From Streptomyces sp. AM 4-1-1 (GTDB lineage Bacteria; Actinomycetota; Actinomycetes; Streptomycetales; Streptomycetaceae), in the NCBI RefSeq assembly GCF_029167625.1, contig NZ_CP119145.1:2976001-3040000 (forward strand): DNA of 64,000 bases. The letters run 5' to 3'. Shown here piece by piece: positions 1 to 64,000 of the stretch. How positions within the stretch are numbered: position 1 is the stretch's first letter; each line of letters begins with the position of its first letter. The notes beneath the pieces were generated by a model. The model searched no databases. It saw nothing but the letters and a program-made list of their open reading frames with translations, and was not told the origin of the DNA. A program made the translations under genes and the position numbers.

Positions 1-180
1 CCATGAGTCCAGAGTAAGGGCTGTCCGCAGTCCGTGGTGGATCAGCGTGCGGCGTCGGATGCGGTGCATCGCCAGGCGGAGGGACGTCCGCGTACTGGAC
101 GCACGGGGACGTTCCGACAACGCCGCGAGGTGCCGTAGCCGTCGTCGCACGCCCACCAGGGATCGCGGGACGGCCCTTGG

Positions 181-801
181 CTATCCGGCGGCGCGTTGTT
201 CCGGTGGGGGGACCGGCCTGCGGCGTGGCGGAAAGACCTCGGAGGGCTTGGGCGCGGGGCGCTCGGACGGGTGGGGGCGGGCGGGGGCCGCGGGGGTCGT
301 GGGCTCCTTGGGCCGCTCCGGACCGGCGGCCGAACGGCCACCGGTGAGCGCGAGCAGCCGGCCGCGCCGGGTGGGGGCGGGTACGGCCACGGTGACCGCG
401 CGTCCGGCGAGCCGGGCACGCACCGCGCGCTCCGCGAGCGCCTGGCAGTGTTCGAGCAGGGCGGCGGCGACCGGCCGGTGGCGCAGGGCGCGCAGTGCCG
501 CGAGGTCGTCGGGTCCGGGGTCGTAGCCGGCCGCCAGGGCGTCCTGGAGGAGTTCCAGATAGCCGCTGACGGCTCCGGGGAGGGCGTCGCGGTAGCGGGC
601 GAGGTCGGCGAGGAGGAACGCGCGCAGCCGGCCCGCCTCGGCGACCACTTCGTCCACGGCGCCGGCGAGCCGCAGGCAGTCCCGGACGTCCTCGTCGGGC
701 AGGGGCGTGGGGTGGAGGGCGATGGCGAGGGCGCGACGGAGCACACGCAGCTCGTCCGCACCGAACGCCATGCCACCGCGTGATCCGTAGGGCGTGGGCA
801 T
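181..801 (-). CDS. Conserved hypothetical protein, last gene of the pan/nad/coaX block
   Basis: 206 residues. I do not recognise a named domain. The N-terminal 150 residues are Ala/Leu/Arg-rich and probably helical; from about residue 155 the chain is a Pro/Arg-rich, probably disordered tail. There is no signal peptide or membrane segment. The gene follows coaX on the same strand after 130 bp, so it may be the last gene of that operon or have its own promoter. The ATG at 801 has no convincing ribosome binding site, so a leaderless transcript is possible; an internal ATG at 771 is the alternative start. Reading-frame codon bias is typical for Streptomyces, which supports a real gene. Function unknown. 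Confidence 0.7.
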   Translation of the reverse strand: MPTPYGSRGGMAFGADELRVLRRALAIALHPTPLPDEDVRDCLRLAGAVDEVVAEAGRLRAFLLADLARYRDALPGAVSGYLELLQDALAAGYDPGPDDLAALRALRHRPVAAALLEHCQALAERAVRARLAGRAVTVAVPAPTRRGRLLALTGGRSAAGPERPKEPTTPAAPARPHPSERPAPKPSEVFPPRRRPVPPPEQRAAG

Positions 802-931
802 AGCGCGACAATACGTGCTAAATGGACAAAATCCGCTTAGTTGGCCTTCGACGCGCCCCGGACGGTCCCGGGCGGGCGGGGCCGGTGCCGCCAGGAGTGC
901 CCGGGGCGCGTACCACGCCCGGCGCGGACGG

Positions 932-1729
932 TCACATCCGGGCCAGGTTCCGCTCGTACACCAGGCGCAGTCCGATGAGCGTCAGCCAGGGCTCGTGCTC
1001 GTCGATGACGGAGGACTCGCCCAGGACCATCGGCGCGAGGCCCCCCGTGGCGATGACGGTGACGTCCTCGGGGACGGCGGCCAGTTCCTTCTTCATGCGT
1101 GCCACGACCCCGTCGACCTGTCCGGCGAAGCCGTAGATGATGCCCGACTGCATGGCCTCGACGGTGTTCTTGCCGATCACGCTGCGCGGCCGGGCCAGCT
1201 CGATCTTGCGGAGCTGCGCCCCCTTGACGCCCAGCGCCTCGACCGAGATCTCGATGCCGGGGGCGATGACCCCGCCGGTGTACTCGCCCCGGGCGCTGAC
1301 CGCGTCGAAGGTGGTGGCGGTGCCGAAGTCGACGACGATGGCCGGACCCCCGTACAGCTCGACGGCGGCGACCGCGTTGATGATGCGGTCCGCGCCGACC
1401 TCCTTCGGGTTGTCCATGAGGATCGGGACGCCCGTCTTGATGCCCGGTTCGACGAGGACGGCCGGGACGTCGCCGTAGTAGCGGCGGGTCACCTCGCGCA
1501 GCTCGTGCAGCACCGCCGGGACGGTGGAGCAGATGGCGATGCCGTCGATGCCGTCGCCCAGCTCCTCGCCCAGCAGCGGGTGCGTGCCCATCAGGCCGTG
1601 CAGCAGCACGGCCAGCTCGTCGGCGGTGCGGCGGGCGTCGGTGGAGATCCGCCAGTGCTCGACGATCTCCTCGCCGTCGAACAGGCCGAGGACGGTGTGG
1701 GTGTTTCCGACGTCGATGGTGAGCAGCAT
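932..1729 (-). CDS. coaX: Type III pantothenate kinase
   Basis: ATP-dependent phosphorylation of pantothenate, the first step of CoA synthesis, in the cytoplasm. The 265 residues match the family length. The N-terminal phosphate-binding motif DVGNTHT is at residues 6-12, the GADR motif with the catalytic Asp at 112-115, DFGTATT at 134-140 and GGVIAPG at 152-158. These are the signatures of the ASKHA-fold CoaX enzymes, which are insensitive to CoA feedback and need a monovalent cation (family knowledge). The start codon overlaps the end of nadC by one base (shared base 1729), so translation is probably coupled. In Mycobacterium, coaX likewise sits near panC. Confidence 0.96.
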   Translation of the reverse strand: MLLTIDVGNTHTVLGLFDGEEIVEHWRISTDARRTADELAVLLHGLMGTHPLLGEELGDGIDGIAICSTVPAVLHELREVTRRYYGDVPAVLVEPGIKTGVPILMDNPKEVGADRIINAVAAVELYGGPAIVVDFGTATTFDAVSARGEYTGGVIAPGIEISVEALGVKGAQLRKIELARPRSVIGKNTVEAMQSGIIYGFAGQVDGVVARMKKELAAVPEDVTVIATGGLAPMVLGESSVIDEHEPWLTLIGLRLVYERNLARM

Positions 1730-2826
1730 CAGGCGGTCGCCCCGCCGGGGATCGCGTCGGAGTCCGTGCCGGTGGTCGAGTCGGTCGTCGCGTCGGGGGC
1801 CGTGTCCCGGAAGTCCAGGCCGATGTCGAGGATCGGCGAGGAGTGGGTGAGGGCGCCCACCGCGAGGTAGTCGACGCCCGCATCGGCGTAGGCACGGGCG
1901 GTGGCGAGGGTGAGCCGGCCCGAGGACTCCAGGACGGCCCGGCCGCCGACGAGTGCGACTGCCTCCGCCGTCTCGGTGGGGGTGAAGTTGTCGAGCAGGA
2001 TCAGGTCCGCACCCGCGTCCAGGACCTCACGGACCTGCTGCATGGTGTCGACCTCGACCTCGACCGGCAGCTCGGGGAACGCGTCGCGGACCCGCTGGAA
2101 CGCCTCGGCGACACCGCCCGCCGCGATGACGTGGTTGTCCTTCACCAGCGCGGCGTCGGTGAGCGACATCCGGTGGTTGACGCCACCGCCGCAGCGCACC
2201 GCGTACTTCTCCAGCGCGCGCAGTCCCGGGGTGGTCTTGCGGGTGTCGCGGACCTCGGCCTTCGTACCGTCGAGCACGTCGGCCCAGGCGCGGGTGGCGG
2301 TCGCGATGCCGGAGAGGCGGCAGAGCAGGTTGAGTGCGCCGCGCTCGCCGGTCAGCAGGTCGCGGGTGCGGGTGGTGACGGTCAGCAGCTTCTGGCCGGG
2401 GGCGACGCGCTCGCCGTCCTCGACATGCCGCTCGACCTCGAACGTGTCCGTGCAGACGATGGACAGGACGGCCTCGGCGACGCGCAGTCCGGCCACCACG
2501 CCCGCCTCACGGGCGGTGAAGTCGCCGGTGGCGACGGCGTCCTCGGGGACGGTGGCGACGGTCGTGACGTCCACACCGCCGTCCAGGTCCTCCTCGATGG
2601 CGACGTGCGCGATGTCCTCGACCTGGACGGGGTCCAGTCCGGCGTCGGCGAGGAGCTGGGCGAGGGCGGGGTCGAGACCGCACTCCAGGTCGTCCGGCCC
2701 GTAGCCGTCCTCCCCGCCGCAGCCGCAGCCGTCACCGCAGCCGCCCGCGGACGAGGCGGGCACGCCGATCTGGATCAGCGGTACGTCCACGGGCGTGGGG
2801 CGCGGATTCTCTTCGGGCGTGCTCAC
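1729..2826 (-). CDS. nadC: Nicotinate-nucleotide pyrophosphorylase (carboxylating), quinolinate phosphoribosyltransferase
   Basis: Converts quinolinate and PRPP to nicotinate mononucleotide, PPi and CO2 in de novo NAD synthesis. The catalytic core starts near residue 50 and contains recognisable QPRTase motifs such as ERGALNLL, DTRKTTPGLR and KDNHV, plus VEVEVD and LLDNF of the barrel. At 365 residues it is longer than the usual 280-300 because of an N-terminal extension of about 50 residues that holds four cysteines (30, 34, 36, 49) in a Gly-rich stretch. The extension is not needed for known QPRTase chemistry. The gene lies between nadB (259 bp upstream) and coaX (one-base overlap). nadA is not in the window. 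Confidence 0.96.
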   Translation of the reverse strand: MSTPEENPRPTPVDVPLIQIGVPASSAGGCGDGCGCGGEDGYGPDDLECGLDPALAQLLADAGLDPVQVEDIAHVAIEEDLDGGVDVTTVATVPEDAVATGDFTAREAGVVAGLRVAEAVLSIVCTDTFEVERHVEDGERVAPGQKLLTVTTRTRDLLTGERGALNLLCRLSGIATATRAWADVLDGTKAEVRDTRKTTPGLRALEKYAVRCGGGVNHRMSLTDAALVKDNHVIAAGGVAEAFQRVRDAFPELPVEVEVDTMQQVREVLDAGADLILLDNFTPTETAEAVALVGGRAVLESSGRLTLATARAYADAGVDYLAVGALTHSSPILDIGLDFRDTAPDATTDSTTGTDSDAIPGGATA

Positions 2827-2860
2827 GGTTACGGCTCCTCAGGACATCGGTGGGGTGTGG

Positions 2861-2960
2861 GTGGGACGGGGACGGGCGGACGGGATGGGGGACGGCGGGT
2901 GTGGCGGTGACGGGTGGTTGCGGTGACGGGTGGACGGGTGGTTGCGGTGTCGGATGGTGG
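2861..2960. repeat. GT/G-rich imperfect short repeats in the nadB-nadC gap
   Basis: The 259-bp gap between nadB and nadC is mostly made of degenerate units of the type GTGACGGGTGG and GTGGTTGCGGTG, repeated several times with small changes. No gene is visible in it. It would be transcribed as a C/A-rich spacer if nadB and nadC are one operon. No stable terminator-like stem was found by eye. Confidence 0.5.
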
Positions 2961-3085
2961 CGGGCTGTGTGGCACCGACGTCCGCCGTCGGCGGGTGCCG
3001 GGAGGCGGCGCCGGTACCAGGACCGGCGCGAGGGCCGCCCGGAGTGGCACCGGTACGGGACCGGCGGGGCCCGCACGGAGTGGCA

Positions 3086-4786
3086 CTAGCGGTTCTCGGG
3101 GCGTACGGGTGGGAACTCGGCGGTCTCCGTACGGCGTACCACCAACTGCCGGTCGGGCGTGAGCCGTACCACCAGATGGCGGCGCCATTCGGTGTCGTCC
3201 CGGTCGGGCCGGTCCTCGCGCCAGTGGCAGCCCCGGGTCTCCTCGCGGGCGCGGGCCGCGGCGACCAGGACGCGCGAGACCAGCAGCAGGTTGGTGACCT
3301 CCCACGCCTCGACGCCGGGCACCGCGACCTTCGGCTCGTCGGCCTCCGCGTCGAGCGCGGCGCCGCGCTGGAGGGCGTCCAGTTCGCCGGCGGCGACGGC
3401 GAGGCTCCCGGAGGAACGCAGGACCCCGGCTCCCGTGGTCATGATCCGCTGGATCGTCCGCCGCGCCTCGGGAGCGAGCAGCGGGGTGGGCGCGGGCCCG
3501 GTGGGGTCCTGGGCCGGGTCCACCGGACGGGTCGGGCGGGGGCGGTCGTCGGCGATGTCCGCCGCGATGCGCTCGGCGAAGACCAGACCCTCCAGGAGGG
3601 AGTTCGACGCCAGCCGGTTCGCCCCGTGCACACCCGTGCAGGCCACCTCCCCGCAGGCGTACAGACCCGGGACCGTGGTGCGGCCCCGGAGGTCGGTGCG
3701 GATGCCGCCCGAGGCGTAGTGGGCGGCCGGGGCGATCGGGATGGCCCCGGTCACCGGGTCGATGCCGTGCGCCCGGCAGGCCGCCAGGATGGTGGGGAAG
3801 CGCTGTTCCCACATCTCGGTGCCGAAGTGGCGGGCGTCGAGGTACATGTGCTCGGTGCCGTGCAGCCGCATCTGCCGGGTGATGGCCTTCGCGACGATGT
3901 CGCGCGGCGCCAGCTCCGCCAGCTCGTGCTGTCCGAGCATGAAGCGGGTGCCGGAGGCGTCGACGAGATGGGCCCCCTCCCCCCGTACCGCCTCGGAGAC
4001 CAGCGGCTGCTGGCCCTCGGCGTCCGCGCCGAGGAAGAGCACCGTCGGGTGGAACTGGACGAATTCGAGGTCGGAGACCTCCGCGCCGGCCCGCAGGGCG
4101 AGGGCGACGCCGTCCCCGGTGGAGACCGGCGGGTTGGTGGTCGCGGAGAAGACCTGGCCCATGCCGCCGGTCGCCAGGACGACCGCGGGGGCGTGGACCG
4201 CGCCGACCCCGTCGTGCTGCCCCTCGCCCATGACGTGCAGGGTGACACCCGCCGTACGGCCTTCGGCGTCCGTCAGCAGGTCCAGGACCAGCGCGTTCTC
4301 CACGGTGTGCAGAGCGGCCGAACGGACCGCTTCGACCAGGGCCCGGGAGATCTCCGCGCCCGTCGCGTCACCGCCCGCGTGCGCGATGCGACGGCGGTGA
4401 TGGCCGCCCTCGCGGGCGAGGGCGATGTCCCCGGTGTCCGTGGTGTCGAAGTGGGCGCCGGTCTCGATGAGGCGCCGGACGGCGTCGGGACCCCCGGTGA
4501 CCAGTGCCCGCACCGCCGTCTCGTCGCACAGGCCGGCCCCCGCGACCAGGGTGTCTTCGAGGTGCTGCTCGGGGGTGTCGCCGTCGCCGAGGGCCGCCGC
4601 GACACCGCCCTGCGCCCAGCGCGTCGAACCGTCGTCGAGACGTGCCTTCGTGACGACGACGGTGGCGAGTCCGGCCGCCGCGCAGCGCAGTGCTGTGGTC
4701 AGACCGGCGACGCCGGAACCGACCACCACCACGTCCGCGTCGATGGCCCAGCCGGGGGCGGGTGCGGTCAGCCGTATACCGGTCAC
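3086..4786 (-). CDS. nadB: L-aspartate oxidase
   Basis: FAD enzyme that oxidises L-aspartate to iminoaspartate, the first step of bacterial NAD synthesis. 566 residues, within family range. The dinucleotide-binding motif GSGVAG is at residues 23-28, followed by [13 protein letters not shown], the typical second FAD/substrate motif of the succinate dehydrogenase/aspartate oxidase family. Further on, [26 protein letters not shown] and the C-terminal fumarate-reductase-like helical domain are present. The gene overlaps the end of panC by 4 bp (ATGA), so NAD and pantothenate genes are co-transcribed. Both NadB and the absent PanD consume aspartate. Confidence 0.96.
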
Positions 4787-5733
4787 GACGAGGCTCCGAA
4801 GGTCAGTGGGATGTTGTCGATGAGTCGGGTGGCGCCCACCCGGGCGGCGACGACCAGGACGGCGTCACGACGGGTCCGCCCGTCGGGGGTCTCCGGGCCC
4901 TCGTCGGGGATCTCGGTGAAGTCCGCCGGGTCCACCAGGGCCAGGTGGTCCAGCGCGAGCGGCGGCGAACCGGCGGACGCTTCGTCGAGCACCCGGCGCG
5001 CGGCGGCCCGTACGGCCGCCGGGGTACGGGGAACGCGGGAGGTACGGGGGTCGTCCGGTGCCGTGAGCAGGTCGCGGGCCGCGAACAGGGCCCGGGACAG
5101 CGCGAGCGCGGTGCGGCGCTCCTCGGCGGAGAGGAAGCGGTTGCGGCTGGAGAGCGCCAGGCCGTCCGGTTCGCGGACCGTCTCCACCCCGGCGATCTCC
5201 ACCGGGAAGTCGAGGTCACGGGCCATGCGGCGGATCAGCGCCAGCTGCTGGGCGTCCTTCTGCCCGAAGAACGCGGTGTCGGGACGGGTGAGGTGCAGCA
5301 GCTTGGCGACGACGGTGAGCATCCCGTCGAAGTGGCCGGGGCGCGACGCGCCCTCCAGCCGTTCGCCCATGGGGCCCGCCGCGATCCTGACCTGGGGCTC
5401 ACCGCCCGGGTAGACCTCGTCCACGGAGGGTGCGAGGACGACGTCCGCGCCGGCCGCGCCCGCGACGACGAGGTCGGCGTCGAGCGTGCGCGGGTAGCGG
5501 TCGAGGTCTTCGCCCGCGCCGAACTGGAGCGGGTTGACGAAGACGGTGACGACGACCTGACCGTCCGGGCCCGCGGCGGCGCGAGCGGTACGGATCAGGG
5601 TGGCGTGGCCCTCGTGCAGGGCGCCCATCGTCATGACGACGGCCCGGCGCGCACCGGCCGGGGGACGGAGCGCGTCCAGCTCGGCGGCGGTACGGAGCAG
5701 GGTGGCGGGGGCGGTGACGGGGGCGGTGGTCAT
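4783..5733 (-). CDS. panC: Pantothenate synthetase (pantoate-beta-alanine ligase)
   Basis: ATP-dependent condensation of pantoate with beta-alanine. 316 residues, slightly longer than the usual 280-310. [11 protein letters not shown] at residues 36-46 carries the HIGH-type nucleotide-binding motif (here HEGH); GQKDAQQL and [10 protein letters not shown] are the conserved KMSKS-region and dimer/active-site motifs. The start overlaps the stop of the upstream DUF2520 gene by 4 bp, indicating translational coupling. The downstream end overlaps nadB. In Mycobacterium tuberculosis panD follows panC (from memory); here nadB and nadC occupy that place. Confidence 0.96.
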
Positions 5734-6938
5734 CGGCCGTTCTCCGTTCCGGAGTCGGTGTCGGTGTCAGGGGCGGAGGCGCCGGGGGTGGGGTCGGTGT
5801 CACCGGAGGCGCCGGGGGTGGCGTCGGTGTCGTCGGAGGCGCCGGGGGTGGGGTCGGTGTCACCGGAGGCGCCGGGGGTGGCGTCGGTGTCGCGGGGCCG
5901 CCCGGTCGGGCGGTCGATCGGGCGGGCGGCCGGGTCGGTCGGGCCGCCGCTTTCCGTATCGCTCGTACCCCTCGTATCGCTCGTACCCCTCGTAGCTCTC
6001 GTACCGCCCGTAGCTCCCGTACCGCCCGCGCTGTCCGCGAGCACGTCCAGCAGGTCTTCCGCCAGCTCCGGCTTGAGCATCCCGTGGGCGAGCGCCCGGT
6101 CGGCGGTGGTGCGGGCCATCGCGAGGTATCCGGCCACGGACCGCGGGGCGTGGACACGCAGCTCGGCGATGTGGGCGGCGACCGTGCCCGCGTCACCCCG
6201 GGCGACGGGTCCGGTCAGCGCGGCGTCACCGGAGCGCAGGGCGTTGTCGAGCGCGGCGCCGAGAAGCGGGCCGAGCATCCGGTCCGGGGCGGTGACCCCG
6301 GCCGTACGCAGCAGCTCCATGGCCTGGGCGACCAGCGTGACCAGGTGGTTCGCGCCGAGAGCGAGCGCCGCGTGGTAGAGCGGACGGGACTCCTCCGCGA
6401 TCCACTCGGCCTCCCCGCCCATCTCGATGACCAGGGCCTCGGCGGCGAGGCGCAGCTCCTCGGGCGCGGTGACGCCGAACGAACAGCCCGCCAGACGCTG
6501 GACGTCGACGGACGTCCCGGTGAAGGTCATCGCCGGGTGCAGCGCGAGCGGCAGGGCGCCGGCCCGCCGAGCGGGGTCGAGGACCCCGGTCCCGTACCGC
6601 CCCGAGGTGTGGACGAGGAGCTGTCCCGGCCGGATCGCGCCGGTCTCGGCCAGCCCCTCGACCAGACCGGGCAGGGCGTCGTCGGGGACCGTGAGCAGCA
6701 CCAGGTCGGCGCGCGCGAGGACTTCGGCGGGCGACACCAGAGGTACGTCGGGGAGGAGCGCGGCGGCCCGGCGCACGGACGCGTCGGAGACTCCCGACAC
6801 GGCGACCGGGCGGTGTCCGGCGAGCTGGAGGGACGCGGCGAGCGCGGGGCCGACGCGGCCCGCGCCGACGACACCGACCGTGAGGCGGGCGGGGCGGTCC
6901 CTCGCGTCGAGGGGTTCCTTGGGTGCGTATGTGTTCAC
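5730..6938 (-). CDS. Rossmann-like / DUF2520 domain protein, candidate ketopantoate reductase
   Basis: 402 residues. The N-terminus has a dinucleotide-binding fold ([13 protein letters not shown] at residues 22-34) and the middle contains the DUF2520 helical region ([17 protein letters not shown]). The arrangement resembles ketopantoate reductase-type dehydrogenases. The gene is the first of the operon and overlaps panC by 4 bp, the same adjacency seen in mycobacteria. From memory, the Francisella protein PanG, a non-PanE ketopantoate reductase, has a related domain make-up; this makes a pantothenate role likely but not proven. From about residue 310 the protein ends in a low-complexity Gly/Thr/Asp/Pro tail encoded by tandem repeats, including TPGASGDTD units, which is unlikely to be catalytic. 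Confidence 0.85.
5761..5892. repeat. 30-bp tandem repeat encoding the tail of the DUF2520 protein
   Basis: About four copies of a 30-bp unit alternate between two versions that differ at a few positions (GGGTCGGTGTCACCGGAGGC versus GCGTCGGTGTCGTCGGAGGC, each followed by GCCGGGGGTG). Being a multiple of three, unit gain or loss keeps the frame. Read on the minus strand it encodes ten-residue units of the kind [11 protein letters not shown] second shorter repeat made of CTCGTA-type units follows at about 5960-6020. Confidence 0.85.
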
Positions 6939-7135
6939 GCGGCGATGGCCTTCCGTTCCAGTCCGCGGCGGGTACCGGACGATTCATCTGCATGCTACGC
7001 CAGCGTTTCGCGCCACCCCCTGACTGTCCACAGCCTGTGGGCAACGCGACGGCAGTGCCCGTCACGTCCGGAAAGCGGTGGGGCGGGGACGGAAAGCCGG
7101 TGGGCGGGGACGGCCGTCTGCGTGATGATCGTGCC

Positions 7136-8410
7136 ATGGCAGACACGGACAGGACGGCCGGGGCGGCAAGCCGGACGGCAACCGGAACGACGGCCGGAGC
7201 GGTCGGCGGGACGGGGAACGAGCCAGGGACCGGGGCAGGGAACGGGACGGAGAGCGGGACGGAGAGCGGGACCGGTCCGGAGGACGACGGGCGGCTGCGC
7301 CGGATCACCGCCTGGCGCCGGGCCGATCGCATACTGGCCCGTCCCTCCCCCGACCGGACACTCGGTGAACAGCTCGCCGAGCTGGCCGCGAGCGCCGGTA
7401 CGGTCACCGATCTCGACCTGCCCGCCGACATCTACGGCGACGGTGTCGTCGCCGAGCTGGAGGAACGCGTCGCGGAGCTGCTGGGCACGGAGGCAGCGGC
7501 GTTCTTCCCGACCGGGACGATGGCACAGCAGGTCGCGCTGAGGTGCTGGGCGGGACGTACCGGCGATCCGACGGTGGCCCTGCACCCGCTCGCCCACCCG
7601 GAGGTGCACGAGCGCGGCGCGTTCGGCGCGCTGAGCGGGCTGCGCACGGTCCATCCGACGTCCGAGCCCCGGCTGCCCACGGCGGAGGAGGTACGCGGCT
7701 TCGCCGAACCGTTCGGCACGCTGATGCTGGAGCTGCCGCTGCGTGACGCCGGTTTCGTACTGCCGGAGTGGTCGGAGCTGACGGCCGTCGTGGCGGCGGC
7801 CCGCGAGCGGGACGCGGTGGTGCACTTCGACGGCGCGCGCATCTGGGAGTGCGCGCCCCACTTCGGGCGTGGGCTGCCGGAGATCGCGGCGCTCGCGGAC
7901 AGTGTGTACGTGTCCTTCTACAAGACGCTGGGCGGGCTCTCCGGGGCAGCGCTCGCCGGGCCCGAGTCGCTGGTCGAGGAGGCGAGGACCTGGCGGCACC
8001 GGTACGGCGGCAAACTCTTCCAGCAGTACCCGGCGGCGGTCTCGGCGCTGCTCGGTCTGGCGCGCGAGCTGCCACGGCTGGCGTCGTACGTGGCACGGGC
8101 GAAGGTGGTGGCGGGGGCGCTCGCCGAGGGCTTCACCGATTCGGCGGTGCCCTGGGCCCGGGTGCACCCGGAGCCGCCGCACACGCATCAGTTCCGGGTG
8201 TGGCTGCCGTACGGGACGGACGTGCTGGACGAGGCGTCGGTGCGCCAGGCCGAGGAGACCGGCGTGGCCCTCTTCCGGAGGTGGTATCCGGCGGCCACGG
8301 GTCCGCCCGGTGTGTCGTTCACCGAGGTGACGGTGGCGGAGGCCGGGCTGGAGTGGACCGCGCGGGACGTACGAGCGGCGGTGTCGGAGTTCGCGAAGCG
8401 GCTCGTGTGA
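7136..8410 (+). CDS. Low-specificity L-threonine aldolase / beta-eliminating lyase family protein
   Basis: 424 residues from the ATG at 7136. A pyridoxal-phosphate enzyme of the aspartate aminotransferase fold; the family cleaves threonine or allo-threonine to glycine and acetaldehyde. The first 50 residues are a Gly/Thr/Glu-rich low-complexity segment with GTESGTESGT, after which the conserved domain begins. Visible motifs are PTGTMAQQVAL, HFDGARIWE (cofactor Asp) and SFYKTLGGLSGA, where Lys should hold the cofactor. It is transcribed divergently from the DUF2520-panC operon. The substrate cannot be settled from sequence. Confidence 0.85.
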   Translation: MADTDRTAGAASRTATGTTAGAVGGTGNEPGTGAGNGTESGTESGTGPEDDGRLRRITAWRRADRILARPSPDRTLGEQLAELAASAGTVTDLDLPADIYGDGVVAELEERVAELLGTEAAAFFPTGTMAQQVALRCWAGRTGDPTVALHPLAHPEVHERGAFGALSGLRTVHPTSEPRLPTAEEVRGFAEPFGTLMLELPLRDAGFVLPEWSELTAVVAAARERDAVVHFDGARIWECAPHFGRGLPEIAALADSVYVSFYKTLGGLSGAALAGPESLVEEARTWRHRYGGKLFQQYPAAVSALLGLARELPRLASYVARAKVVAGALAEGFTDSAVPWARVHPEPPHTHQFRVWLPYGTDVLDEASVRQAEETGVALFRRWYPAATGPPGVSFTEVTVAEAGLEWTARDVRAAVSEFAKRLV

Positions 8411-8573
8411 CGGCCGGGGCGGAACTGACGTCACGGCCGAGGTGACGGCCGGAGCGGAACTGGCGTTCACGGCCAGGTGAAACTGGTGTGACGGCTGAGG
8501 TGGCAGCCGGGCGCTACTGGCGTCACGGCCGGGGTGACACTGGCGTCACGGCCGGGGTGAGACCTGGTGCGAC
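8408..8573. repeat. Degenerate ~23-bp tandem repeat after the threonine aldolase gene
   Basis: Starting at the stop codon, about six diverged copies of TCACGGCCGGGGTGACACTG plus GCG run to about 8573, some with 10-13 bp inserts. The last two copies are the best preserved. The region is non-coding and lies between a plus-strand and a minus-strand gene, so it would be in both 3' ends. No simple hairpin terminator is apparent; the inverted half-motif GTGAC/GTCAC recurs and may form several alternative stems. Confidence 0.7.
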
Positions 8574-8603
8574 GTACGGGGCGACGGCTCTCCCCGTACC
8601 CCT

Positions 8604-8816
8604 TCACCCCGGCGCGCCCCGGCGCCCGAGGAGCCGGTTCACGGCCCTGCGCAGCTTTCCGCCTCCTGGCCGGCGCGCGGGCGCCGCCCCCCGGCGGAGG
8701 TGGTCACGGGCGTCCCGTACCGCTTCCCAGTCGTGCCGGCCGGGCAGCGGCGGCGGAACTTCGCCGAGCCGGGTCGCGCGGTAGGTGTCGAGCATCTGCT
8801 GCTGAATGGCGTCCAT
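8604..8816 (-). CDS. Small conserved hypothetical protein (70 aa)
   Basis: 70 residues, starting MDAIQQQMLD, basic at the C-terminus (several Arg-rich clusters). No membrane segment or known motif. It is divergent from the ArsR-type regulator gene, whose start lies about 100 bp away, and I recall short proteins of similar start in other streptomycetes. Codon usage fits the genome. Function unknown. Confidence 0.6.
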   Translation of the reverse strand: MDAIQQQMLDTYRATRLGEVPPPLPGRHDWEAVRDARDHLRRGAAPARRPGGGKLRRAVNRLLGRRGAPG

Positions 8817-8919
8817 GGCCCCAGCGTGGGCCGGGGTGCCGCGCCCCGCCCGTGGATTGACGAGCCCCGTCAAATGGCGCGGAACGCCTCCGCGTACCCC
8901 GCACCATGGAGGGGTGAGC

Positions 8920-10032
8920 GTGAACATCGACATCGCGGATCTGTCCCCCGAGCACATCGTCTTCGAGACCTCGCCCCTCGCCGAGCTGGGGCTGGCCCTG
9001 CACGCGCTCGCCGAGCCGGGGCACCACCCGGGCCTGAACAGCTGGGCCACCGCCACCGCCGCCGCGCTGGAACCGGAGCTGGCCGACCGGATGCACGAGG
9101 CGGAGTTCCTGTGGCGGAACACCTTCTCCGACGTGTTCATGCCGTTCGCCGGAATCCACGGCGGCGACGGCAGAACCGGGGCCACCCTCGCGGAGGACCT
9201 GGACATCCTCGACCGGCTGGACGACGAGCGGTTCGTCGCCGCCGCCCTGGAGTTCACCTGCGCCAGCCTCTACGGGAACGGAGCGCCGTCCCCGCTCGTC
9301 GACCCGGTGACGCGCGCCCGCGCGCTCGACCTCGCCGCCGCCCGTGGGGCCGTGCAGCTGGAGTTCAGCGAGCGGCTGCTGGACGACCCCGCTTCGGTAC
9401 GCCGCTGGGTTCGGCGTCTCTTCGAGGACTGCGACCAGGCGTTCTTCGCGGACACCTGGCAGCGCGTCCAGCTCCAGCTGACCGCCGACGCCCGGCACAA
9501 GACGGAGGTGCTGCGGCACAAGGGGCTCGACGAGGCGCTGCGGGCGGTCTCCTCCGCGCTGTCGATCGACGAGGACGCACGGACGATCATGGTCGACAAG
9601 CTGACCGAGGGCCGGACCACCGCGACCGCCCCGGGTGTCCGCGAGGGGGTCACGCTCATTCCGTCCACGTTCGGCTGGCCGCATCTGATGGTGCTGCACG
9701 CCCCGGACTGGCGGCCGGTGATCCACTACCCCGTGCACCGCCCCGATCTGCCGCCCCCCGCCTCCGTGGAACAGCTCCAGCTGCGGATGGAGGCGCTGGC
9801 CCACCCGATGCGGATGCGTCTGTGCCGCAACCTCGCCCGTTCCCCGTACACCACCGGAGAACTCGCCGACTCGCACAGCATCACCGCCCCCGAGGTGTCC
9901 CGGCACCTGGCGGTCCTGAAGAAGGCCGGTCTGGTCACGACACGGCGGCGCGGCCGGTACGTCCTGCACCAGCTGGACCTGACGGCCGTGGCGCGGATCG
10001 GCAGCGACTTCCTGGAGGGAGTGCTCCGGTGA
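8920..10032 (+). CDS. ArsR-type winged-helix regulator with long N-terminal domain (DUF5937-like)
   Basis: About 370 residues. The C-terminal 80 residues form an ArsR winged helix: ALAHPMRMRLCRNL, then TTGELADSHSITAPEVSRHL (recognition region) and the wing TRRRGRYVLHQL. The preceding 280 residues are the long N-terminal domain typical of a Streptomyces subgroup, with unknown ligand. The GTG at 8920 is preferred because GGAGGGG at 8908-8914 lies about six bases upstream; a GTG at 8914 overlaps this site. No classical metal-binding Cys pair is visible in the DNA-binding domain, so metal sensing is unlikely. A 70-residue gene lies divergent and could be its target. Confidence 0.85.
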   Translation: MNIDIADLSPEHIVFETSPLAELGLALHALAEPGHHPGLNSWATATAAALEPELADRMHEAEFLWRNTFSDVFMPFAGIHGGDGRTGATLAEDLDILDRLDDERFVAAALEFTCASLYGNGAPSPLVDPVTRARALDLAAARGAVQLEFSERLLDDPASVRRWVRRLFEDCDQAFFADTWQRVQLQLTADARHKTEVLRHKGLDEALRAVSSALSIDEDARTIMVDKLTEGRTTATAPGVREGVTLIPSTFGWPHLMVLHAPDWRPVIHYPVHRPDLPPPASVEQLQLRMEALAHPMRMRLCRNLARSPYTTGELADSHSITAPEVSRHLAVLKKAGLVTTRRRGRYVLHQLDLTAVARIGSDFLEGVLR

Positions 10033-10109
10033 GGTGCCTGCCCGCCCACGGGCGGGTGAGCCGCGTGACCGCACACCGCGTGCGGGCACGCCGCCGCCCG
10101 GGTCCGGGC

Positions 10110-10718
10110 TCAGTCGAGGCGGATGTGTCTGATCCCGGTCCATGTGCGGCGCAGCCGGTGCCGCAGCGGGCCGTCCGTGTTCGGTACGAGTCCGAGCCCC
10201 GCCGACGCGGCGATCCGGTCCGCCACGCGCGGCACCGGCAGCCGGTCGGTACGGATGTGCTCCGCGAACTCCGGCGCCGCCAGCCGCTCCAGACAGTGGT
10301 CGAGCCGTCGTACGGCGAAGCTCTCCCGCTTCAGGCCGGTCCCCAGGCCGCGTTCGGTCAGCCGGCGCAGCACCGTCGCCCGGTCCGCGAGCAGCGCGAA
10401 GTGGTGCACGGTGTGGCCGTCGCCCCGCAGCCCGCCGATGATCTCCGCGAAGTGGCCCGGTCCGACCAGGGTCATCGGCACGATCACCGTGCCGGGGTGC
10501 CCGCGTAGCGCGAGGTCCAGCACTTCCCGTACCCCGTGGCGCCAGGCGGCCAGGTCCTGGAAGTCACCGCGCAGCCCGGCGGGCAGCATCCGGTGCAGTC
10601 CGAAACCGACGTGCTCCGGGTCGCAGATCACGCTGCCGGGCAGGCGCCGCCGCAGTTCGTGCGCCGTCTGTGTCTTCCCGCCGCCGAACGGCCCGTTGAT
10701 CCAGATCGCGTCGCCCAC
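10110..10718 (-). CDS. TmrB-like P-loop ATP-binding protein (tunicamycin-resistance family)
   Basis: 202 residues. It aligns by eye along its whole length with Bacillus subtilis TmrB: IWINGPFGGGKTQTA (Walker A, residues 5-19), DPEHVGF, VIVPMTL, HHFALLADRAT, RLDHCLERL, EFAEHIRTD and a C-terminal HIRLD. TmrB gives tunicamycin resistance in B. subtilis, probably by binding the drug at the membrane (family knowledge). Here it might protect against tunicamycin-like nucleosides or phosphorylate another small molecule. The gene sits alone between the convergent ArsR gene and the downstream two-component genes. No tunicamycin biosynthetic genes are nearby. Confidence 0.85.
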   Translation of the reverse strand: MGDAIWINGPFGGGKTQTAHELRRRLPGSVICDPEHVGFGLHRMLPAGLRGDFQDLAAWRHGVREVLDLALRGHPGTVIVPMTLVGPGHFAEIIGGLRGDGHTVHHFALLADRATVLRRLTERGLGTGLKRESFAVRRLDHCLERLAAPEFAEHIRTDRLPVPRVADRIAASAGLGLVPNTDGPLRHRLRRTWTGIRHIRLD

Positions 10719-10773
10719 CGTCAGCCCGTCCCGCCGTCGTGTCCCGTCACACCACCCCGTCCTCGGTCCGGCG

Positions 10774-11445
10774 TCAGCCCGCGCCGCCGCCCGCCCTGAC
10801 CAGGCCCGACTCGTACGCGAGGACGACGACCTGCACCCGGTCGCGCAGTCGCAGCTTGGTCAGGATGCGGCCCACATGGGTCTTCACCGTCGCCTCCGAC
10901 AGCACCAGCCGAGCCGCGATCTCGCCGTTGGACAGGCCCTGCGCCACCAGCAGCATCACCTCGCGCTCACGGTCGGTCAGCTTGTCGACGTGCTCGGGCG
11001 GTCGGTCCCTGCCGCTCGGCAGCATCGGCGAGAAGCGGTCGAGCAGCCGACGTGTGGTGGACGGCGCGACGACCGCGTCACCGCTGTGCACGGAGCGGAT
11101 CGCGGCGAGCAGTTCGGCGGGCGGCACGTCCTTGAGCATGAAGCCGCTGGCCCCCGCCTTCAGCCCGGAGAACGCGTACTCGTCCAGGTCGAACGTGGTC
11201 AGGATGAGCACCCTCGGCGCGTCCGGCGCCGCGCAGATGCGGCGGGTGGCCTCCACCCCGTCCAGCCTCGGCATCCGTACGTCCATCAGCACCACGTCGA
11301 CCGCCGTGGACCGCAGGACCTCGATCGCCTCCGCGCCGTCCCCCGCCTCGGCGACGACCTCCATGTCCGGCTGGGCGGCGAGCACCATCCGGAAGCCGGT
11401 ACGCAACAGCATCTGGTCGTCGACGAGCATCACGCGGATCGCCAT
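10774..11445 (-). CDS. NarL/LuxR-family response regulator
   Basis: 223 residues from the ATG at 11445 (an in-frame extension further upstream has no receiver features). Receiver domain: acidic pocket VDD at 8-10, phospho-acceptor Asp55 in LMDVRMP, and conserved Thr and Lys in ILTTFD and MLKDVP. A LuxR-type HTH follows at about 155-218 (LTDREREVMLLVAQGLSNGEIA). It pairs with the histidine kinase gene located immediately upstream on the same strand. The HK-RR gap of 234 bp is longer than usual and contains a 14-bp tandem repeat. Target genes unknown. Confidence 0.95.
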   Translation of the reverse strand: MAIRVMLVDDQMLLRTGFRMVLAAQPDMEVVAEAGDGAEAIEVLRSTAVDVVLMDVRMPRLDGVEATRRICAAPDAPRVLILTTFDLDEYAFSGLKAGASGFMLKDVPPAELLAAIRSVHSGDAVVAPSTTRRLLDRFSPMLPSGRDRPPEHVDKLTDREREVMLLVAQGLSNGEIAARLVLSEATVKTHVGRILTKLRLRDRVQVVVLAYESGLVRAGGGAG

Positions 11446-11600
11446 GAAGGGTCCTGTCTCCTGTGTTCCTTGCGCTGTCGGATGATGATCGGTGATGCCG
11501 GGAGCCCGGGGGAACCCGTCCCCGCCCAGTGTGCCTCCACAGGCCGCCCCACGGCCCACACGGCCCACACGGCCTCCGCGACCGGTGGCCGCACAGGCCG

Positions 11601-11670
11601 CCTCGGTACGCCGTCCTCGGTACGCGGTCCTCGGTACGCGGTCCTCGGTACGCGGTCCGGTGCACGCCGT
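11601..11670. repeat. 14-bp tandem repeat between histidine kinase and response regulator
   Basis: Four consecutive units of CCTCGGTACGCGGT (the first with one change) occupy 11601-11656, followed by a diverged fifth unit. The array starts nine bases after the kinase stop codon and lies in the non-coding gap before the response regulator. Further copies of related ACACGGCCC repeats occur at 11550-11575. Confidence 0.85.
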
Positions 11671-11679
11671 GCACGCGCC

Positions 11680-12882
11680 TCAGTGCGCCGACTTCAGCGG
11701 CAGCAGCGCGCTGATCCGGAAGCCGCCACCCGGCCGGGGTCCGGTGTCCAGCGTGCCGCCGACCATGCCGACCCGCTCCCGCATCCCGATCAGGCCGTGG
11801 CCCGCGCCGTCGGCGCCGCCGTCCTCGTACAACTCGTGCGCCGCGCCCCGGCCGTCGTCCTCGACGAGCAGCCCGAGACCGTCGTCGAAGTAGACGAGGC
11901 GCACGCTGGCCCCGGCCTCCGGGCCGCCGTGCTTGCGGGTGTTGGTCAGGGCCTCCTGCACGATGCGGTACGCGGTCAGCTCGACCCCGCTCGGCAGCGG
12001 GCGGGGGGTGCCCTCGATCGTGAAGCTCACCACCAGGCCGGTCTGCCTGACCTGTTCGACCAGGTCCTCGATCTGTCCGACGTCCGGCTGCGGCACGTAC
12101 TCCCCGCTCTCCGGGGCGTCGCCGGTCCGCAGCACCCCGAGCAGCCGACGCATCTCGGCGAGCGCCTGCCGGCCGGTCCCGGAAATCGTCTCCAGGGCCT
12201 GCCTGGCCTGATCGGGCGCCGTGTCCATCACATAGGCCGCGCCGTCCGCCTGGACCACCATCACCGAGACGTTGTGGGCGACGACGTCATGGAGTTCGCG
12301 GGCGATCCTGGCGCGCTCGGCGGCCACCGCGACCTTCGACTGCGCCTCCCGCTCCCGCTCCAGCCGGGCCGCGCGCTCCTCCAGCTGGGCGAAGTAGGCC
12401 CGCCTGGTCCGCACGGAGTCGCCGAGCACCCAGGCGAGCACGAAGGGGACGGTCAGCATGACCGTCACGAACGTCGTCTGGAGCCAGTTCTCCGTCGTGT
12501 CGTCCGGCCATCTCAGGCCGGCGAGCGTGGCCGCGCTCAACGACGCGACCAGCGCGAACCGGGAGGCCCAGCGCGCCCCGACGGCCGCCACGGTGTAGAC
12601 GATCACCAGCATCGCGAAGTCGGCGACACCGCTGGGCACCCCCAGGACCAGTTGGGCGACGCCGATGGCGGCGGTCAGCACCAGCATCCTCTCCGGTGCC
12701 CGCCTGCGCAGCGCGACGACCAGACAGAGGCCGATGACGACGGGGACGGAGAAGACGTTCTGCGTCACCGAGCCGGCAGGCTCCGCCACGAGGCTCACGC
12801 CGGACACCCCGAGCAGGACGACGGCCCAGAAGGTGTCGACGCCCGTCGGGTGTCTGCGGAGAAAATCGTAGAGGCGCTGCAC
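11680..12882 (-). CDS. Two-component sensor histidine kinase (HisKA_3 / NarL-type)
   Basis: 400 residues. The N-terminal half has several hydrophobic membrane segments (residues about 15-155) with very short loops, so it probably senses the membrane rather than a large extracellular ligand. The dimerisation/phospho-acceptor region reads ARELHDVVAHNVSVM, with the phosphorylated His in the first part. An HATPase domain follows, with the N-box TNTRKHGG and a G-box GHGLIGMRERV. It is co-directional with the downstream response regulator. The membrane topology resembles DesK-like kinases of actinomycetes. Confidence 0.93.
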   Translation of the reverse strand: MQRLYDFLRRHPTGVDTFWAVVLLGVSGVSLVAEPAGSVTQNVFSVPVVIGLCLVVALRRRAPERMLVLTAAIGVAQLVLGVPSGVADFAMLVIVYTVAAVGARWASRFALVASLSAATLAGLRWPDDTTENWLQTTFVTVMLTVPFVLAWVLGDSVRTRRAYFAQLEERAARLEREREAQSKVAVAAERARIARELHDVVAHNVSVMVVQADGAAYVMDTAPDQARQALETISGTGRQALAEMRRLLGVLRTGDAPESGEYVPQPDVGQIEDLVEQVRQTGLVVSFTIEGTPRPLPSGVELTAYRIVQEALTNTRKHGGPEAGASVRLVYFDDGLGLLVEDDGRGAAHELYEDGGADGAGHGLIGMRERVGMVGGTLDTGPRPGGGFRISALLPLKSAH

Positions 12883-12978
12883 GTGACCCAGCGTAGGGAC
12901 AGCTGATCGGTGCGGGAGTCAGCCGAAGGGCCGATCCAGGCCCTGGGACCGTACTCCCCAAGGTGGAGACTTGGTCCC

Positions 12979-14226
12979 ATGACGGATGAGTGGCGTGGGT
13001 GGCAGGAGGCGGCCGAGACCGCGCTGTACGGCTACGGGGGAAGCGGAGGCCACGGGCACGGGGAAAGCGGAATCGGGGAGGCGCCGGATTCCATGCCGGG
13101 CTACCCGGGCCGTGCGGATCACTCGGACCCCTCGGACCGTCCGGACCGTTTCCACCGCGCCGACCGCCCGGACCGCCCCGCCCCCGTCGGCGGTTTCTAT
13201 CGGCGTCCCGAAGGCCCCGCAGGCCACTTCCGTACCTCTGTTCACGCGTCTCCGCTGTTCGCCGCCGCCGTCGCCCGGCTGCTGGTCGGCACCGCGCGGG
13301 AACTCGGCACCGAGTCCGTCGATCTGGTGGACATCGGCGCCGGACGCGGAGAGCTGCTGACCGGGGTGCTCGCGGCACTGCCCGGAGTGATCGCGGCACT
13401 GCCCGGAAGCGGAACCGGCGGCGCGGGGCCGGCCGTTCGGGCGTACGCGGTGGAACGGGCCGCCCGCCCGCCCGGTCTCGACCCCCGGATCGAGTGGTGC
13501 GCCGAACCGCCGCGCGGGACGACCGGGCTGCTGTTCGCCAACGAATGGCTCGACAACGTACCGACCCCGGTCGCGGAGGCCGACCCGGACGGCGTCCCCC
13601 GGTACGTCCAGGTCCGCACGGCGGACGGGGCCGAACGGCTCGCGGCTCCGGTGACCGGCCCGGACGCGCAGTGGCTGGACCGGTGGTGGCCACTGGAGGA
13701 GCCCGGCGAACGCGCCGAGATCGGCCGCCCGCGCGACGAGGCGTGGACCGCCGCCGTCGGCACGCTCGACGCGGGGCTCGCGGTCGCGGTCGACTACGCG
13801 CATGTACGGGGCGGGCGCCCGCCGTTCGGGACGCTGACCGGGTTCCGGGAGGGGCGCGAGGTGCGGCCCGTACCGGACGGCGAGTGCGACCTCACCTCGC
13901 ACGTGGCGCTCGACGCCTGCGCGGCGGCGGCCCACGCCGCGTCGCGCGGGGACGGCGGGGCGTCCTCCGTACCGCCCGAGCTGCTGGACCAGCGGGAGGC
14001 GCTGCGGCGGCTCGGGGTCGACGGGCGCCGCCCGCCGCTGGCGCTGGCGTCCAGCGATCCGGCCGGTTATCTGCGGGCGCTCTCCGCCGCGGGCGAGGCG
14101 GCGGAGCTGACGGCGCGCGGTGGGCTGGGCGACTTCACCTGGCTGCTCCAGCGGGTTCCGGCGGCCGGGAGCGGGGCGGGGGGCCGGACCGCGGGGAACA
14201 CAGCCGGGGGATACTGGCTCGCATGA
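12979..14226 (+). CDS. SAM-dependent methyltransferase of the MidA/NDUFAF7 family
   Basis: 415 residues from ATG 12979. Conserved family features: [13 protein letters not shown], the SAM-binding glycine motif [11 protein letters not shown] (GAGRG at 120-124), [32 protein letters not shown] and CDLTSHV. This matches the DUF185/MidA family, whose human member NDUFAF7 symmetrically dimethylates an arginine of the complex I subunit NDUFS2 (established). Here the gene ends in a 4-bp ATGA overlap with a NuoD/NDUFS2 homologue, so that protein is the obvious substrate candidate (inference). Residues about 19-71 are a low-complexity insertion rich in Gly, Asp, Arg and Pro ([15 protein letters not shown]) between ALYG and the conserved GGFYRRPEG. 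Confidence 0.88.
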
Positions 14227-15365
14227 CGGAGACGACAGTCGGCATCGGCGGCGCGGCGGAAAGCACCGACATGGTGCTCAACATCGGGCCGCAGCACCCC
14301 TCCACGCACGGCGTGCTCCGGTTGCGGCTCGTCATCGACGGCGAGCGCATCCAGCAGGCCGAGCCCGTCATCGGTTACATGCACCGCGGCGCCGAGAAGC
14401 TGTTCGAGGCCCGCGACTACCGGCAGATCGTGATGCTCGCCAACCGCCACGACTGGCTGTCGGCGTTCTCCAACGAGCTGGGCGTCGTGATGGCCGTCGA
14501 GCGGATGCTCGGCATGGAGGTGCCGGAACGCGCGGTCTGGACGCGGACACTTCTCGCCGAGCTGAACCGGGTGCTGAACCACCTGATGTTCCTCGGTTCG
14601 TACCCGCTCGAACTGGGCGGGATCACCCCGGTGTTCTACGCCTTCCGGGAGCGCGAGGAGCTTCAGGCCGTGATGGAGGAGGTCTCCGGCGGCCGGATGC
14701 ACTACATGTTCAACCGGGTCGGCGGCCTCAAGGAGGACCTGCCGGCCGGCTGGCTCGGGCGGGCCCGCGAGGCGGTGGCCTCGGTCCGGTCCCGGATGGA
14801 CGTGTACGACCGGCTGGTGCTCGGCAACGAGATCTTCCGGGGCCGCACCCGGGGCGTCGGCGTGCTCTCCGCCGACGCGGTGCACGCGTACGGGGTGTCG
14901 GGGCCGATCGCCCGCGCCTCCGGGGTCGACTTCGATCTGCGGCGCGACGAGCCGTATCTCGCGTACGGGGAGCTTCAGGACACCCTCAAGGTCGTCACCC
15001 GCACCGAGGGGGACTGCCTGGCCCGCTTCGAATGCCTGCTGGAGCAGACGTACAACGCCCTGGACCTGGCGGACGCCTGTCTGGACCGGATGGCCGAGCT
15101 GGCCCCCGGGCCGATCAACCAGCGGCTGCCGAAGGTGTTGAAGGCCCCGGAGGGCCACACCTACGCCTGGACCGAGAACCCCCTCGGCATCAACGGCTAC
15201 TACCTGGTGTCCAAGGGCGAGAAGACCCCGTACCGGCTGAAGCTCCGCTCGGCGTCGTTCAACAACATCCAGGCACTCACCGAACTGCTGCCGGGCACGC
15301 TGGTCGCGGACATGGTGTCGATCCTCGGGTCGCTGTTCTTCGTGGTCGGCGACATCGACAAGTAG
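14223..15365 (+). CDS. nuoD2: NADH-quinone oxidoreductase subunit D paralogue (NuoD2)
   Basis: 380 residues, a 49-kDa/NuoD family protein lying outside any nuo operon. [42 protein letters not shown] and the C-terminal VVGDIDK are typical. By eye against Thermus Nqo4 (offset nine), the quinone-site His38 is kept (His29), but Tyr87 corresponds to Trp78 (NRHDWLSAF) and Asp139 to Glu130. The arginine methylated in mammalian NDUFS2, in the HRG motif, corresponds to Arg55. The main Streptomyces nuo operon, not in this window, should contain a standard NuoD. This protein may serve an alternative complex I form or a hydrogenase-like assembly. Translation is probably coupled to the upstream methyltransferase. 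Confidence 0.93.
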
Positions 15366-15392
15366 CCGGAGCCGGGCGCCGCCCGCGCCGTC

Positions 15393-15453
15393 CTCACCGG
15401 ACTCACCGGACTCACCGGACTCACCGGACTCACCGGACTCACCGGACTCACCG
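15393..15453. repeat. 9-bp tandem repeat CTCACCGGA between convergent genes
   Basis: Six perfect copies of CTCACCGGA plus a partial seventh begin 28 bp after the nuoD2 stop codon. The end of the array provides the TCA that is the stop codon of the minus-strand VOC gene, so the array is in the 3' untranslated region of both genes. No stem-loop is formed by the unit itself. Confidence 0.9.
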
Positions 15454-15846
15454 AGCGAACTTCTCGACGGCGGCCGGTGTGACGGGCGTGAAGAAGTTGA
15501 CGAGGTTGCCGTCGGGGTCACGGAACAGGAGCGCGCGGTTCCCCCAGGGCATCGTGGTGGGTTCGTTGACGAAGTCCTCGACGAACCCGGTCAGGTTCCG
15601 GTGCACGGCGTCCACGTCGTCGACGAGGAATTCGAGGATGACGCTTCGGTTGTCGGCCGGGCGCGCCGAGCCGGGCGCGAACAGCGGGACGGTGCGCGTA
15701 CCGGCGATCGCGAGTGTGGCCGACGCGGTCCTCAGCTCGGCGAAGTCCTCGGTGGACCAGCTCGCCCGCACTCCGGTGGCGCGCTCGTAGAAGTCGACGA
15801 GGCGGGCGACGTCGTCCGTGATGACGCGGATCGATACGAAGTTCAT
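15448..15846 (-). CDS. VOC-family (glyoxalase/bleomycin-resistance fold) protein
   Basis: 132 residues, one glyoxalase-like domain of two babbab modules: SIRVITDDVARLVDFYE at the start, and RALLFRDPDGNLVNFF near the end, where the final conserved acidic/aromatic metal-site region lies. The family includes dioxygenases, glyoxalases and drug-binding proteins; substrate unknown. It is divergent from a WYL-domain regulator gene with a perfect inverted repeat in between, so that regulator probably controls it. Its stop codon is in a 9-bp repeat array. Confidence 0.88.
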   Translation of the reverse strand: MNFVSIRVITDDVARLVDFYERATGVRASWSTEDFAELRTASATLAIAGTRTVPLFAPGSARPADNRSVILEFLVDDVDAVHRNLTGFVEDFVNEPTTMPWGNRALLFRDPDGNLVNFFTPVTPAAVEKFAR

Positions 15847-15874
15847 GGTTCTCTCCTGGTAGGTCGATCGGTGC

Positions 15875-15909
15875 TTCTGTCCGCACGCTACGACGGTTAC
15901 CGGACAGAA
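15875..15909. promoter_or_regulatory. Perfect 9-bp inverted repeat, probable operator of the WYL regulator
   Basis: TTCTGTCCG at 15875-15883 and its exact reverse complement CGGACAGAA at 15901-15909 are separated by 17 bp. The site lies in the 94-bp gap between the divergent VOC and WYL-regulator genes, about 29 bp from one start and 31 bp from the other, where it could cover both promoters. The regulator assignment is inference from position. Confidence 0.65.
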
Positions 15910-15940
15910 TCCGCCCGGTATACGAGGGAGACTTCCGGAC

Positions 15941-16942
15941 ATGACCCGTCCCGTCGCTCGCGTGCTCACCCTGCTGGAGTTCCTTCAGTCGGGAGGCGTC
16001 CGGTCCGTGCCCGAACTCGCCGATCGGCTCGGCGTCGACGAACGCACCGTGCGGCGTTACGTCGGCCACCTCATCGACCTCGGTGTGCCCGTCGAATCGG
16101 TGCGCGGCCGTTACGGCGGCTACCGGCTCACCTCCGGTTACCGCATGCCGCCGCTCATGCTGAGCGACGACGAGGCGCTGGCCGTGCTGCTCGGCCTGGT
16201 CGCGGGGCAGCGAGCGGGCTTGATGACGGCCACGGGCACGGCGAGCGAGACAGCGGCGGCCAAGGTGCGGCGGGTGCTGCCGGAACGGCTGGGGCGCAGG
16301 CTCGACGCCGTGCTCGAATCCCTCGCCTTCACGGCTCCGCCCGGAAGGTCTGCCGCCCCGGACAGCGATGTCCTGCTCTCGGTGGCCGACGCGGTGCGCC
16401 ACCACCGGCCGGTCTCGATCCGGTACACAGCGGCCGACGGCCGGCGCAGCGAACGCACACTGCACCCGTACGGCCTCGTCGCCCACTCGGGCAGGTGGTA
16501 CGTGACGGGGGCCGATCCCGCGATCGGCGAGGACCGCACCTTCCGGCTGGACCGCATCACGGGCGCGGCGATCCTGCCCGGCTCGTTCGAGCCGCCCGCC
16601 GCGCTCGATCCGGCGGAGCGCGTCCTGTCCGGGCTCGCCACCGCTCCGTACCGGCATGAGGTGCTTCTACGGGTCCGGGGGACGGCCGAGCAGATCCGCA
16701 CCCGGCTTCCCGCCGGCATCGCGCTCGTGCGGGAGCTGCCGCCCTCGGGCGGCACCGGTCCGGAGACCGAAAGCTGGTCCCGCGTCGAGCTGCGCGTGGA
16801 CCGGCTCGACTGGCTGCCTGCCGTGCTCGCCTCGCTGGACCGGCCGTTCGTCATCGAGCGGCCGGAGGAGCTGCGCGGCCTCGTCGAAGAGTTCGCCGCC
16901 CGACTCGCGGACTCCGCCCGGCGAAGGCCGCTCCCGGGATGA
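15941..16942 (+). CDS. HTH/WYL-domain transcriptional regulator (YafY/DeoR-like)
   Basis: 333 residues. The N-terminal winged HTH_11 domain (residues 1-65) has VPELADRLGVDERTVRRYV as helix-turn-helix. The WYL domain in the middle contains RPVSIRYTAADG and HPYGLVAHSGRWYVTG. The C-terminal WCX extension ends the protein. WYL domains are ligand-sensing; the effector is unknown. The gene is divergent from a VOC-family gene, the commonest arrangement for this regulator type, and a 9-bp inverted repeat lies between them. Confidence 0.93.
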   Translation: MTRPVARVLTLLEFLQSGGVRSVPELADRLGVDERTVRRYVGHLIDLGVPVESVRGRYGGYRLTSGYRMPPLMLSDDEALAVLLGLVAGQRAGLMTATGTASETAAAKVRRVLPERLGRRLDAVLESLAFTAPPGRSAAPDSDVLLSVADAVRHHRPVSIRYTAADGRRSERTLHPYGLVAHSGRWYVTGADPAIGEDRTFRLDRITGAAILPGSFEPPAALDPAERVLSGLATAPYRHEVLLRVRGTAEQIRTRLPAGIALVRELPPSGGTGPETESWSRVELRVDRLDWLPAVLASLDRPFVIERPEELRGLVEEFAARLADSARRRPLPG

Positions 16943-16984
16943 CGGATCGGGTGGCCCCGAGCAGACCGGACGGGACTCGATGCG

Positions 16985-17011
16985 CCCCGTCGGCCCCGTC
17001 GGCCCCGTCGG
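16985..17011. repeat. 9-bp repeat CCCCGTCGG (three copies) after the WYL gene
   Basis: Three perfect head-to-tail copies, with degenerate flanks, in the 222-bp gap between the WYL regulator and the coiled-coil gene. The rest of that gap, to about 17160, contains scattered CACGCCGG(A) units. No gene is seen in it. Confidence 0.75.
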
Positions 17012-17165
17012 CTCCGTACGGCGGAACCCCTCCGGATCACCCCGGAAACGCCGGGGTCGTGGCCTGGCCGGTGTCACGCCGCCGTCATGGCCCGGAATCA
17101 CGCCGGGAGCACGCCGGACCACGCCGGACTCGTGGCCGGTGTCACGCCGGTGTTCGCAGCCGGTG

Positions 17166-18404
17166 TCAGGAGATCGCGCTGCGCCGCAGCTCCACGACGT
17201 CCAGCGGCTCCGTCTCGTCGTGCGCCGTCAGATCGATGACCTTGCCCACCACGTGATCCACGGTCGCGCCCGTCCGGTGCGCTGCCAGGGCCTCCTCGCC
17301 CACCACGTCGGCCAGGTCCTCGTTCTGGACCGCCTCGATCACGGCGTTCGCCTTCTGCGTACCGAAGAAGTCGAAGCTGCCCTGGGGCACCGAGTGACGA
17401 CGGGCGGTCGAGTAGGGGACGACGGCCGAGGCACGGCGGGCGGGCAGCGCCGCCAGGGCCGGTGCGACCGGCAGCGCGGGGGTGAGGGCGGACGGCGGAC
17501 GGTGGTGCTGCTCCTCGACCGGTCCGGCGCCCGCCGCGTGCTTCCCCTTCGGCTCGTCGGCCCCCCGCTCCGGAGCCTGCTCGCCGGACTTCGGCTCCCG
17601 AGCCCGGTCGTCGGCCTTCGGCTCCCGGCTTTGGTCCCCGGCCTTCCGGTCCGGAACCCGCTCGCTCGCCTTCCGCTCCCGGCCCTGATCGCCGGCCCCG
17701 CGCTCCGGAGCCCGCTTGTCGGCCTTCCGCTCCCCGGCCTGCTCTGCGGCCGCACGCTCCGGAGCCCGGTCGCCGGCCTTCCGTTCCCGGGCCTGCTCGG
17801 CGCGGTCGCGCTTCCTGGCCTGCTCGGCGACGCGAAGCGCCTCCTGGAGCACCCCGTTGCGCGTGAGGTCCTGAAGCGCCTGGGCCGCGCGCAGATACGC
17901 GCCGGGGGTCGGAGCACCGCTCGTCACCGGCAGCTCCGGGGGCTCGGCGGCCGCTTCGAGCGCGAGCTGCCTGCGGCCTTCCAGCGCGCTGGCCCGCTCG
18001 GTCTCCGCGGTGGCGTACCTGCGCAGCAGGGCGGCGTGCTCGCCACGCAGTCCGGCCAGCTCCACCCGCTTGCGGCGGAGCTTCGTCTCCAGCCGGACGC
18101 GCAGCTCGCGCGACTCCTCCAGCTCGGACTCCAGCTCGGCCAGGCGCTCGTCGGCCTTCCACTCGTCGCTCGCCCGTGCGTGCTCCAGTTCGGCCACCCG
18201 GCGTCCGGCGGCCTGATCCCAACTGCGCATCAGATACGCACCGGTGATCGCCGCCACGGCCGTGACGGTGACGAGACCGCGCAGGACCAGCGGCTGCGCG
18301 AGCAGCCAGGCGCTGCCCGCGCAGACGATCGACACTCCGGCGACCACCGAAGGCGGAAGGATTCTGTGGAGGGGCGGGGAATGACGATGACGTCCACGTG
18401 GCAT
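17166..18404 (-). CDS. Membrane-anchored coiled-coil protein with nonapeptide repeats
   Basis: 412 residues, no family name recognised. Two hydrophobic segments at about 20-38 and 41-59 form a hairpin or a membrane anchor. Residues about 62-150 have a strongly charged, Leu/Glu/Arg-rich pattern typical of a coiled coil (ADERLAELESELEESRELR). Residues 209-289 are nine tandem nonapeptides such as KAGDRAPER, KADKRAPER and KASERVPDR. The last 75 residues (QGSFDFFGTQKANAVIEAVQ onward) look like a separately conserved domain. It is probably an actinomycete-specific envelope or cell-structure protein. The gene is monocistronic; the upstream 470 bp is non-coding. Confidence 0.8.
   Translation of the reverse strand: MPRGRHRHSPPLHRILPPSVVAGVSIVCAGSAWLLAQPLVLRGLVTVTAVAAITGAYLMRSWDQAAGRRVAELEHARASDEWKADERLAELESELEESRELRVRLETKLRRKRVELAGLRGEHAALLRRYATAETERASALEGRRQLALEAAAEPPELPVTSGAPTPGAYLRAAQALQDLTRNGVLQEALRVAEQARKRDRAEQARERKAGDRAPERAAAEQAGERKADKRAPERGAGDQGRERKASERVPDRKAGDQSREPKADDRAREPKSGEQAPERGADEPKGKHAAGAGPVEEQHHRPPSALTPALPVAPALAALPARRASAVVPYSTARRHSVPQGSFDFFGTQKANAVIEAVQNEDLADVVGEEALAAHRTGATVDHVVGKVIDLTAHDETEPLDVVELRRSAIS
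17538..17780. repeat. 27-bp degenerate repeat array encoding nine nonapeptides
   Basis: Nine 27-bp units lie within the coiled-coil protein gene and encode nonapeptides with the pattern K/G-A-x-D/E-R/Q-x-x-E/D-R. Unit DNA identity is moderate, showing old expansion plus substitution. The product is highly charged with balanced plus and minus charge, unlikely to fold into a globular domain. Confidence 0.8.
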
Positions 18405-18874
18405 GGCCTGAAATTTACCGTGCGTACGGCACGCTTGGGGAGCCGCCCGGCAATCTGTTCCCCGCCGGTTACCTTACGGACCTCCGGAGCGACTTCCCCT
18501 CAGGGCTTCCCCCGTCACTTCGCCGGGCCTCCGACGCCTCTTCACCCGCCGCTTTTCCCCCTGCTCCTCCCCCGATTCTCCCCGCTTCTCCCTGCTTCTC
18601 CCGATCCCCTTCCCCGTCCCTTACCGCGCATCTCCCTTGTTACGCAGGCCACTTCGGCCACGGATTTCGCCCCGTCCTTGCCACGCTCTGCCCGCGGCTC
18701 GACCGCAATCGCCGCACACCCGCAGGGGAGCGTCGCCGGGCGACCGGCCCTTCGGATCTCCAAGCTCTTCAGGATCTTCGAGCTCTTCGGGGTCTTCAGG
18801 GCCTTCAGGATCTTCGGGCTCTTCGGGGGCGGGGGTCTTCGGAATCCGGGTTCTTCGGGGACTTCGGAGGCCGG
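18405..18874. other. 470-bp non-coding region with polypyrimidine tract and TCTTC repeats
   Basis: Between the start of the coiled-coil gene and the end of the substrate-binding-protein gene I see no gene on either strand. About 18540-18620 is a C/T-rich tract (CCCCGATTCTCCCCGCTTCT is one stretch). About 18761-18860 holds repeated TCTTCGGG/TCTTCAGG units. Read from the minus strand these are purine-rich. The region should contain the promoter of the coiled-coil gene and the 3' end of the ABC operon. Confidence 0.6.
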
Positions 18875-19855
18875 CTACTTCTTGATCACTCCCTTGGCCT
18901 TCAGATACTCCTCGGCGGCATCGGCGGGCTTGGCGCGCTCCGCGTCCACCTTGCGGTTCAGTTCCGCGAGGTCCTCGGTGGTGAGGATCTTCGTGAGCTT
19001 GACGAGCGCGGAGGTGATCGCCGGCGCTCCGGCGTCCTTCGCATTCAGGACCGGAGTGACGTTGTCCGCGTTCTGGAGCTTCTTGTCGTCCTCCAGGAAC
19101 ACCAGCCCGTAGCTGTCCAGCACGGCGTCCGTGGTGGTCGTGAGGACGAGTTGGTCCTTGCCGTCCTTGACCGCCTGCTTGGACTGCGGGGTGCCGACTC
19201 CCTTGGGGTCGATTCCGGTGACGTCAATGCCGTACGTCTTCTTCAGCCCCGGTGCGCAGAACGGCCGCACCTCGCACTCGTCGCCCGCCGCGATCTTCAC
19301 CTTCAGCTTCGACCGACCAAGATCGGAAAGCGTCTTGAGGTTGTTCTTCTCAGCGAATTCCTTGGTCACCGCGAACGCGTTCTGGTCCGCGGCCAGACCG
19401 GGGTCCAGCACCTTCAGTCCGCGCGGTTCGGCCAGCTTCCGCAACGCCGTGACGGTGGCCGTCGCGTCCCCGGAGGCGACCGGCTTCTCCTCGGCCGCCT
19501 TCGGGCCGTTCACCTTCGCGTTGAGGAATTCGGCGATCGTCGCCGCGTATTCCGGCACGATGTCGATCTCCCCCTTCTCCAGCGAGGGCTCGTACAGCTC
19601 ACGGTTCTTCACCGTGGTGATCGAGGTGCTGAATCCGGCGTCGTCGAGGGTCTGCGCGTACAGCTCGGCGAGCACCTTGGACTCGGTGAAGGACGCGGCG
19701 CCGACGACCAGCGTCCCCTGCTTGTCCGCACCGCCGCCCGACGCCGAGTCGGGGCCCTTGTCCTTCTCCAGGCTGTCGCCACCGCAGGCGGCGAGCGAAC
19801 CCGCCAGCGCGACCATGCCGACGACCGCACCCGCTATGCGCGAGGTCCTGCTCAT
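18875..19855 (-). CDS. Osmoprotectant-type ABC transporter substrate-binding lipoprotein (ProX/OpuCC-like)
   Basis: 326 residues. The N-terminus has a lipoprotein signal peptide ending at the lipobox LAAC, giving a lipid-modified Cys about residue 24. The mature protein has the OpuAC/ProX fold: GTLVVGAASFTESKVLAELY at the start, IDIVPEYAAT, and LVLTTTTDAVLDSYGLVFLEDD. The family binds glycine betaine, choline or carnitine, but some actinomycete members bind other quaternary ammonium compounds; the ligand is not clear here. It is the last gene of a minus-strand operon after two permeases, 227 bp downstream. Confidence 0.93.
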   Translation of the reverse strand: MSRTSRIAGAVVGMVALAGSLAACGGDSLEKDKGPDSASGGGADKQGTLVVGAASFTESKVLAELYAQTLDDAGFSTSITTVKNRELYEPSLEKGEIDIVPEYAATIAEFLNAKVNGPKAAEEKPVASGDATATVTALRKLAEPRGLKVLDPGLAADQNAFAVTKEFAEKNNLKTLSDLGRSKLKVKIAAGDECEVRPFCAPGLKKTYGIDVTGIDPKGVGTPQSKQAVKDGKDQLVLTTTTDAVLDSYGLVFLEDDKKLQNADNVTPVLNAKDAGAPAITSALVKLTKILTTEDLAELNRKVDAERAKPADAAEEYLKAKGVIKK

Positions 19856-20082
19856 GATGTTCTCCGTCCACAACACATGGGTTACAAGGAAATGAGGGGC
19901 CGCAGCGGACCGGCCCACAGGAACACGGGGACCACAGGGGCCACGGGGACCACACGGGACCACGGACAACAAGGCGACGCACGACCACGACCGCCCGGCC
20001 TCCGCCGAACCGAACCCCCTGGTCACCCGACCGCCCCGAGCCGCCCCGGACCGCCCCTCCTCCGACAGCTCTCGGACCGTCC

Positions 20083-20778
20083 TCAGACCGCCCGCGGGTC
20101 ACCCTCGGACGCCCGGCGGCGGCGCAGAGGTGACAGCAACCGGTCCAGCACCACCAGTACCCCCTCGACCAGCAGGGCAAGCAGCGCGACGAGCACGGCC
20201 CCCGCGAACACCTGCGGGGTGTTGTACGTGTTGAACCCGGCGGTGATGATCCGGCCCAGGCCGCCCAGGCCGACCATCGCCGCGATCGACGCCGTGGCCA
20301 CCACCTGGACCGCCGCCGACCGCAGCCCCGTCATGATCATCGGATAGGCAAGCGGAAGCTCGACCCGGAAGAAGAGCTGGGTCCCGGACATCCCCATGCC
20401 TCGGGCCGCCTCCACCACCGACCGGTCGACCTCCGCCATCCCCACATGGGCGTTGGTCAGCAGCGGCGGCACGGCGAACAGCACCAACGCGATGATCGTC
20501 GGCAGATAGCCGGCGTTCCGCAACGGCGTGACCATGAAGAGCGCCAGCACCGCGAAGACCGGAACCGCCCGGCCCACATTGGAGATGTTCACGGCGAGCG
20601 CCCCGCCCTTGCCGATGTGCCCCAGATACAGGGCGACCGGCAGTGCCACCGCGCAGGCGACGGCGAGCGCCACCCCGCTGACGTACAGATGCTCGGCGAG
20701 CCGGTGCGCCGCCCCGCTCTCCCCCGTCCAATTGGCGCCCGTGGTCAGCCACGTCCAGGAATCACCGACAACTCCCAT
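20083..20778 (-). CDS. Osmoprotectant-type ABC transporter permease (OpuCD/OpuCB-like)
   Basis: 231 residues with about five or six hydrophobic segments and the binding-protein-dependent permease signature EAARGMGMSGTQLFFRVELPLA near residues 120-145, where the coupling helix contacts the ATPase. Also NISNVGRAVPVFAVL and GLGGLGRII. It follows the other permease after 3 bp, so the two should form a heterodimer. Confidence 0.93.
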   Translation of the reverse strand: MGVVGDSWTWLTTGANWTGESGAAHRLAEHLYVSGVALAVACAVALPVALYLGHIGKGGALAVNISNVGRAVPVFAVLALFMVTPLRNAGYLPTIIALVLFAVPPLLTNAHVGMAEVDRSVVEAARGMGMSGTQLFFRVELPLAYPMIMTGLRSAAVQVVATASIAAMVGLGGLGRIITAGFNTYNTPQVFAGAVLVALLALLVEGVLVVLDRLLSPLRRRRASEGDPRAV

Positions 20779-20781
20779 GGG

Positions 20782-21507
20782 TCAGCCCGCCTTCGCCGTG
20801 GTCGCCATCGCCTCCGGCGGGACCGCGACGGCGCGGACCCTCCGTATTCGGGTCCAGGGTGTGAGCAGCCGCTGGAGTCCGAGCAGCAGCAGGTCCGCCA
20901 CCACCGCGAGCAGCACGCAGAGCACCGACGCGGTCAGCACCTGGGCCTTGAACATGTTCGGCACGGCGTCCTCGATGAGATTGCCCAGGCCGCCCTTGCC
21001 GACCAGCGAACCGACGGTCGTCAGCGCCACCGTCGACACCGTGGCGATCCGCAGTCCGGCCATCAGCGCGGGCAGCGCGAGGGGGAGTTCCACCTCCCAC
21101 AGCAGCCTGCCCGGTCCGTACCCCATCCCCCGGGCGGCCTCCTTCGCCTCCTCGGGAACGGCTGCCAGACCGGCCAGGATGTTCCGTACGAGAATCGTCA
21201 GCGAATACAGCACGAGACCCGTGACCACCAGCGCGGCGGAAAGTCCGAACACCGGCAGGAGCAGCGAGAACATCGCCAGCGACGGCACGGTGTAGAGCAC
21301 CGTCGTCACGCCGAGCACCGGCCCCGCGAAGCGCCGGCCCCGGCGGGCGAGCAGCGCCAGCGGAAATGCCACCGCGAGCCCGATCAGCACCGAGACCACC
21401 GTGATCCAGATGTGCTGGACCGTCGCGTCCGTCAGCTCCTGGCCGCGGGAGCGCAGATACTCCCCACAGATCCAGTCGTTCGTCACCAGGCAGTTCTGTG
21501 CGGCCAT
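20782..21507 (-). CDS. Osmoprotectant-type ABC transporter permease (OpuBB/OpuCB-like), second subunit
   Basis: 241 residues from the ATG at 21507. About six transmembrane helices. The coupling-helix signature EAARGMGYGPGRLLWEVELPLA is present, and GVTTVLYTVPSLAMFSLLLP and GKGGLGNLIEDAV match the family. First gene of the minus-strand permease-permease-SBP operon; the cognate ATPase gene is divergent and its start is about 130 bp away, so one control region may serve both transcripts. Confidence 0.93.
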   Translation of the reverse strand: MAAQNCLVTNDWICGEYLRSRGQELTDATVQHIWITVVSVLIGLAVAFPLALLARRGRRFAGPVLGVTTVLYTVPSLAMFSLLLPVFGLSAALVVTGLVLYSLTILVRNILAGLAAVPEEAKEAARGMGYGPGRLLWEVELPLALPALMAGLRIATVSTVALTTVGSLVGKGGLGNLIEDAVPNMFKAQVLTASVLCVLLAVVADLLLLGLQRLLTPWTRIRRVRAVAVPPEAMATTAKAG

Positions 21508-21637
21508 CCGTCCCCCACCTCCCGTTTGTCGCTCCGAACTGGTGTCTGTCGACCCTATCCTCGACCACTGACAATCATCGAGGCCGTCGCATTCCAGCAA
21601 CATGTCCTTCACAGAACGCGCGACACAATGGGGAACC

Positions 21638-22978
<1,341 letters not shown>

Positions 22979-23262
22979 CAGCACACCCGACACCGGCCAC
23001 TCCGGCCCGCACCAGCCACATCAGCCCCACCGACCCCACCAACCACACCGTCATAATGGACACCACCGGCCACACGGCCCCACTGCCACCGGCCCGCACC
23101 GCCACACCACCGGCCATCCAGTGGAGGCACGAGCACACCCCAACGACCCCACCCCCACCGGCGCACCCGTCCGCACCGACGCGTCCGGGCGCCGGGAGAT
23201 CCCGACGCCCGGACCGGCTCACTTCCGGATCACCTTCAGCACGCCCTCAGCTCACCTTCGGA

Positions 23263-24384
23263 TCACCTCTCGCTGAGCCTGCCGCTCATCCACTCCAGCG
23301 CCGGCGGGATCTCCCGGCGCCAGGTGTTGAAGTTGTGCCCACCGCTGTCGAGCACGATCGACGACACCAGCGACGGCGGCTTCACCTTGCCCATGAACTT
23401 CATCGTGCTCTTGTAGTTCCCCTCGCCCTGCCGGGACGTCGTCACCAGGAAGGACGACGCCTCCGGCTTCTTGTGGTCCAGGCCCCACAGCAGGTTGGAG
23501 CGGTTGCGCTCGTCCTGGTCGCCGTGGAAGAGGTCACCGGTCGTCGGGTCCTCGGCGGCCTTGTAGTACGCGGAGAGTCCGGCGCTCGCCGCGTACCGGT
23601 CCGGGTGGTACATGCCGACCTTCAGCGCGCAGTAGCCGCCGGTCGAGTTGCCGATGATGCCCCAGTTACGGGCCTTGACGCCGACCCGGTACGACTGCGA
23701 GATCGCCTGCGGCACGTCCTTCGCGAAGAACGTCTCGGTCTGCGGCCCGTCCTTGACGTCCACGCACTCGGTGTCCCTCGGCGGCGCCACCGTCGGACGC
23801 ATCATGATCAGGATCATCGGCTGCGCCCGGCCCGCCTTCACCCGGGCGAGCGCCGTACGCGGGTACGCGAGCCCCTTGAACAGGTTCTCCGCGGTGCCCG
23901 GATAGCCGGTGAGCACGACGACGGCGGGAAACGTGCGTTTGGAGTACGCCGGCTGGAAGTACTCGGGCGGCAGGTACACGTACGCCGGGCTCTTGATCTT
24001 CGACTCCTGGCCGGAGATGACGACCTTGTCGATCCGGCCGCCCGCCGCGGGCCGCGAGCCGCCCGGCACGTCCGGCCGCTGGGTGCCGACCCGGACGATG
24101 TTCCGCGAGACGAGGGAGCCCGCCGCCCGGTCGGTGACGACGCCCAGTTCCTGCTTCTGCCCGAACAGGTCGGCCCAGGAGCCGTAGAAGAGGAACGAGT
24201 TGTTGGCCATCAGCCCGATCGAGACGAACAGTGCCAGCTGGGTCGCCAGCAACAGACCGATCCTGCCGAACACCGCGCGCACGCTACGGCGGGCCAGCCG
24301 GGGCCAGAGCCAGACCGTCGCGGCGAAGAACACGACGGCCAGCAGAACGGCCAGGGCCAGAACTTTGTGACTGGTGAGACCCAT
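23263..24384 (-). CDS. Membrane-anchored alpha/beta-hydrolase (esterase D / mycolyl-transferase-like fold)
   Basis: 373 residues. Two or three N-terminal membrane helices (about 6-28, 42-62) precede an exported alpha/beta-hydrolase domain. The nucleophile elbow GNSTGGYCA supplies the catalytic Ser and GGHNFNTW near the C-terminus the His; YLPPEYF, FPAVVVLTGYPG and oxyanion-region residues fit the esterase/FrmB family. It is divergent from an aminoacyl-phosphatidylglycerol synthase-type gene. In Corynebacterium and Enterococcus, hydrolases next to such synthases remove the amino acid from lipid (from memory), which is the best guess for its role. Confidence 0.85.
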   Translation of the reverse strand: MGLTSHKVLALAVLLAVVFFAATVWLWPRLARRSVRAVFGRIGLLLATQLALFVSIGLMANNSFLFYGSWADLFGQKQELGVVTDRAAGSLVSRNIVRVGTQRPDVPGGSRPAAGGRIDKVVISGQESKIKSPAYVYLPPEYFQPAYSKRTFPAVVVLTGYPGTAENLFKGLAYPRTALARVKAGRAQPMILIMMRPTVAPPRDTECVDVKDGPQTETFFAKDVPQAISQSYRVGVKARNWGIIGNSTGGYCALKVGMYHPDRYAASAGLSAYYKAAEDPTTGDLFHGDQDERNRSNLLWGLDHKKPEASSFLVTTSRQGEGNYKSTMKFMGKVKPPSLVSSIVLDSGGHNFNTWRREIPPALEWMSGRLSER

Positions 24385-24525
24385 GAGTGGCAGTGAGCTT
24401 TCTTGTCAGGAATTTTCCGGGGAGCGGATGAACCCACATCCCGGAAGCCTCGTCCTAGAGGTCGCACATCGTCCGTCGGGCCTCCGCCGATGGACTCGGA
24501 ATCTTTCGCGGAACCACGGGAAGCG

Positions 24526-26376
24526 ATGTCTGTCACGCTAGATGGGGATAAATCAGGATCGGTTCCGACCCGGGTACGTCAGTTCGTACACGGTCCGCGA
24601 GCCGAATCCGTACCGAAGCTCGTCGGCGCCGCCTGCACGGCCGTCGGGCTGATCGACGTCGCCTCCGGGGTCTTCCCGCGCTTCCGGCACAGCCGGATGC
24701 ACACGGTCGCCGAGGTGCTGCCGGGCGCGCTCGGCCCGTTCGCCGCCGCGCTCGCGATCAGCGCCGGCGTCCTCCTCCTGCTCCTGGCCCACGGCCTGAA
24801 GCGCAACAAGCGGCGGGCCTGGCGGGCCGCCGTCGTCCTGCTCCCGGCCGGTGCCGTCGCGCAGTTCGTCTACCGGCACTCCTTCGTCGGTGTCCTCGTC
24901 TCGCTGGTCCTGTGCGGGCTGCTGGTGCGTCACCGAAGCCAGTTCGAGGCGCTGCCCGACCCGCAGAGCCGCTGGCGGGCACTGGCCAACTTCGTGCTCC
25001 TGGGAGCCGGTTCCATCGGCCTCGGGCTCGTCGTGGTGAGCGTCCACCCCGGCCGGGTCGTCGGCAATCCCAGCATCGCGGACCGTCTCCAGCACGTGCT
25101 GTTCGGGCTGTTCGGCTTCGAGGGCCCGGTCGACTACGCCGGGGACACCTCCTGGACCGTGGGCTACTCGCTGGGCGCCCTCGGCCTGCTCACCGCCATC
25201 ACCACCATCTATCTCGCGTTCCGCCCGGAGCACCCCGCCGCCCGGCTCACCGAGGACGACGAGCTGCGGCTGCGCGCGCTCCTCGACAAGCACGGCGCGC
25301 GTGACTCCCTCGGCCACTTCGCGCTCCGCCGCGACAAGGGCGTCGTCTTCTCGCCCAGCGGCAAGGCCGCCGTCTGCTACCGCGTCGTGTCCGGTGTGAT
25401 GCTCGCCAGCGGCGACCCGATCGGTGACGTCGAGGCGTGGCCCGGCGCCATCGAACGCTTCATGGACGAGGCCAAGCTGCACTCCTGGACCCCCGCCGTG
25501 ATGGGGTGCAGCGAGACCGGGGGCGAGGTATGGACCCGCGAGACCGGGCTCGGCGCGCTCGAACTCGGCGACGAGGCGGTGGTGGACGTCGCGGATTTCT
25601 CCCTGTCCGGCCGAGCGATGCGCAACGTACGCCAGATGGTCAAGCGCATCGAGCGCAACGGTTACGAGACCCGCGTACGACGTGCCCGTGACATCGGCGA
25701 GGCCGAGCTGGAACGCATCCGGCACGCAGCGGCCGACTGGCGCGGCACCGACACCGAGCGCGGTTTCTCCATGGCACTCGGCCGGATCGGCGACCCCGAC
25801 GACGGGGACTGCGTCATCGCCACCGCGCACAAGACCGACCAGGACCCCCAGCAGACCGCCGACTCCCCGTACGGCGACCTGAAGGCGGTGCTCCACTTCG
25901 TGCCGTGGGGCAAGGACGGCATGTCCCTGGAGCTGATGCGCCGCGACCGTTCGGCCGACCCCGGCATGAACGAACTGCTGATCTGCGCCTCCCTCCAGGC
26001 ATCGCCCCGGCTGGGCATCGAGCGGGTCTCGCTGAACTTCGCGATGTTCCGCTCGGCACTCGCCCGCGGCGAGAAGCTGGGCGCGGGACCGGTGCTGCGC
26101 GGCTGGCGCGGGCTGCTGATCTTCCTGTCGCGGTGGTTCCAGATCGAGTCGCTGTACAAGTTCAACGCCAAGTTCCGGCCACGCTGGGAACCCCGTTTCG
26201 TCGTCTTCCGCTCCAGCCGGGACCTGCCCCGCATCGGCTTCGCCGCCATGCAGGCGGAGGGCTTCGTGAACCTCTCGCTCCCCCGCCCCTTCGCCCGCCT
26301 CCTCCCGGCCCGCAGGCCCCGCCCCTGCGCCCACCCGAACCGGCAGGGCGCCGAGCACGAGGTCCGCGCGGCGTAA
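24526..26376 (+). CDS. Membrane phosphatidylglycerol lysyltransferase-domain protein (MprF/LysX-like)
   Basis: 616 residues from the ATG at 24526, which has an upstream purine-rich site; in-frame ATGs at 24403 and 24490 would add up to 41 residues. The N-terminal third has about six membrane helices. The C-terminal 330 residues are the DUF2156/LPG-synthase domain, with GKAAVCYRVVSGVMLASGDP, FSLSGRAMRNVRQMVKRIE, and SLNFAMFRSALARGE. This domain moves an amino acid from aminoacyl-tRNA to a lipid, changing surface charge and giving resistance to cationic peptides. There is no lysyl-tRNA synthetase domain, unlike Mycobacterium LysX. Confidence 0.9.
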   Translation: MSVTLDGDKSGSVPTRVRQFVHGPRAESVPKLVGAACTAVGLIDVASGVFPRFRHSRMHTVAEVLPGALGPFAAALAISAGVLLLLLAHGLKRNKRRAWRAAVVLLPAGAVAQFVYRHSFVGVLVSLVLCGLLVRHRSQFEALPDPQSRWRALANFVLLGAGSIGLGLVVVSVHPGRVVGNPSIADRLQHVLFGLFGFEGPVDYAGDTSWTVGYSLGALGLLTAITTIYLAFRPEHPAARLTEDDELRLRALLDKHGARDSLGHFALRRDKGVVFSPSGKAAVCYRVVSGVMLASGDPIGDVEAWPGAIERFMDEAKLHSWTPAVMGCSETGGEVWTRETGLGALELGDEAVVDVADFSLSGRAMRNVRQMVKRIERNGYETRVRRARDIGEAELERIRHAAADWRGTDTERGFSMALGRIGDPDDGDCVIATAHKTDQDPQQTADSPYGDLKAVLHFVPWGKDGMSLELMRRDRSADPGMNELLICASLQASPRLGIERVSLNFAMFRSALARGEKLGAGPVLRGWRGLLIFLSRWFQIESLYKFNAKFRPRWEPRFVVFRSSRDLPRIGFAAMQAEGFVNLSLPRPFARLLPARRPRPCAHPNRQGAEHEVRAA

Positions 26377-26591
26377 CCGCCACGGGCCGCCGCCCGCACG
26401 CGCCGAGTTCCGGCCCCATCGGCGAGCGGCGAGCGGCGTCAGGCGGCTTCACGCCAGCTACGCACCCTCCGACGTCGCCGGAACATCCCCATACATCCGG
26501 TACGCGGACGTCCCTCCACCTCGCGGCTCACCGCATCCGACGCCGCCCGCTACTCCACCAGGGAGTACGGGACAGCCCTTAGGCTGGTCGT

Positions 26592-27452
26592 ATGAGTACG
26601 TTGCGCGGACGTGGCACGGTGCGAGGGCTGCCGGAGTGGGACCGCTGTGCGGTCATGGGAGTCGTCAATGTGACCCCCGACTCCTTCTCCGACGGAGGCC
26701 GCTGGTTCGACACCACGGCCGCGATCAAGCGTGGTCTGGATCTGGCCGGTGAGGGCGCCGACCTGGTCGACGTGGGGGGCGAGTCGACCCGGCCGGGCGC
26801 CAGCCGGGTCGACGAGGCCGAGGAACTGCGGCGCGTGGTCCCGGTCGTGCGCGGTCTGGCCGCCGAGGGCGTCGTCGTCTCCGTGGACACCATGCGGGCC
26901 CGGGTCGCCGAACAGTCCGTCGCGGCCGGCGCGGCCCTCGTCAACGACGTCAGCGGCGGACTCGCCGACCCCGACATGATCCCGGTCGTCGCCGCCGCCG
27001 AGGTCCCGTTCGTCGTCATGCACTGGCGCGGCTTCAGCGAGTCCATGAACAGCAGGGCGGTGTACGAGGACGTGGTCGCCGAAGTCCTCGGCGAACTGCG
27101 CGCCCGCACGGACGCCGTCGTCGCCGGCGGTGTCGCCCCGGAACGCCTCGTGATCGACCCCGGCCTCGGCTTCGCCAAGAACGCCGGACACGACCTCGCC
27201 CTCGTCGCGCACCTCACCGAGCTGCGCGCGCTGGGCCGTCCGCTGCTCGTCGCCGCCTCCCGCAAGCGGTTCCTCGGCCACGTCCTGGCCGGCGAGGGCG
27301 CCGCCCCTCCGCCGGCCCGCGAACGCGACGCGGCCACCGCCGCGATCTCCGCGCTGGCCGCCGAGGCGGGCGCGTGGGCGGTACGGGTGCACGAGGTACG
27401 GGCCACGGCCGACGCCGTGCGCGTCGCCCGTGCCGTAGAGGGAGCCCGGTGA
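26592..27452 (+). CDS. folP: Dihydropteroate synthase
   Basis: Condenses para-aminobenzoate with 6-hydroxymethyl-dihydropterin pyrophosphate; target of sulfonamides. 286 residues. Signatures: MGVVNVTPDSFSDGG near residue 17, VDVGGESTRPGA, VNDVSGG, DPGLGFAKNAGHDL and AASRKRFLG. First gene of a plus-strand folate operon; its stop overlaps the next gene by 4 bp. No sulfonamide-resistance insertion is evident by eye in the loop regions. Confidence 0.97.
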   Translation: MSTLRGRGTVRGLPEWDRCAVMGVVNVTPDSFSDGGRWFDTTAAIKRGLDLAGEGADLVDVGGESTRPGASRVDEAEELRRVVPVVRGLAAEGVVVSVDTMRARVAEQSVAAGAALVNDVSGGLADPDMIPVVAAAEVPFVVMHWRGFSESMNSRAVYEDVVAEVLGELRARTDAVVAGGVAPERLVIDPGLGFAKNAGHDLALVAHLTELRALGRPLLVAASRKRFLGHVLAGEGAAPPPARERDAATAAISALAAEAGAWAVRVHEVRATADAVRVARAVEGAR

Positions 27453-27922
27453 ACGACACACCGGGAACCGCCGCCTCGGACGCCGAGGTGGTCGAGGCGG
27501 CGAACACCGCCTTCTACGACGCGCTGGAACACGGTGACCTCGACGCCCTCGGGGATCTCTGGCTGGACGACGACTCCCTCACCGTCTCCTGTGTGCACCC
27601 GGGCTGGCCGGTGCTCAGCGGGCGCGGCGAGGTGCTCCGCTCGTACGCGCTGATCATGGCGAACACCGAGTACATCCAGTTCTTCCTGACCGACGTCGAG
27701 GTCTCCCTCATCGACGACACCGCGCTGGTGACGTGCACCGAGAACATCCTGAGCGGCGGACCGGCCGAGGAGGGCAACGCCCTGGGGCCGCTCGTCGGCC
27801 AGCTCGTCGTCGCCACCAACGTGTTCCGCCGCACCCCGGACGGCTGGCGGCTCTGGTCGCACCACGGCTCCCCCGTACTCGCCGAGAGCGAGGAGGAGGA
27901 GGACGAGGAGACCCCGTCCTGA
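27449..27922 (+). CDS. NTF2/SnoaL-like protein in the folate operon
   Basis: 157 residues starting at a GTG that overlaps the folP stop (GTGA). NTF2-like fold: VVEAANTAFYDALEHGDLDAL, LWLDDDSLTVSCVHPGWPVLSG, and the last strands NVFRRTPDGWRLWSHHGS. The C-terminus is a very acidic tail. It looks like the ketosteroid-isomerase-like cone with a histidine/tryptophan-lined pocket. The tight position between folP and folB indicates a role tied to folate synthesis, but the reaction is unknown. Confidence 0.88.
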   Translation: MNDTPGTAASDAEVVEAANTAFYDALEHGDLDALGDLWLDDDSLTVSCVHPGWPVLSGRGEVLRSYALIMANTEYIQFFLTDVEVSLIDDTALVTCTENILSGGPAEEGNALGPLVGQLVVATNVFRRTPDGWRLWSHHGSPVLAESEEEEDEETPS

Positions 27923-28114
27923 CCGGGTGGGCCCCTGGCGGGGATTCGAATACGCGGCCGATGGGTAGGGGCGGTCACCGGCCCCGAGCGGGCTCTGTCC
28001 ACGACCCCCTCGGGCAGGTCCTGTCGGTGGCCGCGGGTAGATTCGAAAGTGAGCACCCCGCCGCCCGCCCGCGGTGGGACGCCCCTCCGACCAACGACAG
28101 CAGGAGTGATTCGC

Positions 28115-28474
28115 GTGGATCGTGTCGCGCTGCGCGGCCTCAAGGCTCGCGGGTACCACGGCGTCTTCCCCCGGGAGCGGGCGGAGGGCCAGACGTTCAT
28201 CGTGGACCTGGTTCTCGGCCTGGACACCCGCCCCGCGGCAGCCGCCGACGACCTGACGAAGACCGTGCACTACGGGGTGGTCGCCGAGGAGGTCGTCGAC
28301 GTCGTGAGCGGTGACCCGGTCGACCTGATCGAAACCCTCGCGGAGCGCATCGCCCAGCAGTGCCTGAAACACGAAGGCGTCGAGGAGGTGGAGGTCGTCG
28401 TGCACAAGCCGGACGCCCCGATCACCGTCCCCTTCGACGATGTCACCGTCACCATCATCCGGAGCCGAGCATGA
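28115..28474 (+). CDS. folB: Dihydroneopterin aldolase
   Basis: Cleaves 7,8-dihydroneopterin to 6-hydroxymethyl-dihydropterin and glycolaldehyde. 119 residues, normal length. Motifs: ALRGLKARGYHGVFPRER (the start and the substrate-pocket region), TVHYGVVAEEV, and the catalytic-Lys motif VVHKPDAPI. Start GTG 28115 is supported by AGGAG about eight bases upstream. An in-frame ATG upstream adds residues not seen in the family. The gap before it (192 bp after the NTF2 gene) may hold an additional promoter. Its stop overlaps the folK start (ATGA). Confidence 0.96.
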   Translation: MDRVALRGLKARGYHGVFPRERAEGQTFIVDLVLGLDTRPAAAADDLTKTVHYGVVAEEVVDVVSGDPVDLIETLAERIAQQCLKHEGVEEVEVVVHKPDAPITVPFDDVTVTIIRSRA

Positions 28475-29082
28475 CTGCATTTTCCACCGAGGGGCAGAGC
28501 GACCCGACCGTACAGCCGGTTCCCGCCTCCGTGGTCGAGCAGGTGGACGCCGCGGACATCACCCTCTCCAACCCGAAACGGGCCGTGCTCTCGCTGGGCT
28601 CCAACCTCGGCAACCGTCTGGAGACCCTCCAGGGCGCCGTCGACGCCCTGGAGGACACGCCGGGCCTCCGGGTCAAAGCGGTGTCCCCGGTGTACGAGAC
28701 GGAGCCCTGGGGCGTCGACCCCGGCACCCAGCCGTCGTACTTCAACGCGGTCGTCGTCGTGAAGACGACCCTGCCCCCGTCGTCCCTGCTGGAGCGGGGC
28801 CAGGCGATCGAGGAGGCGTACGAACGCGTCCGCGAGGAGCGCTGGGGCGCGCGCACCATCGACGTCGACATCGTGGCGTACGCGGACGTCGTCTCGGACG
28901 ATCCGGCGCTCACCCTCCCCCACCCCCGGGCCCACGAGCGCGCCTTCGTCCTCGCCCCGTGGCTGGACATCGAACCGGAGGCCCAGCTCCCGGGCGCCGG
29001 CGCGGTCGTGGAGCTGCTGGACCGGACCGGCCGGACCGGCATACAGCCGCGACCCGATCTGGAACTCTGCCTGCCCGACTGA
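28471..29082 (+). CDS. folK: 2-Amino-4-hydroxy-6-hydroxymethyldihydropteridine diphosphokinase
   Basis: Transfers pyrophosphate from ATP to 6-hydroxymethyl-dihydropterin, making the FolP substrate. 203 residues; the first 30 form a non-conserved lead-in. HPPK motifs: LSLGSNLGNRLETL, YFNAVVVVKT, GARTIDVDIVAY (metal-binding Asp pair) and PHPRAHERAFVLAPW. Translational coupling to folB by a 4-bp overlap. A stem-loop follows six bases after the stop codon. Confidence 0.97.
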   Translation: MTAFSTEGQSDPTVQPVPASVVEQVDAADITLSNPKRAVLSLGSNLGNRLETLQGAVDALEDTPGLRVKAVSPVYETEPWGVDPGTQPSYFNAVVVVKTTLPPSSLLERGQAIEEAYERVREERWGARTIDVDIVAYADVVSDDPALTLPHPRAHERAFVLAPWLDIEPEAQLPGAGAVVELLDRTGRTGIQPRPDLELCLPD

Positions 29083-29087
29083 CGGCA

Positions 29088-29113
29088 CCCGGTGATCCCC
29101 GGTGGATCACGGG
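29088..29113 (+). terminator. Stem-loop after folK
   Basis: GTGATCC (29092-29098), loop CCGGT, GGATCAC (29104-29110), extended by CCC/GGG with one bulged G. No U-tract follows, as is common in Streptomyces. It separates folK from the DUF3180 gene and may attenuate rather than end transcription. Confidence 0.6.
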
Positions 29114-29303
29114 ACGGCCCGCAGTCGTTAGGCTCAGCGGACACAGCCAGAACGAACAACGATCACAGACGACCGGTCGGTGACCTCGGGTCACCCGGGA
29201 CGGACGACAGGGCACGCACGCGACGGACCCGTACGCATGGACGGCCGTCGGCCTGCCCGGCCGATCCGCCCGCCACGACCGGCTGCGAAGGGCGGCTCGC
29301 GCG

Positions 29304-29792
29304 GTGAGGCAACTACGGCTCGGAGTACTGGCCGGGCTCTTTACCGTGGCCGGCGTGCTGTCGTGGGGCGGAGCCCGCGTCTGGAGCGCCTACGGGACAC
29401 TGCCGAGCGTCCCGCTCGCCGCCCCCGTCGTGCTCGCCGTGATCGCCGTGGTGCTGCTCGCGACCGCCCTCTCGATCCGCTCCCGGCTGCGCGCCCAGCG
29501 TGAGCGCCGACCCGGCGCCAAGGGCGTCGAACCACTGATGGCGGCCCGCGCCGTGGTCTTCGGCCAGGCCAGCGCCCTGGTCGTCTCGCTGATCTCGGGG
29601 ATGTACGGCGGTACGGGCGTCCACCTGCTCGGCTCCCTCGACATCCCGGCCCGCCGCGACCAGGCGATCCACGCCGGTTTCGCGGTCCTCGCGGGCATCG
29701 GGGTGATCGCGGCGGCCCTCTTCCTGGAGCGGATCTGCAAGCTCCCGGACGACGACGATGACGAGAACAAGGGCGGCGCGTCCCCCGCGTGA
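29304..29792 (+). CDS. DUF3180 family membrane protein
   Basis: 162 residues, starting from a GTG at 29304. Four membrane helices (about 6-26, 38-57, 84-104, 118-140) and an acidic cytoplasmic C-terminus with DDDDDE. The family is restricted to actinobacteria and almost always lies next to folK, as in mycobacteria. Function unknown; the constant association suggests a link to folate or pterin handling, but this is only by context. Confidence 0.88.
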   Translation: MRQLRLGVLAGLFTVAGVLSWGGARVWSAYGTLPSVPLAAPVVLAVIAVVLLATALSIRSRLRAQRERRPGAKGVEPLMAARAVVFGQASALVVSLISGMYGGTGVHLLGSLDIPARRDQAIHAGFAVLAGIGVIAAALFLERICKLPDDDDDENKGGASPA

Positions 29793-29960
29793 CACCCGGC
29801 CGTCCGGCCACCCGGCCGTCCGGCCCCCGGCCCCCGGCCACCCGGCCCTCGGGCCCCCGGCGTCCGGCCCGCGCCCCCTACCCACCCGCCGTCAGACCAC
29901 CCGGCCCCCGCCCCCGGAGCCGCCTCGCCGCCAGGTCACCGGGCGGGCACCGCACACCCG
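29793..29960. repeat. CCGGCC-rich degenerate repeats between DUF3180 and folE
   Basis: The gap between two convergent genes is nearly all C/G: units like CCGGCCGTC, CCGGCCACC and CCCCCGG repeat about ten times to 29935. There is no clear stem that would act as a bidirectional terminator by eye, although the GGCCGG/CCGGCC content allows many alternative hairpins. Confidence 0.6.
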
Positions 29961-29964
29961 CCGG

Positions 29965-30570
29965 TCAGCGCGCCATGATCAGGCTCATGGCCTCGGCGCG
30001 CGTCGCCGGGTCCCGGAGCTGGCCGCGGACGGCGGACGTGAGCGTCTTCGCACCGGGCTTGCGGATACCGCGCATCGACATGCACATGTGCTCGCACTCG
30101 ATGACGACGATCACCCCGCGCGGCTCCAGTATCCCCATCAGGGACTCGGCGATCTGCGTCGTGAGGCGTTCCTGCACCTGCGGACGCCGGGCGTAGACGT
30201 CCACCAGTCTGGCCAGCTTCGACAGCCCGGTGATCTTGCCGGTGGCGGCCGGGATGTAGCCCACGTGCGCCACACCCCTGAACGGCACCAGATGGTGCTC
30301 ACAGGTCGAGAACACCTCGATGTCCTTCACCAGCACCATCTCGTCGTGACCGAGGTCGAACGTCGTCGTCAGCACGTCCTCCGGCCGCTGGTACAGGCCC
30401 GCGAATATCTCCTTGTACGCCCGCGCCACCCGGGCGGGCGTCTCCCGCAGACCCTCACGGTCAGGGTCCTCCCCGACGGCGATCAGCAGCTCCCGCACCG
30501 CGGACTCGGCCCGCTTCTCGTCGAACTCACCGATCGAGCCCTGGCCGTCCAGTGTCACCGGGTCGGTCAT
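29965..30570 (-). CDS. folE: GTP cyclohydrolase I
   Basis: Converts GTP to 7,8-dihydroneopterin triphosphate, entering folate synthesis. 201 residues from the ATG at 30570. Zinc-site motifs [10 protein letters not shown] and HMCMSMRG are intact, as is [21 protein letters not shown]. It lies 161 bp downstream of ftsH on the same strand with a hairpin in between, and converges on the folP-folB-folK block. A longer in-frame reading from further upstream lacks conserved sequence. Confidence 0.97.
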
Positions 30571-30637
30571 CGTTGTGCCTCGTTCCTTGCTGTCATCCGC
30601 GCGAGGGTTGCGCGGAGAGGATCGCGCAGACATACGA

Positions 30638-30678
30638 AAGCCGCGCCCCCACAGGCTAAAACCTGGGGAACGCGGCTT
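30638..30678 (-). terminator. Stem-loop between ftsH and folE
   Basis: AAGCCGCG (30638-30645) pairs with CGCGGCTT (30671-30678), and the inner CCCC-AGG pairs with CCTGGGG with a small bulge. On the minus strand the stem is followed by TTCGTATG, a weak U-rich run. It probably ends ftsH transcripts and leaves the folE promoter independent, or allows readthrough. Confidence 0.7.
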
Positions 30679-30731
30679 CCATTCCGGCCCCGGACCGGCA
30701 TCCCTGGAGGGAGGCAGGGCCGGGAGTCCGG

Positions 30732-32762
30732 TCAACTCTCCGGGCGGTCCTCAGGGATCGACTCCGTGGCCGACGGAGCGTCCGTCGGTGCCGAACCGTT
30801 CGCGGAGGTGGTGGCGCCGTTGGTGAGGGCCAGCTCCCGGGGGGAGAGCACCGGCGGCCGCGTCGACGGAGTGCGTCGTGCGGAACCGGTCCACGCCGGC
30901 CGGGCCGGGCGCTTCACGATCGGCGCGAAGATCTCGGCGATCTCCGCCTTGCCGAGCGTCTCGCGCTCCAGCAGCTGGAGGACCAGGGCGTCGAGGACGT
31001 CGCGGTTCTCGACCAGGATCTCCCAGGCCTCGTTGTGCGCGGTCTCGATGAGCTTCTTGACCTCTTCGTCGACGAGCGCGGCGACCTCTTCCGAGTAGTC
31101 GCGCTGGTGCGACATCTCCCGGCCCACGAAGGGCTCGGTGTTGTCGCCGCCGAACTTGATCGCGCCCAGCCGTTCCGTCATGCCGTACTGCGTGACCATC
31201 GCGCGGGCCGTGGTGGTGGCCTTCTCGATGTCGTTCGCCGCGCCGGTGGTCGGATCGTGGAAGACCAGTTCCTCCGCCGCGCGCCCGCCCAGCATGTAAG
31301 CCAGCTGGTCGAGCATTTCGTTGCGCGTGGTGGAGTACTTGTCCTCCTCCGGCAGCACCATCGTGTATCCGAGGGCACGGCCGCGGGACAGGATCGTGAT
31401 CTTGTGCACCGGGTCGGAGTTGGGTGAGGCCGCCGCGACCAGGGCGTGTCCGCCCTCGTGGTACGCGGTGATCTTCTTCTCCTTGTCGGACATGATCCGG
31501 GTCCGCTTCTGCGGGCCCGCCACGACACGGTCGATCGCCTCGTCCAGCATCTCGTTGTCGATCAGCTTCAGATTGCCGCGCGCCGTGAGGAGCGCCGCTT
31601 CGTTCAGCACGTTCGCGAGATCGGCACCGGTGAAGCCGGGGGTGCGCCGGGCGACCGCGCCGAGGTCGACGCCCTCGGCGATCGGCTTGCCCTTCTGGTG
31701 CACCTTGAGGATTTCGAGGCGGCCCTGCATGTCGGGACGGTCGACCGCGATCTGCCGGTCGAAGCGGCCCGGACGCAGCAGCGCGGGGTCGAGGATGTCC
31801 GGCCGGTTCGTGGCGGCGATCAGGATGACCCCGCCCTTCACGTCGAAGCCGTCCATCTCGACGAGCAGCTGGTTCAGCGTCTGCTCGCGCTCGTCGTGAC
31901 CGCCGCCGAGACCCGCGCCGCGGTGTCGGCCGACGGCGTCGATCTCGTCGACGAAGACGATCGCCGGGGCGTTCGCCTTGGCCTGCTCGAAGAGGTCACG
32001 GACCCGGGAGGCACCGACACCGACGAACATCTCGACGAAGTCGGAGCCGGAGATCGAGTAGAACGGCACGCCGGCCTCACCCGCGACGGCGCGGGCCAGC
32101 AGTGTCTTGCCCGTACCGGGCGGCCCGTACAGCAGGACGCCCTTGGGGATCTTCGCGCCGACGGCCTGGAACTTCGCCGGCTCCTGGAGGAACTCCTTGA
32201 TCTCATGGAGCTCTTCGACGGCCTCGTCCGACCCCGCCACATCGGCGAAGGTCGTCTTGGGGGTGTCCTTGGTGATCAGCTTGGCCTTGGACTTGCCGAA
32301 CTGCATCACCTTCGATCCGCCGCCCTGCATCTGGTTCATCAGAAACAGGAAGACGAGCACGATCAGGACGAAGGGCAGCAGCGACAGGAGGATCGAGATG
32401 AACGGGCTCTGCTTCGACGGCGAGACGGTGTAACCCTTCTCGATGTCACCGCTCTCCAGCTTCTTCTGCAGCGTGTTCGCGAGCTGTACGCCCTGGTCAC
32501 CGATGTAGCTCGCCTGGAACTTGCGGCCCGACTCGCCGTCGAGCTTCTGACCGTCCTTCAGCTCGATCTTGAGAATCTGTTCGTCACCGGTGGTCAGCTT
32601 GGCCTGCTCCACCTGGTTCTTGCTGATCGCCTGGATCACCTTGCCGGTGTCCACCGTCTTGTAGCCGCCCGACGAGCCGACGACCTGGATCAACACGACC
32701 ACGGCGAGGACGGCCAGCACGATCCACATGACCGGCCCACGGAAGTATCGCTTCACGTCCAT
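30732..32762 (-). CDS. ftsH: ATP-dependent zinc metalloprotease FtsH
   Basis: Membrane AAA+ protease that degrades misassembled membrane proteins and regulators. 676 residues. Two N-terminal membrane helices (about 9-28 and 119-137) flank an external domain. Walker [14 protein letters not shown] and Walker [12 protein letters not shown], the second region of homology [20 protein letters not shown], and the zinc-binding [10 protein letters not shown] with a downstream Asp are present. The C-terminal tail of about 70 residues is Thr/Ser/Pro-rich and less conserved. Next to hpt as in most actinobacteria. Confidence 0.97.
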
Positions 32763-33002
32763 CCATACGGAGCGAAGACGCCCCGTCCCTCCTGCCCGTA
32801 GGTAAATGCTGCTGTGAGAAAAGACTGTTCTTCGGACGGTACCCCAGCATTGTCACCCGCGACCGCATGGGACGTCCGACAAACCCGCCTTCCAAGCCTC
32901 CAACGGCGGGAAAGCGGTGAGGGTTCCCAGCGAAACGGGTGGGATCGCCGGGAACGCCGGATTCCCGGGCTCCGGTCCCCCGGGCCCCGGGGCCGCGGCG
33001 GG

Positions 33003-33557
33003 TCAGCCGCCGTAGACGTGCGGGGCGAGGGTGCCGACGAAGGGGAGGTTGCGGTACTTCTCCGAGTAGTCCAGCCCGTAACCGACGACGAACTCGTTGG
33101 GGATGTCGAAGCCGATCCACTTCACGTCGATCGCGACCTTCGCGGCGTCCGGCTTGCGCAGCAGGGTGCAGACCTCCAGGGAGGCCGGCTCGCGCGAGCC
33201 GAGGTTCGACAGCAGCCAGGACAGGGTCAGACCGGAGTCGATGATGTCCTCGACGATCAGGACGTGCTTGCCCTTGATGTCGGTGTCCAGGTCCTTGAGG
33301 ATTCGGACCACACCGGAGGACTGGGTGCCCGCCCCGTAGGACGACACGGCCATCCAGTCCATCGTGACGGGGGTGGACAGCGCGCGCGCCAGGTCCGCCA
33401 TCACCATGACCGCGCCCTTGAGGACGCCGACGATGAGCAGGTCCTTGCCCGCGTACTCCGCGTCGATCTCCGCGGCCAGCTCGACGAGCTTCGCGTCGAT
33501 CTCTTCCTTGGTGAGGAGCACCGACCGAAGGTCGGTGCCCATGTCCTTCTCGTTCAC
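33003..33557 (-). CDS. hpt: Hypoxanthine phosphoribosyltransferase
   Basis: Salvages hypoxanthine and guanine using PRPP. 184 residues. The PRPP motif [18 protein letters not shown] is intact, with [18 protein letters not shown] and [23 protein letters not shown] also conserved. Starts at a GTG at 33557 with an AGGAAAG site upstream; the ATG at 33542 is an alternative that removes five residues. The gene lies between tilS and ftsH. Confidence 0.96.
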
Positions 33558-33642
33558 CCGCGTCTCTTTCCTTGCCCGCCGGGCCGGGGACCCGCCCCGG
33601 TCCGGCGCGGCTGTCTCGCCTGCACGTCAGCCGCTTGCGCTT

Positions 33643-34746
33643 TCAGCTCTGCCGGATCACCAGTCTGCCACCCTGCCGTCGGGCCTCGACCCGGCCGGGC
33701 AGGTTGATGGCTCCCTGGCCGCGCCAGTCGGTGAGCAGGCGGTCGACCTCCTCGATGTGCCGGGCGAAGAGCGAACCGGCCGGGGCGCCGGTGTGGATGA
33801 CGGCCCGGCGCAGCACGCGGCGGCGCACGGCGGGCGGCAGTCCGGCGAGCTTGGAGCAGTCCAGCTGGCCCGCCTCGTCGCGGGCCGACCGGTCGGCGTC
33901 GGCGGCCCAGGAGTCCAGGGCGTCGGCGTCGTCGCGGGAGAGGTGCGCGGTACGGGCGAGGGCTTCGACGACGCCCTTGCCGAGGGCCTTCTCCAGGGCG
34001 GGCAGTCCTTCGTGACGGAGCCGGGACCTGGTGTAGGCGGGGTCGATGTTGTGCGGGTCGTCCCAGACGGGCAGCGACTGGACCAGACACGCCTTGCGGG
34101 CGGTCTGCCGGTCGAGCTGGAGGAAGGGGCGACGGTAGCGGTCGGCGGGGCCCGACCTGGCCGCCATGCCGGAGAGGGAGCGGATGCCGGAACCCCGGGC
34201 GAGGCCGAGGAGCACGGTCTCGGCCTGGTCGTCGCGGGTGTGGCCGAGGAGGACGGCGCTGGCGCCGTGGCGTTCCGCCGCCGCGTCCAGGGCGGCGTAG
34301 CGGGCGTCCCGGGCGGCGGCCTCGGGGCCGCCTTCGCGGCCGACGCGCACGGCGACGGCTTCGACCGGGTCGAGCCGCATGGCCGTCAGTCGGCCGACGA
34401 CTTCGGCCGCGCGGGTCCCGGAGCCGGCCTGGAGGCCGTGGTCGACGGTGACGCCGCCCGCCCTGACGGGGAGTTTGCGCGCCTCGAAGGCGAGGGCGGA
34501 GGCGAGGGCCATGGAATCGGCGCCGCCGGAGCATGCGACGAGCACCAGCGGGGTATCGGGGCGTTCGAGGAGCGCGGCGCGTTCGTGGGAGGCCGCGCGG
34601 GGTCGGCCCGCGCCCGCTTCGGCGAGTTCGGAGTACGCGTCCGGTTCGGGACGCGCGGCGGAGTAGGCGGCGTGCTGGGCGAGTACGTCGTGGAGTACGC
34701 GGCGGACCGCCAGGCGTATCGCCGCGACCGCAGGATGAGGACCCAT
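33643..34746 (-). CDS. tilS: tRNA(Ile)-lysidine synthase
   Basis: Modifies cytidine-34 of the tRNA-Ile CAU anticodon to lysidine, needed for AUA decoding. 367 residues. PP-loop motif [12 protein letters not shown] at about 78-89, HGLQAGS and [18 protein letters not shown] are diagnostic. C-terminal region is short compared with E. coli TilS, as usual in actinobacteria. The start has GAAGGG upstream. Immediately followed by hpt (85-bp gap). Confidence 0.96.
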
Positions 34747-34935
34747 GTCCGGTGCCCTTCGTGAAGTTTTCTGGGGGGATGCCTCGGAGAGCGGGACGGG
34801 AGAGCCCCGTCACTCAGAGTGCGTCGATGGTGACAGAACCAAGTCGTCCGTCGAGCATTGCACGCCAACCCATGCCCCTACGGTCCCTCGGATGGGTGAT
34901 TGAGAGGCATTCCTCGGACACCTGCCAGGGCGTGC

Positions 34936-36069
34936 TCAGGCGTCCCCCTTGCGGTGCACCCGCGCGATCCAATCCGCCGGTTTGGCGATCTCCGCCTTGG
35001 TCGGAAGTGTGTTCGGCGAGGTCCATACCCGGTTGAACCCGTCCATACCGACCTCGTCGGCCACGGCGCGCACGAAACGTTCGCCGTCCCGGTACTGCCG
35101 CAGCTTGGCGTCGAGGCCGAGGAGCTTGCGCAGCGCCTGGTCGAGGCGGCCCGCGCCGCGCGCCCGGCGCTGCTGGAACTTCTCGCGGATCTCGCCGACG
35201 GACGGCACGACCTCCGGCCCCACACCGTCCATCACATAGTCGGCGTGGCCTTCGAGCAGGGACATCACCGCGGTGAGGCGGCCCAGGATCTCGCGCTGGG
35301 CGGGGGACTGGACGACCTCCACGAGGCTGTGACCGCCGTCCTCGCCGTCCTCGCCCTCGGGACGGCTGCCGCCCGCGAAACTCTGGGCGGCCTCCCGGAG
35401 GCGTTCCAGGAAGGTCATCGGATCGACGTCGGTCTCGTCGAGGAACGACTGGATTTCGCCCTGGAGGTGGTCGCGCAGCCACGGGACCCCGGTGAACTGG
35501 GTGCGGTGGGTCTCCTCGTGGAGGGCGACCCAGAGCCTGAAGTCGTGCGGGTCCACGTCGAGTTCCCGCTCGACGTGAACGATGTTCGGGGCGACCAGCA
35601 GCAGCCTGCCCCCGGCGGCGGAGCCCGGCAGCTCCCGCCCGGCCGGGGCGAACGTCTCGTACTGCCCGAGAATCCGGGAGGCGAGGAACGACAGCAGCAT
35701 GCCCAGCTCGACACCGGTCACCTTGCCGCCGACCGCGCCGAGCACCGCCCCGCCGGGACCGCCGCCACGGCGTTCGCCCATCTTGTCCAGGAGCGGGCGG
35801 AGCAGTTCCTGGAAGCCCTCGACATTGGCCTTGATCCAGCCGACCCGGTCGACGATCAGGACAGGGGTGTCCTCCGGTGAGTCACCCTCGGGGATCATCC
35901 GGGTGAACGAACGGACGTGTTCCTCCGAGGCCCTGGCATGCCGTCGCAGCTCCGCGACGACGGCGCGGGCCTCCTCGCGGCTGATGTCGGGCCCCGGCCG
36001 CACAAGTCGGGTCGCGGTCGCAACCGCGAGCTTCCAGTCGACCATCTGGGCACCACCGACGCTCGTCAT
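34936..36069 (-). CDS. Zinc-dependent metalloprotease (DUF2342, actinobacterial)
   Basis: 377 residues. HEETH in VALHEETHRTQF at about residue 182 is the metal-binding HExxH, with upstream VHVERELDVDP and downstream EGHADYVMDGVG. It belongs to an actinobacteria-specific family often labelled F420-biosynthesis-associated. No signal peptide, so it acts in the cytoplasm; substrate unknown. Conserved gene order dacB - DUF2342 - tilS - hpt - ftsH is shared with mycobacteria. Confidence 0.92.
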   Translation of the reverse strand: MTSVGGAQMVDWKLAVATATRLVRPGPDISREEARAVVAELRRHARASEEHVRSFTRMIPEGDSPEDTPVLIVDRVGWIKANVEGFQELLRPLLDKMGERRGGGPGGAVLGAVGGKVTGVELGMLLSFLASRILGQYETFAPAGRELPGSAAGGRLLLVAPNIVHVERELDVDPHDFRLWVALHEETHRTQFTGVPWLRDHLQGEIQSFLDETDVDPMTFLERLREAAQSFAGGSRPEGEDGEDGGHSLVEVVQSPAQREILGRLTAVMSLLEGHADYVMDGVGPEVVPSVGEIREKFQQRRARGAGRLDQALRKLLGLDAKLRQYRDGERFVRAVADEVGMDGFNRVWTSPNTLPTKAEIAKPADWIARVHRKGDA

Positions 36070-36118
36070 GCGTCAACCGTACGTGCTCGGGCCCGGCGGC
36101 GGTGAGGTGTCGCCCGGC

Positions 36119-37597
36119 TCATCGGGCGGCAGTGGTCAGCGCGGTGGCGAGTCGGTCCAGGTCGGACTGGGCCTCACCCGCGGAGGTCGTGCCGGACGCC
36201 ATGAACGCGAAGGCGAGCAGTCGGCCGTGCGCGTCGACGACCGTCCCGGCGAGGGTGTTCACGCCCGTGAGGGTGCCGGTCTTGGCCCGGATCAGTCCCG
36301 TACCGCTGGAACCTCCGGTGTAGCGGTCGCTGAGGGTGCCGCTGAAACCGGCGACGGGCAGACCGGTGAGGACGGGGCGCAGCTCGGGGTGGGCCGGGTC
36401 GGCGGCGCGGGTGAGGAGGGCGGTGAGGAGCCCGGCCGTCACCTTGTCGCGGCGGTCGAGCCCGCTGCCGTCGGCGAACCGGGTACCGGCCGTGGGCAGG
36501 CCCAGCGCCTTCAGGCGGGCGGTGACGGCCCGTCCGGCGCCGTCGAAGTCGGCGCGCTCACCGGCCGCGAGGGCGGTCTGCCGGGCCAGGGCCTCGGCGA
36601 TGTCGTTGTCGCTGTTGGTCAGGGCCCGCTCGACGAGGGCGGAGAGCGGCGCGGACAGATGCTCGGCCACCTGGGTGGAGCGCGCGGCGGGGCGGCCGGG
36701 GGCGGGGGTGCCCGTGGTGCGGACGCCCGCGTCGGCGAGCAGGTCCGCGAAGGCGCGGGCGGCGTCGCCCGCCGGGTCGTCGGTGCGCGGGGCGGGGCCC
36801 GAGTCGGTCCTGTCGAGGCGGCCCTCGTCGATCATCAGGGCACCGACCGGGGCGATGTTCTCGTTCGGTCCGATCGGGTGCCGGGCGGGGCCGTCGTAGC
36901 GGGAGGCGTCGTACGTCAGCCGGACGGCGGTCACACCCTTGGGCCGCAGGGCGCGCGCCGCGCCGGCGGCGAGGGCGCGCAGGGCGGCCCGGTCGAGGGT
37001 GGGGTCGCCGCCGCCGACCAGGGTGAGGGTGCGGGAGTCCGGGGACGCGTGGACCGTGGTGGCGATGCGGTGCTCGGGGCCGAGGGCCGAGAGCGCGGCC
37101 ACCGTGGTCGCGATCTTCACCGTGGAGGCGGGCGTCATCGGGGTGCCCGCGCCCTTCTCGTACAACTGGACCCCGGTGGCCGTGTCGACGACGGCGGCGG
37201 TGCGCAGGGTGCCCAGTCCTCCGGCCTTCAGCAGCGGGGTGAGGGTGCGGCGCAGCCGGCCGGGGGTGTCGGCGGCGTCCGGCGCCCCGAGGCCGGTGGT
37301 GCGGGTCAGCGGGGCGAGGACGGCGGGTGCGCTGGGGGCGGGGCGGGGGCCCGCGAGCACGGTACGTCCGTGATGTACGCCACCTGTGTGGTCATGGGCG
37401 ACCGCCCAGTCCCGCTCGGCCTTACGCTGACCGGAGTCCCAGGGGCCGGCGGCGAGGGCGGCGCCGGCCGCGAGTACCAGACCGAGCACCGCGGAGCCGG
37501 TCACGAGCTGCCAGTGCCCCGGCCCGTACGCCCGGTTCGACCCGTTCCACATGTTTTTCAACGGCTTGATCGACGGTCTCTTCACCGGCTCGGCCAC
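36119..37597 (-). CDS. dacB: D-alanyl-D-alanine carboxypeptidase/endopeptidase (PBP4, peptidase S13)
   Basis: 492 residues from the GTG at 37597, preceded by AAAGGGG; an ATG at 37642 would add 15 residues. One N-terminal transmembrane anchor at about 33-52, then the secreted penicillin-binding domain. Motifs: TPASTVKI (SxxK with catalytic Ser), SNSDN-type motif as TNSDNDIAEAL, and KTGTLTGVN (KTG). Trims D-Ala from peptidoglycan stem peptides or cuts cross-links. The gene is divergent from ppa with about 110 bp between starts. Confidence 0.95.
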   Translation of the reverse strand: MAEPVKRPSIKPLKNMWNGSNRAYGPGHWQLVTGSAVLGLVLAAGAALAAGPWDSGQRKAERDWAVAHDHTGGVHHGRTVLAGPRPAPSAPAVLAPLTRTTGLGAPDAADTPGRLRRTLTPLLKAGGLGTLRTAAVVDTATGVQLYEKGAGTPMTPASTVKIATTVAALSALGPEHRIATTVHASPDSRTLTLVGGGDPTLDRAALRALAAGAARALRPKGVTAVRLTYDASRYDGPARHPIGPNENIAPVGALMIDEGRLDRTDSGPAPRTDDPAGDAARAFADLLADAGVRTTGTPAPGRPAARSTQVAEHLSAPLSALVERALTNSDNDIAEALARQTALAAGERADFDGAGRAVTARLKALGLPTAGTRFADGSGLDRRDKVTAGLLTALLTRAADPAHPELRPVLTGLPVAGFSGTLSDRYTGGSSGTGLIRAKTGTLTGVNTLAGTVVDAHGRLLAFAFMASGTTSAGEAQSDLDRLATALTTAAR

Positions 37598-37708
37598 CGT
37601 TGACCAGCCCCTTTCGCGAGCACACATCTGCGTGGGGGACACTTAACCACCAGTCGCAGGGCCGTTCCCATCGAGGCGGTCCGAGTGTTGATCATGGAGG
37701 AACCACCC

Positions 37709-38203
37709 GTGGAGTTCGACGTCACCATCGAGATCCCGAAGGGTTCGCGGAACAAGTACGAGGTGGACCACGAGACCGGCCGGATTCGTCTGGACCGTCG
37801 CCTCTTCACCTCGACCAGCTACCCGGCGGACTACGGCTTCGTCGAGAACACCCTCGGCGAGGACGGCGACCCGCTGGACGCGCTGGTCATCCTGGACGAG
37901 CCGACCTTCCCCGGCTGCCTCATCAAGTGCCGCGCCATCGGCATGTTCCGCATGACGGACGAGGCGGGTGGCGACGACAAGCTGCTGTGCGTGCCGGCCT
38001 CCGACCCCCGGGTGGAGCACCTGCGCGACATCCACCACGTCTCGGAGTTCGACCGCCTGGAGATCCAGCACTTCTTCGAGGTCTACAAGGACCTGGAGCC
38101 CGGCAAGTCCGTCGAGGGCGCCGACTGGGTCGGCCGCACCGAGGCGGAGGCCGAGATCGAGGCCTCCTACAAGCGTCTTGAGGCGCAGGGCGGCTCGCAC
38201 TGA
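37709..38203 (+). CDS. ppa: Inorganic pyrophosphatase
   Basis: Hydrolyses PPi to drive biosynthetic reactions. 164 residues from the GTG at 37709, matching the usual 160-170; GGAGG at 37696-37700 has ideal spacing for it, while an ATG at 37685 would give a lead peptide not in the family. Motifs: [30 protein letters not shown], and [11 protein letters not shown] (metal-binding Asp residues). Hexameric bacterial family I enzyme. Three successive hairpins follow the gene. Confidence 0.97.
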
Positions 38204-38217
38204 CACGCCGACGCGCC

Positions 38218-38312
38218 GACCCCGTCGCCGGGGTCCCCCGGAAGCACTGATTCCGGGGATCGCGGAACGGCCGGGAAACGGGCGGTACACCTCTACGGGT
38301 GTGCCGCCCGTT
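38218..38312 (+). terminator. Triple stem-loop terminator region after ppa
   Basis: Three perfect or nearly perfect stems: GACCCCG/CGGGGTC (38218-38235, loop TCGC); CCCCGGAA/TTCCGGGG (38236-38258, loop of 7); and a 15-bp stem AACGGGCGG-TACACC/GGTGTG-CCGCCCGTT (38277-38312, one G-U pair) followed by T-rich TTCCGTGTG. The third is the likely factor-independent terminator. It lies 74 bp after the ppa stop codon and about 80 bp before the exporter start. Confidence 0.8.
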
Positions 38313-38391
38313 CCGTGTGCGTGCCCATGTCCGCGGCCATACTGGGCAGGCGCGCAACCGAGAACGCGCAGCCGACGAGGAACGAGGGCCA

Positions 38392-40113
38392 GTGGTGGCG
38401 GAAGAGGGCGGCCCCGAGGGCCAGAAGCCCCAGTCCGACGAAGCGCGGAGCGCTTTCGTACCACCGGCCGGGACGGAACGTTCCGGGCATCAGCCCGACG
38501 GCGAACACCCCACGTCGGAGTTCGCCGTCCCCTCCGGCTTCGGCGCGGACCCGTCCGGCACGGGCGCGAGTGGGGGCGCGGGCGACGGTTCCGGTGGTAC
38601 GGGGCCGGGGTCCGGCTCCGACACGGGCGGCTCGGCGTTCGTACCGCCCCGGTCGTACCACGCCCAGCAGCACCAGCCGCCCGCGTTCACCCCCGCGCAG
38701 GGCATTCCGATGATCCGGCTGACCAAGGAGGCCCCTTGGCAGGACCGGATGCGCACGATGCTGCGGATGCCGGTCACCGAGCGGCCCGCGCCGGACATCG
38801 TGCAGCGGACCGACGACGCGGGCCCGGCGGTGCCGAGGGTGCTCGACCTGACGCTGCGCATCGGGGAACTGCTGCTGGCCGGCGGGGAGGGCGCGGAGGA
38901 CGTCGAGGCGGCGATGTTCGCCGTGACCCGTTCGTACGGTCTCGACCGGTCGGAGCCGACGGTCACGTTCACCCTGCTGTCGATCTCGCACCAGCCGTCG
39001 CTGGTCGACGATCCGGTGACGGCCAGCCGGACCGTGCGTCGCCGGGGCACCGACTACACCCGGTTGGCCGCCGTCTTCCGGCTGATCGACGACATCACCG
39101 CCGAGGACGCCGAGGTGTCCCTGGAGGACGCCTACGGGCGGCTCGCCGAGATCCGCCGCAACCGGCATCCGTACCCCGGCTGGGTACTGACGCTGGCCAG
39201 CGGCGGGCTGGCCGGGGCGGCGTCCGTGCTGGTCGGCGGCAAGCTGCTGGTCTTCGTGGTGGCGGCGGTCGGCGCGATGCTCGGGGACCGGCTCGCCTGG
39301 ATGTGCGCGGGGCGCGGGCTGCCGGAGTTCTACCAGTTCGTGGCCGCGGCGATGCCGCCCGCCGCGATGGGGGTGGCGCTGACGCTGACGCATCTGACGG
39401 ACGTCCGCCCGTCCGCGGTCATCACGGGTGGACTGTTCGCCCTGCTGCCGGGGCGGGCCCTGGTGGCCGGCGTCCAGGACGGGCTGACCGGCTACTACAT
39501 CACGGCGGGTGCCCGGCTCCTGGAGGTCATGTACTTCTTCATCGGCATCGTGGCCGGGGTGCTGCTGATCCTCTATCTGGGGGTCCAGCTGGGGGCGCAG
39601 CTCAACCCGGAGGCGAGGTTCGTCGTCGTCGACCGGCCGGTGTGGCAGATCCTCGCGGCGATGCTGCTGACGCTGGCGTTCGCCGTCCTGCTCCAGCAGG
39701 AGCGGAGCACGGTGCTGGCGGTCACCCTCAACGGCGGTGTGGCCTGGGTGGTCTTCGGGGCGATGGCCCGGACCGGTGGCATCTCACCGGTGGCGTCCAC
39801 GGCGGTCGCGGCCGGTCTGGTCGGGCTGTTCGGGCAGCTGTTCTCGCGGTACCGGTACACGTCGTCGCTGCCGTTCATCACGGCGGCGATCGGTCCGCTG
39901 CTGCCCGGTTCGGCGACGTACTTCGGTCTGCTGGGCGTGGCGCAGAACGACCTGGTCGCGGGGCTCACCTCCCTGTCGACGGCGGTCGCCACGGCGCTGG
40001 CCATCGCGATCGGGGTGAACCTGGGGAGCGAGATCTCCCGGCTGTTCATGCGGGTGCCGGGGGCGGTCGGCGGGGCGAACCGCCGTGCGGCGAAGCGGAC
40101 CAGGGGCTTCTGA
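38392..40113 (+). CDS. Threonine/serine exporter family protein (ThrE-like)
   Basis: 573 residues from the GTG at 38392 (a second GTG at 38395 is adjacent; GAGGG lies upstream). The first 130 residues are a low-complexity, Gly/Ser/Pro-rich cytoplasmic region. The conserved DUF1212 domain begins at LDLTLRIGELLLAGGEGAEDVEAAM and is followed by about ten membrane helices, the second half being the ThrE_2 domain. Corynebacterium ThrE exports threonine and serine; the substrate here is probably small neutral amino acids, by family only. Confidence 0.9.
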   Translation: MVAEEGGPEGQKPQSDEARSAFVPPAGTERSGHQPDGEHPTSEFAVPSGFGADPSGTGASGGAGDGSGGTGPGSGSDTGGSAFVPPRSYHAQQHQPPAFTPAQGIPMIRLTKEAPWQDRMRTMLRMPVTERPAPDIVQRTDDAGPAVPRVLDLTLRIGELLLAGGEGAEDVEAAMFAVTRSYGLDRSEPTVTFTLLSISHQPSLVDDPVTASRTVRRRGTDYTRLAAVFRLIDDITAEDAEVSLEDAYGRLAEIRRNRHPYPGWVLTLASGGLAGAASVLVGGKLLVFVVAAVGAMLGDRLAWMCAGRGLPEFYQFVAAAMPPAAMGVALTLTHLTDVRPSAVITGGLFALLPGRALVAGVQDGLTGYYITAGARLLEVMYFFIGIVAGVLLILYLGVQLGAQLNPEARFVVVDRPVWQILAAMLLTLAFAVLLQQERSTVLAVTLNGGVAWVVFGAMARTGGISPVASTAVAAGLVGLFGQLFSRYRYTSSLPFITAAIGPLLPGSATYFGLLGVAQNDLVAGLTSLSTAVATALAIAIGVNLGSEISRLFMRVPGAVGGANRRAAKRTRGF

Positions 40114-40227
40114 GGACCGCCTCCGAAGAGGCTTCCGAAGGGGGGCGGTACGCGAACCGCCCCCGGGACGGATACGGATACCGGGGGCGGGCTGCGGGTG
40201 TCCCGGTGGGGTACGGGGTGGTGCGGG

Positions 40228-42120
40228 TCAGCGCCTGGCGTGCCGTCCGCCGCGCTGGCCGGGGGGTTGATCGTCATCGGGCCCCGGCCCTTGGTTCTGG
40301 TTCTGGCTCTGGTTCTGGCCGTACGCGGGTCCCTGGTCGGGTGACGGCGGCCGGGGCGGCTGGGGCAGGGGCGGCTGCGGCTGGTCGTAACCGGGAGCCG
40401 GGGCGGGGGCGGGCTCGTAACGCGGGCCGTGGTTCCCGCCCTGCCCGTAGTGGGGGTCCGGGTTCCGGCCCAGGTCCTGGACCTGCCCGTGTCCGGCTCC
40501 CGGCTGTCCCTGCCCGTAACCGGGCGGGTTGGGGCGCTGTCCCTGCCCGTAACCGGGCGGGGTGGGGTGCTGCTGGTGTCCGTGACCGGGCTGCCGCGCC
40601 TGCCCCGGCGCGGGCTGCTGCTGCGGACGGCCGGGGCCCTGGGCGTAGGGCGGGCGCCCCTGTCCGGGGCCTCCCTGCGGATACCCGGGACCGGGACCCT
40701 GAGGAAACCCGGGACCGGGACCCTGCGGGTACCCGGCGCCCTGCGGGTACGCGGCTCCCTGCGCCTGACCGGGCTGCGGCGGACGGCCGGGGCCACCCTG
40801 AACACCGCGGTCGGGTCCCTGACCCGGGCCGCGGCCGTAGCCCTGACCCGCGCCCGGTACGGGCCCCTGGCCCACGCCGGACCCGTATCCCGGCCCGTAG
40901 GCGGCGCCTTGCCCCGGCCCCCGCTGCGGGGCCTGCCCCGGCTGCGGTCGGTGGCCCGGCGTCTGTCCGTACCCCCGCTCCTGCCCCGGCTGCGGGCGGT
41001 GGCCCGGCGTCTGTCCGTACCCCCGCTCCTGGCCCGGCGTCTGCCCGTACCCCTGCTCCTGGCCCGCGTCCTGCCCGTGACCGGACCCATGACCGGACGC
41101 GTAACCGGGCCCGTATCCAGCCCCCGCTCCCTGGTTCTGCCCGTAGCCGGCACCGGAACCGGCACCCGGGCCCGCGCCCCGTCCCCGGTCGAAGCCCTGC
41201 CCGGCACCGCTCGCCGGACCGTATCCGGAGCCCTGTCCCGGGCCGTCGGGCGGGCCGTAGCCGGTCGCGTTACCCGGGCCGTACCCCACTCCGTCGGCCG
41301 GACCGAAACCCGTCCCGTCCGCCGGGCCGAAACCACCGGTACCACCGGCACCACCGGGCCCGTACCCCGAACCGTCCCCCGCCGGTCCGAAGCCCGGTCC
41401 CGGACCGGGGCCGAAGCCAGGGTCGTCCCCCGGCCCGCCGGCCGCGCCCGGCTCCGGTGCGTCGTCACCGTCGGCGGCTCCCGCCGCGTCCCGCTCCTTC
41501 TTCGACGTGCCTCGGGCGCGCAGGAACTCGATCGCGATCGGCACCACGGAGATCAGCACGATCAGGACGAGCATCATCTCGATGTGCTGGTGCACGAAGT
41601 CGATCCTGCCGAGCCCGGCGCCGAGCAGGGTGACCCCGACGCCCCACAGCACACCGCCGATGACGTTGTACGTGATGAAGGAGCGGTAGTTCATCCGGCT
41701 CACACCGGCGATGATCGGCGTGAACGTCCGGACGATCGGGACGAACCTGGCCAGGACCAGCGACTTCGGGCCGTGCTTCTCGAAGAACTCGTGGGCCTTC
41801 TCCACGTTCTCCTGTTTGAAGAGGCGGGAGTCGGGCCGCTTGAACAGCGAGGGTCCCACCTTGCGGCCGAAGAGGTAGCCGACCTGGTCGCCGATCACGG
41901 CCGCCAGCGCCACCAGCACGCAGACAAGCCACAGCGGTGTGTGCAGTTTGTCCGTCGTGACCAGCAGACCCGTCGTGAAGAGCAGCGAGTCACCGGGCAG
42001 GAAGAAGCCGATCAGCAGTCCGGACTCGGCGAAGACGATGACGAGGACGCCGATCAGCCCGAACTGACCGATCAGATGGTCCGGGTCCAGCCAGCTCGGT
42101 CCGAGCGCAAGCGTATTCAA
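40228..42120 (-). CDS. DedA-family (VTT-domain) membrane protein with long GYGQ/Pro-rich tail
   Basis: 630 residues from a TTG start at 42120 with TGGAG about 11 bases upstream; no ATG lies near. Residues 1-200 are a standard DedA protein: GESGL-type AESGLLIGFFLPGD, GDQVGYLFGRKVG, RFVPIVRTFTPIIAG, and NVIGGVLWGVGV. DedA proteins move lipids such as undecaprenyl phosphate or phosphatidylethanolamine across the membrane. Residues about 212-630 are Gly/Pro/Gln/Tyr-rich repeats such as ERGYGQTPGHRPQPGQ and end in GGRHARR. Most DedA proteins stop near residue 210. The antisense strand is also open across the tail but this is a composition effect. Confidence 0.9.
   Translation of the reverse strand: MNTLALGPSWLDPDHLIGQFGLIGVLVIVFAESGLLIGFFLPGDSLLFTTGLLVTTDKLHTPLWLVCVLVALAAVIGDQVGYLFGRKVGPSLFKRPDSRLFKQENVEKAHEFFEKHGPKSLVLARFVPIVRTFTPIIAGVSRMNYRSFITYNVIGGVLWGVGVTLLGAGLGRIDFVHQHIEMMLVLIVLISVVPIAIEFLRARGTSKKERDAAGAADGDDAPEPGAAGGPGDDPGFGPGPGPGFGPAGDGSGYGPGGAGGTGGFGPADGTGFGPADGVGYGPGNATGYGPPDGPGQGSGYGPASGAGQGFDRGRGAGPGAGSGAGYGQNQGAGAGYGPGYASGHGSGHGQDAGQEQGYGQTPGQERGYGQTPGHRPQPGQERGYGQTPGHRPQPGQAPQRGPGQGAAYGPGYGSGVGQGPVPGAGQGYGRGPGQGPDRGVQGGPGRPPQPGQAQGAAYPQGAGYPQGPGPGFPQGPGPGYPQGGPGQGRPPYAQGPGRPQQQPAPGQARQPGHGHQQHPTPPGYGQGQRPNPPGYGQGQPGAGHGQVQDLGRNPDPHYGQGGNHGPRYEPAPAPAPGYDQPQPPLPQPPRPPSPDQGPAYGQNQSQNQNQGPGPDDDQPPGQRGGRHARR
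40231..41487. repeat. Repeat-rich coding segment of the DedA tail
   Basis: About 1.25 kb of low-complexity sequence encoding the tail. Repeats of several sizes occur: a 48-bp unit (about two copies around 40930-41060, plus a partial third), 24-27 bp units for YPQGPGPG and GYGPG, and others. All keep the frame. The segment is rich in CCCGTA/CCGTAC, encoding Tyr-Gly on the minus strand. Confidence 0.85.
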
Positions 42121-42666
42121 GGGTCCGGGGCTCCAGGATCGTTCGACGGGCAGCGGCGATGGCCGCCCCAAGCTATCAACGCCACGGGTCCGCCCCCGGT
42201 TCCAGTGGGCCGCGTGGGGATGGACACAGCGGTGAGCGGGGCAACGGGGTGAACAGGAGGCGCCACCGAAGAGCACGCCCCAGCGGGGTCGGCCGGGCCC
42301 GCCCCCGGGTTCGTGGACGTGGTGCTCAGGCCGCGTGTGCTGGACGGAGTTCCGCTCGCCGTCCGCCGGAGTACGGGAGGGCGGCGGGGGAAGGCGCGGG
42401 AGGCAGTGGGGCGTCGGCCGTGGCGTCCGCCGTCTCTGCCCCGTTCCGGTGATCGGCCGGGGCGGTCCGGGCTGACGCGGTGATCGGGCGGGCGGTCGAC
42501 GCGCCCGGCAGCGGAAACGCACGTACCGTCGGCTTCGCATGATTTGTCGGAATTTTTGTGATCGGTGCGTGGGTGCGGAGCGTCGCCCCGTTCGGCCGCC
42601 CGGGGCGTCCGCGTGTCCACGCCCCGGTCGCCGGTCGACACCCACGCCGAGAGGAAGCGGTCCCAG
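42121..42666. other. 546-bp intergenic region between DedA and glutamate decarboxylase
   Basis: Divergent genes border this region. I see no convincing gene: short open frames on both strands lack Streptomyces codon bias and homologues I know. It should contain the promoters of both genes. No perfect repeat or palindrome was obvious; the segment around 42530-42560 (ATGATTTGTCGGAATTTTTG) is the only A/T-rich spot and is a plausible promoter or binding site. Confidence 0.5.
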
Positions 42667-44097
42667 ATGGCGCTGCACCGAGGTTCGCACGGTGACGAGA
42701 CGTCCGACGAGCGGCGCAGGCTCGCCCTCAACCCGTTCTTCGGGGAGGCCGACCCCACGGCCGAGATGACGTCGGCACCGCCCCGGCACCGGCTGCCGGA
42801 CGGCCCGCTGCCCCCGTCCACGGCGTACGGGCTGGTCCACGACGAGCTGATGCTCGACGGCAACTCCCGGCTCAACCTGGCCACCTTCGTCACCACCTGG
42901 ATGGAGCCCGAAGCCGCGCGGCTGATGGGTGAGTGCCAGGACAAGAACATGATCGACAAGGACGAGTACCCGCGCACCGCCGAGCTGGAACGGCGCTGTG
43001 TGGCGATGCTCGCCGATCTCTGGAACGCCCCCGATCCCTCGGCCGCGGTGGGCTGTTCGACGACCGGCTCCAGCGAGGCGTGCATGCTCGCCGGTCTGGC
43101 GCTGAAGCGGCGCTGGGCGACCAGCAACGCCGACCGCTATCCCTCGACCGCCCGGCCCAATCTGGTGATGGGCATCAATGTGCAGGTCTGCTGGGAGAAG
43201 TTCTGCAACTTCTGGGAGGTGGAGGCACGGCAGGTCCCGATGGAGGGCGGCCGCTTCCATCTCGACCCGCAGGCCGCCGCCGAGCTGTGCGACGAGAACA
43301 CCATCGGGGTGGTCGGCATCCTGGGTTCCACCTTTGACGGTTCCTACGAGCCGATCGCGGACCTCTGCGCCGCCCTGGACGACCTCCAGGAGCGCACCGG
43401 GCTCGACGTCCCGGTCCATGTGGACGGGGCGTCCGGCGCGATGATCGCGCCGTTCCTCGACGAGGACCTGGTCTGGGACTTCCGGCTCCCCCGGGTCTCC
43501 TCGATCAACACGTCCGGACACAAGTACGGGCTGGTCTACCCGGGCGTCGGCTGGGCGTTGTGGCGCTCGCCCGCCGAACTCCCCGAGGAACTGGTCTTCC
43601 GGGTGAACTACCTCGGTGGTGACATGCCGACCTTCGCGCTGAACTTCTCCCGGCCCGGCGCCCAGGTGGTGGGGCAGTACTACACGTTCCTGCGGCTGGG
43701 CCGGGCGGGCTACCGGGCGGTCCAGCAGACGGCCCGGGACATCGCACGCGCCACCGCCGAACGCATCGAGGACCTGGGTGACTTCCAGCTCCTCACCAGG
43801 GGCGACGAGTTGCCGGTGTTCGCGCTGACGACGACACCGGACGTACGGAACTACGACGTGTTCGACGTGTCACGGCGACTGCGCGAACACGGCTGGCTGG
43901 TGCCCGCGTACACCTTCCCGGCCAACCGCCAGGACCTGTCGGTGCTCCGGGTGGTGTGCCGCAACGGCTTCTCGTCCGACCTGGCCGCGCTGCTGGTGGA
44001 CGATCTGCGCCGACTGCTGCCCGAGCTGCGTGAGCAGCCCCGGCGGGCCGCCCAGGACGGGCGGAAGAAGGAAGCGCTGACCGCCTTCCACCACTGA
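42667..44097 (+). CDS. gad: Glutamate decarboxylase
   Basis: PLP enzyme converting glutamate to GABA and CO2, consuming a proton. 476 residues from ATG 42667, with GAGAGGAAG upstream. NPFFGEADP and LATFVTTWMEPEA at the start, GCSTTGSSEACMLAGL, CWEKF, VHVDGASGA, and the lysine motif NTSGHKYGLVYPGVGW are as in E. coli GadA/B. The C-terminal part lacks the E. coli autoinhibitory His-Thr end and finishes FHH. May give acid resistance or feed the GABA shunt. No GABA antiporter lies adjacent. Confidence 0.96.
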   Translation: MALHRGSHGDETSDERRRLALNPFFGEADPTAEMTSAPPRHRLPDGPLPPSTAYGLVHDELMLDGNSRLNLATFVTTWMEPEAARLMGECQDKNMIDKDEYPRTAELERRCVAMLADLWNAPDPSAAVGCSTTGSSEACMLAGLALKRRWATSNADRYPSTARPNLVMGINVQVCWEKFCNFWEVEARQVPMEGGRFHLDPQAAAELCDENTIGVVGILGSTFDGSYEPIADLCAALDDLQERTGLDVPVHVDGASGAMIAPFLDEDLVWDFRLPRVSSINTSGHKYGLVYPGVGWALWRSPAELPEELVFRVNYLGGDMPTFALNFSRPGAQVVGQYYTFLRLGRAGYRAVQQTARDIARATAERIEDLGDFQLLTRGDELPVFALTTTPDVRNYDVFDVSRRLREHGWLVPAYTFPANRQDLSVLRVVCRNGFSSDLAALLVDDLRRLLPELREQPRRAAQDGRKKEALTAFHH

Positions 44098-44302
44098 CCG
44101 GCCCCCTCGTCACCCCGCCGCGCCGCTTCACCCGATGGGGTGGCGACCGTGTCAGAGGCACTGGCCAGGGGCCGAGCGAGGACAATAGTGCAGGGGTATG
44201 CGCAGAGGTGGCAGAGCCTCCCCGGCACCCGCGTCCCGCTCAACCGAGGCCGGGCAGCCCGTGGTTGCCGTCCGTGTCGCACCAGATCGAGGAGGACCGG
44301 TT

Positions 44303-44959
44303 GTGGATGCCTTGGCGAAGCAGCGAGCCGTATCGGACGAGGAGTTCCGGGAGAACGCGAGAAGCGACGAGTACCGGCTCAGGTGCCGTGAGCGGCTTCT
44401 CGCGGCCGGGTGCGAACTCTTCTCCTCTCGTGGGTACGTACATACGGCACTTGAGGACCTGTGCGCCGAAGCGGGCGTGTCGGAGCGGGAGTTCCACCAG
44501 GAGTTCACCTCGCAGGAGGCCCTGCTGATCGCCCTGCACGACGAGGTGACGTCCTGCGGGCTGCGCGCGGCGGAGAGCGCGCTGCTGGCCGAGGGCATGG
44601 ATCAGTGCAGCACCCGGGAGCGGGTCGCCCTGCTGTTCGACGCGTACGTGCTGGCGGTCACCCGGGACCCGCGGGCCGCCCGGGTGGCGTTCGTCGAAGT
44701 GCTCGGGGTCAGCCACCGGGTGGACGAGCACCTGCTGATGTGGCGCAACCGCTGGGTGGAGTTCCTGACCGCCGAGGCCGAGCGCGCGGTGAGCCGGGGC
44801 GAGGCCGCCGACCGTGAGCACGGTGTCACGGTCGTGGTGACGATCGGTTCGTGCAACGAGCTGATGGCGCACCACAGCCGCCGCCCCCGCCAGGTCACCC
44901 CCGCCGAGGTGTCCGCCGAGCTGACCCGCCTCTCGCTGGCCATGCTGGGCGCTCCCTGA
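44303..44959 (+). CDS. TetR/AcrR-family transcriptional regulator
   Basis: About 218 residues from the GTG at 44303, for which GGAGG lies seven bases upstream; upstream in-frame ATGs give non-conserved lead sequence. N-terminal HTH: RERLLAAGCELFSSRGYVHTALEDLCAEAGVSEREFHQEF in pieces (residues about 30-70). The C-terminal ligand-binding helical domain is typical. Target and effector unknown; it follows gad but in Streptomyces such regulators often control a neighbouring transporter. The drrAB-like genes face it from 45.2 kb. Confidence 0.85.
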   Translation: MDALAKQRAVSDEEFRENARSDEYRLRCRERLLAAGCELFSSRGYVHTALEDLCAEAGVSEREFHQEFTSQEALLIALHDEVTSCGLRAAESALLAEGMDQCSTRERVALLFDAYVLAVTRDPRAARVAFVEVLGVSHRVDEHLLMWRNRWVEFLTAEAERAVSRGEAADREHGVTVVVTIGSCNELMAHHSRRPRQVTPAEVSAELTRLSLAMLGAP

Positions 44960-45228
44960 GCGTGGAACGGACGGCCGGGGCGGGGCGGGCCCGCACCCGC
45001 CGCCGCGTCCCCGTCACGGCCCGGCCCAGAGCCCCCGGCCCCCAGAGCCCCCGGCCCCCGGGGTTCCCGGCCCCGGCCGTCCGTTCCACGACTCGGCCTC
45101 CCGAACGACCGGACGCAGCGATCGCACCGGACGCACCGGACGCAGCGATCGCACCGGACGGCCTGTGCGGTGGGTCGGCCGGGCACGGGGGCGCTCGGGT
45201 GGCGGAGCAGCCGGTCACCCGGGCCGGG

Positions 45229-46014
45229 TCAGTGGCTGAGTCGGGCGAACTTCCGTACCGCCAGCGGGAGGAACACCGCGAGCAGCGCCACCGGCCAGGC
45301 CACCGCGAGCAGTTCGGCGTGGGCCGATGCCCAGGAGTCCGTCACCGCACCCGGGTTGCCGAACAGTCCCCGCACCGCCGTGGCCGTCGCCGACATCGGG
45401 TTCCATTCGACGACCGCGCCCAGCCATCCCGGCATCGACCCGGGCGTCGCGAAGACGTTGGAGAGGAAGCCCACCGGCCAGATCAGGATCTGCACGGCCT
45501 GCACCATCTCCGGCCGGCCCGCCACCAGCGCCAGCAGGATGCCGATCCACAGCATCGCGAACCGCAGCAGCAGAAGGAGCCCCACCGCGCCCAGCGCCGG
45601 GAGCACCCCGTGGTGCCAGCGCCAGCCGACCGCCCGGCCGACGGCGATCATCACGGCGAGCCCGGCCACCGACTGGAGCATGTCCGCGGCGCTCCGCCCG
45701 ACCAGGAACGCGCCCGAGGCCATCGGCATCGAGCGGAACCGGTCGACGACCCCCTTGCCGAGGTCCCGGGTCACGGCCAGCATCGTCGACTCCAGGCCGA
45801 ACGCCATGGTGAGCGCCAGCGTCCCGGGCACCAGGAACTCGGTGTTGTCGCCGTCGACGCCCGTACCACCGCCGACCAGGTAGTTGAACATCAACAGCAG
45901 CATCACCGGGAAGACCAGCCCGACGACCACCTGCACCGGCTGCCGCGCCCAGTGCGCCAGTTCACGCCGGGTCATCGTCCAGCAGTCGGTCACCGCCCAG
46001 CTCGCCGCGCTCAT
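45229..46014 (-). CDS. ABC-2 type exporter permease (DrrB-like)
   Basis: 261 residues, six membrane helices, typical ABC-2 permease: [19 protein letters not shown] (N-terminal), [21 protein letters not shown]-type [15 protein letters not shown], and [39 protein letters not shown]. Daunorubicin-exporter family. It overlaps the ATPase gene by 4 bp. It forms a homodimer driven by the upstream ATPase; substrate unknown. Co-regulated by the PadR protein (by site arrangement). Confidence 0.94.
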
Positions 46015-46973
46015 GCCGCCACCCCCGTCCGCTCCTCGACGCCGTCCTCGGTGAGGGCGAGGAAGACCTCGTCCAGGGTCGGGCGGCGCACGGTGATGTC
46101 CTCGGCCTCGATGCCCGCCTCCTCCAGTGCGCGCACGGTCCGGGTCAGGGCCGCCATCCGGTCCCGGGCCGGTGCGCTGATCAGCCGTCGGTCCGGGTCC
46201 ACGGCGGCGTCCGCGCCGATCAGCGCGACGGCGGCGCCCAACTCGGTCCCATCACGCACGACGACGTCGATCCGGTCGCCGCCCACCCTCGCCTTCAACT
46301 CGTCGGCCGTGCCCTCGGCGGCCACCCGCCCGCCGTCGACCACCGAGATCCGGTCGGCGAGCTGGTCGGCCTCCTCCAGATACTGCGTGGTGAGCAGTAC
46401 GGTCGCGCCGCCGCCGACCAGCGAGCGGACCGCGCTCCACACCTCGGTCCTGCCGCGCGGGTCGAGACCCGTCGTCGGCTCGTCCAGGAACAGCACCTCC
46501 GGATCGGTGATCAGCGAGGCGGCCAGGTCGAGCCGCCGCCGCATCCCTCCGCTGTAGCGGGCGACCGCCTTGCGGCCGGTGTCCGCGAGCCCGAACCGGT
46601 CGAGCAGTTCGTCGGCGCGGGCCCCGGCCGGGCGCGCGCCCAGGTGGTGGAGGCGGCCGAACATCTCCAGGTTCTGCCGGCCGCTCAGCTCCTCGTCGAC
46701 CGCCGCGTGCTGGCCGAGCAGTCCGATCCGCCGCCGCACCTCGTACGCCTGGGTGCGCACGTCGTGTCCCGCCACCTCCACCCGGCCCCCGTCGTGCCGC
46801 AGCAGCGTGGCGAGGACCCGTACCGCCGTGGTCTTGCCCGCCCCGTTGGGGCCGAGCAGGCCGTGCACCGTGCCGCGCGGGACCGCGAGGTCCAGTCCGT
46901 CCAGGGCGCGCTTCTCCCCGTACCTCTTGTGCACGCCTGTCATGACGATCGCGTCCGTCAACGTCCTCACCAC
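46011..46973 (-). CDS. ABC exporter ATP-binding protein (DrrA-like)
   Basis: 320 residues. Walker [10 protein letters not shown], signature [12 protein letters not shown], Walker [15 protein letters not shown], and switch His/Gln region [15 protein letters not shown]. The C-terminal DrrA-specific domain with [11 protein letters not shown] is present. Family exports drugs such as daunorubicin. The gene starts 9 bp after a 16-bp palindrome, so the palindrome probably overlaps its promoter or leader. Confidence 0.95.
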
Positions 46974-46982
46974 TCCCCCTCT

Positions 46983-46998
46983 TAGTCAAATTTGACTA
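46983..46998. promoter_or_regulatory. Perfect 16-bp palindrome before the exporter operon
   Basis: TAGTCAAATTTGACTA is a perfect inverted repeat. It is 10 bp upstream of the drrA-like start codon and 43 bp downstream of the padR stop codon. It belongs to a set of three related sites (consensus about TRGTCAAANTTGACYA). PadR proteins bind such A/T-centred palindromes (family knowledge); the match to this PadR is inference. Confidence 0.75.
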
Positions 46999-47028
46999 GA
47001 CGGTCGAGGATAACCAGTCCGGACCCAT

Positions 47029-47044
47029 TGGTCAAACTTGATCA
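47029..47044. promoter_or_regulatory. Second PadR-type palindrome, overlapping the padR stop codon
   Basis: TGGTCAAACTTGATCA, imperfect inverted repeat (6 of 8 positions matched), 46 bp centre-to-centre from the perfect palindrome. It overlaps the stop codon of padR, so the exporter promoter region is shared with the 3' end of the regulator gene. Confidence 0.6.
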
Positions 47045-47683
47045 GTGAGCGTCCCGGGGGTCGGACACCCCGGTCGCGTACGGATTCTCCTGGCCCTCGG
47101 CGAGCACCGCGACGAACGGCTCGCCCTCGCCCGCGAAGGTGTAGGCACCACCCTCGATGCGCTCGATCAGGCCCTCGGTCCACTCCGCCCCCGCATCCGC
47201 GGAGTGGACCCACATGTTCATGATCTCGCCGATGTGCCCGATCGACTCGGGCCCGTCCTCCGGCGTGTAGTGGTCCGTGACCGAGGCCCGCCAGGCCCTG
47301 ATGGCCGCCACCCGCCGTCTGAGCAGCGCCACCGCCTCGACCCGCTCCAGATCGACGACGAAGCCGAGGCCCGCCGAGAGCACGTCCATCTTCTGGTCGT
47401 ACGTGACCAGCGAGGCGCGCAGCAGCGTGAAGTACTCCTCGGTGCCGCGCCCGGTGATCTCGTACTCCGTGCGGGGCGGACCGCCCGCGGTGCTCGGGGC
47501 CACCTCGTGGGCGAGCAGCAACCCCTGCTTGGCCATCTGCTTCAGCGCGTGGTAGACGGAACCCGGCTTGGCGGTGGACCACTCGTGGGCACCCCAGTAC
47601 TCCAGGTCGTTGCGGACCTGATAGCCGTGCGCCCGGCCGTGCTGTCGTACGGCGCCGAGGACCAGCAGCCGGATCGCGGACAT
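47042..47683 (-). CDS. PadR-family transcriptional regulator
   Basis: 213 residues from the ATG at 47683. N-terminal winged helix: SAIRLLVLGAVRQHGRAHGYQV, WSTAKPGSVYHALKQM, RTEYEITGRG (wing). The C-terminal half is the Vir_act_alpha_C-type dimerisation helices. PadR repressors often autoregulate and control the neighbouring drug exporter. Here the exporter operon starts 69 bp downstream and palindromes lie at both ends of the gene. Inducer unknown. Confidence 0.94.
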   Translation of the reverse strand: MSAIRLLVLGAVRQHGRAHGYQVRNDLEYWGAHEWSTAKPGSVYHALKQMAKQGLLLAHEVAPSTAGGPPRTEYEITGRGTEEYFTLLRASLVTYDQKMDVLSAGLGFVVDLERVEAVALLRRRVAAIRAWRASVTDHYTPEDGPESIGHIGEIMNMWVHSADAGAEWTEGLIERIEGGAYTFAGEGEPFVAVLAEGQENPYATGVSDPRDAH

Positions 47684-47697
47684 ACCACCCGTCTTTC

Positions 47698-47713
47698 TAC
47701 TCAATTTTGACCA
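47698..47713. promoter_or_regulatory. Third PadR-type palindrome, upstream of padR
   Basis: TACTCAATTTTGACCA, partly symmetric, 15 bp upstream of the padR start codon and overlapping the end of the DinB-like gene. It resembles the two palindromes downstream of padR and so supports negative autoregulation. Confidence 0.6.
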
Positions 47714-48261
47714 GGGTAGCCCGCCCCCTTCGCCTCGTCGGCGATCAGCTCGAAGGCGGTACGGCCGTCCAGCGACTCACGGATGATGTCGGCGTGCCCG
47801 GCGTGCCGGGCGGTCTCCTCGACGAGGTGGACCAGCAGCCAGCGCATCGAACACTGTTCGTCCTTCGGGAACCAGGGCGCCTCGGGCAGCGGGAAGGTCC
47901 CGTTCATGTCCTCCACCGAGCGGATGAACTTCTCGGTCTGCGCGGAGACGTCGGCCCAGAACTCCAGCATCTCGCGCACGGTCTCGTCGCCGACCAGACG
48001 GAAGCTCTCCGCCCAGGTCTCCTGGGTGCGCCGCTTCTCGTTCGGCTGCCGCTGGGCCATCCGCAGCCAGTTCAGCTCCGTCTCGGCGCAGTGCTTGAGC
48101 AGCCCGGAGAGCGACAGCTCACTGGCGCTCGGCCGGCTCGCGGCCTGCTCCTCGGTGAGTCCGAGCAGGGAGCGCCGAACGGCGCCGCGCTGGGCCTCGA
48201 CAAAGGCGAGGAGCATTCCGCGCTCGTCCTCGGGGGCTCCTGCGGGAACGTGCGTGACCAT
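47701..48261 (-). CDS. DinB/DUF664-family protein (mycothiol-dependent enzyme fold)
   Basis: 186 residues with a four-helix DinB-like bundle. The metal-binding histidines are LLKHCAETE, and HLVEETARHAGHAD near residue 145. Members of this actinobacterial family include mycothiol S-transferases and maleylpyruvate isomerase relatives; a mycothiol-dependent detoxifying role is possible but not shown. It lies immediately upstream of padR on the same strand, so a polycistronic transcript DinB-padR is possible. Confidence 0.88.
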   Translation of the reverse strand: MVTHVPAGAPEDERGMLLAFVEAQRGAVRRSLLGLTEEQAASRPSASELSLSGLLKHCAETELNWLRMAQRQPNEKRRTQETWAESFRLVGDETVREMLEFWADVSAQTEKFIRSVEDMNGTFPLPEAPWFPKDEQCSMRWLLVHLVEETARHAGHADIIRESLDGRTAFELIADEAKGAGYPGQN

Positions 48262-48321
48262 GGTGTGTCCGTCCGTCGTGGGCCTGCGCCCGGTGTGTTT
48301 CTCGCCGACACCGGTAAAGCT

Positions 48322-48360
48322 ACGGGCCCTTCAGGACAGCTTCTGTCCTAAAGGGCCCGT
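48322..48360 (-). terminator. Long stem-loop terminator after the aldehyde dehydrogenase gene
   Basis: ACGGGCCCTT-C-AGGACAG, loop CTT, CTGTCCT-A-AAGGGCCCGT: an 18-position stem with only one C/A mismatch. It lies about 60 bp after the dehydrogenase stop codon on the minus strand and before the DinB gene, and would work in either direction. Followed by A/G-rich sequence rather than a U-run. Confidence 0.88.
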
Positions 48361-48419
48361 CGGGCGGGGGCAGTTCACAGGCCGGCATCGGCCCCCTGGC
48401 GGACAGGGGGGCGACGGCG

Positions 48420-49877
48420 TCAGAACGGGAACCGGGAGCGGCCGTGCTGCACCGAGATCCACTTCTGGGTGGTGAACGCCTCCAGCATCGACTCGCCGTT
48501 CAGCCGGCCGACACCGGAGTGCTTCTCGCCGCCGAAGGGGACGATCGGCTCGTCGTGGACGGTGCTGTCGTTGATGTGGATCATGCCGGTCTCGATCCGG
48601 CGGGCGAAGCGCACGCCGCGCTCCACGTCCCCGGTGTGCACCGCGCCACTCAGCCCGTACGGGGTGTCGTTGGCGATCCGTACCGCCTCCTCCTCGCCGT
48701 CGAACGGCACCAGGATCGCCACCGGGCCGAAGATCTCCTGCGTCAGCAGGGGGGAGTCGGCGGCCAGTCCGGTCAGCACCGAGGGGCTGACGAGGTTGCC
48801 GTCGACGCCGCCGTGCAGCAGCGCCGTGGCGCCCGCGGCCACGGCCTGGTCGACGAGCTTGGACACGGATTCGGCCTGGGTGGAGTTGATCAGCGGGCCG
48901 ATGTGGGTCGCCGGGTCCGCCGGGTCGCCGACCCGGAGCGAGCCGACCTTGGCGACGAACTTCTCGCTGAACTCCTTCTCGACCTTCCGGTCCACCAGGA
49001 TTCGGTTCGCCGCCATGCAGACCTGGCCCTGGTGCACGTACCGGCTGAAGACCGCGGCGTCCACGGCGTAGTCGATGTCGGCGTCGTCCAGGACGATGAG
49101 CGCGCTGTTGCCGCCGAGTTCCAGCACCGAGCGCTTGAAGTTGGCCGCGCACACGGTCGCCACGTGCCGCCCGACCGCGTCGGAGCCGGTGAAGGAGATG
49201 ACCTTGGGGACCGGGTGCTCGATCAGCATGTCGCCGATCTCCGCGATGTCGGTGATCACCACGTTCAGCAGTCCGCCCGGCAGCCCCGCGTCCTCGAACA
49301 GCTTCGCCACCAGGGCGCCACCGCAGATCGGTGTGTTCTGGTGCGGCTTGAGGACCACGGCGTTGCCGAGTGCCAGGGCCGGGGCCACCGACTTGATCGA
49401 CAGCAGGAACGGGAAGTTGAACGGGCTGATGACACCGACCACGCCGACCGGGACCCGGTAGACCCGGTTCTCCTTGCCGTCGACCGGCGAGGGAAGGATG
49501 CGGCCGGTGGACTGGAGCGAGAGGTGGACCGCCTCGCGCAGGAACTCCTTGACGAGGTGCAGCTCGAAGGCCGCCTTCAGCCGGGTGCCGCCCAGCTCCG
49601 CGACGATGGCGTCGCTGATCTCCTCCTCGCGGTCCTCGACGATCCGCAGCGCCCGCTCGAAGACCAGCCGTCGCGAGTACGGGTTGGTCTCGGCCCATGC
49701 CTTCTGCGCGCGCTCGGCCGCCCGGTACGCCCGGTCCACCTCGTCGGCCGTGGCCACGGTGATCGACGCGAGCCGGTCACCGTTGTACGGATTGAAATCG
49801 ATGATGTCCCAGGAACCGCTCCCCGGCTTCCACTCACCGTCGATGTACTGATGGGCCAGGTCAGTGAAGAAGGACAT
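48420..49877 (-). CDS. NAD-dependent aldehyde dehydrogenase (vanillin/benzaldehyde dehydrogenase-like)
   Basis: 485 residues, full length. PFNFPFLLSIKSVAPALALGN and VLKPHQNTPICGG (cofactor), LELGGNSALIVLDDAD (catalytic Glu), GQVCMAANRI (catalytic Cys), EIFGPVA and FGGEKHSGVGRLNG are conserved. The arrangement of PHQNTP and the C-terminal SVQHGRSRFPF resembles benzaldehyde/vanillin dehydrogenases, so an aromatic aldehyde is plausible; the substrate is not settled by sequence. A hairpin terminator follows. Confidence 0.9.
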   Translation of the reverse strand: MSFFTDLAHQYIDGEWKPGSGSWDIIDFNPYNGDRLASITVATADEVDRAYRAAERAQKAWAETNPYSRRLVFERALRIVEDREEEISDAIVAELGGTRLKAAFELHLVKEFLREAVHLSLQSTGRILPSPVDGKENRVYRVPVGVVGVISPFNFPFLLSIKSVAPALALGNAVVLKPHQNTPICGGALVAKLFEDAGLPGGLLNVVITDIAEIGDMLIEHPVPKVISFTGSDAVGRHVATVCAANFKRSVLELGGNSALIVLDDADIDYAVDAAVFSRYVHQGQVCMAANRILVDRKVEKEFSEKFVAKVGSLRVGDPADPATHIGPLINSTQAESVSKLVDQAVAAGATALLHGGVDGNLVSPSVLTGLAADSPLLTQEIFGPVAILVPFDGEEEAVRIANDTPYGLSGAVHTGDVERGVRFARRIETGMIHINDSTVHDEPIVPFGGEKHSGVGRLNGESMLEAFTTQKWISVQHGRSRFPF

Positions 49878-49930
49878 GAGATCCCTTACCGCAGAGCCGA
49901 CAACTGATGTCCGGTCATCGTACTTATGTT

Positions 49931-50794
49931 TCAGGAGAGTTGGAGTAGACCACGCAACAGGTCCCGGCTTTCGTCCGGATCGGGGCTGTCCCCCTGGAGC
50001 CGGCCCATCACCCGCTCGTACTGGACGACGTCCTCGCGCTTGTCGAGATACAGCGCGCTGGTGAGCTGTTCCAAATACACGAGGTCGGACAGGTCCGATT
50101 CGGAGAAGCGCAGCATCGTGAAGGCGCCGCTCTCGCCCGCGTGCCCGCCGAAGCTGAACGGCATCACCTGCACCGTGACGTTGGGCCGCTCGGAAATGTC
50201 TATCAAGTGCTTCAACTGCCCCCGCATGACGGCCCGGTCGCCGTACGGGCGGCGCAGCGCGGACTCGTCGAAGACGACGTGCAGATGAGAGGGGTTCTCG
50301 GACACGAGGATCTTCTGACGTTCCAGCCGCAGGGCGACCCGGCGGTCGATCTCCGCGGTGGTGGCTCCGGTCATGCCCCGTGAGACGACCGCGTGCGCGT
50401 AGTCCTCGGTCTGCAACAGACCGTGTACGAACTGGAGTTCATAGATACGGATGAGTGAGGCGGCACCCTCCAGACCGATATATGTCTGGAACCAGCCGGG
50501 CAGCACATCGCCGTAGCTGTGCCACCAGCCCGCCACATTGGCCGCCCGCACCAGGCCGAGCAGAGCGTCGCGCTCCACCTCGTCCGTGACGCCGTACAGC
50601 GTGAGCAGGTCCTCGACGTCCCTGGTCTTGAAGCTCACCCGTCCCAACTCCATGCGGCTGATCTTCGATTCAGAAGCACGGATGGAGTAGCCGGCCGCCT
50701 CGCGGGTGATGCCACGGGACTCACGCAGCCGCCTGAGTTGCGACCCCAGCAGGATGCGCCGCACCACAGATCCACTCGACTCGTCCGCCGTCAC
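49931..50794 (-). CDS. XRE-family HTH protein with DUF5753 domain (Scr1/WhiJ-like)
   Basis: 287 residues from the GTG at 50794, which has GGGGAAGGG upstream. XRE HTH at the N-terminus: LLGSQLRRLRESRGITREAAGYSIRASESKISRME. The DUF5753 domain follows with GWFQTYIGLE, LLQTEDYA, RQKILVSENPSHLHVVFDESALRRP and ending LRGLLQLS. This class is very numerous in Streptomyces and usually pairs with a small DUF397 protein that antagonises it. An ATP-binding regulator gene is divergent and the DUF397 gene lies beyond it. Confidence 0.94.
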   Translation of the reverse strand: MTADESSGSVVRRILLGSQLRRLRESRGITREAAGYSIRASESKISRMELGRVSFKTRDVEDLLTLYGVTDEVERDALLGLVRAANVAGWWHSYGDVLPGWFQTYIGLEGAASLIRIYELQFVHGLLQTEDYAHAVVSRGMTGATTAEIDRRVALRLERQKILVSENPSHLHVVFDESALRRPYGDRAVMRGQLKHLIDISERPNVTVQVMPFSFGGHAGESGAFTMLRFSESDLSDLVYLEQLTSALYLDKREDVVQYERVMGRLQGDSPDPDESRDLLRGLLQLS

Positions 50795-50985
50795 TGGTCC
50801 GACCCTTCCCCATCGCTTCCCTGGCGTAGGGCTTGCTCCCCCGAGCCCCAAGTGCCGGATTGTGCCATCAAAACGCTTCAGCCCGTACACATTCGATTAC
50901 GGAGATGAGAAGACCGGCCGAAACCTACGAAAGTCAACGTAGGAAGAAATGAGCAAGAACCATCACGGGTGCGGACAGGTCGGTC

Positions 50986-51000
50986 GCGTGCACGTGCATC
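50986..51000 (+). promoter_or_regulatory. 15-bp motif with TGCACGTGCA palindrome upstream of the ATP-binding gene
   Basis: GCGTGCACGTGCATC, containing the perfect 10-bp palindrome TGCACGTGCA at 50989-50998. It is about 120 bp upstream of the start codon of the ATP-binding protein, in the 327-bp gap that holds no gene. Two direct copies of TGCATCTGCCCT follow at 50995-51018. The same 15 bp occur in the opposite orientation upstream of the DUF397 gene. Confidence 0.75.
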
Positions 51001-51121
51001 TGCCCTTGCATCTGCCCTGCGCATTCGGAACGATGGCGATCGCGCACCTGCGTGCTCGTTCGTGTTGTGCCGCTGTACCACCGTAGTTCTGCTACAGCCG
51101 CGAATCCCGGGAGTGCCTCGC

Positions 51122-51697
51122 ATGGGGACGAATGGATCGACGATGCTCGAGCCCTTAAGGCAGGGGCTTCCCCCGATCGATCCCGCCGCTGTCGCCGGGT
51201 CCGCCTCGTGCGCGCTCCCCGCGCGGTACGAAGCGGTGGGCGGGGCAAGGAAGTTCACCAGGACGACCCTGACCCAGTGGGGCCTGGACGACCGCTTCGA
51301 CGATGTGGCGCTGGTCGTCTCCGAACTGGTCACCAACGCCCTGCGGCACGCCGTGGCGCCGGAGACGCGCCGGGAGGCCGCCGAGATACCCCGGCAGTCC
51401 GACCGGGACACCGCCCGGGACGGCATACGGGGGCTCCGCGACGCGGCGGTGCGGCTGCACCTGATGCGCTGGTCCTCACGTCTGGTGTGCGCGGTGCGCG
51501 ATCCCAGTCAGGCGAGCCCGGTCGCGGGCGAGGCGGCGGACTCGGCGGAGTCGGGCCGCGGTCTCTTCCTGGTGGAGTCCTTCAGCGACAGCTGGGGATG
51601 GCACCCGTCCCCGATGCTGGCGGGGGACACCCCGGCCGCCGGTACGCCGCGCGGCAAGGTGGTCTGGGCGCTGTTCCGGCTGACCGACGCCGTATGA
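51122..51697 (+). CDS. ATP-binding regulatory protein (HATPase_c_2, RsbW/AbaA-like)
   Basis: 191 residues from the ATG at 51122; ATG 51143 is an alternative. Single GHKL ATPase domain: N-box ALVVSELVTNALRHAV and G-box ESGRGLFLVESFSDSWGW. There is no histidine phospho-acceptor domain, so it is an anti-sigma/switch kinase-like protein that might phosphorylate an anti-anti-sigma factor or act only by binding. Next to XRE and DUF397 genes as in the abaA and whiJ type clusters. It converges with the DUF397 gene (13-bp gap). Confidence 0.88.
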   Translation: MGTNGSTMLEPLRQGLPPIDPAAVAGSASCALPARYEAVGGARKFTRTTLTQWGLDDRFDDVALVVSELVTNALRHAVAPETRREAAEIPRQSDRDTARDGIRGLRDAAVRLHLMRWSSRLVCAVRDPSQASPVAGEAADSAESGRGLFLVESFSDSWGWHPSPMLAGDTPAAGTPRGKVVWALFRLTDAV

Positions 51698-51710
51698 GGG
51701 CGGGCGGCGG

Positions 51711-51953
51711 TCAGCCGCCCGCCGCCAGATGGTCGAACTCCCCGTCCTTCACGCCGAGCAGCAACGCCTCTATCTCGGCGGGTGTGTACACCAGGGCCGG
51801 CCCGTCGGGGTGGCGCGAATTGCGCATCGCCACATTCCCGCCGGGCAGTTTCGCGAACTCCACGCAGGAGCCCTGCGAGTTGCTGTGTCTGCTCTTCTGC
51901 CAGACGGCTCCGCGAAGCTCTGTGGCCGCCATGCCGTTGTACACGTCGTGCAC
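51711..51953 (-). CDS. DUF397 small regulatory protein
   Basis: 80 residues from the GTG at 51953, with GGGGAG six bases upstream; ATG 51932 would give 73 residues. Core DUF397 sequence: AVWQKSRHSNSQGSCVEFAKLPGGNVAMRNSRHPDG in separate motifs, then FDH near the end. These proteins bind to and modulate XRE/DUF5753 partners. The convergent ATP-binding gene ends 13 bp away. Confidence 0.92.
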   Translation of the reverse strand: MHDVYNGMAATELRGAVWQKSRHSNSQGSCVEFAKLPGGNVAMRNSRHPDGPALVYTPAEIEALLLGVKDGEFDHLAAGG

Positions 51954-52044
51954 AGGACGCTCCCCGAGTTGCAAGGTGCAAGTGTCAACTGATCTCGGAT
52001 CATAGCTGTGTTCATATGCCGATGCATGAGCGCCTGCATGTGCG

Positions 52045-52059
52045 GATGCACGTGCACGC
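52045..52059 (-). promoter_or_regulatory. Second copy of the 15-bp motif, upstream of the DUF397 gene
   Basis: On the minus strand this reads GCGTGCACGTGCATC, identical over all 15 bp to the copy at 50986-51000, with the palindrome at 52047-52056. It is about 90 bp upstream of the DUF397 start. Further CATGCA/GCATGT half-sites lie next to it (about 52020-52045). The same relative orientation and similar distance in both promoters make coincidence unlikely. Confidence 0.75.
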
Positions 52060-52224
52060 CGGGTGTTCCCTCGGTTACAGCTCCGCGGTATCACCCGCGC
52101 ACTCATGTGAAGGATGTCTGAGAAGAAGACGAACGGCATGCCTATTTGGCTCCCGGTACGGCGAGTTGACCGGTGGACGCTGGTAACTTGATCGGGCTTT
52201 CGACCAACAAAGGGGGAATTCCAC

Positions 52225-52752
52225 ATGCGCCGGATCGCACGGGGGACCGCTGTTCTCACCGCCGGACTTGTCACCGCGCTGATACTCAGCGGCTGCGGCG
52301 GTGACGAATCCAGTGACGGAAGTGACAAGAACGACGGCCGTAAGGAGTCGGCCGTGTCGACGGGAGGCGGCTCGGACGGCCGTGACGACGACTCGGGGAA
52401 GTCGGGCGCCGCGGCGCTGGACGGTTCATGGGCGGGGCTGACCGACGGCAAGGCGGTCGTCCTGACGGTGACCGGCGACACGGCCACGCTCGTCGCGGGT
52501 CAGCACGTCTGCCAGGGGTCGGTGAAGAGGGCGGAGAGCGCGACGCTGGCCCTCACCTGTGTCGACGGGGACACCGGGCGGGCGTCGGGCACCGTCGACT
52601 CCCATGACGGGAGCGCCATCGTGGTCTCGTGGGGCGGCGGGATCACGGACAAGCTCACCAGGGCGACGGGGAGCGGTCTGCCCAGCACGCTGCCGTCGAA
52701 TCTGCCGACCGGCATGCCCACCGGTCTGCCGTCGGGCCTGCCCACGCTCTGA
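52225..52752 (+). CDS. Secreted lipoprotein of unknown function
   Basis: 175 residues. Signal peptide with lipobox LSGC, so lipid-modified Cys is about residue 24; a Gly/Ser/Asp-rich linker (residues 25-70) follows. The folded part is about residues 72-150 and contains two Cys residues (QHVCQGSV and ALTCVDG), probably a disulphide. The C-terminus is a repeat of SNLPTGMPTGLPSGLP type. A ribosome binding site AAGGGGGAA is well placed. No known domain. Confidence 0.85.
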   Translation: MRRIARGTAVLTAGLVTALILSGCGGDESSDGSDKNDGRKESAVSTGGGSDGRDDDSGKSGAAALDGSWAGLTDGKAVVLTVTGDTATLVAGQHVCQGSVKRAESATLALTCVDGDTGRASGTVDSHDGSAIVVSWGGGITDKLTRATGSGLPSTLPSNLPTGMPTGLPSGLPTL

Positions 52753-52938
52753 CCAGGACGTGCGGAGGGGGGCGGGGCGTGCGGGCCGGGCGGGACCGGG
52801 GGTGTACCGGGCGTGCGGGCGGCACGCGGCGATGCTGAGCCGGACGCGCGGGCGGGACGCGCGGGGCGACGGGGTGCCGGACGGCGTGCGGGCGGCCTGC
52901 GGATGTGCGAGACGCGTGGGCCTGCCGGGCCTGGGGGT

Positions 52939-55041
52939 TCACGGGCCGGCCCGCAGCCCGCGCGAGAACTCCTCCAGCGCTTGAAGCAGTTGTTCCGCCC
53001 CGTTCCGGAGCAGCGGGTCGCTCCGCTCGACGCCGTCCGCCCGCTCCTCGGCCTCCTCCGCGTCCCACTGGACCAGGACCTCGCGCACCGCGTCCCATTC
53101 CGGGACGCGCCGTTCCCGTACCGCCTTCGCGCCCTTCTCGGTGGCCTTGCGCAGGGCGTCGGCGAGTTGGGCGGCGGCGGGTACGGGGCGGGCCGCGCGC
53201 TCCGGCAGGTGCGCCTCCAGCACCATCGCGACCCGGCCGAGCTGGGCGAGCGCGAGCTGGGTCTCCCCGGCGGCGGCGCGGGACAGACCCCGGTTGCGTA
53301 CGGGCTCGTGCTGGGCCGTGGCCAGGGCGGTCTGCCAGTCGACCCGGGCCTGGCGGGTGGCGATCAGCGCGGTGCGCACCGCTTCGAGGTCCCTGGCCGA
53401 CGGGTCGGCGTACTGGTCGACGACCGCGGCGGCGTACCGCCCGTCCGAGACCAGCCAGTCGGCGAGCCTGCCGCGCAGCCTGGGCGTCTCCCAGGCCGGG
53501 AACGCGGCGTACGAGACCATCGCGAGCACCCCGCCCGCGAGGGTGAGGACGACCCGTTCGGGGACGGTCTGCGACCAGTCGTCGCCCGCCATGCCGAGCA
53601 GGAAGACGACGTACGCGGAGACGCAGACCTGGCCGACCACATAGCCGGTGCGCATCAGCAGGTACATCAGCCAGGCGCAGGCCACGGCGAGCGCGGCGGA
53701 GAGGACGGCGCCGGGATGGGTGGCCTCCACGAGGCCGGTGGCGACCGCGACCCCGACGATCGTGCCGCAGAGACGGGCGACGGACCGTGAGTACGTCTGG
53801 GAGAACTCGGGGCGCATCGCCATGACGGCCGCCATCGGAGCCCAGTAGCCGTGGCCGAGCGGCAGGGTGGTGCCGATCAGATAGCCGACGGAGGCCACCG
53901 CGGAGACCCGGACGGCGTGCCGCAGGATCGGTGAGCCCCGGCGCAGTTCGCCGCGGATCGCCGTCAGCACGACGGGGATCAGCCGAAGGAGCGTGGGGCG
54001 GGGGCGGTGTGGGAGTCCGGCGTCCTCGGTGGCGCTCCGGTCGCCCGTGCCCGTGCCCGCGCCCTCGGCGGTCTCCAGGACGTCGGCGAGCAGCGCGGTG
54101 AGCCGGTCGGCCGCGCGCCGGGGCGGTCCGGCGAGGATCACCCCGGTGTCGGGGGTCTTCAGGAGCGAGAGGGCCGGGGCGGGGAGCTGTACGGGGTCGC
54201 CGTGCCGGATGGCGCGGGCCGCCGCGTCGAGCACCACGCCGGCGGCGCCCAGCAGTTCACGGACCCTGGACCGTTCGTCGCCCTCCTCGGGCACCCCCAG
54301 CGCCGGGTCGGCGAGCGAGGCGAGCACCGGCCTGATCCGCTCCGCGACGCCTCGGGCGCCGTGCAGCTCCGCGGGGCGGCGGCGGGCCTGGCGCGGGGTG
54401 ACGGCGGCCGCGTTGCGGGCGGTCATGAGCGGTTCGGGGTCGAAGTGGGCGACCGGGTCGTGGCGCAGTCGACGGGCGTAGTCGGCCTCGGCGGCCAGGG
54501 CGTCGGCGAGCGCGTCGCGCTGGGCGCCCCATCTGCGTACCGGGAAGAGGACGATCAGCCCCGCCTGGACCACTCCGCCGACCGCGATCATCGCGGCGTG
54601 CACGGCCGCTCCGCCCACGGAGGTGGGCAGGGTGACCGTCACCAGCATGATCGCCACGTTGGAGGTGGCGATGATGCCGCCGGTCGGGCCGGCCGCCCAT
54701 GCCAGACCCGCCCCGAACGTCCAGAGCGCGAGCAGCACCACGAACAGGGCGGTGTGGGAACCGGTGAGATAGCCGAGGAACGTCGACACGGCGAGGCTCG
54801 CGCCGGAGACGAGGGCGAGGACGGGGCGGGGGCGCCAACTGCGCTGGAAGGTGGCGATGGCCGCCTGGAACGCGCCGAACGCGGAGCTGGCGGCGACCAC
54901 GGGCCCGAAGACGGCGAGGCTGACGCCGACGACGAGCGCGAGACCGATGGCGCCGCGGAGTGCGACGAGCGGTTCGAGACGCCGCTGCTCGATCTTCAGC
55001 CCCGAGCGGGCGGTCTCCTTGATCGCCCGGAGCCAGCTCAT
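52939..55041 (-). CDS. FUSC-family membrane protein (aromatic acid exporter-like)
   Basis: 700 residues in two halves, each a membrane domain followed by a cytosolic helical region; about ten membrane helices. The fusaric-acid-resistance/YccS-type signature is in the C-terminal half: GYLIGTTLPLGHGYWAPMAAVMAMRP, then RLCGTIVGVAVATGL. Residues around 100-150 form the N-terminal bundle. Such proteins export aromatic carboxylic acids or phenolics; a partner periplasmic protein is not expected in Gram-positives. It is a single gene, divergent from an unoccupied 210-bp region. Confidence 0.88.
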   Translation of the reverse strand: MSWLRAIKETARSGLKIEQRRLEPLVALRGAIGLALVVGVSLAVFGPVVAASSAFGAFQAAIATFQRSWRPRPVLALVSGASLAVSTFLGYLTGSHTALFVVLLALWTFGAGLAWAAGPTGGIIATSNVAIMLVTVTLPTSVGGAAVHAAMIAVGGVVQAGLIVLFPVRRWGAQRDALADALAAEADYARRLRHDPVAHFDPEPLMTARNAAAVTPRQARRRPAELHGARGVAERIRPVLASLADPALGVPEEGDERSRVRELLGAAGVVLDAAARAIRHGDPVQLPAPALSLLKTPDTGVILAGPPRRAADRLTALLADVLETAEGAGTGTGDRSATEDAGLPHRPRPTLLRLIPVVLTAIRGELRRGSPILRHAVRVSAVASVGYLIGTTLPLGHGYWAPMAAVMAMRPEFSQTYSRSVARLCGTIVGVAVATGLVEATHPGAVLSAALAVACAWLMYLLMRTGYVVGQVCVSAYVVFLLGMAGDDWSQTVPERVVLTLAGGVLAMVSYAAFPAWETPRLRGRLADWLVSDGRYAAAVVDQYADPSARDLEAVRTALIATRQARVDWQTALATAQHEPVRNRGLSRAAAGETQLALAQLGRVAMVLEAHLPERAARPVPAAAQLADALRKATEKGAKAVRERRVPEWDAVREVLVQWDAEEAEERADGVERSDPLLRNGAEQLLQALEEFSRGLRAGP

Positions 55042-55251
55042 GTGCCGAGCCTAACCGGAATGATGGACAAGACCGACTTTCGGAACGTAAAGGGCGGCAT
55101 GGGGCCGACGCCGTCCGGGGCGGACGTACGCGAAGATCGTCTGCCCGTGGTCCCGCGATGAATGCGTGCCGGTGGGTCGGGGGCGGGAGCGGGGGTGGTC
55201 CGATGAACACCTGCCGACGGGGGCGAGGGGCGGTCCCCGGCGCCCCGTACC

Positions 55252-56436
55252 TCAGCGGGTGATCCCCCGGTCGCGGCCCGGTCCGCCCGTCCGGGCCCGG
55301 TCCGCCGCCTCCGTGCCGTGGGTCCAGCCGTCCGGGTCCGTGGCGCCCCGGACGCGGGTGCTCGTCGTACGGGGGAACATCCGCTCGGCCGCGTCCGTGA
55401 CCGCGATGTCCCGCGCCGCCAGGGCCGGGAGCAGGTCCGGCGCCGCGTCGCCGCCGCCCGGCCCGGACGCCGTCGAGGCCGCCGTCACGCGGGCCGTGTC
55501 CGAGGCGAGGCGCCGCCCCAGCCGCTGGGCGTACGCCATCAGGAAGGACTGCCGGAACGTCTTGGTCCGCTTGCGTCCGCCGGCCCGCTGTCCCGCCTCC
55601 GCCTTCGTCATCGCGGCCGTGCCCTGCACCAGCAGCGAGGTGTACAGCAGCTCCACGGACTCCAGGTCGGGTTCGAATCCGACGACGGTAGAGAAGCCGA
55701 GGTCGCTGTTCCACACCGCGTGGCAGCGGTTCGCCGAGGCCACCGCGTCCAGCAGGATCGCCTTCGCCGTCTCGTACGGGGCGTCGACCCCGATCCGGCA
55801 GGCACCGGGGGCCGCCGCGCTGTGGGTGCGTGCGGCGAGCAGGGCCTCGTCGATGCTGTGCCGGGCCATCAGTTCCTGGGCCTTGGTGGTGAGCGCCTCC
55901 GCCTCCTCCGGGAATCCCGTGGCCTCGGCCTTGGCGAGCAGTGCGCGAATCCGGGTGAGCATCCGGGGCTCGTCGTGCGCGGGCGGCAGGCGCGTGGGAC
56001 GGCCGGGGCCGAACGGGTCGCCGGGCGGCGGGCCGACCGGCTCGACGGCGGGGAGCCGCAGGAGCAGCCGGTAGAGGTCCAGCACGGCGGAGGCGTACGA
56101 GAACCGGTCGGGCCGGTTCGGCGGGGGCGGTGCGGGCAGTTCGGCGAGCTGGGCGGACCAGCGGGGCGGCAGGCGCGCGTACCGTCCGGTCTCCGCGGTG
56201 ATCAGGGCGGCGGCGATACCGGCCCTCGTCCCGTCGAGTTCGCGGCGCACCAGCCGTACGACATCGGCGGGGAGCCAGCCCCGGTCCCAGGCCCGCCGGA
56301 CGAATTCCTCGCCCCTGCGCAGCAGTTCCGCGTCGGCCGAGGGGTCGGCGGCGAGCAGGGACGCGCCGGTGTCGAGTCCGGCGTCGCCGTCCGAGTAGAG
56401 GGCCGCAGCGAATGCCTGGTCGATCACCGGTTCCAT
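55252..56436 (-). CDS. DUF2786 domain protein
   Basis: 394 residues. The DUF2786 domain is at about residues 155-200 (MLTRIRALLAKAEATGFPEEAEALTTKAQELMARHSID in segments), followed by a domain with GFEPDLESVELLYTSLLVQ and FRQSFLMAYAQRLGRRL. A SprT-like or helical N-terminus precedes it. Phage and plasmid proteins share this domain, but codon use matches the chromosome. Function unknown; no clear catalytic residues by eye. Confidence 0.88.
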   Translation of the reverse strand: MEPVIDQAFAAALYSDGDAGLDTGASLLAADPSADAELLRRGEEFVRRAWDRGWLPADVVRLVRRELDGTRAGIAAALITAETGRYARLPPRWSAQLAELPAPPPPNRPDRFSYASAVLDLYRLLLRLPAVEPVGPPPGDPFGPGRPTRLPPAHDEPRMLTRIRALLAKAEATGFPEEAEALTTKAQELMARHSIDEALLAARTHSAAAPGACRIGVDAPYETAKAILLDAVASANRCHAVWNSDLGFSTVVGFEPDLESVELLYTSLLVQGTAAMTKAEAGQRAGGRKRTKTFRQSFLMAYAQRLGRRLASDTARVTAASTASGPGGGDAAPDLLPALAARDIAVTDAAERMFPRTTSTRVRGATDPDGWTHGTEAADRARTGGPGRDRGITR

Positions 56437-56537
56437 GAGGTCAGGGTAAGAGAGGTCGGGGTGGGGGCTGCCCCGCTACTCCCCGGCGGGCGGTGGGACG
56501 CGGCGGGCGGTGGGACGCGGCGGTCACCCGCGACCGG

Positions 56538-56708
56538 TCACCGCGGGCCGCTGTTGAAGAGGATCAGCAGTACGCCGATCGCGATGACCGGCGTGATGAC
56601 GATGAGCGCCATGCCCACCGGGTTGCGGTGGTTGTAGACGTAACGGTTCGTCCCCCACTTGCTGCGCTTGAGGACGGGTTCGTGGTCGGGGTCGTGATCG
56701 TGGCTCAT
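56538..56708 (-). CDS. Small single-pass membrane protein (56 aa)
   Basis: 56 residues. N-terminal 30 residues are His/Asp/Arg-rich (MSHDHDPDHEP), and one transmembrane helix spans about residues 32-51, with GPR at the end. The start has an upstream purine-rich tract. I recall similar tiny proteins at this site in other streptomycetes but no function. Confidence 0.65.
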   Translation of the reverse strand: MSHDHDPDHEPVLKRSKWGTNRYVYNHRNPVGMALIVITPVIAIGVLLILFNSGPR

Positions 56709-57005
56709 GGGCGTCAGGGTAACGACCATGGCCGCCATTTCGGACGTGGACCTGACAGGCTCGACGGTGGGCCTCCCGGTGGGCCTCCCGACCGGCATCC
56801 AGCGCCCGTCCCCCGCGCCGGTCCCGGGGCCCGCCGACGCGGGAGCGGCGGTCGGCCGGTCGGAGGGCGGAGGACGGCGGGCGACGGTCAGCGGGCGACG
56901 GCCGACGGACAGCGATTGAGCCACGGCCGCCGCAGCCCGTGGACCACCGCCGATGTCAGTCTCGACGTCAGTGGCGATGTCAGTGGCTGCTGCCAGACTC
57001 GATCC

Positions 57006-58751
57006 ATGACCGGACGCTGGGCTGTGACCACGGCAGAGGGCGGCGGGGCGCTCCTCGCGCCGCTGGGGCACGACGGCCTGCCCGCCGGTCCTGTCGTCGC
57101 CGAGCCGGACCTCGTCGAGGCCGTGCGGTCGCGGCCCGAGGTGACGCGCTGGGTGTGGCGGTCGACCGCCGGGATCTACCCGAGGCTGCTCACGGCCGGT
57201 GTGCGGGTCGAGCGGTGTTATGACATCGAGGCGGCCGAGTCGCTGCTGCTGGCCCATGAGGGCAGGCTGGGCGAGCCCCGGTCGGCGGCGGCCGCCTGGG
57301 CCCGGTCGCGCAACGCCCCCGTACCGCCCGATCCGCCGCCCCGGCCCGCCGAGCCGGGCGCGCAGTCGGCGCTGTTCGAGCCGGGCGCCGGGGCGGAGGT
57401 GCCGTTCGGGGGGCTTCTCCAGGTGTACGCGGAGCAGCTGCGCCGCCATGACGCCACCGCGCACCCGGACAGGATGCGGCTGCTCACGGCCGCCGAGTCG
57501 GCCGGGACCCTGGTGGCCGTCGAGATGAACAGGGCGGGGCTGCCCTGGCGGGCCGATGTGCACCGCGAGGTGCTGGACGGGCTGCTCGGTGAGCGGTACG
57601 CGGGCGGTGGGGAGCCCCGCAGACTGGCGGAGCTGGCGGACGAGGTGTCGGCGGCCTTCGGCCGACGGGTGCGGCCGGACCTGCCCGCCGACGTGGTGAA
57701 GGCGTTCGCGGAGGCCGGGATCAAGGTGCGGTCGACCCGGCGCTGGGAGCTGGCGGAGCTGGACCACCCGGCGGTGGAGCCGTTGATCGCGTACAAGAAG
57801 CTGTACCGGATCTGGACGGCGCACGGCTGGAGCTGGCTCCAGGACTGGGTGCGCGAGGGCCGCTTCCGTCCGGAGTACCAGCCGGGCGGCACGGTCAGCG
57901 GGCGCTGGACGACCAACGGCGGAGGGGCGCTCCAGATCCCCAAGGTGATACGCCAGGCGGTGGTCGCGGACGAGGGCTGGCGCCTCGTCGTCGCGGACGC
58001 CGACCAGATGGAACCGCGTGTCCTGGCCGCGATCTCCCGCGACCGGGGGCTGATGGAGGTGGCGGGCCAGGAGGGCGATCTCTACACGGCCCTGTCGGAC
58101 CGCGCGTTCCACGGCGACCGGGACCACGCGAAGCTCGCGCTGCTCGGCGCCGTCTACGGCCAGACGTCCGGGGACGGACTGAAGAACCTGGCGGCGCTGC
58201 GGCGGAGGTTCCCCCTCGCCGTGGCCTACGTCGACGACGCGGCGAAGGCGGGTGAGGAGGGCCGTCTGGTGCGGACCTGGCTCGGGCGGACCAGCCCTCC
58301 GGTGCCGGGCGCGGACGACGACGGGGAGGCCGGGATACCGCAGGAGGAGGCGGCCGTCGGGGACGGGACGGAAGGAAGCGGGCCGGACGGGGGCTGGGCG
58401 GAAAGGGGCGGGGCTGTAGGGCCCGGATCGGGGGCCGGTCACTCGTCGTCGTCCGCGCGGGCGCGCGGCCGGTTCACCCGTAACTTCGTGGTGCAGGGCA
58501 GTGCGGCTGACTGGGCGCTGTTGTTGCTGGCGGCGCTCCGGCAGCGGCTGGCCGCCGGGGACCTCCGGGCCGAGCTGGTCTTCTTCCAGCACGACGAGGT
58601 GGTCGTGCACTGTCCGGAGGCGGAGGCCGGGGCGGTGGTGGAAGCGATCCGCGCGGCCGGTGAGGTGGCCGGGCGGACCGCGTTCGGGGAGACCCCGGTA
58701 CGGTTCTCGTTCACGACGGCCGTGGTGGAGCGGTACTCCGACGCCAAGTGA
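57006..58751 (+). CDS. Family-A DNA polymerase, short form without 5'-nuclease
   Basis: 581 residues. Polymerase motif A is DADQMEPRVLA (Asp331-333 region), motif B RDHAKLALLGAVYGQ and motif C QHDEVVVH (His-Asp-Glu about 529-531). The 5'-nuclease domain of PolA is missing, and the N-terminal 200 residues resemble the exonuclease domain but without the DxE metal triad, so proofreading is doubtful. A Gly/Glu-rich insertion fills about 432-486 between motifs B and C. Annotated in relatives as bifunctional exonuclease/polymerase; probably a repair polymerase. Monocistronic. Confidence 0.9.
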   Translation: MTGRWAVTTAEGGGALLAPLGHDGLPAGPVVAEPDLVEAVRSRPEVTRWVWRSTAGIYPRLLTAGVRVERCYDIEAAESLLLAHEGRLGEPRSAAAAWARSRNAPVPPDPPPRPAEPGAQSALFEPGAGAEVPFGGLLQVYAEQLRRHDATAHPDRMRLLTAAESAGTLVAVEMNRAGLPWRADVHREVLDGLLGERYAGGGEPRRLAELADEVSAAFGRRVRPDLPADVVKAFAEAGIKVRSTRRWELAELDHPAVEPLIAYKKLYRIWTAHGWSWLQDWVREGRFRPEYQPGGTVSGRWTTNGGGALQIPKVIRQAVVADEGWRLVVADADQMEPRVLAAISRDRGLMEVAGQEGDLYTALSDRAFHGDRDHAKLALLGAVYGQTSGDGLKNLAALRRRFPLAVAYVDDAAKAGEEGRLVRTWLGRTSPPVPGADDDGEAGIPQEEAAVGDGTEGSGPDGGWAERGGAVGPGSGAGHSSSSARARGRFTRNFVVQGSAADWALLLLAALRQRLAAGDLRAELVFFQHDEVVVHCPEAEAGAVVEAIRAAGEVAGRTAFGETPVRFSFTTAVVERYSDAK

Positions 58752-58752
58752 C

Positions 58753-58806
58753 CCGTGCGTTCCGTGCACCCCGTGCGTTCCGTGCACCCCGTGCGTTCCG
58801 TGCGCC
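58753..58806. repeat. 18-bp tandem repeat directly after the DNA polymerase gene
   Basis: Three copies of CCGTGCGTTCCGTGCACC (the third with one change) begin two bases after the stop codon. They form the start of the 3' untranslated region. Each unit is itself made of two related CCGTGC halves. Confidence 0.9.
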
Positions 58807-58868
58807 CCGGGCATACGACCGCGCGTCGGGGCCGGGATCAGGGGCATAACGGGACCAGGGGGCGTGGA

Positions 58869-59075
58869 TCAGGGGCGGTGGCCCGCCCGGTGGCTGCCGT
58901 GGCGTGTGGCACCGGTCCGGCCGTTCCCGAGGGCGTCGCCGAACCCGGCGATTCCCCGGTCGCGCGGGGCCGTGTCCAGATGCGTGCGGCGGGCCCGGCT
59001 GTTGAGCAGATGGATCGCGATCCAGCCCAGGACGAGCAGTCCCACGACCACGGCCGCGGTGATCAGGATCTCCAT
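58869..59075 (-). CDS. Small membrane protein (68 aa)
   Basis: 68 residues, one N-terminal transmembrane helix at about 3-22 (ITAAVVVGLLVLGWIAIHLL), then a basic, Gly/Arg/His-rich cytoplasmic tail including GIAGFGDALGNG. It lies between the polymerase gene and a 450-bp non-coding stretch. Good RBS GAGAGG is located about eight bases before the ATG. Function unknown. Confidence 0.7.
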   Translation of the reverse strand: MEILITAAVVVGLLVLGWIAIHLLNSRARRTHLDTAPRDRGIAGFGDALGNGRTGATRHGSHRAGHRP

Positions 59076-59529
59076 GAGAGGCGTCCTCTCCTCGGCTTCC
59101 CGGGATCACGCCCACAAATTCACACGGGCTTCGCACCCGCGCGGTGTGCGTCCGACGTCGACGTACGTCCGTACAGCGGTACATCACCGCACTGGCACTT
59201 CACCGCACCGGCACATCGGCACGAGAGGGGCGCGGCCGGGTCCTCTCCTCCAGGCTAACGCCGTCGGCCGGAGAGTGCCCGACCCGCACTCCCCCGGTTC
59301 GTGCCGAGGAAGTGCGGGGGGCCGTCGGCGCCGGCCGTGGCCGGCAACGGAAGGGCCCCGCTCACGTTTGAGCGGACGTGAGGGGGCCCTTCCGGCTCCC
59401 GCGAACGGCCCGGACCGGGAGCGCACCGATCCGGTCCGGGCCAGGCGCGGCACGTGCCCGTACAGAGGGGTGTTCCCACAACCCCGGGTCACGTCCGCGC
59501 AGCGGTGGTACGCGTCCGACTGCCGCTGT
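59076..59529. other. 454-bp non-coding region upstream of the dioxygenase 3' end
   Basis: No gene seen on either strand. About 59180-59220 contains two copies of TCACCGCACYGGCAC. The only structured element is the terminator at 59351-59391. The region between the small membrane protein and the terminator should hold the promoter of the small gene. Confidence 0.6.
59351..59391 (-). terminator. Strong stem-loop terminator after the dioxygenase gene
   Basis: AAGGGCCCC (59351-59359) and CTCACGT (59361-59367) pair with ACGTGAG (59376-59382) and GGGGCCCTT (59383-59391); one G is bulged; loop is TTGAGCGG. Sixteen base pairs. It lies about 140 bp after the dioxygenase stop on the minus strand. Confidence 0.88.
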
Positions 59530-60378
59530 CTACCCGCGTTCCCACAACGCGGGGACATTCGGGGGCTCCCAGCCGGTGATGGCCGAGTGCCCTTGCAGGC
59601 AGCGGTACGCGACCCCGCCGTATGTGACGCGGTCACCCGCCTTGTACAGCGTCCCCGTCGCCCAGGTGCCGCCCGTGGGCGGGTTGGTCGGCGGGTTGGT
59701 GGGCGGATTGGTCGGCGGGTTCGTCGGGGTCTGGGCGACGTTGAGCACGAAGTCGAAGGTGCCCTCCTTGCCCGAGCCGACCTGCCGCACGTTCATCAGC
59801 AGCACCGGGTCGTAGATGGTGTCGGTGTTGTTGCGCGGCTCGTTCGGGAAGTACAGCTGAGTGGTGATGATGCGCCCACCGGGCGCCTGCGCCTTCACGT
59901 GGATGTGCCGCGTCCTGCCGGGGTACAGACCCGGCACGATCGTGGTGAGCGTGAACTTGCCCGACTGGTCGGTGAACTGGTGGCCCCGGAACCCGAAGCC
60001 GGCCATGTCGTAGCCGCCGTTGGTGTCGGCCTGCCAGAAGTCGAGGAGCGCCCCGGAGATGGGCTGGCAGGCCCGCCCGAAGACGTATCCGCTGACGGTC
60101 AGCGGGACGCCGGGGGTGCTCGACGTGACCAGGCTGGTGCGGAGCGGTGAGTTGGGCTTGAAGTACGGGCCCTCCATCTGCTCCGGCGTGGGGTGGTCGC
60201 CGTCGTCGCAGTCGGGGGTCAGGGGCAGGGGACCGCTGCTGGCGCGCTTGTCGCGGGCGAGCGCGACCCCGCCACCCGCGAACAGGGGCACCGCACCGGC
60301 GACCACGGCGGCCTTCAGGAGGTTCTTGCGGCTGATCCGCGGGCCGCCGCCGGTCTCTTCGGGTACGTCTGGAGTCAT
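59530..60378 (-). CDS. Secreted intradiol ring-cleavage dioxygenase fused to a CBM5/12-type module
   Basis: 282 residues from ATG 60378 (GAGG upstream). An N-terminal Tat/Sec-type export signal with SRKNLLKAAVV and a hydrophobic stretch ends near ALA; the twin Arg is Arg-Lys, so the Tat call is uncertain. The dioxygenase domain has GPYFKPN and LYPGRTRHIHVKA, supplying the two Tyr and two His non-haem Fe(III) ligands. A TNPP linker (four repeats) and a C-terminal aromatic-rich module (YKAGDRVTYGGVAYRCLQGH) follow. From memory, SACTE_2871 of SirexAA-E has the same fusion and acts on catechols at lignin surfaces. Confidence 0.9.
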   Translation of the reverse strand: MTPDVPEETGGGPRISRKNLLKAAVVAGAVPLFAGGGVALARDKRASSGPLPLTPDCDDGDHPTPEQMEGPYFKPNSPLRTSLVTSSTPGVPLTVSGYVFGRACQPISGALLDFWQADTNGGYDMAGFGFRGHQFTDQSGKFTLTTIVPGLYPGRTRHIHVKAQAPGGRIITTQLYFPNEPRNNTDTIYDPVLLMNVRQVGSGKEGTFDFVLNVAQTPTNPPTNPPTNPPTNPPTGGTWATGTLYKAGDRVTYGGVAYRCLQGHSAITGWEPPNVPALWERG

Positions 60379-60575
60379 GGCTGATTCCTCGGAATGGGGG
60401 AAGGACACGTGCATGACAGGGGGTGCGTGCCGCCCGGCCGGGAGGCACAGGCAAGGCGTTGGCCGGGCGGCGCGCGGTTCGGTTGTTCTCCTACCTGCGG
60501 TCCCTCGCGGCTGTTCCGCTCGCACGGACTGATCCGCGCGAGCGGTGACGGCCGCGGGTCGCCGCGTTCAGGTCC

Positions 60576-61955
60576 TCAGACCTGCTGCCAGAGCGCCGGC
60601 ACGACCGGAGGAGTCCAGCCGGGCTGCGCCTGGTGTCCCTGGAGGCAGCGGTAGCTGCCGGAGCCGTACGTCACGACATCGCCGGCGTTGTAGTTCGTCC
60701 CGGCCGCCCAGGTGCCGCCCGGGTTCGGCGGGTTGGTGGGCGGGCCGGTCGGCGGGTCGGTCGGGGTGCCGCTGGTCACCAGCGTCACGCCGTATGCCTG
60801 GAGCGCCGGGTTCACGGGCTGGAAGTACGTCGTACCGCCCTGCGAGCAGTTGCCGGTGCCGCCCGAGGTGACACCCTGCGCCTGGCTGCCGGAGATGAAC
60901 GAACCGCCGGAGTCACCGGGTTCGGCGCACACGTTGGTGCGGGTCACCATGGAGACGGTGCCCTCCTGGTACGTGACGCTGCTGTTGCGCTGCTGCACGG
61001 AGCCGCAGTGCCAGCCGGTCGTCGAACCGGAGCGGCAGACCGAGGAACCCTCGACGGCCTCGGTGGAACCGGTGACCGTCACGTCGCCGTTGCCGTAGCC
61101 GTTGACCAGCGGGCGGGCGGTCCAGTTGCTGTTGGCGGCGACCCAGGAGTAGTCACGGCCCGGGAAGGTGGAGCCCTGGAAGGAGCCCTGGGCCTGCTGG
61201 TTGACCCCACTGGTGGTCACACCCGGCGTACCGCAGTGCCCGGCGCTGACGAAACCCTGGGTGGTGCCGCGCTTGACGGGGAAGCCGATGGAGCAGCGGC
61301 CCTGCCCGTTCATGTAGTACGCGTCACCGCCACGCAGGTCCGCGAACGTCCGCGGCTGCTCGGTGGAGTGACTGACCGTCACCAGCCCGGGAGCGACACC
61401 GGCGGAGGTGAGGAAGGCGTTGGCGGCGGCGGCCTGGGTGGCCTCGACGACGACCCGGTTGGTGCGCACGTCGACGTACCAGACCGGCACGTCCTTGGGC
61501 GCCTTGTTCAGCGCGACCTTGTCGAGCGCCGCCTTGGCCGCGTCCAGCTCGGCGAGGCTGTGGTCGACGACCTCCGCCTTCGCGCCCGCCTTGGCGATGC
61601 GGGTGACATCGGCGGCGTCGGTGGTGGCGACGGTCAGGGCCGCGGCGTCACCGCTGACCCGGGCACCGGCGAAGCTGGCGCCGAGGGACTTCTTGAGCGC
61701 GGCGGCCGAGGTCGCGGCCCGGTACTCGTGGGCGATGCGGGTCCTGGCCTCGTTCGCGTCGAGTCCGAGATCACGCTGCATGGCCTTCAGCAGGCCGGGC
61801 GAGAGCTGGTCCGCTGCTACGGGGGTGGCCGTACCCGCCGTGGGGGCGGGATCGGCCGAGGCCATTCCGGTCAGACCGGCGAGCGCGAGTGCGCCGACGG
61901 CCACTGTGGCGGTACATGCGGCGAGTGCACGTCTACGGAGCATGGTTCTCTCCAC
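60576..61955 (-). CDS. sprC: Streptogrisin C-like S1 serine protease with C-terminal CBM
   Basis: 459 residues from GTG 61955 (AAGGAG upstream). Signal peptide (residues about 1-34), then an alpha-lytic-protease-type prodomain up to about 205. The mature protease starts near ADLRGGDAYYMNGQGRC, and carries the triad VSAGHCG (His), RDYSWV (Asp) and EPGDSGGSF (Ser). A Pro/Thr linker and a 45-residue CBM5/12 module end the protein. The domain order matches streptogrisin C of S. griseus, whose C-terminal domain binds chitin. The adjacent dioxygenase gene ends with a related linker and CBM. Confidence 0.93.
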   Translation of the reverse strand: MERTMLRRRALAACTATVAVGALALAGLTGMASADPAPTAGTATPVAADQLSPGLLKAMQRDLGLDANEARTRIAHEYRAATSAAALKKSLGASFAGARVSGDAAALTVATTDAADVTRIAKAGAKAEVVDHSLAELDAAKAALDKVALNKAPKDVPVWYVDVRTNRVVVEATQAAAANAFLTSAGVAPGLVTVSHSTEQPRTFADLRGGDAYYMNGQGRCSIGFPVKRGTTQGFVSAGHCGTPGVTTSGVNQQAQGSFQGSTFPGRDYSWVAANSNWTARPLVNGYGNGDVTVTGSTEAVEGSSVCRSGSTTGWHCGSVQQRNSSVTYQEGTVSMVTRTNVCAEPGDSGGSFISGSQAQGVTSGGTGNCSQGGTTYFQPVNPALQAYGVTLVTSGTPTDPPTGPPTNPPNPGGTWAAGTNYNAGDVVTYGSGSYRCLQGHQAQPGWTPPVVPALWQQV

Positions 61956-62160
61956 GGAACTCTCCTTGGCTTCGGGGGAATTGCCGAAACCGTAGCCGCG
62001 TACACGTCAGGTCAGGAGATCCCGTCCGCCCCCTCACTTCACGTTATGGGGGCCGGTCGGCGGGGTGGCGGCACGGGCTCCGGGACACGGCGCCCACGCC
62101 CACCGCCGGGCGGTCAAGCCCTCGGGCAGGGCTTGCCGGGAGGGGCACTAGATTCCCCCC

Positions 62161-62871
62161 ATGCGAATAGGTCAATTGCTGGGTTCGGGCCGTACGGCCG
62201 ATGTGTATGCGCTCGACGACGAGGCGTGGGTGCTGCGCCGCTACCGCGACGGCGCCGACGCCACCCCGGAGGCGGCCGTGATGGCGCACCTCGCGGACCA
62301 CGGCTTCCCGGTCCCCCGCGTCACCTCCTCCCCGGCCTTCGACTCCCGGTCGGACCTGGTGATGCGCCGCCTCACCGGTACGACGATGCTCCAGGCGCTG
62401 CTGGGCGGCGCGCTCACGGCGGACGAGGCCGCGACGGAGATCGCCGGGCTGCTGGATCTGCTGCACACGGTCCCGGCCCGGCTCGCCGCGCACCCCGGGG
62501 ACCGCGTCCTCCACCTCGATCTGCACCCGGACAACGTGGTCCTGACGCCCGAGGGTCCGGTGGTGATCGACTGGACCACCTCGGCCGAGGGCCCTCCCGG
62601 CCGGGACCGGGCCATGTCCGCGCTGATCCTGGCCCAGGTCGCGGTCGACCCGGCGTCCCCCGCCGCCTCGGGCGGCCGGGCACTGCTCACCGCTCTGATG
62701 CCCCGGCTCGCCGCGATCGGCGGTGTGCCCGACGACGACCTCGCCCATGTCGCGGCCCATCGCGCCGCGAACCCCATGATGAGCGCGGCGGAGGTGGCCC
62801 ACGTCGGCCCGGCGGCCGAACTGGTCGCACGGTTGGCGGCGCGCTGCGGGAGCGGGGCGGCCACGGGATGA
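62161..62871 (+). CDS. Phosphotransferase / aminoglycoside-phosphotransferase-fold protein
   Basis: 236 residues. Short kinase-like fold: GQLLGSGRTADVYALDDEAW (nucleotide loop), HLDLHPDNVVLTPEGPVVIDW (catalytic loop HxDxHxxN and the metal-binding Asp of the DFG-equivalent), and a helical C-terminus. It is smaller than most aminoglycoside kinases (about 260-300). Substrate unknown; small-molecule kinase more likely than protein kinase. Divergent from sprC. Confidence 0.88.
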   Translation: MRIGQLLGSGRTADVYALDDEAWVLRRYRDGADATPEAAVMAHLADHGFPVPRVTSSPAFDSRSDLVMRRLTGTTMLQALLGGALTADEAATEIAGLLDLLHTVPARLAAHPGDRVLHLDLHPDNVVLTPEGPVVIDWTTSAEGPPGRDRAMSALILAQVAVDPASPAASGGRALLTALMPRLAAIGGVPDDDLAHVAAHRAANPMMSAAEVAHVGPAAELVARLAARCGSGAATG

Positions 62872-62879
62872 CGTGAGCG

Positions 62880-62914
62880 CGGGCGGCGGGCGGCGGGCGG
62901 CGGGCGGCGGGCGG
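62880..62914. repeat. 7-bp tandem repeat CGGGCGG (five copies)
   Basis: Five perfect units eight bases after the phosphotransferase stop codon, in the convergent gap before the MFS gene. The G-rich strand could form a G-quadruplex in principle (runs of three and two G). Confidence 0.9.
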
Positions 62915-62975
62915 CACAGGATGCCGTACCGCCGCTCGTACGCGCGGAGCACCCGGAGCGCCCGGAGCGCGAAGC

Positions 62976-64000
62976 TCAGACCGCCGTCGCCTCGTTCGCA
63001 CGGGACTCGTTCGCACGGGACCCGTGCGCGTGGGACCCGTGCGCGTGGGACCCGTGCACATCGGGCCCGTGCACATCGGGCCCGTACACATCGGGCTCGT
63101 TCGCGCGATGCTCGGCCGAACGGTCGCGGACCGGGCCGGACCCCCCTGCGGACCTGTCACCCGTGTCGGACCGCCGATGCGGGATGCCCAGGGCGCAGAA
63201 GGCGCCGACGAGCACCACGCAGACGCCGACCCAGACGGCCGGGTGCAGTCCGTCCACGAACTGCTGCGGGCCACGGTCGCTGCCGTTGTGCACGAAGACC
63301 GTGCTGAGTACGGCGATACCGATGGCGCCGCCGATCTCCCGGACCGTGATGTTGGCCCCCGACGCCTTGCCCTGGTTCTCCTGGCCCACCGCGCCGAGCA
63401 CCACCGCCGCCGTGGGGGCGAAGGCGAGGCCCATGCCCGTACCGGCGAGGATCATGGCACCGACCAGCTGCGAGTACGGCGTGTTCGCTGTCGCCACCAG
63501 ATTGATCCAGGCCAGGCCCGCCGCTTGCAGGAAGAGGCCGAGCGCCATCAGGCGTCCGCCGCCCACCCGGTCGGTGAAGGCACCGGCGAGCGGGGCGATG
63601 AGCATCGGCATCAGGGTCCAGGCCAGCGTGAGGACGCCGGCGTGCAGCGGCGTACGCGCCGGGGCGACCTGGAGGTACTGGGAGAGCAGGAAGATCGAGC
63701 CGAACACCCCGAAGTACATGGCGGCGGACACGATGTTGGACAGCACGAAGGCGCGGACGCGGTAGAAGCCGAGCGGCAGCAGCGGCTGGGCCGCCCGGCG
63801 CTCCCAGAGGACGAACAGGGCCAGCAGCGCCGCGCCGACGAACAGTACGCCGAGGATGCGCGCCGAGGTCCAGCCGTCCGAACCGCCGTTGACGATGCCC
63901 CACACCAGGGCGACCAGGCCGCCCGTGGCGAGCAGCATGCCGGGCAGGTCCAGGCGGGTGCCGGGCAGCTTGCTCTCGTCCAGCACGATCATGACCAGCG
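62976..64000 (-). CDS. DHA2-type MFS efflux transporter, C-terminal part (cut by window end)
   Basis: At least 341 codons are inside the window; the N-terminus lies beyond 64000. About eight membrane helices are visible (LLATGGLVALVWGIVNG, then GVFGSIFLLSQYLQ, LMPMLIAPLAGAFTDRVGG). The motif GMGLAFAPTAAVVLG and the QNQGKASGANITVREIGGAIGIAV loop fit the 14-helix EmrB/QacA group. The soluble C-terminal tail has eight pentapeptide repeats such as PDVHG, SHAHG and SRANE. Drug or toxic-compound efflux is likely by family; substrate unknown. Confidence 0.88.
   Translation of the reverse strand, partial: LVMIVLDESKLPGTRLDLPGMLLATGGLVALVWGIVNGGSDGWTSARILGVLFVGAALLALFVLWERRAAQPLLPLGFYRVRAFVLSNIVSAAMYFGVFGSIFLLSQYLQVAPARTPLHAGVLTLAWTLMPMLIAPLAGAFTDRVGGGRLMALGLFLQAAGLAWINLVATANTPYSQLVGAMILAGTGMGLAFAPTAAVVLGAVGQENQGKASGANITVREIGGAIGIAVLSTVFVHNGSDRGPQQFVDGLHPAVWVGVCVVLVGAFCALGIPHRRSDTGDRSAGGSGPVRDRSAEHRANEPDVYGPDVHGPDVHGSHAHGSHAHGSRANESRANEATAV
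62992..63111. repeat. 15-bp tandem repeat encoding the tail of the MFS transporter
   Basis: Eight consecutive 15-bp units, such as CCGTGCGCGTGGGAC and CCGTGCACATCGGGC, form two-copy blocks that are identical within and differ between blocks. They encode pentapeptides including SRANE, SHAHG, PDVHG and PDVYG. Frame-neutral. Confidence 0.95.

Follow-up and report, generated by a model that had tools for sequence, protein, structure and literature searches.

The window analyzed here is a stretch of 64,000 nucleotides from Streptomyces sp. AM 4-1-1 (contig NZ_CP119145.1, positions 2,976,001 to 3,040,000), and it contains an overlapping gene pair on its plus strand. The upstream gene (12979..14226, +) starts with an ATG and encodes a MidA/NDUFAF7-family SAM-dependent protein methyltransferase of 415 amino acids, denoted MT below; its start codon is backed by the N-terminus MTDEWRGW, which is found in orthologues as well. 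The downstream gene, nuoD2 (14223..15365, +), also starts with an ATG; its product of 380 amino acids, NuoD2, is a 49-kDa subunit and belongs to a second complex I. A sequence-only reading of this DNA had reported that the genes overlap by four nucleotides, and this was confirmed: the start codon of nuoD2 and the stop codon of the MT gene lie in the ATGA at 14223..14226 (+). A GGGGGA at 14206..14211 (+), within the last codons of MT, may be the ribosome-binding site of nuoD2, as judged from the sequence. Divergent from the MT gene, a sensor kinase (DUF7134, HisKA_3) and a LuxR-type response regulator are encoded on the minus strand (10774-12882). A tandem repeat of the 9-bp unit CTCACCGGA (6.8 perfect copies, 15393-15453) lies in the gap that separates nuoD2 from a glyoxalase-like gene in convergent orientation.

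The assignment of MT to the MidA/NDUFAF7 family, which the sequence-only reading had proposed, was borne out by the Pfam profile, by a profile search of the PDB, and by the predicted fold. MT reached 58.6 bits against PF02636 (cut-off 23.3) and was the only match to this profile in the genome, whereas no NCBIfam model matched it. The single MT sequence found no match in the PDB. In contrast, a profile built from 50 MT relatives retrieved three PDB sequences, namely two bacterial COG1565/DUF185 proteins, 4f3n (1e-75) and 1zkd (1e-70), and the NDUFAF7 homologue of Dictyostelium, 5ztz (6e-54). The AlphaFold2 model of MT had a mean pLDDT of 84.8, with low confidence only at residues 21-62 and the last ten residues. 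With this model, the top six Foldseek matches were chains of the MidA family (1e-18 to 3e-15); the next match had an E-value of 2.5e-4, so that the MidA family was ahead of other methyltransferases by some eleven orders of magnitude. The family motifs GxGxG, NE..D..P, and DY are kept: G120, G122, G124, N188, E189, D192, P195, D272, and Y273 were invariant or at least 90% conserved in the 50 relatives, and all of these positions are also kept in 5ztz, except that the asparagine is replaced by glutamine. We assume that the conserved motif residues have catalytic roles. Taken together, every feature of the family that can be computed was found in MT, which is nevertheless a divergent member, with 22-33% identity to 38 alignment rows from outside its class. 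Proteobacterial MidA was reportedly treated by Shahul Hameed in 2018. Residues 19-71 of MT, approximately (13033-13191), form a low-complexity insertion after the motif ALYG, which was absent from the other Streptomyces rows of the alignment inspected (one row in two).

NuoD2 scored 239.4 bits against PF00346 (cut-off 24) and 378.9 against NCBIfam NF004739 (cut-off 360), and stayed under the cut-offs of TIGR01962 and NF008974. It aligns over the full length with solved 49-kDa subunits, although about 20-35 residues before KAPEGHTY are missing from it. A conserved histidine, His29 in HPSTHG (14307..14309, +), presumably takes part in quinone binding. It had been claimed that NuoD2 has the arginine that is methylated in mitochondria and that Thermus Nqo4 has a threonine instead, and the alignment confirmed both statements: Arg55 of NuoD2 (14385..14387, +), in YMHRGAEK, falls on the arginine of the HRG motif in the 49-kDa subunits of mitochondria and is the equivalent of NDUFS2 Arg85 and thus the predicted methylation site, whereas Thermus Nqo4 has GYLHTGFEK. 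NuoD proteins are denoted R-type or T-type below according to this residue, and a second letter gives the residue aligned with Trp78 of NuoD2 (R/W, R/Y, T/Y). His29 is conserved in 72 of 72 R-type NuoD ORFs.

The sequence-only reading had taken NuoD2 to be an orphan, a view that did not hold. Pfam searches found two NuoD genes in the genome, nuoD2 and nuoD1, the latter as part of a full cluster at 4.55 Mb. NuoB is likewise encoded twice, at positions 4.549 and 4.598 Mb. A second cluster, nuo2, 1.6 Mb away from nuoD2, has the order A2-B2-C2-H2-I2-J2-K2-L2-M2-N2 and lacks a D gene. NuoC2 matches PF00329; it consists of a NuoC domain (residues 33-153) followed by a Pro/Ala/Ser-rich tail of some 300 residues (L091:6282-7748). 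NuoN2 (L091:14232-15854) matches PF00361, and its homologues were found at the expected places in the two genomes that were checked (G016, G091). NuoB2 contains four cysteines, which we take to be the ligands of cluster N2. Matches to NuoF and NuoE were confined to cluster 1 in this genome, and no NuoG was seen in the nuo2 cluster as read. The subunits A, B, C, and H to N of nuo2, together with NuoD2 in trans, thus make up an 11-subunit complex I without E, F, and G of its own, and NuoD2 is the missing D of this cluster. The orphan status was rejected on the basis of D-less clusters in this genome and in six other split genomes that were read; this check left out family f11 (short contigs), G085, and the other genomes of family f12. 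A third NuoH-like gene accompanied by antiporter-like genes lies apart from both nuo clusters (L092, G000:C1:203000-221000), with no NuoD or NuoB match around it. A second nuo set of Streptomyces with nuoD2 apart and without nuoEFG genes has already been published (PMC3765725, PMC8388888).

Next, the arrangement of the two genes was compared in a sample of 149 genomes from the phylum and in a sample of 246 genomes from the class. In the class sample, MidA and NuoD2 genes were on one contig in 79 of 86 genomes, always within 11 kb. The MidA gene was upstream on the same strand in 61 cases, the genes were convergent in 15 cases, all from the genus Streptomyces, and divergent in three. Within the genus, among 22 evenly drawn genomes, 15 had the convergent arrangement, six had MidA upstream on the same strand, and one was divergent. 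In the phylum sample, 28 of 51 MidA genes were within 21 kb of an R-type NuoD gene, and the other 23 were on other contigs. Overlaps were counted at the 80 loci most like MT, a choice that is biased towards near relatives. A nuoD2 gene was present at 79 of them (72 on the same strand, seven on opposite strands), and the exact ATGA overlap was found at seven of the 79, or at 24 if any in-frame start codon at this place was allowed. Therefore, the overlap was rejected as a conserved signal, and the earlier idea that a single translational unit is the essence of the pair did not survive these counts and the predominance of convergent genes in the genus. The four nucleotide overlap is ordinary, one of many arrangements.

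In six genomes from three other families (G016, G069, G091, G102, G123, and G134) the order A-B-C-D-H-I-J-K-L-M-N-MidA was found, and in a seventh, G141, the contig starts in C and continues from D to MidA in the order of the six intact nuo2 clusters. The MidA gene can therefore close the nuo2 gene set. In seven split genomes (G000, which is the genome under study, G007, G023, G062, G107, G127, and G128), nuoD2 is beside the MidA gene and the D-less cluster is elsewhere. Thus, two genes of the nuo2 set, the fourth (D) and the last (MidA), are neighbors outside of the cluster in Streptomyces and in the families f12, f4/f5, and f11, which is hard to explain unless both need each other.

An intersubunit switch between the 49-kDa subunit and its NuoB-type partner has been described: Yarrowia has an arginine in NDUFS2 and a threonine in NDUFS7, whereas Thermus has a threonine in Nqo4 and an arginine in Nqo6, with the side chains occupying the same space by cluster N2 (PMC8042128). 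Our alignments confirmed the Thermus residues at both positions. Both states were found in the genome under study. In cluster 1, NuoD1 has GYLHTGIEK and NuoB1 has AGRVS, i.e. the Thr/Arg state of Thermus, whereas in the second set NuoD2 has GYMHRGAEK and NuoB2 has SGTVT, i.e. the mitochondrial Arg/Thr state. By these residues, NuoD2 fits NuoB2 and not NuoB1. Because the only other NuoD has the threonine, NuoD2 is the sole NuoD of the genome with the target arginine and the only possible NuoD substrate in the cell. The pairing was quantified with the fetched clusters of the phylum sample, which yielded 101 canonical D/B pairs, corresponding to 99 distinct genome-by-type cases. A T-type NuoD was paired with an arginine in NuoB 49 times and an R-type NuoD with a threonine 52 times, with no exception; all 49 T-type proteins were T/Y, and the R-type proteins were divided into 32 R/W and 20 R/Y. 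Three NuoD and three NuoB fragments or odd ORFs had been dropped before pairing, and a remote odd homologue (G034, a T/T NuoD with a threonine in NuoB) was set apart. In the seven split genomes, the D-less cluster had the threonine-type NuoB, as predicted.

A survey of actinobacteria for both genes, which the sequence-only reading had suggested, revealed an association that reaches far beyond the window. In the phylum sample, PF02636 was present in 49 of 149 genomes (six of 57 rows were dropped, four because they were further pieces of a gene already counted and two because they scored under the cut-off), and 48 of these 49 also encoded an R-type NuoD. The exception, G092, has two MidA genes (L279, L280) and a single, T-type NuoD, and no nuo gene was present in the 20 kb fetched around either MidA gene. 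In the class sample, MidA was found in 91 genomes (three of 94 rows were dropped, including one second piece of a gene and one below the cut-off) and the NuoD2 type, called by score and coverage, in 99 of 246. Both were present in 86 genomes, only MidA in five, only NuoD2 in 13, and neither in 142 (Fisher p 2.5e-45, with kinship ignored); without the genus Streptomyces the numbers were 64, 5, 13, and 142. Four of the five genomes with only MidA are 72-80% complete, and the fifth (G207) is 94% complete. The 13 genomes with only NuoD2 are an upper bound, because the MidA of G265 was missed by Pfam and found by the profile of MT relatives. In family f62, a hand count of the class sample gave both genes in nine of 21 genomes and neither in 12, without mixed cases, and among six f15 genomes that were read, G141 had the sole R/W NuoD and the sole MidA. 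These patterns suggest that MidA and the arginine-type NuoD move together.

The converse is not true, as at least 24 genomes of the phylum sample encode an R-type NuoD without a PF02636 match (21 of 69 that were read, and G024, G051, and G108). Such a match was absent from the f17 genomes (G013, G028, G042), the three f13 genomes just named, and five f22 R/Y genomes that were read, and the strict rule that an R-type NuoD needs MidA was rejected. Some of these absences may be misses of the Pfam profile, as for G265, whereas the absence from all three f17 genomes looks real; therefore, the arginine can work unmethylated in R-type genomes that lack MidA. Other phylum genomes with only a T-type NuoD may hide a second copy, as in the three f13 genomes; the second NuoD of G009 was a 434-bit match. 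In summary, MidA is rarely kept without an R-type NuoD, but R-type NuoDs also occur without it. When sorted by the residue after the arginine, MidA accompanied 38 of 44 HRG, nine of 13 HRA, two of five HRS, and none of nine HRC proteins. This distribution fits the preference for RG quoted in PMC3750175, but carries little weight, as the groups are families.

A further feature of NuoD2 is Trp78 (14454..14456, +), which occupies the position of the quinone-site tyrosine, Tyr87 in Thermus Nqo4 and Tyr144 in Yarrowia. This tyrosine is said to be deprotonated by ubiquinone (PMC8042128). The five PDB relatives of NuoD2 with inspected alignments have tyrosine here. The tryptophan was found in all 54 R/W NuoD ORFs of the phylum sample and in all 20 proteins of the NuoD2 type that were additionally read from the class sample. 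These 20, of which 19 are remote (39-54% identity), all combined it with the arginine. In a quick tree of 124 NuoD rows, calculated with both trait columns removed, a branch with an SH-aLRT of 99 split T/Y from R/W, and therefore a single origin of the tryptophan suffices; the R/Y proteins required two changes. Given this replacement, NuoD2 is predicted not to have a standard quinone site. A search of the literature, judged by titles, found no engineered tryptophan at this tyrosine. Trp78 is the most novel element of the locus and is unexplained by anything found.

In our view, MT and NuoD2 are most probably an assembly enzyme and its substrate for the second complex I, with Arg55 as the predicted site of methylation; by the computable signs, they are a real enzyme-substrate pair. 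Instead of a translational unit with an orphan NuoD, we would rather speak of a second complex I, split and of the Trp type, and its assembly enzyme. By analogy to NDUFAF7, which methylates Arg85 of NDUFS2 and has a role in assembly (PMC3829151, PMC9006661), MT would symmetrically dimethylate Arg55 of freshly synthesized NuoD2 before or during its docking on NuoB2. The methylated arginine would reach across to cluster N2, stabilize the D2-B2 interface, and tune N2. NuoD1 and NuoB1 would use the arginine in NuoB instead, and the two complexes I would thereby be kept from swapping subunits. The barrier formed by the switch and the methyl mark is our proposal and would follow from the geometry, as a mixed D-B pair would bring two arginines, or none, into one place. 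Several observations count against the explanation as a whole: R-type NuoDs without MidA in at least 24 phylum genomes, MidA without an R-type NuoD in G092 or without the NuoD2 type in five class genomes, the divergence of MT within its family, and the tryptophan at the quinone site.

The assembly role has to be weighed against other explanations. MT might methylate NuoD2 mainly to tune the Trp-type quinone/N2 site rather than to allow assembly. The constancy of Trp78 in the R/W proteins would agree with such a role, as would the presence of MidA in 43 of 51 R/W genomes compared with five of 16 that have R/Y proteins as their only R-type (hand sums, with G141 counted under R/W). However, MidA also occurs together with R/Y NuoDs (G002, G018, G029, G033, G043), and the MidA/NDUFAF7 enzymes known so far act on complexes of the Tyr type, so that we regard tuning as the main purpose as rather improbable. 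About half as probable is that MT acts on another protein or a nucleic acid and that its proximity to nuoD2 reflects shared regulation or inheritance. In its favor, a MidA of Wolbachia has been assayed in E. coli for methylation of DNA (PMC12455994), and G092 has two MidA genes, with no nuo gene in the 20 kb fetched around either, and only a T-type NuoD. Hitchhiking poorly explains a linkage that outlasts changes of orientation and gene order, inside and outside of nuo2, and MidA without its presumed partner is rare, i.e. one of 49 genomes in the phylum sample (no R-type NuoD) and five of 91 in the class sample (no NuoD2 type).

It is very improbable that the pair is a relic, with two decaying genes for a second complex that is not built. 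The identity of NuoD2 to the best 120 matches listed is 91-94%, NuoB2 retains its four putative N2-ligand cysteines, and other Streptomyces apparently express their nuo2 genes as a single operon (PMC3765725). Such decay is conceivable for G062, the nuo2 region of which (L235:7259-9960) has kept A, B, C, and I but has NuoH in three short pieces, and in which J to N were not found within the 20 kb that were fetched. D2 and MidA are retained at another place in this genome; its complex is either minimal or decaying.

Assembly of the second complex I with the help of MT thus remains our preferred explanation, and it would offer an experimental opportunity. The purpose of arginine methylation in complex I is hard to probe in mitochondria, since a lack of NDUFAF7 disturbs assembly and kills mice (PMC9006661). 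In the bacterium described here, two kinds of complex I are encoded for the same cell. The first has a methylatable arginine and the enzyme, the second a threonine and an arginine on the partner subunit, which could make the role of methylation testable. Loss of the MT gene should affect one complex only, the Thr-type complex would be the internal control, and the gene is probably dispensable because the canonical complex I remains. In addition, the NuoD2 clade lacks the quinone-site tyrosine that is central to coupling models and is therefore a natural test of these models. More tentatively, and with the balance against it, the nuo2 complex might represent a class of its own among the complexes I of actinobacteria. 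In this class, tryptophan would have taken the place of the quinone-binding and quinone-protonating tyrosine in a single event, a methylated arginine near N2 would take part in a different quinone or other-acceptor chemistry, and the methyl mark would serve as an identity tag against the canonical complex I.

Compared with known systems, the pair resembles mitochondrial NDUFAF7 and NDUFS2 in enzyme family and fold, in the subunit, and in the arginine (PMC3829151); in contrast, MT is bacterial, is linked to its substrate gene, and is confined to one of two complexes I, with the modification being predicted. Arginine dimethylation of a bacterial complex I is not new as such. Arg65 of Nqo4 of Paracoccus denitrificans carries symmetric dimethylarginine, whereas the E. 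coli counterpart is unmethylated (PMC3750175). MidA homologues are present in proteobacteria. Neither a Thr-type second NuoD nor a linkage to a nuo2 set was found described for Paracoccus or proteobacterial MidA in the parts of the literature consulted. The published Streptomyces nuo2 set has the same genes and the same split arrangement, with the detached nuoD2, but nuoC2, the methyltransferase, the Arg/Thr switch, and the tryptophan are not mentioned in the excerpts of these papers at hand (PMC3765725, PMC8388888). A link to MidA in Streptomyces or other actinobacteria was not found in print among the best-ranked matches in open-licence papers. The two Streptomyces papers suggested that NuoL2 and NuoM2 mix into complex I; the Arg/Thr switch speaks instead for a D2-B2 core of its own. 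The switch positions are the same two as in Thermus and Yarrowia (PMC8042128); unlike there, a single genome encodes both states, each in a complex of its own, and a methyltransferase gene is coupled to one of them.
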